Source of the DNA: a virus
Virus record (IMG/VR): IMGVR_UViG_3300043449_001197
Span: 1-38,074 of that record
DNA: 38,074 bases
Direction: 5' to 3' (one strand)
This document shows, piece after piece, positions 1 through 38,074 of this stretch. Position numbers and translations under genes: made by a program. The notes beneath the pieces are model-generated. The model was not told where the DNA came from. It searched no databases and saw only the letters and a program-made list of their open reading frames with translations. Each line of letters opens with the position of its first letter. Position 1 is the stretch's first letter.

Positions 1-8
1 CGCGACCC
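1..8. repeat. 8-bp terminal direct repeat, left copy (possible cos end)
   Basis: CGCGACCC opens the window and closes it again at 38067-38074. With a lambda-type GpA terminase and the small-terminase start just inside the right end, this may be the cohesive-end overhang; the motif shares GCGACC with the lambda cos overhang (GGGCGGCGACCT). It could equally be a residual assembly overlap of a circular contig. Confidence 0.4.
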
Positions 9-203
9 TTCGGGGAGAGGTCAGTGCTTAAAAATAGATTTCCTGCTGTTTTGCGCCCCCAGCTATGCCCCCCGTCGCCAATCGCACGCAAACACCCCTG
101 CCAAACGAGCAGAAACAGCCATTACTGCGCTCCAATCTTTCTTTGAAGGTGATTTAAGCCAACAGCACTCCGAGATGTCTTCTTGCCGCTCCCTCGTCGT
201 CCC

Positions 204-339
204 TGCACTTTTTCACCTTTCTCCCTACCATTCACCCCTTCCTTTAGCCATTTACCTCTCCCCCCCTTTAGGGGGGGGGAGAGTAAATGGCGTAGGAAGG
301 GTGATGTGGTAGGAGAGGATGAGTGAGGTAAAGAGTGCA
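204..339. repeat. 136-bp imperfect palindrome with perfect GC core
   Basis: The core is a near-perfect hairpin at 247-291. GCCATTTAC followed by a C tract (247-266) pairs with a G tract followed by GTAAATGGC (271-291), around a TTTA loop at 267-270. Outside the core the arms keep pairing with small bulges: CACCCCTTCCT against AGGAAGGGTG, CCCTACCA against TGGTAGG, and TGCAC (204-208) against GTGCA (335-339). There is no T-run after the stem on the minus strand, so it is not a textbook intrinsic terminator. It lies about 30 bp past the primase-helicase stop. Confidence 0.75.
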
Positions 340-370
340 TGGGGATGGGTTGTTATAGTTTCAACTTTTA

Positions 371-2233
371 CTAATCATCAAGGCGAGCGGTTCGCTTAGG
401 TGGACGGCTTTTGATCCTTGGTTTCTCCTCCTCTTCCTCGTTCACCTCGATGGGTTCAGCATAGGTCCAAAAGACGTGTTCACGGGCGTGGTCGAGTCGA
501 ACCCGGTTGGTCATGTTGCCCTTCATGTCCACCAGTCCTGCTCGCCTCCCTCGCTTGCAGAGGGTCAGGGTGAATGCTCCCTGCTCCCCGTCCTTTCGGT
601 CTGGCTCACGTTGGAGGACTGCGATCTCGCGGCTCCAGTTGGTCAGCTCACTCGACCCGGCTCCGAGGTATGCGATGTCGGTCGCGGTGGTCTTCGCATC
701 ATTCTTCGGCTTGGCGGTGTGATGAACGAGGATCACCACGCACCCGGTCTCATCGAGGATAGGCTGAAGAGTGTTGCGCAAGAAGACCGACATCGATTTC
801 TGGTCGGCAACGTCCCCGCCGAAATAGGCCATCAGCGGGTCAACGACGACAACCTCCAGAGCGTGCTCCTTGATGAGTTGGCGAAGGATGTTGAGGAACA
901 CCTCACCTGTCTTCGTGTTCTCTCGGAAGAAGCGGATGTTGTCGTTCAGAAGGCCGAGGATGGTCGTGTGTCCATGCTGACTACTGCACAGCCAATAGAG
1001 TGCTCCCTCCATTGCTTCGCGAACATCGCCCCAATCATTCTCGGCCTGAATCAGTCCGACCTTCATCGGCTTTTGCGCTGGGTGACGAATGCCAAAGAAC
1101 GGCACCGCGGTGGCCAATGCTGTGGCGAACTGGAGCACGAATGACGACTTCCCTATGCCTGACGAGGACACAATCGTGAGTGACCCTCCTTTGCACAACC
1201 AACGGTTGCCGAGGATACAGGTTGGGTCGGGATTGATTGGCACTCTCTGAACCTCGACGAGATTCATTGCCTGTGGGAGGTCACGTCGGCGCATCCACGT
1301 CTCGAACTCCTCCCATGTCTCTGGACCACATCTGAGCGAGATGAGGCGTTGCCATTGCTCCCCTCGGCGGCATCCGGGGAGGCGCGAGAATCGACCGGGA
1401 TTTTTGTTCGCCGGGCAAGGTTTCGCGTCCTCGAGGTAGGTGTAGATGAGATCGCGTCGAGCATCCCACGTTTTGCGGTCAGGCGCATCGACTCTGACCC
1501 ACCCGTGGTAAGACCGCCCACCGCTGCTCACAATGGCCGTAAGAGGCAGATTGGACGCTTTAAGGATGTGCAACTGCTCACTCTCGGGGAGGTCATCGAA
1601 CTCGACGAGCACATGACGGAAGACGCTGACGTTGCTGTCTGCGCCCGTGGTCGAGTCCTCTCGGTACGGGTTCACTCTGATCCATCGTCCGCTGTCTGTG
1701 TCGCAAGTGAACGGGTTCTCTCCTGCCTCGATTTGGCTGATGAACCAATCGACAGGTTTGAATGTCCCGTGTGAACCGGGGCGATGTTTGCCATCCTCTC
1801 CCTCGATTGCTTGCGTGCAGATGCTGATTGTTTCCCCCGGTAGGAAGGCCGCGCGGAGGAAATCGACTGTGCTTGTCGCTGGGTTCAGCATCGATGGAGC
1901 ACCGATGCTGACACCAGCTGAGCGGTTGATGACAAACCGCCCTGTCGCTGAGATCACTTCGTGGGCTGAATCGCGCACCTTCGAACCTCGAGCGGTTTGG
2001 TGTGGTTTGGATTCAGCCTGAGTGAGTTTGTGCTCGAGTTCGCGTTGACTCCACGGCGGCTGGCACGTGCTGTTCCAGTCTGCAAAGATTCGCATCGCTT
2101 CGTCTCGCGATAGTGCAAAGTCGTGGACCAGCACTCTCGCGAGGTCGTAGGTGGTCGAGTGACCTCCCTGCCCCGATACAGCCCCCGGTACCTTCGCGGC
2201 GTACGCTCTGGCACGCTCGAATGTTGTCAGCAT
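371..2233 (-). CDS. AEP-type DNA primase fused to RecA/DnaB-like helicase ATPase
   Basis: 620-residue replication protein. Residues 15-75 resemble a PriCT-like helical domain. Residues about 200-300 look like an archaeo-eukaryotic primase core: acidic pair E211/D213 in VEFDD, SSGGRSYHGWV at 236-246 with the catalytic-type His, and NPGRFSRLPG at 278-287. Residues 345-580 form a RecA-fold ATPase with Walker A SSSGIGKSS (356-364), a Walker B-like run ending VVVVDP, and an HHT motif downstream. The C-terminus is acidic then basic. Its ATG lies inside the end of the upstream gene. It is the last gene of the leftward early operon and probably primes and unwinds phage DNA for a host polymerase, since no phage polymerase is seen. 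Confidence 0.85.
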   Translation of the reverse strand: MLTTFERARAYAAKVPGAVSGQGGHSTTYDLARVLVHDFALSRDEAMRIFADWNSTCQPPWSQRELEHKLTQAESKPHQTARGSKVRDSAHEVISATGRFVINRSAGVSIGAPSMLNPATSTVDFLRAAFLPGETISICTQAIEGEDGKHRPGSHGTFKPVDWFISQIEAGENPFTCDTDSGRWIRVNPYREDSTTGADSNVSVFRHVLVEFDDLPESEQLHILKASNLPLTAIVSSGGRSYHGWVRVDAPDRKTWDARRDLIYTYLEDAKPCPANKNPGRFSRLPGCRRGEQWQRLISLRCGPETWEEFETWMRRRDLPQAMNLVEVQRVPINPDPTCILGNRWLCKGGSLTIVSSSGIGKSSFVLQFATALATAVPFFGIRHPAQKPMKVGLIQAENDWGDVREAMEGALYWLCSSQHGHTTILGLLNDNIRFFRENTKTGEVFLNILRQLIKEHALEVVVVDPLMAYFGGDVADQKSMSVFLRNTLQPILDETGCVVILVHHTAKPKNDAKTTATDIAYLGAGSSELTNWSREIAVLQREPDRKDGEQGAFTLTLCKRGRRAGLVDMKGNMTNRVRLDHAREHVFWTYAEPIEVNEEEEEKPRIKSRPPKRTARLDD

Positions 2234-2472
2234 TTCGCGTTGAGGAGATGACGGAGTTTCATGTTCTCGGCGACCAGTTCCGCGATGATTTCGGATGGCG
2301 ACCCGTTGGCCATTAGCTCATCGCGTAGTGGTGCGACCGTGCCATAACTCGGCATGAGACTGATGCGTCGCGCGGCCTCCATGATGAGTTCCGCGCGTGC
2401 GTCATTGGTCGTCGCGATGCCTTCGAGCATGCCCGCAAGGATGCCGTTGGAGATGGATTGGAGGAGAGTCAT
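2227..2472 (-). CDS. Small helical protein of unknown function
   Basis: 81 residues, not recognised. Predicted mostly helical, with a mildly acidic middle and a final amphipathic segment (EIIAELVAENMKLRHLL) that could form a short coiled coil. Stop and start overlap both neighbours by a few bases, so it is translationally coupled to the primase-helicase and the DUF551-like gene. Function unknown; the context suggests an accessory replication or host-takeover role. Confidence 0.6.
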   Translation of the reverse strand: MTLLQSISNGILAGMLEGIATTNDARAELIMEAARRISLMPSYGTVAPLRDELMANGSPSEIIAELVAENMKLRHLLNAKC

Positions 2473-2675
2473 TCGAGCATCGCGGGTGGGGGTGGAAGAG
2501 CGGCCCAGTAGACCACGGCGGCGGGTGCTTTGATGTTTGCCCAGCCCTTACTGAGTCGGTGACTGATCGCGCAGAACTCGCGACCTCGTTCGATTGCTGC
2601 GACGATGACGGGGATGTCGCGTTTGGGTAGCTCGAGACTAGCGTCTCGCCAGTGTAGTGTAGATGTTGGTGTCAT
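2469..2675 (-). CDS. DUF551-like small protein
   Basis: 68 residues. The pattern W-x(n)-LPKRDIPVIVA near the N-terminus and W-A-x-LPPPPA at the C-terminus matches the layout of DUF551-type phage proteins, which have a PVLVA strand and end in a W-x-LPxPP motif. Their function is unknown. The gene overlaps its neighbours by ATGA-type junctions, so it belongs to the early operon. Confidence 0.6.
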   Translation of the reverse strand: MTPTSTLHWRDASLELPKRDIPVIVAAIERGREFCAISHRLSKGWANIKAPAAVVYWAALPPPPAMLE

Positions 2676-2782
2676 TTGTTGGGGTTGTTGTTGTTTCGGT
2701 TGCCCACCGCAACGAGGCCGACAAACACGGCCACTAGTGCGGCGGCGATTAGCCCGGCCCCGATGCGGTGGAGGGTGTTCAT
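2672..2782 (-). CDS. 36-residue single-span membrane protein
   Basis: A very short gene joined by ATGA overlaps to both flanking genes (its stop at 2672-2674 overlaps the next ATG; its ATG overlaps the upstream TGA). The product starts MNTLHRIG, has one hydrophobic helix at about residues 8-26, then an Asn-rich tail (GNRNNNNPNK). The precise double overlap argues that it is real. Function unknown: possibilities include an inner-membrane superinfection-exclusion or regulatory micropeptide. Confidence 0.6.
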   Translation of the reverse strand: MNTLHRIGAGLIAAALVAVFVGLVAVGNRNNNNPNK

Positions 2783-3126
2783 TTGCCGCTTAGGAGTTGG
2801 TCTAGTTGAGCTTCCCGAACGAGTGAGGCGTCGAGTTGCCGTTGCAGTTCCGCGTTACGCCTGTGAAGCACCTGAGAAGATTGCGGCACCATGGCCTCCA
2901 ACTCTTGCACCCTAAGTGCGAGTTGTTCGGCCCTGGTGCAGTAACCCTTGGCAAGCGTCCACGGGTTCCTCTCCCGGAAGTCGGTGAGGATGCGTAACAG
3001 CTGCCGCTTCTCGCGGTTCAGTTGCGAATCCATGATCCCGGTTGTCGCATCTGTGTAAACGACCGTGTCAGGCATCTCATCGAGAGCTTCCTGCAAATAG
3101 TCGCAGATGATTTTGTGGTCGCTCAC
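2779..3126 (-). CDS. Coiled-coil protein of unknown function
   Basis: 115 residues, not recognised. The second half (from about residue 60) has heptad-like Leu/Ala spacing (EQLALRVQELEAMV and LQRQLDASLV), suggesting a coiled coil; the first half is acidic. ATGA-type overlaps with the 36-residue membrane protein downstream and the gene upstream place it in the same translational chain. Confidence 0.55.
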   Translation of the reverse strand: MSDHKIICDYLQEALDEMPDTVVYTDATTGIMDSQLNREKRQLLRILTDFRERNPWTLAKGYCTRAEQLALRVQELEAMVPQSSQVLHRRNAELQRQLDASLVREAQLDQLLSGK

Positions 3127-3428
3127 GGCCGCACCTCCCCGACCATTTTCGTGACGTCACGTAAAAGGTCTGCTTCAGTTGTAAAGCATTCCTTTACTAC
3201 TGGTTCCCACTTCCCCAGCGTCCGCAGAAACGCCTCTGCTCGTTGCCGTGCGGTGGCGCGAATGCCAAATAAAGACCCCTCTATGGAATCTAAAATGTTA
3301 GCGTAAACCATGTATTGGTTTGCCTTAAGGAAATTTTCCGCTTCATGCATTGCGTTCAAATCATTGCAGTAGTCAGCTTGCCACCCGTACAGTTCAGAGA
3401 TGACCGCGTTGATTTCGTCGGTGGTCAC
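3123..3428 (-). CDS. Phage ABA-sandwich-type conserved protein
   Basis: 101 residues. The string WQADYCNDLNAMHEAE near the start and ATARQRAEAFLRTLGKW near residues 60-80 match a conserved small phage/prophage protein often labelled as a phage ABA sandwich domain. Its biochemical role is not known to me. It sits in the early operon with 4-bp overlaps on both sides. Confidence 0.65.
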   Translation of the reverse strand: MTTDEINAVISELYGWQADYCNDLNAMHEAENFLKANQYMVYANILDSIEGSLFGIRATARQRAEAFLRTLGKWEPVVKECFTTEADLLRDVTKMVGEVRP

Positions 3429-3634
3429 GGCAGAAGCTCCTCTCGTTTGACTTCCAACGGCATTCGACCCTCGCTTTTCCTGAGTTTGTGGACGAGTTCA
3501 AAAGCAAAGTTCACGGCGTATTCGGCGCACCCTTGCTGGTCTTCCACATGCCAATCCGCGATGATGAGTCCCTGCATCGCCGCGATTGCGGCTTGGATAC
3601 GTACCTTCTCCCAGTCTTCCATTGAGTTGCTCAT
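3425..3634 (-). CDS. Small early protein of unknown function
   Basis: 69 residues, not recognised. It is helical with a DWEK/IADWHVED region and a charged C-terminus. It overlaps both neighbours by 4 bp, consistent with translational coupling in the early operon. Confidence 0.5.
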   Translation of the reverse strand: MSNSMEDWEKVRIQAAIAAMQGLIIADWHVEDQQGCAEYAVNFAFELVHKLRKSEGRMPLEVKREELLP

Positions 3635-3930
3635 TTCGCGGCCTCCTCTCCTTGGAGCAAAAGCGTCATTTCTCCCAAGATCGCATCGAACTCAGTCGGC
3701 TCGACATACGCCCTTTGCGCGAGGTTGAACTGCTGAAAGGCCAGATGTGTCAGACTCCAAAGTTCGGCGAAGTGCTGGTTGTCTTTCGACTTTTGCAGTT
3801 CCTCGAGCACAGCCTCTTCCCACGCATGAGGGCGAAACTCCTCGAGCGAACACCAATGGTTCCAGTCCCGAACCTTCGCATTCACACGCTCGAATCCTCT
3901 CCTCAGAATGACAGAAAGGTCGTATTTCAT
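3631..3930 (-). CDS. Conserved early protein of unknown function
   Basis: 99 residues, soluble, rich in Trp and acidic residues. The start MKYDLSVILRRGFERVN and a FQQFNLAQRAYVEP segment are notable, but I do not recognise a family. The 4-bp overlaps to neighbours support the start and the operon arrangement. Confidence 0.5.
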   Translation of the reverse strand: MKYDLSVILRRGFERVNAKVRDWNHWCSLEEFRPHAWEEAVLEELQKSKDNQHFAELWSLTHLAFQQFNLAQRAYVEPTEFDAILGEMTLLLQGEEAAK

Positions 3931-4196
3931 TCGACATCCTCCGAGGTTGAGATGGTCTTCAGTTGCTTGGTGAGAGCTTCGATTTCGCGCCGAAGGAACC
4001 TGATTTCAAACGCCATCGATTGCCTCGATTCCGCTGGTCGGTTTTCAGTCTGTTCATCTCGGATCAGTGCCCGGATGTGGTCGCAAAACTCTGCGCTGTA
4101 CAGGGCGGCACGCACCTCGATGCGTGCCGCTTCCCGCGCAAGTTCGACTGCTTGGTTTGCTCGTTCCATGAGTCGGTCGATTTGCTGGGGTTGCAT
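3927..4196 (-). CDS. Helical early protein of unknown function
   Basis: 89 residues if started at the ATG at 4194-4196 (MQPQQIDRLM), which lies just after the stop of the SSB-like gene; a start at 4250 would overlap that gene by 50 bp and is less likely. Long amphipathic helices (IDRLMERANQAVELAREAARIEV, and a C-terminal FLRREIEALTKQL) suggest an oligomeric coiled-coil protein. No family recognised. Confidence 0.5.
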   Translation of the reverse strand: MQPQQIDRLMERANQAVELAREAARIEVRAALYSAEFCDHIRALIRDEQTENRPAESRQSMAFEIRFLRREIEALTKQLKTISTSEDVE

Positions 4197-4200
4197 ACGA

Positions 4201-4695
4201 TCAGAATGGTACCTCGTCCGGGCCTTCAGCGGCCTTCTCAGCGGCCTCAATCTGCGCGAGGATTGCTGGGTTGAGTTGTTTGCGCCCCCGTGACGAATCC
4301 ATTGGGCGAGTTCGCACAGCGACTCCCTCTGTTCCGTCCTGTTTGCGGTACGTCTCGGTGTAGACTGCGAAACAAATCTCAGCCCCGTCCATTTTCCTCA
4401 CGAATGCGATGAAGTTCTGCGTGTCTGTGAAGTCCAACTCAACACCGTCTGCGGCGTACTTTTCGCCCTTTGGGTCGATGGCCGCGAGAAGGTTGTTTAA
4501 CTTCCACCACATCTTCTCGGAGTTGATGTAATCGTCGACCACCTTCCCCGAGGTCGTGACGAACTCGAGTTTGATCTTCGTGTCGCCCTTTGGCGTGCAC
4601 TCTATTTCACGCGGGAACTGAATCGTCCCCTTGTAGATGCCGGGAGTGCGGATGAACTGACCTTCGCCAGCCTTTCGATTGATGATAAATGCCAT
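4201..4695 (-). CDS. Single-stranded DNA-binding protein (DUF669-like)
   Basis: 164 residues. The N-terminal two-thirds read as alternating beta strands (YKGTIQFPREIECTPKGD and similar), compatible with an OB-type fold. The C-terminus is a flexible Ala/Glu-rich linker ending GPDEVPF, much like the acidic tip of bacterial SSB (DDDIPF) that recruits partner enzymes. It is directly downstream of a RecT-like gene, the usual place for a phage SSB. Likely role: coating ssDNA for annealing and replication. Assignment rests on context, fold pattern and tail. Confidence 0.65.
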   Translation of the reverse strand: MAFIINRKAGEGQFIRTPGIYKGTIQFPREIECTPKGDTKIKLEFVTTSGKVVDDYINSEKMWWKLNNLLAAIDPKGEKYAADGVELDFTDTQNFIAFVRKMDGAEICFAVYTETYRKQDGTEGVAVRTRPMDSSRGRKQLNPAILAQIEAAEKAAEGPDEVPF

Positions 4696-4698
4696 ACT

Positions 4699-5493
4699 TT
4701 ACTTCGTTGAGATTTTCTTGATGAGAGCTTCGGTGCGGTTGCGGATGTCCTGCTGGACTCGGGTTGACAAACTGGTGAGACGCTCGACCTTGAAGAAAGC
4801 GAGTGCTGCTCCGTAGTGTGCTCCTAAGAGGGTCTTGAACTCGTCCTCGATGTCCTCAATCACCTCTGCCTCGACTGTGGGTGGCGCAACGGGATCGGAA
4901 ACGTCGCTTTTCTGCTCCGTCAAAGCGTCTAGGACAGGCAAGGGCATGGGTCTGTCAGCGATTGGCTGTGCAGCTGCTGGACTGAAGTCCGTGACCTCCT
5001 CTGGCGTATAAACGCCGCTGACAACGTCAGGCGCGAGTAGTCGCACGGCCTCTGAGATGAGACGTGCCGTGAGCATCTGTCTCGGATGCTTGCGGTAGTT
5101 GTCTTTAAGTTCGCCACCTTTCCCGAGCGCAACCCCGCTCGCCACAAGTTCCTGCATAGTCACCTCCATCTCGAGGTCGTTCTCCCGGAACGTCCACCTC
5201 GCCTTGCAGCGTTCGTGGGTTCGAGTGATCCATTGGACGCGCCCCCCGGCTCGCACGTATTTTCCGAGCATCGCATCGCTCTTCATCGAGAGTTTGCCGT
5301 CGAGCAGATGGTATGTGGCCGTCACCTCGAACGGTGTCAGACCACTTGCGAGGCATTGGAGGGCGAGGATTTGACCCTGAGCGGGTTTGGTGCATCCGAA
5401 CATCCCCGACGAAGCAAACGCCTCGCCGAGTTGCATCGCCGCCCCTACGGGGTCGGCAACGCTGCTGAATAGTGTCATCGTTTTGTTTTCCAT
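4699..5493 (-). CDS. RecT-like single-strand annealing protein
   Basis: 264 residues. Residues about 20-165 match the RecT-type recombinase pattern: GQILALQCLASGLTPFEVTA, then LDGKLSMKSDAMLGKY and a RAGGRVQW segment, and later RKHPRQMLTARLISEAVRLL. The remainder is a low-complexity acidic linker and a helical tail. RecT-family proteins anneal complementary ssDNA during phage recombination. It is followed by the SSB-like gene and preceded by a RuvC-like resolvase, giving a recombination module. No partner exonuclease is recognisable. Confidence 0.8.
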   Translation of the reverse strand: MENKTMTLFSSVADPVGAAMQLGEAFASSGMFGCTKPAQGQILALQCLASGLTPFEVTATYHLLDGKLSMKSDAMLGKYVRAGGRVQWITRTHERCKARWTFRENDLEMEVTMQELVASGVALGKGGELKDNYRKHPRQMLTARLISEAVRLLAPDVVSGVYTPEEVTDFSPAAAQPIADRPMPLPVLDALTEQKSDVSDPVAPPTVEAEVIEDIEDEFKTLLGAHYGAALAFFKVERLTSLSTRVQQDIRNRTEALIKKISTK

Positions 5494-5514
5494 TTTCTTG
5501 TCTGTTGTCTGGGT

Positions 5515-5973
5515 TTACTGCCCTTGCGACTGCACTTGAGCCGCGAGGATTAAGACGGCGTCGGCCGTGCTTAAAGTGATCGTGAGACGCGGGAACCTCC
5601 GCTGTGCCTCACCTTTGAGTCGGTTCTTCCAAACGCGTTGCTCTTCGCCCGGGCGTTTCTGGAAGCCGATTGCTTTTTGCCACCGCTTGGGTGGCACCAT
5701 GTAAAGTTCGAAGCCGATAGCCATTGCTGCACCTTGGAGGAACCCGACGTTCCGATGCAACACCGCGAGGCTTGAGTGTCCTGCGCCGAAGATCGCAGTC
5801 GCTGGTTGCTCCATCGCTACCTTCCGCACGCCAGCTGCTGCAAGGTTCCGTAGTGCGATCAGGATGTCGCCGTCGGTTTGCGGCATCTTCTGGCATCTGA
5901 AGTCATCACCATCATGCCAAGCGATTCCCCCGTTCACCCCCGGGTCTACAGCTAACCATTCCCAAGGTTTCAT
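5515..5973 (-). CDS. RuvC-like Holliday junction resolvase
   Basis: 152 residues with the RNase H-fold resolvase layout. The first strand is LAVDPGVNGGIA with D10, the second acidic residue is E55 in VAMEQP, and the third is D138 in STADAVLIL near the C-terminus. The middle VPPKRWQKAIGF element is typical of phage RuvC-type enzymes. It should cut four-way junctions and branched DNA before packaging. Encoded with RecT- and SSB-like proteins; overlaps the upstream zinc-finger gene by 4 bp. Confidence 0.85.
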   Translation of the reverse strand: MKPWEWLAVDPGVNGGIAWHDGDDFRCQKMPQTDGDILIALRNLAAAGVRKVAMEQPATAIFGAGHSSLAVLHRNVGFLQGAAMAIGFELYMVPPKRWQKAIGFQKRPGEEQRVWKNRLKGEAQRRFPRLTITLSTADAVLILAAQVQSQGQ

Positions 5974-6203
5974 CGTGTCCTCCTTCTCTTAGGTTGAGGC
6001 CGTGGAGGTGAGCAGGAGACGCAGAAGCGTCTCCCCTGTTTCTTGTCGCACGGTTCACCACAGCGGCGGCATCTAACCGCCGGACGAAGGAGAATGTCCA
6101 CGAACCGACTTTTAAGGAGGAGGTGCTTCCCGCTCTGAAGCGATGAGGCGATGTCCTCTCGATTCTCGGAGATCAGCAGCAAGATTGGTCGAAGGTCGTT
6201 CAT
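5970..6203 (-). CDS. Small zinc-finger protein
   Basis: 77 residues. Two cysteine pairs, CRRC and CVSC, flank a short basic turn at about residues 45-64, the signature of a small zinc ribbon; one additional Cys lies between. The C-terminus (PRPQPKRRRTR) is strongly basic, suggesting nucleic-acid binding. It sits between the RuvC-like gene and a membrane micropeptide gene, with 4-bp overlaps on both sides. Function unknown. Confidence 0.6.
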   Translation of the reverse strand: MNDLRPILLLISENREDIASSLQSGKHLLLKSRFVDILLRPAVRCRRCGEPCDKKQGRRFCVSCSPPRPQPKRRRTR

Positions 6204-6376
6204 CGTTGTTGTTTGTTGTGCTCCTCAGCGAGTGCTGCAAAAGCGACTGCATAGGTGAGGATCAGCAACATACCAGCTGCTGCCTGTAGCAACGGACAGT
6301 CTCCCAGTTGGCTAACGGCTACAGCATCCCCGGTGGCCAGCAGTAGGGAGGCAATGGCGATTTGGTTGTGTGTCAT
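6200..6376 (-). CDS. 58-residue membrane protein
   Basis: The ATG at 6374-6376 opens a frame whose stop (6200-6202) overlaps the next gene's ATG. The product starts MTHNQIAIASLLLATG and has two hydrophobic stretches, about residues 5-20 and 31-50, then a polar tail (EEHNKQQR). It fits a small inner-membrane protein in the early operon. Function unknown. Confidence 0.55.
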   Translation of the reverse strand: MTHNQIAIASLLLATGDAVAVSQLGDCPLLQAAAGMLLILTYAVAFAALAEEHNKQQR

Positions 6377-6382
6377 ACTCGA

Positions 6383-6727
6383 TCAAATGTTGCAGACGAT
6401 GACGCCACCATCAAATGTCAGCACCTGAGTCTTGCCTTGGATGAACTCAAGGGCGCACTCCTCTTTCGCCTCTTCCTCATCCTCGCCGCTGAGATCGTCG
6501 TCATTCAGCCAAATCCATCTCCAATCTTCAGCGGCTTCGACCGCCGACGAGTATTCAGTCCACTCGCAACGGATGGCGACGACATCCAGTTCTTGTTCTT
6601 CACCGCAGTCCTCTTCGTACGCCTCAAGAAACTCGACCAACGCTCTTGCGCCGTTGTAACTCCACGAACTGAACGGGTCGTCGAGGAGGATGTTGATTGC
6701 TTGTGCTTTGGTAAGGGTCTGTTTCAT
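6383..6727 (-). CDS. Highly acidic conserved protein, possible DNA mimic
   Basis: 114 residues with about 28 Asp/Glu against about 7 Lys/Arg, net charge near -21. The sequence (TKAQAINILLDD, SYNGARALVEFLE, VAIRCEW, FDGGVIV at the end) resembles a conserved phage/plasmid protein seen near antirestriction genes. The charge profile fits a DNA-mimic inhibitor, but that is inference. The leader is CCTCACAAAA directly before ATG, with no Shine-Dalgarno sequence. Confidence 0.6.
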   Translation of the reverse strand: MKQTLTKAQAINILLDDPFSSWSYNGARALVEFLEAYEEDCGEEQELDVVAIRCEWTEYSSAVEAAEDWRWIWLNDDDLSGEDEEEAKEECALEFIQGKTQVLTFDGGVIVCNI

Positions 6728-6966
6728 TTTTGTGAGGTGTTACGGATCATCGAACGCACGATGAGGTTGACAGTCGACTCGACCGCTTCAGTTGTGGTCA
6801 TCGGCACGCATGGCGTGAGAGCTTCCTCAGCCTCGCTGACCGCTTCGTCGAATGAAGGAGCTTCACCTTCGCCCCGGGCATTGGACCATCTGAACCAACC
6901 GACCGTATAGGGCGATGGCCAGATGTTGCTGATTCCGTTTTGGTGTCTGTATTGTGTTGAGGTCAT
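6724..6966 (-). CDS. Early protein of unknown function
   Basis: 80 residues, not recognised. Aromatic-rich N-terminal half (IWPSPYTVGWFRWSN) followed by an acidic helix and a Val/Ile-rich C-terminus. Its leader CAACCTCAC before ATG matches that of the two neighbouring genes. Overlaps the acidic-protein gene by 4 bp. Confidence 0.5.
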   Translation of the reverse strand: MTSTQYRHQNGISNIWPSPYTVGWFRWSNARGEGEAPSFDEAVSEAEEALTPCVPMTTTEAVESTVNLIVRSMIRNTSQK

Positions 6967-6990
6967 GTGAGGTTGTTTTGGGGTTTGGGG

Positions 6991-7254
6991 TTAGACGGGG
7001 AGCACATCTGTAAGGCGTGCGGAGGGAACGGGTTTCCCGGTCTTCTCAAACCTAATGTGCGCCTTGTACTTGTGGCCCTTGCGTGTTTGAAGACTGCGTC
7101 CCCAGCCGCAATAGGTTGCACGGACCAACTCGCCATCGAGCGTTCCGACGAATCCGGCGTGGCCGAAAGTTTCCTTTCGGATTTTTAAGTGAATGTAAGT
7201 GTGCCCATAGCGGCGGGTTGCGCGGACGTAGGGGAGGAGGTTGATAATGTTCAT
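6991..7254 (-). CDS. Small basic protein of unknown function
   Basis: 87 residues, basic, predicted beta-rich (GHTYIHLKIRKETFGHAGFV). No family recognised. Preceded by the same CCTCACAAAAATG leader as the gene starting at 6727. Two compact hairpins lie just upstream at 7290-7322. Confidence 0.5.
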   Translation of the reverse strand: MNIINLLPYVRATRRYGHTYIHLKIRKETFGHAGFVGTLDGELVRATYCGWGRSLQTRKGHKYKAHIRFEKTGKPVPSARLTDVLPV

Positions 7255-7289
7255 TTTTGTGAGGTTAGTTTGATTGACGGTCTCGTCAG

Positions 7290-7322
7290 CACCCGCATCA
7301 CGGGTGGACCGGGTCGCCCCGG
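7290..7322 (-). promoter_or_regulatory. Tandem hairpins in an intergenic leader
   Basis: On the minus strand CCGGG-GCGA-CCCGG (7309-7322), a GNRA tetraloop hairpin, is followed by CACCCG-TGATG-CGGGTG (7290-7306). Neither is followed by a T-run, so they look like RNA stability or processing structures rather than terminators. They occupy the only noncoding gap between the genes at 7330-7521 and 6991-7254. Confidence 0.45.
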
Positions 7323-7329
7323 TTTCGAC

Positions 7330-7521
7330 CTAGTAAGCGGCAAGAACTGCCACGGGAAGAGCGAGTTCCCCCCGGCGCATCTGGTAGGGGTGGTTTGGAT
7401 TTACTTCTTTCAGCTGCGCATAGCATTCGCCGTCAATCGTGCGGAAACTGAGGATTGCGAAGACTGCCTTTGTGTTTGCTGCTGTCACGATTTGACCGAC
7501 TGAGAGTGAGTTGGTGTTCAT
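7330..7521 (-). CDS. Small protein of unknown function
   Basis: 63 residues from the ATG at 7519-7521. A longer frame to 7608 would run through the C/G hairpin at 7551-7570 and into the upstream gene, and is rejected. The product looks like a small beta-barrel (SVGQIVTAANTKAVFAILSF... with YAQLKEV). Function not recognised. Confidence 0.5.
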   Translation of the reverse strand: MNTNSLSVGQIVTAANTKAVFAILSFRTIDGECYAQLKEVNPNHPYQMRRGELALPVAVLAAY

Positions 7522-7550
7522 TAGTGTTGGGGTTTGGTTTGGTTTGGTTG

Positions 7551-7570
7551 TGCCCCCCGTGAGGGGGGCA
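7551..7570. repeat. Perfect 8-bp G/C hairpin between early genes
   Basis: TGCCCCCC, a 4-base loop and GGGGGGCA form a perfect stem between the stop of 7578-8000 and the start of 7330-7521. On the minus strand it is followed by an AACCA-repeat leader, not a T-run. It may insulate or stabilise the downstream message. Confidence 0.5.
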
Positions 7571-7577
7571 GTGAGTG

Positions 7578-8000
7578 TTACTTGGCCGCCTCTTGCTTGG
7601 CCTCCCAATATTCTTTGCCCAAGTCATCATTGGGAATCGGGTTAGCCAACGCATCCGCAGTCAGTGCGTCATTCAACGCCCATTGCAAACTCAAATCCCC
7701 TGCCACCGCTTGTTTGAGGGCTAATTGCACCCACTCCTCCAAGGATGCCAGCGCCCAAAAGACGGACTTTTCTGCGAAATTGATCTCGTCGGGTGTGCCG
7801 GTCTGACGAACCAGATGGAGTTGAGCGACTGCCTCGGCGTGGTTCGCTTCAGCAGTGAGGATGCCTTGGTGTAACTGCTCGGGGGTCCATTGCAGATCGC
7901 CAGCGTTCTGTTGGTACAGCGCTTTGACAATGGTGCGCACTGTATCGAGGGTCCAGTTGGCAGGGAATGAGGATGAGGTGTTGATCTTTGTAGTCTTCAT
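7578..8000 (-). CDS. First gene of the early operon, unknown function
   Basis: 140 residues from the ATG at 7998-8000 (MKTTKINTSSSF). Helical throughout, with repeated Trp and Leu; PNDDLGKEYWEAKQEAA at the C-terminus. A GTG-started extension to 8165 would begin inside the terminator hairpin and through an A-tract, giving an unlike, very basic N-terminus, and is rejected. As the promoter-proximal early gene it may act in host takeover; no family recognised. Confidence 0.6.
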   Translation of the reverse strand: MKTTKINTSSSFPANWTLDTVRTIVKALYQQNAGDLQWTPEQLHQGILTAEANHAEAVAQLHLVRQTGTPDEINFAEKSVFWALASLEEWVQLALKQAVAGDLSLQWALNDALTADALANPIPNDDLGKEYWEAKQEAAK

Positions 8001-8081
8001 TGTCTTGGAGTTGTTGTTCGTCTCAGGCAACCGCGCCCTCAACTGAAACCAAGTAAACCACAGGAGCGAATCCCTGTACAC

Positions 8082-8100
8082 GCTTTTTTTTACTTTTTTT
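8082..8100 (-). promoter_or_regulatory. A-tract element upstream of the early operon
   Basis: On the minus strand two runs of A's separated by GT (AAAAAAAGTAAAAAAAA) lie about 85 bp before the first early gene. Such tracts bend DNA and act as UP elements near promoters. No good -35/-10 pair was found immediately downstream, so the assignment is tentative. Confidence 0.3.
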
Positions 8101-8141
8101 GCAGTCGTGCCGAACTGCTTTTGTTTCAAGCGTTTAGAAAC

Positions 8142-8178
8142 AAAAACGGTGCCGCCCAACCTCACTTGGACGGCACCG
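8142..8178 (-). terminator. Rho-independent terminator after the late/lysis genes
   Basis: On the minus strand CGGTGCCG(T)CC pairs with GGCGGCACCG (hairpin 8147-8178, one bulged base, 11-base loop), followed directly by TTTTTGTTT. It lies 70 bp past the stop of the last late gene (8248) and before the early operon. It is oriented to stop leftward late transcription. Because a promoter-like element lies upstream at 8212-8239, it may also attenuate transcripts from that promoter. Confidence 0.75.
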
Positions 8179-8211
8179 AACCCCAGACAACTATCGTTGC
8201 GCTGTGGTCAA

Positions 8212-8239
8212 ATCATCGCGCACGGCAGACGTATGTCAA
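8212..8239 (-). promoter_or_regulatory. Sigma70-like promoter candidate
   Basis: A perfect TTGACA (-35, plus-strand 8234-8239) is followed after 16 bp by GATGAT (8212-8217), which matches the -10 consensus at four of six positions. It lies in the longest internal noncoding gap and reads towards the early operon. Any transcript from it meets the terminator at 8142-8178 within about 30-60 nt, so antitermination or read-through would be needed. Confidence 0.4.
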
Positions 8240-8247
8240 CACTCTAG

Positions 8248-8850
8248 CTAAAGGTCTCTGACAAAGTCTGTTATCTCGGAAAGCGTATTGCGAACAACTT
8301 CTTTCTGTTCAGCAGTAAGTGCCTTGCGGTCAATCTTTTGTACCCATCTGCGAAACCCTTGAGCGACTCTCTCGACCGTAGGTAACTCCTTCAAGTAAGG
8401 TGCTTTGCATTGCTGAAATCGGTACTTGGTTTTGTTCCATTGCGTCTCGGGGAGCGAGAGCCACGCTTGAATCTCGGTTTGCAGTTTCGAGAGGTTCGCA
8501 GCAGTCATGCCGAGGTCTTGCGCGGCCTCGGCTAGAGTAGACCACCCGATGAGACTCTGGAGGTCAGCGGCAAAGCAGAGTGCGACGGTCTTGGCCTTGG
8601 CATCGCCCGGCCCCATAAGCCAAGCAAGGACGCGGTGCAGAAACATCCCGCCCGTCCGGGTGTCTACCGTTGCGGCCACCTTGGCCATCTCAGCTTCGTG
8701 CCATTGTGAAATCGCGCGAGCAGTCTCAATCGGAATGCGGAATCGGTCGGCCAGAATCTCGGCGGGTGAGTCGAGTTCGCTCGGGTCGAAGGTCCAGAGC
8801 GCATCCTGTTGTGCGGCGGCTTTTTCGGTCGTGTCGGGGATGTAGTTCAC
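8248..8850 (-). CDS. HTH-containing phage protein, putative regulator
   Basis: 200 residues, GTG start overlapping the endolysin stop. Residues about 85-130 (a KTVALCFAADLQSLIGW segment followed by STLAEAAQDLGMTAANLSKL) resemble the sigma-like helix-turn-helix of a conserved phage DNA-binding family. The C-terminal third is helical and charged. Its place as last late gene, immediately before the regulatory gap at 8001-8247, fits a transcription regulator; it could instead be a DNA-packaging accessory factor. Confidence 0.55.
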   Translation of the reverse strand: MNYIPDTTEKAAAQQDALWTFDPSELDSPAEILADRFRIPIETARAISQWHEAEMAKVAATVDTRTGGMFLHRVLAWLMGPGDAKAKTVALCFAADLQSLIGWSTLAEAAQDLGMTAANLSKLQTEIQAWLSLPETQWNKTKYRFQQCKAPYLKELPTVERVAQGFRRWVQKIDRKALTAEQKEVVRNTLSEITDFVRDL

Positions 8851-9458
8851 GCCACAGCACTCTCAAACAGAGAGGCTTCCGCGTCACGCCGTTTCTGCAA
8901 GCCCGTGGTGTTCGGCCACAGTCTTTTCATCGAGCGGAGGAGGTCGGGAACGTCATACAGACGGCCATCGCGGAGTGCATTCTGAATCCCTACCATCTCG
9001 GCGCGACGGTCGCCCGAGAGTGCTGCGCCCCTGTTGAACACCAGCGAGATAAGCGCATCGCGTGCGGGTGCTGGCAGAGTTTCTGCCTGTGGATAAATCC
9101 GCATGGTCTGGAGGTAAAACCGAGGGACGGTGATGCGTTGAAACACGTCGAGAGCTTGGTTCCAAGTGACCTCGATAGATCGCACGGCCTCCCGTGAGTG
9201 AAGCCACAAACGCGCGGCCTCGCCGCGGATTCCGAGCGCACCTTTAAGCAACTCGAATGAGGTGTCTGCGAGGACTGGTCCCCAGCTCTCAGCAAACTGC
9301 GCTTCGGTGTTGTAGCCCAAATCGAACCCGATGCCGACGGTTACCCCAGACTGCTCGCCCGGCCACGTTGGGCGAGAGAGGAACTTGCGGAAGTATGTTT
9401 CACCGCCACCGACTTCATAGTCGAGCAGCAGTTTGAGACCTTCGGGTGAGAGAGTCAT
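8847..9458 (-). CDS. Endolysin, GH24-type lysozyme
   Basis: 203 residues from the ATG at 9456-9458, which overlaps the upstream stop; the longer frame to 9512 would eat into the holin-like gene. Features of phage lysozymes: Glu15 in the first helix (LLDYEVGGGETYFRKF), GVTVGIGFDLGY at 38-49, and a later LVFNRGAAL motif. It should cut the glycan strands of peptidoglycan at lysis. No signal peptide is seen, so export likely depends on the holin-like proteins encoded just upstream. Confidence 0.8.
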   Translation of the reverse strand: MTLSPEGLKLLLDYEVGGGETYFRKFLSRPTWPGEQSGVTVGIGFDLGYNTEAQFAESWGPVLADTSFELLKGALGIRGEAARLWLHSREAVRSIEVTWNQALDVFQRITVPRFYLQTMRIYPQAETLPAPARDALISLVFNRGAALSGDRRAEMVGIQNALRDGRLYDVPDLLRSMKRLWPNTTGLQKRRDAEASLFESAVA

Positions 9459-9703
9459 TTCTCGAAAAGCTCGGCCAGTTTTCCCCAAAGTCGGGCTCGG
9501 TCTTCCTCGCAAGCAGCTGCGCGACGTTCGACTGCTTCGATGCGCTGGTCGTGCTTAGATTCCATCGCGTCGAGACGTTGGTCGGCTTTGGCTTCCGACT
9601 CGTTCAACCGTCGCGCCAACCACACAAGGCCGGCGGCGAGTACGGCGGCGACTGGGCCTTGGGCGGCGACAATGTCGAGGATGTCAGCGGCGGCGATGGT
9701 CAT
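9455..9703 (-). CDS. Holin/spanin-like membrane protein with coiled coil
   Basis: 82 residues from the ATG at 9701-9703. One transmembrane segment at about residues 8-28 (LDIVAAQGPVAAVLAAGLVW), then a long charged coiled coil rich in E/R/K (LNESEAKADQRLDAMESKHD...). It overlaps the genes on both sides by 4 bp in the lysis block. The topology fits a class III-like holin or an inner-membrane spanin component; which one cannot be told from sequence. Confidence 0.6.
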   Translation of the reverse strand: MTIAAADILDIVAAQGPVAAVLAAGLVWLARRLNESEAKADQRLDAMESKHDQRIEAVERRAAACEEDRARLWGKLAELFEK

Positions 9704-9864
9704 TTTTCGCGACGGAAAATGTTGATGGCTGAGTAGAGAGAGACTCCGGCGGTTAAAACCGCGTCGGCTTGGTCTGGCGCGATTTTTAGACCAAAAAGCG
9801 TTGCGAGGCTTACGAGTCCTCTCCATGTCGACGGTTCAAAGATTCGGGCGATTATGTATTTCAT
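9700..9864 (-). CDS. 54-residue holin-like protein
   Basis: The ATG at 9862-9864 starts a short frame ending in an ATGA overlap with the next gene. The sequence (MKYIIARIFEPSTWRGLVSL, then ATLFGLKIAPDQADAVLTAG) matches a widespread small phage holin type: an EPSTWRG motif, a first hydrophobic helix, a P-x-QAD turn, a second helix and a basic end (FRREK). It probably permeabilises the inner membrane to release the endolysin. Confidence 0.7.
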   Translation of the reverse strand: MKYIIARIFEPSTWRGLVSLATLFGLKIAPDQADAVLTAGVSLYSAINIFRREK

Positions 9865-9867
9865 GGG

Positions 9868-10986
9868 TTAAAAATAGGTTGTGACCATTACCATTCCGGC
9901 GGCTCCGTTTCCTCCTGCGCCGGATTGCGAACCTGTTTGGGTTGCTCCTCCTCCTCCTCCTCCAGCGGCTGGGAAACCTCCTGCTCCTCCTGTCCCTCCA
10001 TCTGTATTTATCTGCGCCCCTCCTCCTCCTCCTCCCGACCCAGACGCTAGGAAACCAAATTCAGCGTTGGAATTGGCGGTTCCGTTTCCTCCATTGATTG
10101 CGGTTGTGGTGTTTCCGGCTCCCCCTCCTAGCGCGTTGAGTGCGTTGGAGCGACCTCCGTTTCCTCCGAAAAAAGGTGCGTTCCCTGTCGAAATCCCCCC
10201 CCCTGCCCCTCCTCCTGCGCCACCATAGCTCCACGCGACATTTTGCGCGTTCGGGTTGCCGATGGCTCCGGCACCACCGTTGACCGCTGCGCTCGCCCCT
10301 GCATTTGAGTTAAGTGCGGCGGCTCCTCCGCTTCCGAGCGTGATGGAACCGCCTATCCCTCTTCCTCCTCCTGTGGCGACCAAGGTTCCGAAGGCCGAGT
10401 TGAAACCGTTGGTTCCGTCGACTCCATTAGCGGTTGCGGTTTGTCCGTTGCCACCAGGGCCACCGGCTCCGATCGTGATGGCGACTGTTGAGTCTAGAGC
10501 GGCAGCGGGTAGCGTTACGTTGAGGTAACTGCCTCCACCTCCTCCGCCTCCTCCACAATGCACGACGTTGGAGGATGCGTCTTTGCGTCCACTCCCTCCT
10601 CCTCCCCCTCCTCCGAACATCTGCACGTTTACGGATTTTGCTCCTGTTGGCTTTGTCCAAGTTGCCGTGCCGGACGGGTGAGTTGTGAGGGTGTAGAGAT
10701 TGATTTGTGGCGGCGTCCCTCCTCCGGTTGGTTTGTCCGCGAGGTCGTTGTAGCTGCCGGAGGTGGCAACGGTTGCGAGACTCGGCGTGCCCGATAGGTC
10801 GCTATACGCGCCAGAGGTGGCCACGTTAGCAAGTGCGGGTTTGCCGCTGAGGTCAGCATACGCGCCAGAGGTGGCCACCGTTGAGAGTCCCAACGCCGTT
10901 TTCGCGGCGGCGGCATCAGTTGCCGATAGCAACTGTTTGCCCACCGTGGTCGCCTGACCGAGGAGGTTGTTTGAGACCTGTTGCAT
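9868..10986 (-). CDS. Polyglycine-rich tail fibre/adhesin
   Basis: 372 residues. The N-terminus (QQVSNNLLGQATTVGKQLLSATDAAAA) is shared with the fibre at 12490-13230. Three near-identical repeats of the type VATSGAYxDLSGxP follow (about residues 35-90). From residue 120 on the protein is dominated by Gly runs (GGGGGGGS, GGAGGGAGGG) between short hydrophobic strands and ends GMVMVTTYF. This resembles phage adhesins that pack as polyglycine-II sandwiches. Likely the receptor-binding tip; last structural gene before lysis. Confidence 0.7.
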   Translation of the reverse strand: MQQVSNNLLGQATTVGKQLLSATDAAAAKTALGLSTVATSGAYADLSGKPALANVATSGAYSDLSGTPSLATVATSGSYNDLADKPTGGGTPPQINLYTLTTHPSGTATWTKPTGAKSVNVQMFGGGGGGGSGRKDASSNVVHCGGGGGGGGSYLNVTLPAAALDSTVAITIGAGGPGGNGQTATANGVDGTNGFNSAFGTLVATGGGRGIGGSITLGSGGAAALNSNAGASAAVNGGAGAIGNPNAQNVAWSYGGAGGGAGGGISTGNAPFFGGNGGRSNALNALGGGAGNTTTAINGGNGTANSNAEFGFLASGSGGGGGGAQINTDGGTGGAGGFPAAGGGGGGATQTGSQSGAGGNGAAGMVMVTTYF

Positions 10987-10987
10987 G

Positions 10988-11013
10988 GTTAGCGATAAAA
11001 GTTAGCGATAAAA
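10988..11013. repeat. Tandem 13-bp repeat at a gene junction
   Basis: GTTAGCGATAAAA occurs twice head to tail. The second copy holds the stop codon of the fibre gene 11002-12477 and the first fills the gap to the next ATG, so it looks like a recent small duplication. Confidence 0.8.
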
Positions 11014-12477
11014 GAATGCGAGCACGAAGGCTGGGCCACCGTCCCCGCCTCTGCCACCGCGAGACTGATACAACGATGCGGCCTCGGTGATGCATCCACC
11101 ACCGCCACCTCCTCCACATCCCGGCATAGCGTTCGCGCCGTCTCCACCACGACTGCGACTGCTCAACCCGTCAACGTAAGACCCTCCCCCTCCAGCACCT
11201 CCGAAGAAGCAAGTCGGAGTGCCAACGGTGTGATAAATCGGGATTGCATCACCGCCCGTTGACGAACCGTTGGCAAAGGTGCTGCGACCTTGGAAGTCCA
11301 CAGTGGTCTGCGCGATTGCGTCGAACAGGAACCCGTTCGCATCGCAGATTCCACCGCCGTCGTAGTCACTCCCATCTGCTGCCGCACCTCCTCCCGAACC
11401 GGGATGAACGGTTGCGAAATCATCGGTGCCCCACGACTGCACGATTGGCGCAATGCCAGCCGAGTTGTAACCACCCGTGCCGACGCTGAAGGTCGGATTG
11501 ATGCGCCCTGTAGGAGCATTGTTCGATAGGCCAGCTGCTGATCCTGTGTTTCCCGCAAGCCCTCCTTTGCCTCCCTCGTTGCTCGGAATGTTGATGAGCA
11601 TCTGGTTTGTCACCCCTTGGGTCATCCCTTGGAATATGGCCCCGTTGCAGTAGAGTTGCAGACCTCCACCGTCGCCACCTTGGATGCTCTCGCCATTCAT
11701 GTTGTCGTAAGCCCTCGGCGTTCCTCCAGCACCAGCACCACCGAGCACGGCGGTGAAGGTCACATTTTCGCAGGGCAGACGCTGGATGCGTCGGAGCACT
11801 CCGTTGGACCCACCAGCACCTCCACCAGCTGCTGGTGCTCCCGGGTCGTTAACCTTCTCAAACAACGCACCCGCGCCTCCTCCTCCTCCAGCCGAGCACG
11901 CGATGATGTCGACCCACTTGTACCCAGATGGTGTTGAGAATGAAACGGTCTGATTTGACCCTACTTGCCCCTGCGTTAGGAGCACATGAAACTCAAAGCT
12001 GGATGCCTGACCACTCGGTGTGATCGGTTCCCACTTAGATAAAGTTGCGTTCCATGTGAGCACCTGTCCGCTAGTTGGTGCTGCAGTTGAAACGCTTCGC
12101 CCCTGTATTTTGTCCACAGTCGGGTTTGGGTACGTCCCCGACAAATCACCACCCGCTGACCCCGATGGTGCTCGCGAGTTGCTCAAGCGCGAGTCATTTC
12201 CCTCGCACGCCGTCCCCGCGCTGCTGCCGAACGAGACCGAGAGCGTGCGGTCTGACGCGAGAGTGCCACCACCAGAGAGACCCGTCCCTGCGCTGATTGA
12301 GCGAGTCGTTTGCACGGCTCCGACGATGCGCGAGTCATCTCCAGCGGCCACGGTGTTGGATGTGGTGCCGACTGATTTCGTCGCGGAATCACCCAACCCT
12401 AAGTTGGTCCGCATCTGCGCTTGGTCCGTCGAACCCATGAAGGTATCGACCACTTGTGTGACTGGTAAATCTGCCAT
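11002..12477 (-). CDS. Glycine-rich tail fibre protein
   Basis: 491 residues. The first 160 form a fibre-shaft-like region (MRTNLGLGDSATKSVG, VAAGDDSRI, DRTLSVSFG, GDLSGTYPNPTV), motifs common in phage tail fibres. From about residue 165 onward a jelly-roll-like segment begins (FHVLLTQGQVGSNQTVSFST) followed by Gly-rich loops, ending RGGRGGDGGPAFVLAFFYR. Its C-terminal half is organised like the fibre at 9868-10986, so the two are probably alternative or cooperating receptor-binding proteins. Confidence 0.7.
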   Translation of the reverse strand: MADLPVTQVVDTFMGSTDQAQMRTNLGLGDSATKSVGTTSNTVAAGDDSRIVGAVQTTRSISAGTGLSGGGTLASDRTLSVSFGSSAGTACEGNDSRLSNSRAPSGSAGGDLSGTYPNPTVDKIQGRSVSTAAPTSGQVLTWNATLSKWEPITPSGQASSFEFHVLLTQGQVGSNQTVSFSTPSGYKWVDIIACSAGGGGGAGALFEKVNDPGAPAAGGGAGGSNGVLRRIQRLPCENVTFTAVLGGAGAGGTPRAYDNMNGESIQGGDGGGLQLYCNGAIFQGMTQGVTNQMLINIPSNEGGKGGLAGNTGSAAGLSNNAPTGRINPTFSVGTGGYNSAGIAPIVQSWGTDDFATVHPGSGGGAAADGSDYDGGGICDANGFLFDAIAQTTVDFQGRSTFANGSSTGGDAIPIYHTVGTPTCFFGGAGGGGSYVDGLSSRSRGGDGANAMPGCGGGGGGGCITEAASLYQSRGGRGGDGGPAFVLAFFYR

Positions 12478-12489
12478 GATTTTGAGTGG

Positions 12490-13230
12490 TTAAGCTGCTC
12501 TTGTGTACTTGTCTGTGGTGCCCGGGCGAAGGTAAGTGCCTCCCTCGGGACGTGTGAAAGTGTAGGTTGTCGTGCCACCGCCACCACCGCCTGTTGTCGG
12601 CATCACCAGCATGGCGTCCCACTTGGTCGAATCGGTTGGCACCTCGGAACCCGAAACCGACTTGCGAACGTAGCACCCAATCGTCTGCGCGGTGGTGTCC
12701 TCGTACCGAACAACTTGGCCAACGGTGTAGACGGTGCTCGCAGAGTAAACCCCGACGAATACAAACGAAGTCCCTGCGGCACCAGGATCACCAGCTGGTC
12801 CCTGCGGCCCCTGCGCCCCAGACGCCCCCGATGGCCCTGCGACGCCTCCCGACGCGACAAGGACGTTGATGCGTTCGTTCAAAAACGGTGCGACGAGGAA
12901 GGTGATGACGCCGCTTGTCACAACGTAATCGATTCCAGCCGACTGCATCACCCCGCCGACCGAGACGATGAAGTGTGCATCGGTCGAATCGGTCGAGCTT
13001 GTCTCGAACACGGTTTGCGACCCTGTGCCCGTGAAACCGAACTGCGTAAGCGCAAACGAACCACTCCCGCCGATGCTCGTAGGCTTGTCCGTGAGGTCGT
13101 TGTAGCTGCCCGTATTGGCGACGGTCGCGAGTCCGAGGGAGGTTCTGGCCGCTGCTGCGTTGGTCGCTGAAATGAGGCTTTTACCGACCGCCGTCGCGTC
13201 TTTAAGCAGCTGGTTGGAAACTCGCTTCAT
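12490..13230 (-). CDS. Short collagen-like tail fibre protein
   Basis: 246 residues from the ATG at 13228-13230 (MKRVSNQLLKDATAVGKSL). The N-terminal module is shared with the gene at 9868-10986. The middle module (HFIVSVGGVMQSAGIDYVV then ITFLVAPFLNERINVLVASGG) is shared with the collagen-like protein at 14416-15798. A short GPSGASGAQGPQGPAGDPGA collagen stretch follows, then a beta-rich carbohydrate-binding-like segment with YSASTVYTVGQVVRY. Likely trimeric fibre; its start overlaps the glycosyltransferase stop. Confidence 0.7.
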   Translation of the reverse strand: MKRVSNQLLKDATAVGKSLISATNAAAARTSLGLATVANTGSYNDLTDKPTSIGGSGSFALTQFGFTGTGSQTVFETSSTDSTDAHFIVSVGGVMQSAGIDYVVTSGVITFLVAPFLNERINVLVASGGVAGPSGASGAQGPQGPAGDPGAAGTSFVFVGVYSASTVYTVGQVVRYEDTTAQTIGCYVRKSVSGSEVPTDSTKWDAMLVMPTTGGGGGGTTTYTFTRPEGGTYLRPGTTDKYTRAA

Positions 13231-14384
13231 ACCATTGTGCTGCTCGTCAAATGCGAGAAGTCGAGACCGAGTCCTGTGATCCACGGTTTCGGCTCCCCGT
13301 ACCATCCCGCGCCAAACTTGGTCTCTGCGAAATCATCGAACGCTCGCAGAAACTTGGGACGCACGGCGTCGAGCGAGAAGTTGGCCCGTGCGAAACGCAC
13401 CATTGCCGAGCGGTCGATGCGGTCCACGTTGGCTATCCCTCGCAGGATGTCGCGCATTGAGAGGCATCGGAACCCATTGACTCCATCGACGATGTACTCC
13501 GTCATCGCGCCGAAGTCGCTAACGATGGGGACGCACCCCGAGAGCATCATCTCAACTGCCGTCCCTCCGAACGGCTCCCAGTATTGGGAGAGAAGAAAGC
13601 CGAACCTCGCGCGACCCATCAACTCGCGCCGCTGCTCGATACCAACGCACCCAACAAACTCAACGTGATCAGGCCACTCCTTGAGACCAAACGCATCTGG
13701 TCCACCTTGTCCCGCGACCTTCAGCTTGATGCCCATGCGCTTGCAAGCGTCCATCGCAACGTGGAGACCTTTGTTGACCCCGATGCGCCCGATGTAGAGC
13801 GCATAATCTTCACGCGGCAAAGAGTCGTCGAAGTCGGCCAGATTGAAATAGTTCGGAACCACGCGCCACGACCATTGCGGCTTGCAGTGAGAGACTCGGT
13901 CGGTGCCGTAATGCGCGGCCAGAAGCGGGTAGGATTCGTAACAGCGGAATGGCGCGAATGCGTGACCGTTGCCGATGCCGGGTTCAACGACGACCAAGTC
14001 GTTGTCCTTGTTTGCGGCGAAAGTTGCTTCAGCGGTCCCGCCCCAAAACGCGAGGACGAAGTCCCCCTTCTGCTTGGTCTGCAAAATCGCATCCCCCGCC
14101 ACCAAGTTGTAGACGCGGTGCGACAAGTCCGAACTCGAGAACTTGAACTGGTTTTTGCGCCAGTCGAAATCGCCGTAAGTCTGCTGGTGGATTTCGCGAG
14201 TGATGACGTTGACGTGTTCGTGCGCAGCAGTTTGCGAGTCTGGGTGACCGTAGTGGACCGTGCGGAAGTCCTTGGAGTCTTTGAACATCTCCAAGAACTT
14301 CAAGACCTTCTGCGTGAAAGCGCACGCTGAGTATTCTGGATGCGTTACGGTGTGAGGGACAGCAAGGCAATGCAACGTAGTCAT
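13227..14384 (-). CDS. GT4-family glycosyltransferase
   Basis: 385 residues, a two-domain GT-B enzyme. The C-terminal domain has YIGRIGVNKGLHVAMDA (197-213) and the retaining-GT E-x7-E motif E270-PFGGTAV-E278, followed by SGCVPIVSDFGAMTEYIVDG, which fits the sugar-nucleotide site. Transfers a sugar from an NDP-sugar to an unknown acceptor in the cytoplasm. It is embedded between two collagen-like fibre genes and overlaps one of them, so a fibre protein is the simplest acceptor; DNA or a host glycan are alternatives. Confidence 0.85.
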   Translation of the reverse strand: MTTLHCLAVPHTVTHPEYSACAFTQKVLKFLEMFKDSKDFRTVHYGHPDSQTAAHEHVNVITREIHQQTYGDFDWRKNQFKFSSSDLSHRVYNLVAGDAILQTKQKGDFVLAFWGGTAEATFAANKDNDLVVVEPGIGNGHAFAPFRCYESYPLLAAHYGTDRVSHCKPQWSWRVVPNYFNLADFDDSLPREDYALYIGRIGVNKGLHVAMDACKRMGIKLKVAGQGGPDAFGLKEWPDHVEFVGCVGIEQRRELMGRARFGFLLSQYWEPFGGTAVEMMLSGCVPIVSDFGAMTEYIVDGVNGFRCLSMRDILRGIANVDRIDRSAMVRFARANFSLDAVRPKFLRAFDDFAETKFGAGWYGEPKPWITGLGLDFSHLTSSTMV

Positions 14385-14415
14385 GTCGCATAGGCTGGAG
14401 CAAATGCTCCACGCC

Positions 14416-15798
14416 TCAAGTGTAGAAGGGGATAAACTTGCCGCCGATCCCTACATACCACCCTGCGATCTGCGTCGGGTTGGTCGGTAGGTTGTCCGTC
14501 TCGCCGATGCCATACCCCTGTGGTCCTTGCGGCCCCGGTGGCCCGGGTAACCCGCTCGCGCCTGTCGCTCCTGTTGCGCCATCCTCTCCTAAAGTACCCG
14601 ATGCGCCAGCTGGACCTGACGGACCCTGTGGCCCTGCTGGCCCAGCTGGACCCTCTGGCCCCGGTGGACCTCCCGGCTCGCCCGGCTCGCCTTTTGCGCC
14701 AGCGACTCCCGGTAGCCCGCTCGGACCCGTCGCGCCATCTGCACCAGTTGGCCCCACGATACCTTGCGCCCCTTGCGGCCCTGCGGGTCCACTCGGCCCC
14801 GGAACGCCTTGCGGCCCGATTGGACCGCTCGGCCCAGTCGCGCCTTTCAAACTGCGATTCGTGAAAAACCAACCAGAACCCGCTCCGTTGCCCGGGTTGT
14901 CCGTTTTCTCATAAATGTCGCCTGTTAACGCATTGATCCAAATGTCCCCGACGATGCCTGTCTCCCAGTCGTTAAGGTTCGGCGCACGGTCTTCGATGAA
15001 GATTTCAGTCCCCGGCGGTCCCGGTGGACCTCCGGGTGTACCGGGTTCGCCACTTGGCCCCGCAAATCCTCGCGGCCCAGTCGCTCCCTCCGCACCAGCG
15101 AGTCCAGACGGACCTTGCGGACCAACTGGCCCCTGCGCCCCCTGCAAACCCGATGGACCCTCTGGCCCCGTCGCGCCACTTGGCCCCGTCGCGCCCGTCG
15201 CACCACTCGGCCCCGTCGCACCACCCGGCGACCCTGCTGGCCCTGATGGACCGCTCGGCCCAGTCGCGCCTGTCGCTCCACCAAACTCACCCGCTGGACC
15301 TTGCGGCCCGACCTCGCCCTGCAAACCACTCGGTCCCGTCGCGCCACTCGGCCCCGTTGCGCCACTCGCCCCTTGTGCGCCAGATGGTCCTGCGACACCT
15401 TGAGGTCCGACCGTCCCGCCCGAGGCGATGAGCACGTTGATTTCCTCTCCGCTCGGTGGCGCAGAGGCAAACGTGATCAACCCGTTTGTCACCGCGTAGT
15501 CAGTCCCCGCTGACTGGAACACGCCACCGACGGCGACTATGAAGTGCGAATCGACCGAACTGGTTGAGGTGGTTTGGAATGTGGTCTGAGCACCCGTCCC
15601 CGTGAACAACTCTTGCGATAGCGCAAAGGAGGTCGTAGTGCCTGTGCTGGTGACGAGGGTGTTCCAGCCGCTGGAATCGCTTTTCGGAAACGAGAGAGTG
15701 CCGTCGGCGGTGTTGACGAGCAGCACCCCCTGCGGAATCCCTGCGGCAGATGGGAGACCACTCGTCTCCTTGCGGAGTTGGCGAATGAGGTTGGCCAT
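14416..15798 (-). CDS. Collagen-like tail fibre protein
   Basis: 460 residues. The N-terminus ([20 protein letters not shown], then [15 protein letters not shown]) looks like a tail-attachment module. Residues about 65-125 carry the [19 protein letters not shown] / [16 protein letters not shown] fibre module. Two long Gly-X-Y collagen blocks (GATGPSG, GPQGPAG types) occupy most of the rest, interrupted near residue 270 by a globular island ([24 protein letters not shown]). It ends in a short [14 protein letters not shown] tip. Forms a triple-helical fibre shaft. Confidence 0.85.
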
Positions 15799-15803
15799 GC
15801 TCG

Positions 15804-16946
15804 CTATTCAATCACACCACAATCGATTGTCACACCAGCAGTCGCGGGGATGTTCTTGCTCGCCGCTGTGATGCGCCCGTAGGTATCGACCGAGAACATC
15901 ACTTGTTCGGTGCTCGCGGTGAGTCCCGAGATGGTCGCGAGGTCAACGCCGCCGGGTGAGACTGCGATGCGGTTCGCGGAAGCCGATTTGACCGAGATGA
16001 GAGTCCCGACCTTTTGCAACCCGTCACCAGCGTCTGCGACTCCTGCGCTTGAGAACTGAGTGAATACCAACCCCGTCGTCCCGATTGCGATCGCGCCTTG
16101 CGTGGACAGCACCCAGCCAGTTGATGCGTTGCTTGTGCCCTGTTCGACGAAGCAGAACGACCCCGAGGTCAACTCGGTGCCTGTGTCCACGTCGGTGCGC
16201 CGGGTGAGGATAAACGGTGAGTTGACGTTGCCCGATGCGGTGACGGTGTAGATGCCGTTTTGAAGGGTCGGCGTCTGGTTCTTTACGAGCACGTACTCGC
16301 CGTTATTGAGGGTGTGACCATCGACGACCAACTCGCCGTTTACGTCGGCCACCAGAGTTGCACCGACGCCGCTCGACCCGTTGTTGTAAGTGCAAGCGGG
16401 TAATGCTGCGGCGGTTGCAACGTGTACCGAGGCTTTTACGTCGAGACCTTGCGCGAGGTCGTCCACATACTTTTTGTTGACCAAATGATTGGTCGCCGTG
16501 GGTACACCAGAGGTCGAAATCAACCCCGCACCGAGGTCGAGATTCTTCGATGCATCGACGATGAGCACCTTGTTTGCGGTTGCTGTCCCGTCGCTGAGTC
16601 CCGCGAGTTTGTTGAGTTCTGCGGTCGTGACCAACGCGCCATCCAGCTTGTTGAGTTCAGCAGCGTCAGAGGTTACTTGCGTCCCACCGATTTGCAGCTG
16701 ACCCGTGATGTTGGCAATGCCGTTGAAGTTCTTCTGCCCTGCAATGGTCTGCAAACGGTTGGCCGTGGTGACCATCCCCTCGGAGGTCGATGTGCCTTCC
16801 CCGCCGATTGGGATGATGGTCCCATCGGCCTTTTTGATCATGAGTTGGTTGTCAAACTCCTGCCACAGCATCTCCCCAGGTTGCAAAGTGATTCCCGCGA
16901 CTCCCGTGGATGCGAGGCGGCGTTTGATTTGGATAGTGTTCGGCAT
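15804..16946 (-). CDS. Tail fibre/appendage protein
   Basis: 380 residues. Opens [15 protein letters not shown] with LQPGEMLW and [14 protein letters not shown], a common phage fibre N-terminus, then repeated [10 protein letters not shown] / [10 protein letters not shown] units. The middle domain ([20 protein letters not shown] then [41 protein letters not shown]) is a recurring phage tail domain. C-terminal beta-rich segment. Likely a structural fibre protein of the tail tip; no enzymatic motif seen. Confidence 0.75.
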
Positions 16947-16961
16947 AATGTCTTGATGTTG

Positions 16962-17996
16962 TTAAACTTGGCCCCCGTCGATTCCCGCCCCGAGAGCGTC
17001 GAGCGTTGTGTAAGTTGTGACTCCTCCGACGACGCCCACGATGTTGCCGTCAACGCCTGTGCCAGCAATCGCTGCTCCTGCACCAATGTTCGCACGCGCC
17101 TGAGTTTGCTGGGGACCAGTCAACGTCTGCGGGGTGAACAACAGGACTGATGCGGCGATGTTCGATGTGTCGAAAAAAGGGAGGCTGACGGGTTGAGAGG
17201 CGCGACGGTTCGTGTTCTCGACCTTCCAGCGAAGAGCGCGAGTGGTCGTCAGATTGCCGTCGTAAGCCCACGCAATCTCGGCTTGAAGCACGACCGAAGG
17301 AACATCCACCACGGTCTCATCCCCCCCGGCGGTGATGACGGTGACACCGAACCCAGACGAGCGTGAATGGGGTGCGGTTCGCTGTCCGATTGTGGTCGCC
17401 GTGACGGTGACGATGTCGTTGACCGCTGAGGCTAAAAACGAGAGGTCGGCATCGATGGCGGTAGCGACTTTTGCGGCGAGTGCGGCGGCGGTCTCAGTCC
17501 CGTCGAATAACACCTTCAGCAAACGACCGCCAAGGGGTGAATCTGGCGTCGGAGTGGTCAAACCACCTAGCCACACCCGAACAGGTCCAGAAGCGTCAGC
17601 AAGGTCGAAATAAACGCCTTCCGTCGTCGTTGCTTTTGTTTGTACGGCGACCACCTCGGCGGCGTCATAAGGATCAACCCCGAGGAGTCTGTCGATGCCA
17701 CCGCTCGCAGTATTGAGGGTGGCGCGGTACGAGAAAGCCCCACTGGTCACCGTCCTCGCCCAGCTGGCGAAGGACAACAGAGGGTTTGCGTCGAAGTCTC
17801 CCTTCGGTTTTATGGTCAACCGCAACCCCGTCGAACTGCCCATGTCCACGGTCGAACTCGACGAGATAGTGCTGCGGAACTCAATGGCCGTTGGAATGAC
17901 ATCGCCGTTGCGAACCAAGACCTCTTGGTCGTCAGAGCGGCGAAGACCGCTGACGTAAACGAGTCCAGAATCGAGTGCGACGGTGAGCGTGAGCAT
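16962..17996 (-). CDS. Tail-tip structural protein, unknown family
   Basis: 344 residues, beta-rich, no catalytic motif. N-terminal half has strand-rich repeats (RNGDVIPTAIEFRS, TVDMGSSTGLRLTIKPKG); C-terminal segment QTLTGPQQTQARANIGAGA is a fibre-type linker found in many phage tail proteins, followed by a Gly-rich end. Position between the baseplate-type genes and the fibres suggests a connector to which fibres attach. Confidence 0.6.
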   Translation of the reverse strand: MLTLTVALDSGLVYVSGLRRSDDQEVLVRNGDVIPTAIEFRSTISSSSTVDMGSSTGLRLTIKPKGDFDANPLLSFASWARTVTSGAFSYRATLNTASGGIDRLLGVDPYDAAEVVAVQTKATTTEGVYFDLADASGPVRVWLGGLTTPTPDSPLGGRLLKVLFDGTETAAALAAKVATAIDADLSFLASAVNDIVTVTATTIGQRTAPHSRSSGFGVTVITAGGDETVVDVPSVVLQAEIAWAYDGNLTTTRALRWKVENTNRRASQPVSLPFFDTSNIAASVLLFTPQTLTGPQQTQARANIGAGAAIAGTGVDGNIVGVVGGVTTYTTLDALGAGIDGGQV

Positions 17997-18020
17997 TCAC
18001 TTTTGGCCCTTCATCAACCG

Positions 18021-18599
18021 TCAGACGAACGATGGACTGCCGCGCCCGATGAAGATGTGACCCTTTGCCACTTGGTCGAGGGTTGTGGTCGGTGAGTCTC
18101 CTTCCTGCTCCCCCGGAGTGGTCACGATGTAGGCGAGGACGATTTTCCACGTGATTGCTGACTCGGTCTCGACGGCTTCGAGCGGTTCGGTTGTCGGTTC
18201 GATGTCGAGCATCACTTGACTGATTCCTTGCGATTCAAAGGTCTGGAAGTCCCCCGTGACGCTCAGAACGACCCTCTCTGTCCCTTGGAAAGTCGGTGTC
18301 GCGTCGAGTTGCTTCTCCGGGTAGTCTGTAAATGCGGGTTGGCCATTGATTGTCCCCCAACGAACAAACACGGCTTTTTCACCATCGCCCTCGCGAATGG
18401 TCACCTTAAAAGCGTGAGGGAATGAAACTGCGGCTGTGCTCGACGCTTGCCGTCTCTTTAACGAAATGAACTGACCACGCGGTGTCTGAGTCGCATTGAT
18501 GTCAGGAGTGCTCTGGATCGCGAGTCGCGGCAAGTGGTCGATGATTGCATTGATCGCACTTGCAATCGCTCCCCCGGTTTTGAGTCGCTTAAGTTGCAT
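18021..18599 (-). CDS. Tail protein, paralogue of the downstream half of the pair
   Basis: 192 residues from the ATG at 18597-18599, right after the stop of the neighbouring gene. Its N-terminal 60 residues (AIASAINAIIDHLPRL, ATQTPRGQFISLKRR) are clearly related to the start of the protein at 18604-20409 (ISDAVNAIARQVNRLL, ADATPRGTVLNLKRK). The rest is beta-rich and lacks the long linker of its neighbour. Likely tail-tip component arising by tandem duplication. Confidence 0.6.
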   Translation of the reverse strand: MQLKRLKTGGAIASAINAIIDHLPRLAIQSTPDINATQTPRGQFISLKRRQASSTAAVSFPHAFKVTIREGDGEKAVFVRWGTINGQPAFTDYPEKQLDATPTFQGTERVVLSVTGDFQTFESQGISQVMLDIEPTTEPLEAVETESAITWKIVLAYIVTTPGEQEGDSPTTTLDQVAKGHIFIGRGSPSFV

Positions 18600-18603
18600 G
18601 GTT

Positions 18604-20409
18604 TTAAGGTAGTGGTGGCTCCTCCTCGCATTCAAAGGGAGGAAACCCGTCGTTGACATCCCGCGGTATAGGTCCAGCGACATTGCTCGCGAAGTTGCCG
18701 AGGCTTACGGGGAGAGGGAATGCCACTTTGCGAGGCTTATTTTCGGTGAGAGGCCGAGCGTCATCCAACTTTCGCCACGTCGAATCGTCTTGATTGTCCA
18801 TCATCAACACATCCTCAACGGTCTCGGCGGGTACTGCCGCGCCAGTAACGGTAGGCGCGTAAACAGGAGGTGGCCCCGTGCAATAATCGTCCGCACCTCC
18901 TCCGTCTGGTGGTGGGTCTGGTGGTGGGTCTGGAGGTGGTGCCAGCTCACACGCTTCAACAGGGATGGACAGGGTGCCGTAGTAATATGGAATGTCTGCC
19001 TCTCCTATCATGTTGCGCTCGGTGACGATGCAACCGCGAGACCAGTCTGGCACAGTTTCACGGTTTGCACCCGTGCCCGGCATATCCCCCTGCGTCGGCT
19101 CGGGGTCGTAATCGCAGTTTGGCTTGGTCTCGATGTGATGGATGAAGGTCTCGCAATGGTAGTTCGTGAAGGTGCTGCTTTTCATCGGCGGCAACCCCTC
19201 TTCGTCATATTGCACCTCTTGCCCTTCGAGATTGGTCTCCTCTGGGGTTGCAGGAAGCAGTCCGGGGTGGCCCCCGTAAGTGGTGGCTTCGTAGCTGTCT
19301 CCACGCTTATGAATGAACATCATGGGAAGGAGCAACTCCTTCTCAAGCGTGTGGTGCGTGACTACGTTGGTATCTAAGTAACTCTCTGGAGGTTGGTCTG
19401 TTGTTTCTCCGTTTTCGCAAATGTCTTCGGCGTCAACCCGATACAAAGAACTGTTCCACGGCCCTTGAACGAGTTCGCATGGGTAGAGGCTTCGCTCAAC
19501 GCCTGTGACTAGCTCCTTTATGAAGCATTGCTGGCCACTGTAGTTCTCGACCTGCTCGAGGATGACTTCGCCCCCGGTTAAAACGTAGTAAGGTCGCAGC
19601 TTCCCAGCGTCGGTCTCCTCGATGGGTTTCTCGAGCGTGTATCCCGCGATGGGGTTGTACCCGCACATATCGATGATGTGGTCACCAGCAATCCCGTCCC
19701 CGTCTAAATCGCCCGGAATGTCAGACCCTCCTCCTCCTCCTCCTCCACTTGAACCGCTACCTCCACTTGACCCTCCGCTTGACCCTCCACTCGAACCATC
19801 GCCACCGCTTGCACCACTCGAGCCATCGCCACCGCTCGCCCCGCTTCCCCCACTTGAACCGCTTCCTCCACTTGATCCTCCTCCTCCTCCTCCATTCTGA
19901 TTTTGCTTATCCTCGATGCACTGTTGTTCGGCAGCTGCCCAAAGCGCAGTAAAGTATTCAAAATCCGCGTTGTAAGCGCAGAGAGTCCATTGGCAAATCG
20001 GGTCGTATGGATTGAACTCAGGGTATGTCTGCGTGTTTGCGTAGTAATGCTTTTCAGCCGACCACTTGACTTTGATTTTTACACACAGGGTGCTGACCGT
20101 CCCCGACAACTGAAACCCGCGTGTCTCCTTCCCTCCATTGAGCGTCACAACTGGACCGACATAGCCAATGTGCCAAGGAGTGACGATGTAGAACTTTTCG
20201 CCCTCACGAATGATTGGCGCGAATCGAGAAGCACTCGATGCGGAATCGTCCACAGGCGTTTTGCGCTTGAGGTTGAGCACCGTTCCACGCGGCGTTGCGT
20301 CAGCGGTAAAGTCCTCATTTTGCTGCACCAACAGACGATTCACTTGCCGTGCAATCGCGTTCACGGCATCAGAAATCGGTCCTTTGGTCGTTATGTAGGG
20401 GATACGCAT
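18604..20409 (-). CDS. Large tail-tip protein with Gly/Ser linker and Ca-type loop
   Basis: 601 residues from the ATG at 20407-20409, overlapping the upstream stop. The N-terminal module is shared with the gene at 18021-18599. Residues about 185-240 are a low-complexity Gly/Ser/Asp linker, followed by DLDGDGIAGD, a calcium-binding loop of the EF-hand/dockerin type. The C-terminal domain is cysteine-containing (for example YNPIAGYTLEKP, CFIKELVTGVERSLYPCE) with proline-rich PPPDPPPDPPPDGGG near the end. Likely an extended, possibly calcium-stabilised tail spike or tip protein. Confidence 0.6.
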   Translation of the reverse strand: MRIPYITTKGPISDAVNAIARQVNRLLVQQNEDFTADATPRGTVLNLKRKTPVDDSASSASRFAPIIREGEKFYIVTPWHIGYVGPVVTLNGGKETRGFQLSGTVSTLCVKIKVKWSAEKHYYANTQTYPEFNPYDPICQWTLCAYNADFEYFTALWAAAEQQCIEDKQNQNGGGGGGSSGGSGSSGGSGASGGDGSSGASGGDGSSGGSSGGSSGGSGSSGGGGGGGSDIPGDLDGDGIAGDHIIDMCGYNPIAGYTLEKPIEETDAGKLRPYYVLTGGEVILEQVENYSGQQCFIKELVTGVERSLYPCELVQGPWNSSLYRVDAEDICENGETTDQPPESYLDTNVVTHHTLEKELLLPMMFIHKRGDSYEATTYGGHPGLLPATPEETNLEGQEVQYDEEGLPPMKSSTFTNYHCETFIHHIETKPNCDYDPEPTQGDMPGTGANRETVPDWSRGCIVTERNMIGEADIPYYYGTLSIPVEACELAPPPDPPPDPPPDGGGADDYCTGPPPVYAPTVTGAAVPAETVEDVLMMDNQDDSTWRKLDDARPLTENKPRKVAFPLPVSLGNFASNVAGPIPRDVNDGFPPFECEEEPPLP

Positions 20410-21113
20410 CAGCTGTAAATTTGAGTGGCCCACCCATCCCCGGTGTACTGCCCGAAGTTGGCCGATGCGTTGCGGTACAGGAGACTGATCTTCCAGCGGT
20501 TGCCAAACGGTTCAGCGGTCGCACCAGCGAGCAACCACGAAGTCGAGCTTCCCCAAATGTCTACCTCGGGGAATGCGATTTTGCCGATGTCATTGACCAG
20601 CATCCCGAATGCTCCCCATGTGTCTATGTAGGTGACTTTCAAGGTCGAGCCATTCCCAGCGATGTACGATGTGACGCCCTTGATGCTCTCTTTTTTGAAC
20701 TCAACAAATCGCTTCGTTGACCCTGTGTCATTAGATTCAATCCAGATGGCATTGTCCTCGTCGGGGTCATCGGGAGTCCCTGCCAAGTCTTGAAACCGTG
20801 GATGCGCGGTGACGTTCTCGGTGCCGCTATTGGCGTCGATGCTCAACCGTTTGCGGCTTGCTGGACCGTAACTGCGAATCCTCCTCTCCTCGAGCGTTGT
20901 GAGTTGAGCGGCATCGTCGAAGACCATCGAGCGAGAGAGGATTTCTCTTTGGTCATCTGACGCCATGCTTGGCAGTTGCGGCGGCGAAATGATGTTTGCG
21001 ATTTTGTTGCCGCGATACACATAAACCGAAGTTTGGATGACGTTGCCAAACTCATCTCCCTCGAAGGAGTGCGAAGTTTTGAGAAACTGCTCGCCCTTAA
21101 AAATCGGTTGCAT
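20409..21113 (-). CDS. Tail protein, tandem paralogue A
   Basis: 234 residues. The C-terminal 150 residues parallel those of the neighbouring protein: HPRFQDLAGTPDDPDEDNAI, KRFVEFKKES, GVTSYIAG, then a final WATQIYS. The N-terminal segment (KTSHSFEGDEFGNVIQTSVY) differs. Probably a minor tail or baseplate component. No enzymatic motif. Confidence 0.6.
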   Translation of the reverse strand: MQPIFKGEQFLKTSHSFEGDEFGNVIQTSVYVYRGNKIANIISPPQLPSMASDDQREILSRSMVFDDAAQLTTLEERRIRSYGPASRKRLSIDANSGTENVTAHPRFQDLAGTPDDPDEDNAIWIESNDTGSTKRFVEFKKESIKGVTSYIAGNGSTLKVTYIDTWGAFGMLVNDIGKIAFPEVDIWGSSTSWLLAGATAEPFGNRWKISLLYRNASANFGQYTGDGWATQIYS

Positions 21114-21115
21114 GG

Positions 21116-21763
21116 TTATGTGTAAAGATCGCTCGACCAGTCAGGTGCGCCGAGGAGTTGAACTTGAATGCGCCACGCTGCTCCATTTTGCTCCTGCGCC
21201 ACCGAGGTCGAAAGGAGGTCGAGGCCGTTGAAAAGCGAGAAGTTCGGGATGCTTGGCATCGAGTAGATTTTGCCCGGAACCAGAGCGGAAGTTGCATCGT
21301 CCGACATAAAGGTCAGATTGAAGGTCCATTGCGGTGCCAGATAAGTAGTGATCCCGGCGAGTGCGTAATCGTCGCGAAACTGGATGAACCGTTTCCTTCC
21401 GTCGTAGTCCTCCCAGATCGCATTCTCGGCGTTGGGGTCGTCTTCGGTCCCTGCCCAGTCCTCGAAATCGGGATGAGCAGTGATGGGTTCGTTGGTGATG
21501 GTGCCCTCGACGAAGACAAACTTCTTCGAGAACGCAGCACCTCTATAGGTCGCCTCTGAAGTGCCAACTCCTTCATCGAGCATCTCGGTGACCTCGCGAG
21601 AGCTAACCAATGCCAACTGCGACGAGCCGAGCGTTTTCGTTGCTGGCCAGTCGTAAGGCGGTGCCTCTGCGCCAGACCGTGCAAATCGGTGACGGAAGGT
21701 CACCTCGATTGCGCCCATGTCATCGACTTGCGCGGAGACTGGAAACTCTTCAACGAAACTCAT
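21116..21763 (-). CDS. Tail protein, tandem paralogue B
   Basis: 215 residues. Shares the block HPDFEDWAGTEDDPNAENAI, KRFIQFRDD, GITTYLAP and the end PDWSSDLYT with its downstream neighbour. Starts 4 bp inside the tape-measure stop, so it is co-translated with it. Position right after the tape measure corresponds to distal-tail / tip proteins in lambda-like phages. Confidence 0.6.
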   Translation of the reverse strand: MSFVEEFPVSAQVDDMGAIEVTFRHRFARSGAEAPPYDWPATKTLGSSQLALVSSREVTEMLDEGVGTSEATYRGAAFSKKFVFVEGTITNEPITAHPDFEDWAGTEDDPNAENAIWEDYDGRKRFIQFRDDYALAGITTYLAPQWTFNLTFMSDDATSALVPGKIYSMPSIPNFSLFNGLDLLSTSVAQEQNGAAWRIQVQLLGAPDWSSDLYT

Positions 21764-23976
21764 ACGACGGCCACGTTTAGCGAACCCTGCTTGGTGATTG
21801 CAGCGACGACGGCATCCAGCTTCGAAGTCAGCGTTTGCTGGTACTGTTGGATTGCGCGAACGGCTGGGTCTTTTGCCTCCATCGCCCCGCCACCGGGCAT
21901 CGGGAACGGAGGTGCCACGTCAAAGTCCATGCGCGGCGTTCGGAGTTGCTGCGATCGCATCTGGAAGAACTCAGCAGCAGGTGGTCCTTGCATCGGCATC
22001 GGTGCGGCGGGTTTGCGTTGCCGAGCGGCGAGGAATGCAGCTGAGTTTGCGAATCCTCCCCCGAGGTCTCCTGCACCTCGCAGTCCGGGTTCCTTCCCTT
22101 CGAGGCCAATCATCGGACCGCGCGGTGCGAGGTTCACCGTCCGACGACCCCCGCCGATTTTTTCGAGCGAGGTAAACGAGTCTCCAGTTCGCGCCGCGCC
22201 ACTCGTTTTTGCCGCTGCTGCTTGCCCCTGCTTGGCCGTGAGTTCGGAGGTGCTTTTGAGTGTGCTCGATTGCTCGCGGAGAGCGGTGGCGTTGCGAAGT
22301 GCGGCTTCGGTCAGCTTGGCCAACTCCTGTCTGAGCTTCTCATTTTGCGCCTGTAAACGCTCGGTTGCGTTGGTCTGCTTTCCGAAACCCCGCTCGAATG
22401 CGGCGAGGAGTCCCTGACCCGGCGTGCCCTCCGCGTAAGCGTCTGAGTTCGAGGGAGGGATGATAGCACCGTTTGAGAGTGACTCTTTCGTGTTGTAGGT
22501 GATGCGCTTGCCACCCGCGAAGGTCTCGCGAACTTCCCCTGGGGTGAGCGGCGTCGGGTAACCAGCGGCCTTTGCTGCGGCGATTTCCTGCGCTTGAGCA
22601 GGGGTGACCATGCCGCTTGCTTGCGGTGCCATGTAGCTTTGCGAGGTTTGGAACCTCTGCTGGTTTGCACCCATTCCTTGCAAGGTGCGCTGACTGAGAC
22701 CAGCGGTGTTTCCTGAGGAGAATACTGCGCCGACCAACTCACCGAGAGCGGCAGGGATGCGTTTGATGCCGTTAGTGACGTAGTCCAGCCACGCCTTCGC
22801 AGCGTCGAGGAGTGCTTTGCCGATAGTGTCAGCGACAGAACCAGCGACCGTCCCCAGAGCAGCGGTGAGGGTCTCTGATAAAAGCCCACCAAGGCCCGTC
22901 AATGCGTTGCCCTCGTCGAATATGCCAGCGATGCCCTGCAACGCACGGACGGCGGCTTCCGTGACTTCTAGGAAGGCAATCTTGCCGCTCGTCACCAGCA
23001 CATCCCAGAGGGTGCCGTTTTTAATCGCCCCCTCGACGACTTGGAATGCGTTGACCGCGAAGTCAACGGCCTTGCCGAACCCCGCGCTGAACTGGTCGCT
23101 GAACTGCATCGCCTTCGCGGTTGCGGCGGTGAAGATGTTGCCGAGTGCAGTCCCAATCGGCGCGAACTTGCCGACCAGCGTCTGCGCGAACTCGATAAGA
23201 GGTTTCAGCCCGGTGGATGCGGCGATGCCGAGGTTGCGCTTCACCTCCTCGACGTTGTCCGCGAGCGTTGAGAGGAGACCGTTGAGTGTCTGCCCCTGTG
23301 CTGCTGCTGCCCCGCTGAAGAGACCAGTCGTGGTCATCTGCTGGAGAGCGTTGACCATGTCCTGCGCGGAGATAGACCCTGCCGTTAGTGCCTTCTGAAG
23401 TCCTGCGTCATCGAGGTTCAACGCCTTTTTCAACTCCTCCCCAATCGGGATTCCGCGTTCTAGAAACTGAAGGAAGGTCTCCGTCTGCATTTTGCCGACC
23501 GAGAGCGTTTTGACATACGGTTGCAGGATTTCCGCGAGCGGCTTTTTCGTCCCTGCGGCGATGTCACCGAGCACTCGAATGGTCTCCTTGAGTTGCTCGG
23601 CGGGGACACCAGCTGCAGCGAGTCCTGCCCCTGCATTCGAGATTTCGCCGAGTTGGAAGGATGTCGTTGCGGCGTACTTGGCCAACTCTGCGACCGCACC
23701 CTGCGCCGTCTCCGCTGATTTATAGAATGTAGTGAACTGTGCGACGACTGACTCGAACTCACCAGCGACCGAAATCGACTCCTTGAAGGTTTCACCGAAG
23801 CCGCGAAGAGCGGAGCCGACCGAAGACACCACTCCTTGCAACCCAGCGAAGAGTGCCTGACCCGATGCGACAGCGGCCATCTGCTTCGCGAACGAACCCA
23901 TCTCCCCGAGTGCGGAGTTGAGTCCTTTGCGGAAGTCTGAGGTGTCGGCACCAATGCGGATTACTGCGCTGCTCAT
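21760..23976 (-). CDS. Tail tape measure protein
   Basis: 738 residues. N-terminal RIGADTSDFRKGLNSALGEM, long Ala/Gly-rich helices, hydrophobic stretches in the middle (about 335-400), and a tape-measure core with AGAGLAAAGVPAEQLKETIR, FLERGIPIGEELKKALNL and ISAQDMVNALQQM. The C-terminus is disordered and proline-rich. Tape measures set tail length at about 0.15 nm per residue, predicting a tail near 110 nm. It follows the gpG/gpGT pair with one gene between. Confidence 0.9.
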   Translation of the reverse strand: MSSAVIRIGADTSDFRKGLNSALGEMGSFAKQMAAVASGQALFAGLQGVVSSVGSALRGFGETFKESISVAGEFESVVAQFTTFYKSAETAQGAVAELAKYAATTSFQLGEISNAGAGLAAAGVPAEQLKETIRVLGDIAAGTKKPLAEILQPYVKTLSVGKMQTETFLQFLERGIPIGEELKKALNLDDAGLQKALTAGSISAQDMVNALQQMTTTGLFSGAAAAQGQTLNGLLSTLADNVEEVKRNLGIAASTGLKPLIEFAQTLVGKFAPIGTALGNIFTAATAKAMQFSDQFSAGFGKAVDFAVNAFQVVEGAIKNGTLWDVLVTSGKIAFLEVTEAAVRALQGIAGIFDEGNALTGLGGLLSETLTAALGTVAGSVADTIGKALLDAAKAWLDYVTNGIKRIPAALGELVGAVFSSGNTAGLSQRTLQGMGANQQRFQTSQSYMAPQASGMVTPAQAQEIAAAKAAGYPTPLTPGEVRETFAGGKRITYNTKESLSNGAIIPPSNSDAYAEGTPGQGLLAAFERGFGKQTNATERLQAQNEKLRQELAKLTEAALRNATALREQSSTLKSTSELTAKQGQAAAAKTSGAARTGDSFTSLEKIGGGRRTVNLAPRGPMIGLEGKEPGLRGAGDLGGGFANSAAFLAARQRKPAAPMPMQGPPAAEFFQMRSQQLRTPRMDFDVAPPFPMPGGGAMEAKDPAVRAIQQYQQTLTSKLDAVVAAITKQGSLNVAVV

Positions 23977-24620
23977 AGTTTTGCAAGTTGGCGTTCGAGA
24001 TAGCTTTTCATGTCAGCGAGGACATTGGACATCGCGCGATTCACGATGCCTTTGCGTTCAGAAAACTCGTTCGACTCGGGTCGGTTGTTGGTGATTTCGA
24101 TGAAGGTGCGGAAGATGTCGGACGATTTCGCGACCTTGGCCGACCTTTCAGCGGCGGCGATTTCCGCGAACTGGTTGCCCTTGATTCTCCATCCCCATGC
24201 TCCCGCGCGTCCTGCGGCGTTCTCGCGCATCTTGACCTCTGCTGACCACGCCTCTTGCGATGCGCTCCTCTGGAGTTGTGTGGTCGCTGACATCAGCTTG
24301 AATGCGGCCTTCTGCCCCCGCTTGCCACCTTTGGCGACGGCCATCTTCATGCGCTCGACCTGTTGCGCGAGTTTGCTGCGCTTCTTCATCACCCGCGCCA
24401 TCGTGCGTTTTCTGATACCAAGTTCTCCCCGCGCCTTCACCCGGCTGATCTCGGCGAGGGTGTCCGGTCGGGTTGCGAGTTGTAACTTTCGCGCCTCGAA
24501 AACCACCGAGCGAAACTTTTTGGCGACGGCTTGCTCGACCGTGATTTTCGAGTTCGCGGCGTACCGAGTGAGAACTCGGTTGAACTCTCTGAAGTCCACG
24601 GTTGCGCTAAGGAATCCCAT
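23973..24620 (-). CDS. Basic tail morphogenesis protein of unknown function
   Basis: 215 residues from the ATG at 24618-24620 (MGFLSATVDFREFNRVL); an ATG at 24636-24638 is an alternative. Strongly basic central helices (GIRKRTMARVMKKRSKLAQQ). It lies between the chaperone frameshift product, whose stop at 24607 it overlaps, and the tape measure. Function not recognised. Confidence 0.65.
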   Translation of the reverse strand: MGFLSATVDFREFNRVLTRYAANSKITVEQAVAKKFRSVVFEARKLQLATRPDTLAEISRVKARGELGIRKRTMARVMKKRSKLAQQVERMKMAVAKGGKRGQKAAFKLMSATTQLQRSASQEAWSAEVKMRENAAGRAGAWGWRIKGNQFAEIAAAERSAKVAKSSDIFRTFIEITNNRPESNEFSERKGIVNRAMSNVLADMKSYLERQLAKL

Positions 24621-25172
24621 CGCAATTGTCTCCGACATCCACCGCCGACTTGATGCGGTGCCCCTGTGCCTCCAAGTGCGCGGCGAAGAGTGCGTTCGCG
24701 TCTTGCATGGAGAGGGCCAGAATCTCACGCGGTTGCCACCCATAGACGCTTGCGAAATGGTGAACATACCGCGCCACGATTCCAGCCCGACTCAGTTTCC
24801 CGGCGCCGTGTCTCCCTCAACGGTCACCTGAGTCCCCATCGCTCGCTCAATCATCTCCCGAATCTGTCCAGCGATTGCGGCGAGGTCAGAGAGTGGGATC
24901 GGAGGGAGTTTGAGTGCGGCCTTGAGGATTCGCGCCTTGTCCCCGCCGAGATAAGCGGCGGTTGCCTCAGCGACCTCGGCCTCTGGTGCGGAGTGCAAAT
25001 AGATGAACCCGAGCACGTCGGCCATTCTGGTCGTCGGTGCGGTGAGGATTTCGTTCCCCGTGAGTTCGAGAAGTGCAAACGTCTGAAGCGTGAGAGGTCT
25101 GCACGGTATCCCAGCGATGGATTCGGAGGTGTTCGAGGTTCCTGTGATGAGATGTTGGATGTCGGTCAGCAT
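24607..25172 (-). CDS. gpGT-like tail assembly chaperone by -1 frameshift
   Basis: Ribosomes that slip at GGGAAAC (24795-24801) continue past the gpG-like stop in the -1 frame for about 62 more residues (LSRAGIVARYVHHFASVYGW, then QPREILALSMQDANALFAAH) to a TAG at 24607-24609. The YGWxPxEIxxLSMxD pattern is typical of gpT extensions, which bind tape measure or tube subunits. The long form should be made at a low ratio to the short one. Confidence 0.75.
24792..25172 (-). CDS. gpG-like tail assembly chaperone
   Basis: 126 residues from the ATG at 25170-25172, which follows the SD-less CTAACC-type leader used elsewhere; a start at 25214 would add 14 residues. Acidic, helical (FLYLHSAPEAEVAEATAAYL-like middle). 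It sits two genes before the tape measure and ends on a slippery heptamer, the classic gpG position. It should bind the tape measure in tail assembly. Confidence 0.7.
   Translation of the reverse strand: MLTDIQHLITGTSNTSESIAGIPCRPLTLQTFALLELTGNEILTAPTTRMADVLGFIYLHSAPEAEVAEATAAYLGGDKARILKAALKLPPIPLSDLAAIAGQIREMIERAMGTQVTVEGDTAPGN
24795..24801 (-). promoter_or_regulatory. -1 ribosomal frameshift slippery site GGGAAAC
   Basis: The frame reads CC-G GGA AAC TGA, an exact X-XXY-YYZ heptamer (GGGAAAC) with the gpG-like stop immediately 3'. The same slip type is used by lambda-like G/GT genes. The -1 frame is open for 62 codons beyond. Confidence 0.85.
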
Positions 25173-25307
25173 GGTTATGGTTAGGTGTTTCTCGGAACTC
25201 TCTCCGGTAGTCACGCCTCGCTTCCGGCGTTCGAAGCTTGTCTCTCCAAGCTGTCACACCACTTTCCTCGGCATGACCCGTGAAGTCGCAGGTGTCGCGA
25301 AAGCTGA

Positions 25308-25826
25308 TTAGGTGAAGGATTTGAAGGTTTTGAGAGCTTCGGGAAGTTGCTCGGTCGGTGCGTAGAGAATGCCCCGCCGAAGTTTCTGCCGAGTCAACTC
25401 CTGCGAGGCTTGAGCGAACGATGCGAGGGTGCTCGCGTTCTCACAGATGGCAACGCCGATGTAACTCTGCTCGGGATTCGCGGCCTTTCGTACTCGGTTG
25501 ATTTCGTCACGAACCTCAAGGCATGAATGGATGATGGCCAACTCAGCGAGGACGCGGAAGTCGATGTTCTCTGGTTTCTTCCCACGCGTCAGCGAGAAGT
25601 ATGCGTTTGCGATAGTATCGGCCTTGACGGCGATTTGCGGCTCTCCCCCGAATCCCTTCCACGTCCCTGCAATTTGAAAGTGAAAGGTCGTGCGAACCTC
25701 GGTGTCTCCGTTGGGAAGTGCTCGACGCTCAACGGTGACGGGGTTTTCGGCGTGCGGTGGGATGCCGATGGTAGCTAGTGCGACTGCAAGTCGTTGATTT
25801 CCAGTAGTGTAAAACGAGGTGACCAT
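25308..25826 (-). CDS. Tail-region protein of unknown function
   Basis: 172 residues, not recognised. Starts MVTSFYTTGNQRLAVALA, with a beta-rich middle and a helical C-terminal third (LASFAQASQELTRQKLRR). No signal peptide, no catalytic motif. It lies between the tube-like genes and the gpG-like gene, so a tail assembly role is likely. Confidence 0.55.
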   Translation of the reverse strand: MVTSFYTTGNQRLAVALATIGIPPHAENPVTVERRALPNGDTEVRTTFHFQIAGTWKGFGGEPQIAVKADTIANAYFSLTRGKKPENIDFRVLAELAIIHSCLEVRDEINRVRKAANPEQSYIGVAICENASTLASFAQASQELTRQKLRRGILYAPTEQLPEALKTFKSFT

Positions 25827-25905
25827 AACAAGGTAAAATCCGGTTTTGAGAGGAGACGCGACTTTACCCCGTCGCTCCCGGTAACTCCTCAGGGGTTGGG
25901 TATGG

Positions 25906-26247
25906 TTAAGAGATACCTGCGTAAGAGACCGCCGTTACGTTCGATTTCGTCATGTCCTCGGAGGATTCGACGACCTCGGAGGATGTAACGAATACGCTCC
26001 CGCTCACGAACCCGGAAACAAGCGACGGGAGTGTCGCGGTATCGCCGACATTCGGGGACGTTGCCTCATAGGTTTCAAAGCTGACCTCGTCTTTGATTGC
26101 GAAATACACGACGGCTCCGAAGCTGCCGTTGCCGTCGGGGATTTCTTTCTTCGACGAAGTTTGATTGACCGTTGCGGAAGTGAGCAGGGTCGGTGCTGCA
26201 CCACCTGTTCCGAAAGTCACTGCTGTTCCTTTGATGATTTCAGCCAT
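25906..26247 (-). CDS. Tail tube-like protein, paralogue 1
   Basis: 113 residues, beta-rich. The block NQTSSKKEIPDGNGS, VVYFAIKDEVSFETYE is shared in layout with the next gene upstream (KKSSATKEIIGPTGDVQSVAMYNL... TEITIDGY), so the two are paralogues. Position between tail terminator-like and chaperone genes matches lambda V, the tail tube. Which of the two copies forms the tube is not decided by sequence. Confidence 0.5.
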   Translation of the reverse strand: MAEIIKGTAVTFGTGGAAPTLLTSATVNQTSSKKEIPDGNGSFGAVVYFAIKDEVSFETYEATSPNVGDTATLPSLVSGFVSGSVFVTSSEVVESSEDMTKSNVTAVSYAGIS

Positions 26248-26266
26248 TGTCGTAAGTGGTTTGAGA

Positions 26267-26593
26267 TTAGGTCAATCCAGCGTAAAGCGTCTTGCTCACC
26301 GTGAGTTTGGCCACGTCTTCAGCACTAAAGACGCGGTTGATTGAGTCGATGAAAGTGCTTGATCCTGCTGTGCTTCCAATCGTTCCGCTGAATGAGCCGC
26401 TGATGTAACCATCAATGGTGATCTCAGTCTTGAGGTTGTACATCGCGACGGACTGCACGTCTCCAGTCGGCCCAATGATTTCTTTAGTCGCAGATGACTT
26501 TTTGGCGTTGTACTGAGTCACAAGCATCCCCGATTGGGTTTGCGTGGTTCCCAGAGTGCCATAGTCCTGCCCATTATCGTGGATGGTTGCCAT
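26267..26593 (-). CDS. Tail tube-like protein, paralogue 2
   Basis: 108 residues from the ATG at 26591-26593; the longer frame to 26890 overlaps the tail-completion gene and is out of character. Beta-rich with GTLGTTQTQSGMLVTQYNAK, then EIIGPTGDVQSVAMYNLKTE and a GSFSGTIG turn. Paralogous to the gene at 25906-26247. Confidence 0.5.
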   Translation of the reverse strand: MATIHDNGQDYGTLGTTQTQSGMLVTQYNAKKSSATKEIIGPTGDVQSVAMYNLKTEITIDGYISGSFSGTIGSTAGSSTFIDSINRVFSAEDVAKLTVSKTLYAGLT

Positions 26594-26600
26594 GTCGTTG

Positions 26601-27023
26601 TTAGTGAGTGAGTTGATACGCCCAAAGTTTGAAAGCGAACGAGTCCAACTGAACCTCATCCGCAAAAGTGGTGTTTTGGTTTCCCATGACGAAGCCGAGC
26701 ACCTTTGCTGATCCGAAAGAGAACTGGTCGAAGTCGGCCTCGGCGATGGGGTTGAGCAGAGCGGCGAGCACGTTCTGCTTGATGGTCGCGGCCTCGTCCG
26801 AGGTGTATGCGTTACGGTTAACGCGAAGGATGGCCTGACCGTCGAGAATGAAGATGCGAGACCCGGCGACCAGCTCCCGCGCAATCTCAACGCCGACGAA
26901 GATGGATGCGGTCTCTTTGACCTCGTCGGTGTCCGCGGTGAGCACTTGCAATGTCGCGAGGTCGTCGTCGGCCTTCATGGCCTCGACGATTCCCGTTGCG
27001 ACATCTGCGAGAAAGTTGCTCAT
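26601..27023 (-). CDS. Tail completion/terminator-like protein
   Basis: 140 residues. Alternating helix/strand layout (VATGIVEAMKADDDL, ASIFVGVEIARELVAG, AILRVNRNAYTSDEAATIKQ) fits small phage tail-completion proteins that cap the tube and join it to the head. The ATG overlaps the stop of the gpFII-like gene by 4 bp. The family was not identified with certainty. Confidence 0.55.
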   Translation of the reverse strand: MSNFLADVATGIVEAMKADDDLATLQVLTADTDEVKETASIFVGVEIARELVAGSRIFILDGQAILRVNRNAYTSDEAATIKQNVLAALLNPIAEADFDQFSFGSAKVLGFVMGNQNTTFADEVQLDSFAFKLWAYQLTH

Positions 27024-27343
27024 TGGTCCTGACGAACTAAAAACTCGAGAATGGGGTTCTCAGGCAAACTCTTCACCGTCACGACTCTGTACTTCATCGA
27101 ATCGATGGTGAACTGATTGCGCCGAGGGTCCCCACCTTTGCCGAACTCATCAAACGCCGAACGCGCGATTCGCACCGTCAACTCTCCTCCAGCGTTCACG
27201 CCTCCCTCCTCCGGGAGGGTCGTGTACTCGCTCTCAGAAACCACCGCTTGCACGGCCTCGCCGTTGAGCAGGATGGATGCGCCCATGTTGGTCGCAGCGT
27301 TTGCGAATGCCCGAGAGAGTGCGTTGGCAAATGCGGTTTTCAT
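27020..27343 (-). CDS. Head-tail joining protein, gpFII-like
   Basis: 107 residues. The beta-rich centre (GASILLNGEAVQAVVSE, GELTVRIARSAFDEFGKG, KYRVVTVKSLPENPILEFLV) is the pattern of lambda gpFII / Gifsy-2 attachment proteins. Located after the capsid and before the tail-completion gene as in lambda. Should bridge connector and tail. Confidence 0.65.
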   Translation of the reverse strand: MKTAFANALSRAFANAATNMGASILLNGEAVQAVVSESEYTTLPEEGGVNAGGELTVRIARSAFDEFGKGGDPRRNQFTIDSMKYRVVTVKSLPENPILEFLVRQDQ

Positions 27344-27567
27344 GCGTAGGCGATAAACTCCAGCCCCTTTCCCTTGATGCTCGGGAGAAGTCCCCGCTCA
27401 TCATAAATCCCTGCACCCTTTGGGATGATGGTGTCAGGCGGGAGTGCGCTGCCCATCGTCGCGATTGGCCCCGAGTCCGAGTGGACCTTTGGCGCGAGGA
27501 CGAGGAGACCCGCTTGAATCCCGTGAACCCCGGTGTACCGCTGAACTTGTGAAACGTCTGGGACCAT
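27340..27567 (-). CDS. Small head-completion-region protein
   Basis: 75 residues from the ATG at 27565-27567. A GTG at 27616-27618 would add 17 residues, but that stretch is the terminator hairpin at 27572-27606, so the ATG is preferred. Sequence (MVPDVSQVQRYTGVHGIQAG... ending GKGLEFIAYA) is not recognised. Placed where lambda has FI or other packaging/connector proteins. Confidence 0.5.
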   Translation of the reverse strand: MVPDVSQVQRYTGVHGIQAGLLVLAPKVHSDSGPIATMGSALPPDTIIPKGAGIYDERGLLPSIKGKGLEFIAYA

Positions 27568-27571
27568 AACG

Positions 27572-27606
27572 AAAAAGGGGAGACGGGGTGACCCGTCCCC
27601 CCCTTT
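27572..27606 (-). terminator. Intrinsic terminator just after the capsid gene
   Basis: On the minus strand a G-rich arm (AAAGGGG...GACGGG) pairs with CCCGTC...CCCC with one mismatch and a 4-base loop, then runs into CTTTTTCG. It starts about 13 bp after the major capsid stop and lies in the leader of the next gene. Probably a partial terminator that lets capsid mRNA accumulate over downstream genes. Confidence 0.65.
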
Positions 27607-27618
27607 GAATCCAATCAC

Positions 27619-28563
27619 TTAGGCAATCGTGAGCAACTCGCCAGCGGTCGAATCCACGACCTTCTCGGCGGTGTGTTGACGCACGCGAATCACGCCCGAG
27701 CGGCGGCTCTCGTCGCGGTAGGTTTCAACCGTGAAAAGGTCGCTCGAATCAGCCGACCATGTGATCGTGCGACCCGCGCCACCAGCGACGAAATCGCCCG
27801 ATTGCACGTTGCCGACCCATGCGCGGTTGCTGCCCCAGATGAACCCGCCCGAGAACGCTTGCCCCTTCTTCGAGGAGTCGCTCGCGGCACTCGCCACCAG
27901 CACGTTCTGAATGTTGAGGTTCTGGCCGATGAGAGCGGCGTCCACATTGCGGAGGTCACCCGTTCCGACGGACCCGAAGATGTAGCTCTGCACCTTCGCG
28001 TTCTTGCGGAGGAGGTTGTAGACCTCGAGGTTGACCACCAGCGTGTTCGCTTGCACGCCCTTCTTCGCCAGTCGCTCTAGAGCGGCGAGAATGTCGCTCA
28101 CGGGGTCTGCTGCGGAGTTGCTCCACACCGTCCCGACCGTGGTGTTGTTGAAGTTCGACGTGTTGTAAATCGCGGAAGCCACACGGCTTTCATGCGCGAG
28201 TTTGATGTTGCGGAGAAGCAACTTCGCGATGGTGGCCTCGGTGTCGAGGAACCGCGAGAGGTCTGCCTGTTGCGAGTCGTCCACCAACTCCTCCAACCCA
28301 CGGTCTTCGCAGAGGTAGGTGTCAGAGGTGAATGAACGGCTAATACGGCTATACGACCCGTCCTGACCGCGTTTGGCGGCGTCACCGTCAACACGCATCA
28401 AGTGCGCGGCGGCGAGGTCCATCTTGAGATATTGCCCGGCTTTTGTGCCGACCGACAGAGGAGGCATGACAAGTCCACCGATGAGACCTTGATCGGCCCC
28501 ACCAGCTTGGATGACCGCCTGTTGAATGTCCCCGCGAAGGGATGCTCCAGCGTTTGCGTACAT
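27619..28563 (-). CDS. Major capsid protein
   Basis: 314 residues. Placed directly after decoration and protease/scaffold genes. Sequence shows capsid-type features: an N-terminal arm, then a SRSFTSDTYLCEDRGLEELV stretch, a spine-helix candidate (DTEATIAKLLLRNIKLAHES), and a C-terminal AGRTITWSADSSDLFTVETY strand block ending RVRQHTAEKVV. Predicted to have the HK97 fold; forms the icosahedral shell. Followed by a partial terminator, consistent with high expression. Confidence 0.85.
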   Translation of the reverse strand: MYANAGASLRGDIQQAVIQAGGADQGLIGGLVMPPLSVGTKAGQYLKMDLAAAHLMRVDGDAAKRGQDGSYSRISRSFTSDTYLCEDRGLEELVDDSQQADLSRFLDTEATIAKLLLRNIKLAHESRVASAIYNTSNFNNTTVGTVWSNSAADPVSDILAALERLAKKGVQANTLVVNLEVYNLLRKNAKVQSYIFGSVGTGDLRNVDAALIGQNLNIQNVLVASAASDSSKKGQAFSGGFIWGSNRAWVGNVQSGDFVAGGAGRTITWSADSSDLFTVETYRDESRRSGVIRVRQHTAEKVVDSTAGELLTIA

Positions 28564-28579
28564 GGTGTTTTAAGTTGGG

Positions 28580-28951
28580 TTAGGTGTGGAGGTTAACGCC
28601 CAAGCAGACCTCGATGATGTCGCCATCAGCGGCAGCTGCTTCGAGAGCACGACCGATTGCGTTGTTTGAGGAAACGGCTGAACCACTCACGCGGCCCGTT
28701 GTGTTTGGGTAAACCAATGAACCGATTGTGATTGCGCCGCTCGCACGCATCTCATGCGTACCGCCAGCGGTGTTGAGTTTGACCGTGACGATGCCGTTTG
28801 CGGCGGCGTCTCCGATTGCAACGCCGAGTGCGCTGCCATTGGTCGCGTCAGCGGCGACCGCCAGTCCTGAGGAAAGAGCCACGCGCGTCCCGACCGTGAT
28901 GGCCGAAGCCCCCACGGGGAATGCACGGAACCCTGAGTCATTTTGTGCCAT
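28580..28951 (-). CDS. Capsid decoration protein (gpD/DUF2190-like)
   Basis: 123 residues, small, beta-rich and Ala/Gly-rich: GTRVALSSGLAVAADATNGSAL, GVAIGDAAANGIVTVKLN, and ASGAITIGSLVYPNTTGRV. This matches head-stabilising proteins of the DUF2190/gpD type that cap the shell. Lies immediately upstream of the major capsid gene, as D does in lambda. Confidence 0.7.
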   Translation of the reverse strand: MAQNDSGFRAFPVGASAITVGTRVALSSGLAVAADATNGSALGVAIGDAAANGIVTVKLNTAGGTHEMRASGAITIGSLVYPNTTGRVSGSAVSSNNAIGRALEAAAADGDIIEVCLGVNLHT

Positions 28952-28969
28952 GGTTTTGTGTGTTGGGTT

Positions 28970-29872
28970 TTATGCTTTGAGGATTCCCTGCGCGACGAGG
29001 TGCTTCCTCATTGCCTCGGGGTTTTTCCGCAGTTCGGAAAAGTCTGTAACCTTTGCGGGTGCGGCTTCCTCGGCCTTGATGCCGGGTGCAACAGGCCCGA
29101 AGGATTTGATGAGAGTTGTGAGTGCCTCGAACTTGGTTTCGACGGCTGAGAGAATCTTGTTCTCTACGGCCTCGAATGCGGCACCAGCGGCCACCTCTGC
29201 GGATGGTTCCGACATCTCAGGAGCTTCGGGTTCTTCGGTCTTCTCCTCCACAACGAGTGCGGCGAGCATTCCCTTGATTTCGTTCACCGCTGCTTCAAGT
29301 GCGCCGATTCTGTCATCGACAGAGGGTGCGCTCGGCTCGGCGGCCATTGCTTCGGGTTTTGGTTCTTCCTTCATTGGAGTCTCAACTTTCTCGGATTCAT
29401 CAACTGCGACTTCAAACAACCCGTCTGGATTTGCTGCTGGTTCATCCACCAAGTCCACCGAGCGGAGGCGTGTGCAACGTGCCATCTGCTGACCATTTGC
29501 CGCTTCTGGTTTGCCCTCGAATGCGATGGAAAGCCCCACGGCCTCGGGTGTCTTCTGCGCGAGTTCAAAGATGAAATCCCGTCGGGGTGAGGATGATAGC
29601 AGTTCGAGGTCTGCGAGCACCTTGTCCTCCTCGACGCGGAAGTTGGTCAAACGTCCCACGATTTCCTCGACGCCTGAGTCGTGCCCGACCTTCACCTTGA
29701 TCCCATTCTTCGCCCCGTTGCCGCATTTAACGACCTGTGCGAGCGTGGTGTCATCCACGATGAGGTCGTGCCCCTTCGCGATGCCCTTGGTGATGACGCT
29801 GACGCCGAAGATGGTCGATTTCTCGGCGTCGATGCTCGTCGGGTTGAGCGTTTGAAAGCGTGTGGTCTTCAT
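28970..29872 (-). CDS. Prohead protease fused to scaffold-like domain
   Basis: 300 residues. The N-terminal 155 residues look like a capsid maturation protease: GIKVKVGHDSG with His64, EAVGLSIAFEG with Ser115, and RSVDLVDEPAANPDGLFE with Asp140/Asp143, a plausible His-Ser-Asp triad. The C-terminal half is an acidic, Ala/Glu-rich helical region typical of scaffolds, ending RKNPEAMRKHLVAQG. Resembles lambda C/Nu3 in one protein. Should assemble and then process the prohead. Confidence 0.75.
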   Translation of the reverse strand: MKTTRFQTLNPTSIDAEKSTIFGVSVITKGIAKGHDLIVDDTTLAQVVKCGNGAKNGIKVKVGHDSGVEEIVGRLTNFRVEEDKVLADLELLSSSPRRDFIFELAQKTPEAVGLSIAFEGKPEAANGQQMARCTRLRSVDLVDEPAANPDGLFEVAVDESEKVETPMKEEPKPEAMAAEPSAPSVDDRIGALEAAVNEIKGMLAALVVEEKTEEPEAPEMSEPSAEVAAGAAFEAVENKILSAVETKFEALTTLIKSFGPVAPGIKAEEAAPAKVTDFSELRKNPEAMRKHLVAQGILKA

Positions 29873-30033
29873 GCCTTTCTCATTCGGGTTTCGAGTTTCC
29901 TTTTTTTCGCGTAGTATGCGCGGATTGCGGCGATTGCTTCCTCCTTGGTCTTGTGGTGAGAGACCACCGATTCGTTCGGAATGGTCTTCACCTTGACCCA
30001 GCCTGTCGGAGTTTTGCGGACGGCGTAAGGCAT
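29869..30033 (-). CDS. 54-residue basic protein
   Basis: The ATG at 30031-30033 overlaps the portal stop, and its TGA at 29869-29871 overlaps the protease ATG. Sequence MPYAVRKTPTGWVKVKTIPN, then SHHKTKEEAIAAIRAYYAKKR, resembles small basic phage proteins with a compact beta-beta-alpha fold (PYAVRK...GWxV...HxTKxEAxAxxRAYY). Function unknown. Confidence 0.65.
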   Translation of the reverse strand: MPYAVRKTPTGWVKVKTIPNESVVSHHKTKEEAIAAIRAYYAKKRKLETRMRKA

Positions 30034-31769
30034 TAGCTTTCAGCTTTGTTCAGTCGCTCCACGATTGAGGTTGCCCACGTCTGCCCAGCGTCCCCGCCCC
30101 ATCCGTCCCATGCTTGACGCCCCTTTCCGTAATCGTCCCACGTTGATCCCTGTTTGTCTTTCTGATGGCGGTCGAAGTAAGCCTTCATGCGGCGAATGGT
30201 CTCCTCTGAGACTGGTCGGCCATTGGCTAGGTCTCGCGCCCGAGCGATGCCAACGGGAGTCATCGCCCGTTGAGAGGCGGGTTTCTTCGCACGCTCGCGG
30301 AGTGCTCGAGCAGCTGCCGCACGCACGGCCTTCGGTGGGACGAAGGAATCCTCGGCAAACTCGGTGATGTCATCGAGTGCGCTCATCGGTGCGGGTTGCC
30401 CCCCGGAGTCTTCCTGTTGAGCGAGGATCAAAGGATCAGGCACGCCAGCGGCGGCGAAGATTTCTGCGCGCCGTTTGGCCTCGTTTGCGGCTTGTACGAA
30501 GGCCTCTTCCCAGTCTTCGCCCTTGCTCGCATAATACTCAGAGAAGGTCGTTCCACCCTTCTCAAGTTCAGCGAGTTCGGCGTAGGTTTCGCGCCCGATG
30601 TCCGAGGATGGCCACGGTGGAAACTGCCACCGATGCGCTCTCCAGTCGGGGTGCTGTGGAATGAGTCCTTGCGCGATGCCGTAAGCGAGCACGGCCTCGA
30701 CGATGGGGTCGAGGAGTCGCGAGACCAAGATGGTCTGATACCGCGAGCAGACCCTCGCGGCTTGTTGCGAGTCGAGTCGAGCGGTCACGCCACCCAGCTT
30801 GCTTGAGTCAATGAAGAACCCGTAAGGGAGACCAAGTGCATCGGCTAGGTGCCGCTGAAGCGATTCAAGGAACCCCGTGAACGTCACCGAGGGACGTGTG
30901 GAGATGAACCCTTGCACATCCTCGCCGGGTTTGAGGTAGTGGATGGTGCCGGGTTTGATGCTCTCGATGGCATCCCCCGATGCGGTTTGCGAGTCCCAGC
31001 CGAGTCCCTCGCCAGTTGGCGTCTTGATGATTCCCGTCTGATTGCTGGCCCACTTCACCGCGTTTTTCTCACCTGCGAGAATGTCGACGATGTCGCGGCA
31101 CGTCGCGATTGCTGGGGCGAATGCGCTCACCCCTCGGTAGGAGTCGTGACGCTGAGGGTCGAACAAGTGCAGACAACGCTCGGCTGGTAGTTCTTGCTCG
31201 TCAACGTACTGCGCCCCCATCGAGCGGCGAGTGATGCAGTATGCGGTCGGCCGGCCCGTGGAAACGTCGATGCGAATGCCCCCAACATAGTCGTCGGTGA
31301 CGAGTGTTTGATACGGATTGCCGATGCGGTCGGCCTCGATGAGTTGCAGCTTCACGCCGTCCTCGGTGAGCGATTTGACGACCAAGCAATCGCCGTCGCG
31401 AACAAAGGAGGAGAAGGCCAGTTGCATCAACGCGAGGAAATCAAACCTACCTGAGACATCTGCGCTTTTGCTCCATGCGTTGAAATAGGTCTCATACGCC
31501 GAGTTGACGGCTGGGTCTGAGGTGCGCGATTGGAACCTGAGAGACCCGATGGTGTAGAGGGTGAGTTTGCGAAGGATGCCAGAGACAAGCGGGTGGTTGT
31601 TCTCTAGGTCACGCGCCTCCCAGATGAGCTGGATGCGTCCTCTGGTGACGGTTGAGGATTCGGCGTGGTTTGAGTAAGACGACGGCGTCATCGCCCGACT
31701 TTCGGAAGGGTTGGCCCCCTCCCAGCGGAATCCTCTGACGGCGTTGCGAATGCGAGAGATGAGTTTCAT
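30033..31769 (-). CDS. Portal protein, lambda gpB-like
   Basis: 578 residues from the ATG at 31767-31769 (MKLISRIRNAVRGFRW); the frame continues upstream but overlaps the gpW-like gene. Family features: NHAESSTVTRGRIQLIWEAR, DLENNHPLVSGILRKL, QLIEADRIGNP, YRGVSAFAPAIA, and a C-terminal helical tail ending in a WxDYGKGRQAWDGWGGDAGQ segment. Forms the dodecameric ring through which DNA is packaged. Confidence 0.9.
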   Translation of the reverse strand: MKLISRIRNAVRGFRWEGANPSESRAMTPSSYSNHAESSTVTRGRIQLIWEARDLENNHPLVSGILRKLTLYTIGSLRFQSRTSDPAVNSAYETYFNAWSKSADVSGRFDFLALMQLAFSSFVRDGDCLVVKSLTEDGVKLQLIEADRIGNPYQTLVTDDYVGGIRIDVSTGRPTAYCITRRSMGAQYVDEQELPAERCLHLFDPQRHDSYRGVSAFAPAIATCRDIVDILAGEKNAVKWASNQTGIIKTPTGEGLGWDSQTASGDAIESIKPGTIHYLKPGEDVQGFISTRPSVTFTGFLESLQRHLADALGLPYGFFIDSSKLGGVTARLDSQQAARVCSRYQTILVSRLLDPIVEAVLAYGIAQGLIPQHPDWRAHRWQFPPWPSSDIGRETYAELAELEKGGTTFSEYYASKGEDWEEAFVQAANEAKRRAEIFAAAGVPDPLILAQQEDSGGQPAPMSALDDITEFAEDSFVPPKAVRAAAARALRERAKKPASQRAMTPVGIARARDLANGRPVSEETIRRMKAYFDRHQKDKQGSTWDDYGKGRQAWDGWGGDAGQTWATSIVERLNKAES

Positions 31770-32005
31770 CGAAAGGATGCGCGGACGCGGTTGCGCGGGG
31801 TTGTCCTCGACCGCTCGCGGAGGACGGTCGAACACGCGGCCAACTCCATCGCGATCTGCTGACGATCGCGCTGAGAGGATGTCCCCGCCGATGATACCGA
31901 GGTGTACGGGTCCGCGAACTCGGCTTGCAGACGCGCGAGTGCCTCCGAAAGTTGAGTGTCGGTGAAGGAGCGGAAAATACCGATGTAATCGACGGTGTCG
32001 GCCAT
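31766..32005 (-). CDS. gpW-like head-tail joining protein
   Basis: 79 residues from the ATG at 32003-32005, coupled to the terminase stop by ATGA. Helix-strand-helix layout (TDTQLSEALARLQAEF, YTSVSSAGTSSQRDR, QQIAMELAACSTVLRE) with the same position as lambda W, between large terminase and portal. Assignment is by position, size and layout. Confidence 0.7.
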   Translation of the reverse strand: MADTVDYIGIFRSFTDTQLSEALARLQAEFADPYTSVSSAGTSSQRDRQQIAMELAACSTVLRERSRTTPRNRVRASFR

Positions 32006-33747
32006 CACTCGTTTGGTTCTTCATCAACCGTCACGGCTGAACTTCCGAGGATTTTGGTCGCGAGTGCGGCGAGCAGCTGGAGCACCTCGCAATCGAACAG
32101 GTGGTTGTCTTTGCGGATTTGTCTCCAGAAATACGTCACCGCCCCGCGAGCATCGACCCGCTCTTCACGGCGTTCAGCAGTCAGCTGCGAGATGTAGTTT
32201 TGCGCTACGGATTTCGAGAACTCCCATTTGGGGCCATTGCCTGAGATTAGGTGTGCCAACGCATCTTTGAGCAACGGGTTTGAAAATACGATGAGGATCA
32301 CATACTTTTTCTCGCCTCGACCGACCATCGCATCTGCTCGCGAATACATAAACGGCTGGCGAACGTTCCCAACCATGTAGCCTGTAGAGTCGTGGCCTTT
32401 GGTGGCTTTCCATTGGCCTCCGTTTTTGATCACCGATGCATAAACGGACTGCGTGTTGTACCCGGAATCGATCAGGACGTCTCCTTTCCTCACATTGTAT
32501 CTGTCGGCGATGGTTGCGAGTTCATCGATGTCATTAACCTGTCCGTATTCAATCAACCGAGAATCTCCTCCCGTGAACCATTCGCGCACAACAAACCAAA
32601 CACTGTTCTGCTGAACGTCGGCAGAGATAAAAACACGACCGCCATTCACCTTTCCGAGTTCGTAATCGGTTGCGGTCGATTCGCTGATGAGATTCGAGGT
32701 GTTCTCCTGTAGCAAATCGACCCACGGTTCACCCATTGTCTCGGTGCGCCACATCTTCATCGGCATGAAGTTTCCGAACGACATCTGCCTCTTTGCGGTC
32801 AGGAACTCCTCGACGATGGCCTTCCACGCAATCCACGGGGGGATGATTGCCGACCATGTGAAGGACACCTTGTGTTTCGGGGCGCGTGGATTTTGCGGAA
32901 CCCATTCGGCCGTCTTGATTAACCGCTTGCGCACGATGGGAGTGTCAGCATGAGCATGGTTGCAGTTTGGACACATCAAACGGATAGTGTCTGCAAGCGT
33001 GTCAAAGAACCATCGGCCGTCTAAGTGCGTGCGCTCAGAATCCTCCCACGTTAAGTCTTCCCATTTTGGGAACCACGGTTCGCCACACGCGACGCACTTC
33101 CAGCGGAGCTTGTTCTGAGACCCTTCCAGGAACGACTGATGCACGATGTCGTTCTCGTTGGATGGCGTTGAGATGAGCACGGTTTTTGACGACCATTGGC
33201 CGCGCGTCCTTTTCCGAACCGTATCAAGTGCGCCCGGCGGGTAGTTGCGAACCTCGTCGAGGAAAAGCCACCGAATCGGAACCGACTGCAACTTTGCTGG
33301 TGATCCTGCACCTCGCACAAATAGCGGCATCGGGGCAAAGTCGATTGTCATCTTGCGTAACCCTTCACGCTTCTTCGGCATCATCCTTGCAATCGGAGGA
33401 CACCGCTCGATGGTCGGGAACAAGCGTGTTTCCATGAAGTCCTCCGCGTCGGCTTGGTTTGCCATCACCCACATCGTCGGAGCAGGGTCTTCAGCAATGA
33501 TCCACGCCAGCGCGACTAACAACGCTTGTGTCTTCCCTGATTGGGCAGCACACATCACCGAGATTTCGGAAACCTCTGGATTGGCAAATGCCTCAAGGAT
33601 TTCCTTCGTCCACGGTGCTGTATCGGCTCGGTATCGGCCCGGGGCGATGGTCGACATCTTGTCGACCCACACATTGTCCTCGGCCCATTCCCACGGTTGT
33701 CGATAGTCCCGATGCGCGAAGATTTCAGCGAGCGTTTCAAAAAACAT
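32005..33747 (-). CDS. Terminase large subunit, GpA-like
   Basis: 580 residues from the ATG at 33745-33747, one base after the upstream stop; an in-frame ATG at 33780 is possible. Walker A-type CAAQSGKTQ (about 66-74), Walker B-type IRWLFLDEVRNYPPG, a zinc-binding pair CVACGEPW/CPNCNHAH, and a C-terminal nuclease domain starting VFISADVQQNSVW with later acidic residues (DVLIDSG). It pumps DNA into proheads and cuts the concatemer at cos-type sites with the small subunit. Confidence 0.9.
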   Translation of the reverse strand: MFFETLAEIFAHRDYRQPWEWAEDNVWVDKMSTIAPGRYRADTAPWTKEILEAFANPEVSEISVMCAAQSGKTQALLVALAWIIAEDPAPTMWVMANQADAEDFMETRLFPTIERCPPIARMMPKKREGLRKMTIDFAPMPLFVRGAGSPAKLQSVPIRWLFLDEVRNYPPGALDTVRKRTRGQWSSKTVLISTPSNENDIVHQSFLEGSQNKLRWKCVACGEPWFPKWEDLTWEDSERTHLDGRWFFDTLADTIRLMCPNCNHAHADTPIVRKRLIKTAEWVPQNPRAPKHKVSFTWSAIIPPWIAWKAIVEEFLTAKRQMSFGNFMPMKMWRTETMGEPWVDLLQENTSNLISESTATDYELGKVNGGRVFISADVQQNSVWFVVREWFTGGDSRLIEYGQVNDIDELATIADRYNVRKGDVLIDSGYNTQSVYASVIKNGGQWKATKGHDSTGYMVGNVRQPFMYSRADAMVGRGEKKYVILIVFSNPLLKDALAHLISGNGPKWEFSKSVAQNYISQLTAERREERVDARGAVTYFWRQIRKDNHLFDCEVLQLLAALATKILGSSAVTVDEEPNE

Positions 33748-33748
33748 C

Positions 33749-34393
33749 TCAGCCCTCGATGATCCATCCCGCAAAGTCACCGAAGCGAAAGATTTCAGTC
33801 GCTGGATTCAGCTCAGAAACTTTCAACGGCCGTTGAACGCCACTCAGAGAGAGTTCTTTCGCAATGATTTCATCTGAACAAACTCCCGAAGAGACTTTCC
33901 CTGCAAGCGCAAGCCTCCATAAGACTGTTGCAACGTAACCGCTTGAGGCTTCGCACTTGTCGAACACAAGCAATGCCCCTCCCGGTCTTATCTGTGAACG
34001 GAGTCGAGCAATCAACCCTTCCCTCTCGGAAGGACAGATAAACATCAGGGTCAAAAAGCAAACTGCCAAATCGAATGGTTTGAAGTCGAATGCTTCAGCG
34101 TCAGCGATGCATAAAGTCCCCGGGCCTTTGTACAACGCTGCCATCTGCTTTGAGTTCTCAATCGCAATGAACTCGGCGTTTCGTTCACTTAGAGTTTGCT
34201 GCAAAGCACGCCCTACATTCCCTGTGCTCGCCCCGATGTCATACACCCTTCCGTTGTTTGGGATGTAGTGTCGCGCAACATGGGCGATGACATTCGTGGT
34301 CAAGTCGTACCACGGCAACTGCTCACGCACATGGTTGTCAAACCCTTGCGCGATTTGATCTGACTTAAATGACCAGTTATCAGGTATTTCCAT
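33749..34393 (-). CDS. CmoA-like carboxy-SAM synthase candidate
   Basis: 214 residues, class I SAM fold. It tracks E. coli CmoA along its length: N-terminal W-SFKSDQIAQGFDNHV, then PWYDL, motif I VYDIGASTG (50-58), AIENSKQM (78-84), CPSEREGLIARL (120-131), RPGGALLVFDKCE (136-148), and a final strand FRFGDFAGWIIEG. CmoA converts SAM plus prephenate into carboxy-SAM. The protein is about 30 residues shorter than CmoA, mostly in the C-terminal third, so the prephenate-binding Arg could not be placed with confidence. No CmoB-like gene is present. Sits between the amidotransferase and large terminase; the likely user of its product is the C5-MTase at 35752. Otherwise a plain methyltransferase. Confidence 0.75.
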   Translation of the reverse strand: MEIPDNWSFKSDQIAQGFDNHVREQLPWYDLTTNVIAHVARHYIPNNGRVYDIGASTGNVGRALQQTLSERNAEFIAIENSKQMAALYKGPGTLCIADAEAFDFKPFDLAVCFLTLMFICPSEREGLIARLRSQIRPGGALLVFDKCEASSGYVATVLWRLALAGKVSSGVCSDEIIAKELSLSGVQRPLKVSELNPATEIFRFGDFAGWIIEG

Positions 34394-35764
34394 TTAATCT
34401 TTTGGGAGGTATCCAAACATCCGTTTCATTTCGGCGTTGTAGTATCGAATCGGATTTGCGATTTGCCGAGCGATCGCATCACTCACTCCGCTCCCGCCTT
34501 GAAAGGTGTCTTTGGCGCGTTTGATGATCCACTTCGGCAGCACGCTTTCTGCCGCCTTTTTGAGCAACACCTTTCCAGCAGGTGAATCATGTTTGCCAAG
34601 TTGGATGACAGATTCAACGAGACCTTGCTCCATGAAGGGAAGCCGACATTCAACGCCAGCAGACATGAATGCCTTGTTGCACCGAACAAAGTTCCCCCGT
34701 GCCATCTTTGCCAAACTCTCTCGCCTGAGTTGTTTCACTTCACTTTCTGATGCTGAAGCAGCTTTGATGCAAAACGTTCCGTACCCCCCAAACAGTTCAT
34801 CAGCGGCCTCCCCTGACAGACACGCTTTGAACCCTCGGCGTGAAATCTCCCGCGCAAGCGGAAGGCATAGCACCGCGATTTCAATCTGGGCTTTGGATGC
34901 GATCTCAATGCTGTGCATCGCTTCTTGAATCGCCTTTGCGTCGAAAGTGATTGGAACCTCCACCAATGCAACCCCGAGTTCAGCGCATAATCGTCGCGCA
35001 CTTTTAGCGTCTTCTGAGTGCTTATCGAACACCGCAGTGAATGCGGTCAAATCGGACGAGTGCTCTCGCGCAAGAGAGAGGATCAAACTGCTGTCGAGAC
35101 CACCTGAGATCAGGCAGCAAACAGGAGCATCTGCGGTCATCCGCTTTGCAACTCCACTCTTGAGTTGAGAGAGAACTTCAGAGGATGAAATGCCTTTGGC
35201 ATTTGGAAGCGTGTACCATTTGTGCCACTTCGCAGACTGGAAGTGAAATGCGTGCCCAGCTGGAACCGAAACTGGGTTCATGCCTTTAGGGAATGCTTTC
35301 CGTTCGCTCGCCCAGTAGAAACATGAACCAACCTTTGCGACATAGAGTGGAACCTTTCCGAACGAATCCCTCGCCAGCCACGTCTGCCCCTCCTTGTCAG
35401 TCCACGCAAACGCGAACATCCCATCCAACTTGTTCAGAGCGCAAAGGATTCCGTGCCGCTCAAGCAGAGCGCACAGCACTTCTGTGTCCCCGGTTGTCTT
35501 GAAGACAAGACCTTCGCTCTCAAGTTCCCTCCTCAGTTCTTTGAAGTTCCAAATCTCACCATTGAACGAGAGGCACGACGACCTTCCGATGAAAGGCTGA
35601 GATGACGCATCGCTCAAATCGACGAGAGCGAGTCTAACGTGCCCATGAACAGCCCTGTCTGCCTGATGCAGTCCAATCCCATCGGGGCCACGGTGCTCGA
35701 TGCGTTTGAGCATCCCCTGTGTCTCCTTTGCAAGTCCTCCGAATGTCCCTGCTATTCCGCACAT
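34394..35764 (-). CDS. Asparagine-synthetase-like glutamine amidotransferase
   Basis: 456 residues, both AsnB domains present. Glutaminase: nucleophile Cys2 after Met removal (MCGIAG), RGPDG (25-29), FNGEIWN (67-73), GDTEV (92-96). Synthetase: PP-loop SGGLDSS (220-226), LSGEAADELFGGY (316-328), and RANKAM-like FVRCNKAFMSAGVECRLPF. It should activate a carboxylate with ATP and transfer glutamine ammonia to form an amide. By my alignment the acceptor-binding T322/T323/R325 of E. coli AsnB are replaced by A292/Q293/E295, hinting that free aspartate is not the substrate. Shorter than AsnB (554). Overlaps the C5-MTase by 13 bp and abuts the CmoA-like gene. Confidence 0.85.
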   Translation of the reverse strand: MCGIAGTFGGLAKETQGMLKRIEHRGPDGIGLHQADRAVHGHVRLALVDLSDASSQPFIGRSSCLSFNGEIWNFKELRRELESEGLVFKTTGDTEVLCALLERHGILCALNKLDGMFAFAWTDKEGQTWLARDSFGKVPLYVAKVGSCFYWASERKAFPKGMNPVSVPAGHAFHFQSAKWHKWYTLPNAKGISSSEVLSQLKSGVAKRMTADAPVCCLISGGLDSSLILSLAREHSSDLTAFTAVFDKHSEDAKSARRLCAELGVALVEVPITFDAKAIQEAMHSIEIASKAQIEIAVLCLPLAREISRRGFKACLSGEAADELFGGYGTFCIKAASASESEVKQLRRESLAKMARGNFVRCNKAFMSAGVECRLPFMEQGLVESVIQLGKHDSPAGKVLLKKAAESVLPKWIIKRAKDTFQGGSGVSDAIARQIANPIRYYNAEMKRMFGYLPKD

Positions 35765-36888
35765 GGTTTTGCCAGAATCTTGTCACGCACCGTCGCGGCG
35801 ATTTGGGCCATCATCACAGGAGGAACCGCACGCCCGAGTCGCTCCCATTTCTGGGCATAGGTGCCTGTCAAAATGAAATCATCTGGGAATCCGCAGATGC
35901 GTTTGAGTTCACCAATGGTGAACTTCCTTTTCTCGAATGGATGCACAACCGATGCGATCCCCGCACTCCCATGGCTTGCGCAAATGGTAGGGACAGGCTT
36001 ATCGGGGTGAGCTTTTACGAGGTTGAAATAACGGTCGCTTTGTTCTCCGGGTTTCAAAGTCTCCCATTCCTTCCCGGTGCAATACCGCGAAATGTCAGTT
36101 TCCTTTTCAACAAACAGATGCGGTGTTGTTGTTACAGTGCAGCTTGGACGGTCTGTGATTTCACCAACTGAGAACTGGCCCGATGTGTCATGAACCGCTT
36201 TCGCAATCCACGGGACAGCATCCCGCACGGTGTAGCGATAAGGAAGCGGAGTTGGATGCGTTGGAGCGATTTTCAAGTCATTCCGTACTCCGATAAAGAT
36301 GGTCCTCTGCCTTGCTTGCGGAACACCTAGCCACTGCGCATCAAGCACCTTGCAGGACACTTGGTATCCGCATGATTTGAGTTCACGAAGGATTTCAAGA
36401 AAGTAACCCTTTGCAGTTCCCTTCACCAATCCTGAGACATTCTCCGCAACAAAAGTCTTCGGCTGAGTGCCACGAATCAGTCGGGAGAACTCAAAGAAGA
36501 GATCATCGGTGCGTTGAGCTTTGTCGCTGTACTTCTTCACCTTGCCCCATCCTGCCTCGCGCTTCCCTGCGGTTGAAAAGGAAGCGCACGGAGGAGACCC
36601 ATCAAACAGGTCAATGTCACCGACACCCATGCCTGTAGCATTCAGAATGTCCTCGGGTTTGACGTTCCTGATGTCTCTACCGTCAACGACTGTGTATGGG
36701 GCGCAGTTTGCTTTATAGCAATCCCGTGCTGCATCGATGAACTCAGATGCCCACAACAATCGGAACCCGGCCATGCGGTAGCCTGTCGATGACCCTCCGC
36801 ATCCTGAGAATGTCGAAACTGCGTTGAGTCCATTCCACGGAAGAGACCGAATCTCGTCCATGCTTGGAACACGGTACGGCGGCTTCAT
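35752..36888 (-). CDS. Cytosine-C5 DNA methyltransferase with motif X Asn-to-Arg change
   Basis: 378 residues with all C5-MTase motifs: I STFSGCGGSSTGYRMAGF (25-42), IV GSPPC with catalytic Cys101, VI FVAENVSG (146-153), VIII QARQRTIFIGVR (191-202), IX about 297-340, X ERLGRAVPPVMM (349-360). Motif X is normally GNxV(PP); here Asn is Arg353 (codon CGT at 35830-35832). The motif X Asn lies by the methyl-donor pocket, and a basic residue there in an engineered enzyme enabled carboxy-SAM use. With the neighbouring CmoA-like protein, the donor is predicted to be carboxy-SAM. The target-recognition region is short (about 205-295). Starts 4 bp inside the ParB-like stop. Confidence 0.9.
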   Translation of the reverse strand: MKPPYRVPSMDEIRSLPWNGLNAVSTFSGCGGSSTGYRMAGFRLLWASEFIDAARDCYKANCAPYTVVDGRDIRNVKPEDILNATGMGVGDIDLFDGSPPCASFSTAGKREAGWGKVKKYSDKAQRTDDLFFEFSRLIRGTQPKTFVAENVSGLVKGTAKGYFLEILRELKSCGYQVSCKVLDAQWLGVPQARQRTIFIGVRNDLKIAPTHPTPLPYRYTVRDAVPWIAKAVHDTSGQFSVGEITDRPSCTVTTTPHLFVEKETDISRYCTGKEWETLKPGEQSDRYFNLVKAHPDKPVPTICASHGSAGIASVVHPFEKRKFTIGELKRICGFPDDFILTGTYAQKWERLGRAVPPVMMAQIAATVRDKILAKPCAE

Positions 36889-37394
36889 TCAGCTGGTTCG
36901 CTTCCTCCGCTCCCTCCGCTCCACCTGTAACCGCATTTCGGGCATTGATGTTCGGTCTCAATGCTTTCGTCGTATGACTCAAAGTCTGCTGGCGAATCGG
37001 TTGTGTCCTCAGAAAGTAGTTTTGCAAAATCCTCCTCCGAAAACCCCGTGAGTAGGTGGTCAAGGTCGCTTTCTTTGACGGCCTCGAGTTCGACCTTGAG
37101 CATCTCGTCATCCCATCCTCCTCCCAGTTCAGAGAGTTTGTTGTCGGCCAAGATGTATGCTCGGCGTTGGATGTCAGTCAGGTGCGTCAGTCGAATCACG
37201 GGGATTGACTCCAGACCGAGTTTGATTGCTGCCATCACTCGCCCATGCCCAGCGATGATCCCGTTCGACTGGTCAATGAGGACAGGGTTGTTGAACCCAA
37301 ACTCACGAATGGACCCGGCGATTTGAAGCACCTGTTGCTCGTCGTGCCTCTTGGCGTTCCTTGCGTATGGGATGAGATCAGCTGGGCTGATCAT
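36885..37394 (-). CDS. ParB/sulfiredoxin-fold protein, possible nuclease
   Basis: 169 residues from the ATG at 37392-37394 (MISPADLIPYARNAKRHDEQ), right where the ParB N-terminal domain begins; an ATG at 37455-37457 would overlap the small terminase by 80 bp. The domain shows QVLQIAGSIREFGFNNPVLI, then the GHGRVMAA motif that binds nucleotide/phosphate, and DIQRRAYILADNKLSELGG. C-terminus acidic with one CPKCGYRW knuckle. ParB-like phage proteins are often next to DNA methyltransferases and can be NTPases or nucleases; the role here is unproven. Confidence 0.8.
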   Translation of the reverse strand: MISPADLIPYARNAKRHDEQQVLQIAGSIREFGFNNPVLIDQSNGIIAGHGRVMAAIKLGLESIPVIRLTHLTDIQRRAYILADNKLSELGGGWDDEMLKVELEAVKESDLDHLLTGFSEEDFAKLLSEDTTDSPADFESYDESIETEHQCPKCGYRWSGGSGGSEPAE

Positions 37395-38022
37395 TTCGAC
37401 TTCCCGAGTTGCTTTCCTTTCGGGCGCACTCGCTCGCCCATCTTTCAATTTCGACATAGGTATCACGGATTGCGCGCGTGATTTCCCCTGCGATCTCAGC
37501 AGGTTCCATCCCGGAAACTCGGTGCGCGATTGCCGGGCCAATCCTTAACTGAAGCCTCCTCGCTACGTCAAAGGTTTCGTAAAGTTTCATGCGAACGTCA
37601 TCGATGTGCATCACTTCACCTCTCATCCGTTGCAGTTCGATTTCGAGCTTTTGGTTCTTTAGCCACACTTGCCGGGCCATCTGCCTCGACCTGTCAATCT
37701 CCTGCCCATCCTCAGCCTTTGAACCATGCGACTCGACCCATTCACGCCATTGCTCGATTGGGTAAAACCCTGACGCATTTGCAGCTGGTGCGCCCTTCTT
37801 GAGCCAGAGCTTGATCGCTGGGCGAGTGACTCCAAACATCGTCGCCAACTCCTGCATGGATTTGGCCCACGTTGTCGCCTTGTCATCTTGGCCGCTGAAG
37901 TAGTTTTCGACCTGCTGCAGCTGCGCTCGCGTGAGTGCCTTCCCCGACTTCTGCCGCTCGAGGAGGAGTCGGATGTTTTGCGCGGCCACCTTGTCGACCA
38001 CGGTCTCTTTGCCATTACTCAT
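37378..38022 (-). CDS. Terminase small subunit, Nu1-like
   Basis: 214 residues. A winged-HTH region at about 54-80 (SMQELATMFGVTRPAIKLWL) followed by YPIEQWREWVESHG, then a long helical oligomerisation region (RQMARQVWLKNQKLEIELQR). The order HTH - linker - QKLEIELQRMRGEV matches Nu1-type small terminases that bind cos. The ATG lies 52 bp inside the right end of the window and follows the leader AACTTAACAAAA with no SD sequence. Confidence 0.85.
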   Translation of the reverse strand: MSNGKETVVDKVAAQNIRLLLERQKSGKALTRAQLQQVENYFSGQDDKATTWAKSMQELATMFGVTRPAIKLWLKKGAPAANASGFYPIEQWREWVESHGSKAEDGQEIDRSRQMARQVWLKNQKLEIELQRMRGEVMHIDDVRMKLYETFDVARRLQLRIGPAIAHRVSGMEPAEIAGEITRAIRDTYVEIERWASECARKESNSGSRNDQPS

Positions 38023-38066
38023 TTTTGTTAAGTTCGATTTTTAGAATGTGAACGAGGTTCTCTGCC

Positions 38067-38074
38067 CGCGACCC
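38067..38074. repeat. 8-bp terminal direct repeat, right copy (possible cos end)
   Basis: CGCGACCC repeats the first eight bases of the window. It lies 45 bp upstream of the small-terminase ATG, where a lambda-type cos site would be expected; lambda has about 190 bp there. No promoter was recognised in the 52-bp leader. Confidence 0.4.

Follow-up and report, generated by a model that had tools for sequence, protein, structure and literature searches.

The closest described system to the locus examined here is the CmoA–CmoX–CmoY pathway of Synechococcus phage S-B43 (Yang et al. 2025, Nat Commun, 7 December 2025, PMC12783734). According to that report, S-B43 CmoA makes carboxy-SAM, CmoX uses it to make 5-carboxymethylcytosine (5cxmC) at GC sites while accepting carboxy-SAM only and not SAM, and the ligase CmoY then couples 5cxmC to glycine. 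The work also showed that in E. coli the host's own CmoA provides carboxy-SAM. The glycine amide is present in S-B43 virion DNA and free 5cxmC is not, and DNA carrying 5cxmC resists HhaI. The same report lists 5,615 CmoX candidates, often accompanied by CmoA, a ligase and a ParB-N protein, and states that the ligase clusters differ in their active sites. A domain that hydrolyses glutamine is found in the second-largest of these clusters, for which ammonia was suggested as the substrate; that enzyme was not obtained in soluble form (PMC12783734).

Here we analyse a related cassette in a viral contig of 38,074 nucleotides (IMG/VR record IMGVR_UViG_3300043449_001197), the whole of which we call the window. 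A preliminary description, made from the sequence alone, knew of no established phage system with this gene trio; that view is now out of date, as a paper of December 2025 describes the trio, its glutaminase-type ligase included (PMC12783734). The window cassette is of the published kind and is not new, and what we add is residue, linkage and selection evidence. It quite likely represents a CmoA–CmoX–CmoY hypermodification system in which 5cxmC is formed and then amidated in a glutamine-dependent manner to 5-carbamoylmethylcytosine.

Organization and genomic context of the cassette

Three intact ORFs on the minus strand, together spanning positions 33749–36888 of the window, encode a C5-cytosine methyltransferase, an AsnB-like protein and a CmoA-like protein. 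The preliminary description had proposed such a set of overlapping or abutting genes, and the ORFs and their Pfam and NCBIfam matches confirm it: the methyltransferase gene shares 13 bp with the AsnB-like gene, whose stop abuts the start of the CmoA-like gene. The predicted CmoX-type DNA cytosine C5-carboxymethyltransferase (35752–36888, minus strand) has 378 aa (PF00145, E 7.7e-56), with an SPPC motif IV and Arg353 in motif X. The CmoY protein (34394–35764, minus strand; 456 aa; GATase_6/7 and Asn_synthase) is of the glutaminase-bearing type, combining an Ntn glutaminase with Cys2 and an AMP-forming amide ligase in an AsnB fold. The gene at 33749–34393 (minus strand, 214 aa) is predicted to encode a carboxy-SAM synthase of the phage CmoA branch; its best NCBIfam match is TIGR00740 (E 8e-19, below cut-off) and it matches PHROG 4752 (E 1.9e-50).

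The trio sits between a ParB-like gene upstream and the large terminase gene downstream, both on the minus strand. The ParB-N domain protein of the cassette is listed as an ORF at 36885–37541 (PHROG 620, E 6e-54; PF02195 below cut-off), with translation probably starting at the ATG at 37394. Directly downstream of cmoA, the large terminase subunit gene is listed at 32005–33780 (PHROG 15, E 2.7e-92), with a probable start at the ATG at 33747. Upstream and beyond the ParB gene lies a probable small terminase subunit gene (37378–38022, minus strand), with a weak PF07278/DUF1441 match below cut-off (E 0.0024). The remainder of the 38 kb carries genes for head, tail, primase and RecT, and the window is therefore a tailed-phage contig.

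All three cassette genes were compared with those of one relative whose proteins are 91–92% identical. Values of dN (0.05–0.07) and dS (0.9–1.4) gave a dN/dS of about 0.05 for each gene, indicating strong purifying selection and thus that each gene, the ligase included, has been kept functional.

The methyltransferase carries the residues diagnostic of CmoX

The best PDB match of the window methyltransferase is S-B43 CmoX (SpCmoX, 8YF3; E 3.4e-65, 38% identity). The basic residue that the preliminary description had noticed in motif X is real: it is R353, within WERLGRAVPP, and it aligns with SpCmoX R350 at the position occupied by N304 in HhaI. In SpCmoX, R350 holds the carboxylate of carboxy-SAM (PMC12783734). 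The published rule for selecting CmoX proteins asks for the SPPC catalytic motif and an arginine at the R350 position, and the window protein has both (SPPCASF and R353) together with a cmoA homologue nearby at 33749–34393. By analogy with SpCmoX, we infer that this enzyme transfers a carboxymethyl group to cytosine. The order of events suggested in the preliminary description, carboxy-SAM and then 5-carboxymethylcytosine, is thus supported by the biochemistry of the S-B43 homologues (PMC12783734) and by the presence of the CmoX diagnostic residues.

We also compared the motif X residue with the presence of cmoA in the fetched stretch for 152 distinct methyltransferases from related and control loci. 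Arginine and cmoA occurred together in 129 of the 152, and arginine without cmoA in three: two of these are at the edge of their contig, and in the third, from Erwinia phage SNUABM_5, cmoA is 17 kb away. Nineteen methyltransferases with N, M, L or I at this position all lacked cmoA, and the one remaining protein, from an SPbeta-like phage, combined G with cmoA. When mapped on the tree, this association comes down to only three to four independent changes or pairs, all in the expected direction, and so does not reach significance when relatedness is taken into account. The pattern in these sequences supports the arginine rule but falls short of statistical proof.

The CmoA-like protein and its putative carboxylate ligand

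The predicted structure of the window CmoA is nearest to E. coli CmoA (4GEK, TM 0.85), and the SAM-site positions Y29, D52, G54, S56 and D145 correspond to E. coli Y39, D62, G64, S66 and E/D164. This combination of CmoA fold and SAM-site positions places the protein in the phage CmoA branch, with carboxy-SAM synthesis as its predicted activity; it is only 21% identical to SpCmoA. The TIGR00740 equivalog cut-off is 193.3 bits, and both the window protein (68.2) and the proven SpCmoA (115.6) score below it; since SpCmoA also fails to reach it, this cut-off is no criterion for carboxy-SAM synthesis.

In E. coli CmoA, Arg199 forms a salt bridge to the carboxylate of carboxy-SAM (PMC3663124). The equivalent position is E180 in the window protein and is also Glu in SpCmoA. 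Eight positions further on, the window protein has R188, and R or K is found there in 91 of 94 phage proteins; the CmoA proteins of PaBG and SNUABM_5 keep R199 and have Val at the R188 position. This alignment pattern suggests that R188 may be a relocated carboxylate ligand that replaces R199.

CmoY retains the glutaminase residues and has an altered aspartate pocket

The predicted structure of the window CmoY (pLDDT 92.5) is closest to E. coli AsnB (1CT9; Z 45.0, rmsd 2.1, 443 aligned residues), and its next neighbours are human ASNS, the hydroxyamidotransferase TsnB9 (7YLZ, Z 40.8) and the beta-lactam synthetases. Residue conservation was scored in an alignment of 56 distinct CmoY sequences, with AsnB numbering for reference. 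The window protein has the Ntn glutaminase residues C2, R44, N68, G69, E70 and D93, which correspond to AsnB Cys1, R49, N74, G75, E76 and D98; N68 is found in 52 of the 56 sequences and the other five are invariant. Cys2 immediately follows the initiator Met, and an Ntn hydrolase requires its N-terminal Cys directly behind the initiator Met. The ligase domain, encoded adjacent to cmoX and cmoA, has the PP-loop S220-G-G-L-D-S225 together with E319, D322 and K418, and S220, G221, D224, E319, D322 and K418 are invariant (56/56).

The aspartate pocket is a different matter. Older mutagenesis implicates E. coli AsnB T322, T323 and R325 in aspartate activation. These three residues and D385 are replaced by A292, Q293, E295 and N358 in every one of the 56 CmoYs. 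AsnB D385 aligns with human ASNS D400, which is one of those that surround the amino group of the substrate (PMC6748925). Of the three residues that human ASNS places around that group, CmoY retains two (E and D), and part of an AsnB-like pocket therefore remains.

In glutaminase-type CmoY, a KAQ(I/V)E signature occupies the former aspartate-pocket stretch. Its counterpart, KKTHFEC and variants, is present in 31 of 32 S-B43-type (glycine) CmoYs; only K and E are common to the two, a pattern that occurs in about 8–9% of shuffled sequences, and a separate BLAST alignment brings the two stretches together. The K and the E are absent from E. coli AsnB, and the signature is absent from GATase AsnB paralogues (in viruses and one Calditrichota bin) that are without cmoX and cmoA. 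These comparisons suggest that the stretch would recognise 5cxmC in DNA, the acceptor that both CmoY types would share, and that the two types differ in the amine. The main text of PMC12783734 does not seem to make this point. An alignment-based scan of genomes for CmoY returned three loci only, a low yield probably due to its use of two short patterns, and does not amount to a census.

Linkage of the three genes and turnover of the ligase

For linkage we used 80 viral contigs retrieved by the methyltransferase alone and 60 contigs retrieved by the ligase. A cmoA homologue lay in the fetched stretch of 78 of the 80, and both partners were present in 55 of the 60. Every exception is explained either by a contig end or by an A-X-Y gene order seen in a near relative; gene linkage is complete wherever contig ends permit testing. 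The supposition that the trio co-occurs beyond chance has thus held up in the other genomes searched. The usual order in related loci is ParB-CmoX-(CmoY)-CmoA, and a ParB-N gene adjoins CmoX in nearly all of them.

The ligase is less constant. Amongst the 80 CmoX contigs, 22 have a glutaminase-type ligase, nine have the S-B43 type and 49 have none recognised nearby by profiles, so that amidation appears to be optional. Moraxella phage Mcat8, for instance, has CmoX and CmoA but no recognised ligase close by. Ligase state changes at least 25 times on the CmoX tree, so that this gene behaves as a module, frequently exchanged or dropped.

Proposed pathway and alternative explanations

In the pathway that we propose, CmoA would convert SAM and prephenate to carboxy-SAM, and CmoX would flip out a cytosine and move the carboxymethyl group to C5, with Arg353 holding the carboxylate of the donor, giving 5-carboxymethylcytosine. 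The N-terminal domain of CmoY would hydrolyse glutamine to release ammonia; CmoY and ATP would turn the carboxymethyl group into an acyl-AMP, and attack by ammonia would yield 5-carbamoylmethylcytosine, at which point the modified sites would resist host nucleases. Carboxy-SAM synthesis, C5 carboxymethylation, acyl (glycine) ligation by the other type of CmoY and HhaI resistance are demonstrated in homologues. We infer that the window proteins carry out the first two steps as well, and also the whole third step, with ammonia as the amine and DNA as the acceptor; glutamine-dependent amidation agrees with every residue that we examined and with the suggestion of Yang et al. for this type of ligase. 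Several points weigh against the reading: the low TIGR00740 score of CmoA and its lack of Arg199, although SpCmoA has both features; the small number of independent changes behind the association of arginine with cmoA; the 49 CmoX contigs with no recognised ligase; and the AsnB-like residues that CmoY retains. That cytosines in the DNA of the window phage are carboxymethylated and then capped as an amide is very probable. It is also likely that 5-carbamoylmethylcytosine is a natural DNA base made by a glutamine-dependent amidotransferase acting on polymeric DNA, that it is the DNA counterpart of ncm5 at the tRNA wobble uridine and that it represents a second branch of CmoY chemistry. The predicted nucleoside, 5-carbamoylmethyl-dC, has a computed mass of dC +57.0215 and m/z 285.119. 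A literature search for 5-carbamoylmethylcytosine, with preprints and most subscription papers outside its reach, gave only work on tRNA uridine.

The same cassette could instead attach another nitrogen group, with CmoY adding a hydroxamate (from a glutamine-derived hydroxylamine donor) or some other small amine in place of ammonia. TsnB9 and the beta-lactam synthetases use the same scaffold on other acyl substrates or with other nucleophiles, and Yang et al. (PMC12783734) describe distinct active sites among ligase clusters and one CmoY that uses glycine. Against this, the glutaminase site is complete and conserved across the 56 CmoYs, which makes ammonia the most likely amine, and neither the cassette genes nor the scanned ORFs of the window included a recognisable gene for making hydroxylamine. 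The beta-lactam synthetase, unlike CmoY, has lost its glutaminase site. We regard another nitrogen group as unlikely.

More doubtful still is that CmoY does not act on DNA, so that the final base would be free 5cxmC and CmoY would amidate something else, for instance as a phage asparagine synthetase. Many close relatives do have CmoX and CmoA with no ligase nearby, and CmoY has the overall fold of AsnB and passes the cut-off of the general model asn_synth_AEB (TIGR01536); yet the TTxR and D385 positions of the aspartate pocket are replaced in all 56 sequences, the replacement signature is common to the DNA-acting SpCmoY, and the gene is always linked to cmoX and cmoA where this is testable. 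An asparagine synthetase serving auxiliary metabolism was rejected on the grounds that the pocket residues are replaced in every member and that the gene tracks cmoX and cmoA. It is very improbable that the three genes are neighbours by accident, with a methyltransferase that simply makes 5-methylcytosine and a CmoA homologue that serves cmo5U at the wobble position of host tRNA. The methyltransferase fold and motifs do match those of common C5-methyltransferases and the classical role of CmoA is in tRNA, but there is no CmoB in the window, and the tRNA cmo5U pathway was discarded for that reason. A plain 5-methylcytosine enzyme was likewise discarded, given the arginine (R353) in place of Asn in motif X and a linkage that is complete, with 78 of 80 contigs linked and the rest cut short; SpCmoX, moreover, takes carboxy-SAM only and not SAM (PMC12783734).

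Should glutamine-dependent amidation of 5cxmC prove true, phages would shield their DNA by a small neutral acetamide on cytosine, placed there by an amidotransferase that acts on DNA, and the ligase would be swappable (glycine type, glutaminase type or none) on one and the same CmoX tree. The ligase would then serve both as a set of natural variants for finding out which host nucleases are stopped by which side group and as a means of installing amides at selected cytosines. With the residue signature, DNA-linked CmoY can be told apart from ordinary asparagine synthetases; generic family models give the two the same annotation.

Comparison with known systems

Like the window, S-B43 has a CmoX (38% identity, with the same Arg and SPPC), a CmoA homologue and an adjacent AMP-forming ligase of the AsnB family. 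In contrast to the window CmoY, the S-B43 ligase is without a glutaminase domain and joins glycine, and the S-B43 gene order is cmoA-cmoY-cmoX with no ParB beside it, whereas the window has ParB-cmoX-cmoY-cmoA. E. coli AsnB (1CT9) has the same two-domain fold with glutaminase and ATP residues; CmoY differs in its replaced aspartate-pocket residues and in a shorter C-terminal part. The 5-carbamoyloxymethylcytosine pathway (MetaGPA, eLife 2021, PMC8670742) also puts a neutral nitrogen-containing group on cytosine C5 in phage DNA, but that group derives from 5hmC through a carbamoyltransferase and is a carbamate, not an acetamide.

On its sequence features, the window ligase belongs to the glutaminase-bearing CmoY cluster type of Yang et al. 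(PMC12783734). That cluster (A0A7T0Q3R0) shares with it the domain plan and the position beside cmoX and cmoA, with glutamine-derived ammonia predicted as the substrate, and a comparison by published description found no difference in kind. Genes 122–125 of Streptomyces phage TurkishDelight share with the window the order ParB-CmoX-glutaminase CmoY-CmoA, the motif X Arg and KAQVE. The Streptomyces NRRL S-455 and CCM_MD2014 loci have the same ParB-CmoX-CmoY-CmoA set, also with the motif X Arg and KAQVE; one of these two chromosomal loci adjoins a phage terminase. The TurkishDelight and Streptomyces CmoYs are 37% identical to that of the window and come from actinobacterial hosts that are available in culture.

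Methyltransferases that depart from the Arg-cmoA association

The Arg in motif X of CmoX, the predicted cytosine carboxymethyltransferase (R353 in the window, R350 in SpCmoX of Synechococcus phage S-B43), usually goes with a nearby cmoA. In a Staphylococcus phage SPbeta-like genome (L140, KT429160; 3989-5688) an HhaI-like C5-methyltransferase gene immediately follows cmoA and the carboxylate-binding position of motif X is Gly instead of Arg. This pairing is an exception to the rule: either the enzyme secures carboxy-SAM by other means, or cmoA has a different role here. The methyltransferase of Methylophilales phage Melnitz (L146, 4010-5227), 38% identical to SpCmoX, has Leu as its motif X residue; no cmoA lies beside it, and RimK-like ATP-grasp genes are found nearby. 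Two methyltransferases close to CmoX (L169 and L170) possess the motif X sequence WERLGNSVPP, with Asn replacing Arg. No cmoA was found near either gene and both are possible reversions to plain methylation.

Related loci and variation in CmoA

Four close relatives of the window cassette (L068, L071, L078 and L079) have the arrangement ParB-CmoX-CmoA-TerL without the ligase CmoY and are natural knock-outs of the predicted amidation step. On a bacterial plasmid, Azospirillum argentinense p7 (L203), an IS256 transposase sits between ParB-CmoX and a CmoA homologue (324 bits in the profile search); this locus is perhaps a decayed prophage.

Within the window, a group 1 glycosyltransferase (13227-14384; PHROG 3408, PF00534) is encoded amid the tail fibre genes, and its target is more likely a fibre or surface glycan than DNA.

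Pseudomonas phage PaBG, which infects P. aeruginosa PAO1, carries ParB-CmoX-CmoA-hypothetical-glycine-type ligase (L147, 4174-8137). The CmoA proteins of the window (33749-34393) and its relatives have Glu in place of the carboxylate-binding Arg199 of E. coli CmoA, together with a conserved Arg/Lys eight positions beyond, an apparent residue swap among phage CmoA sequences; PaBG and SNUABM_5 CmoA keep R199 and have Val at the second site.
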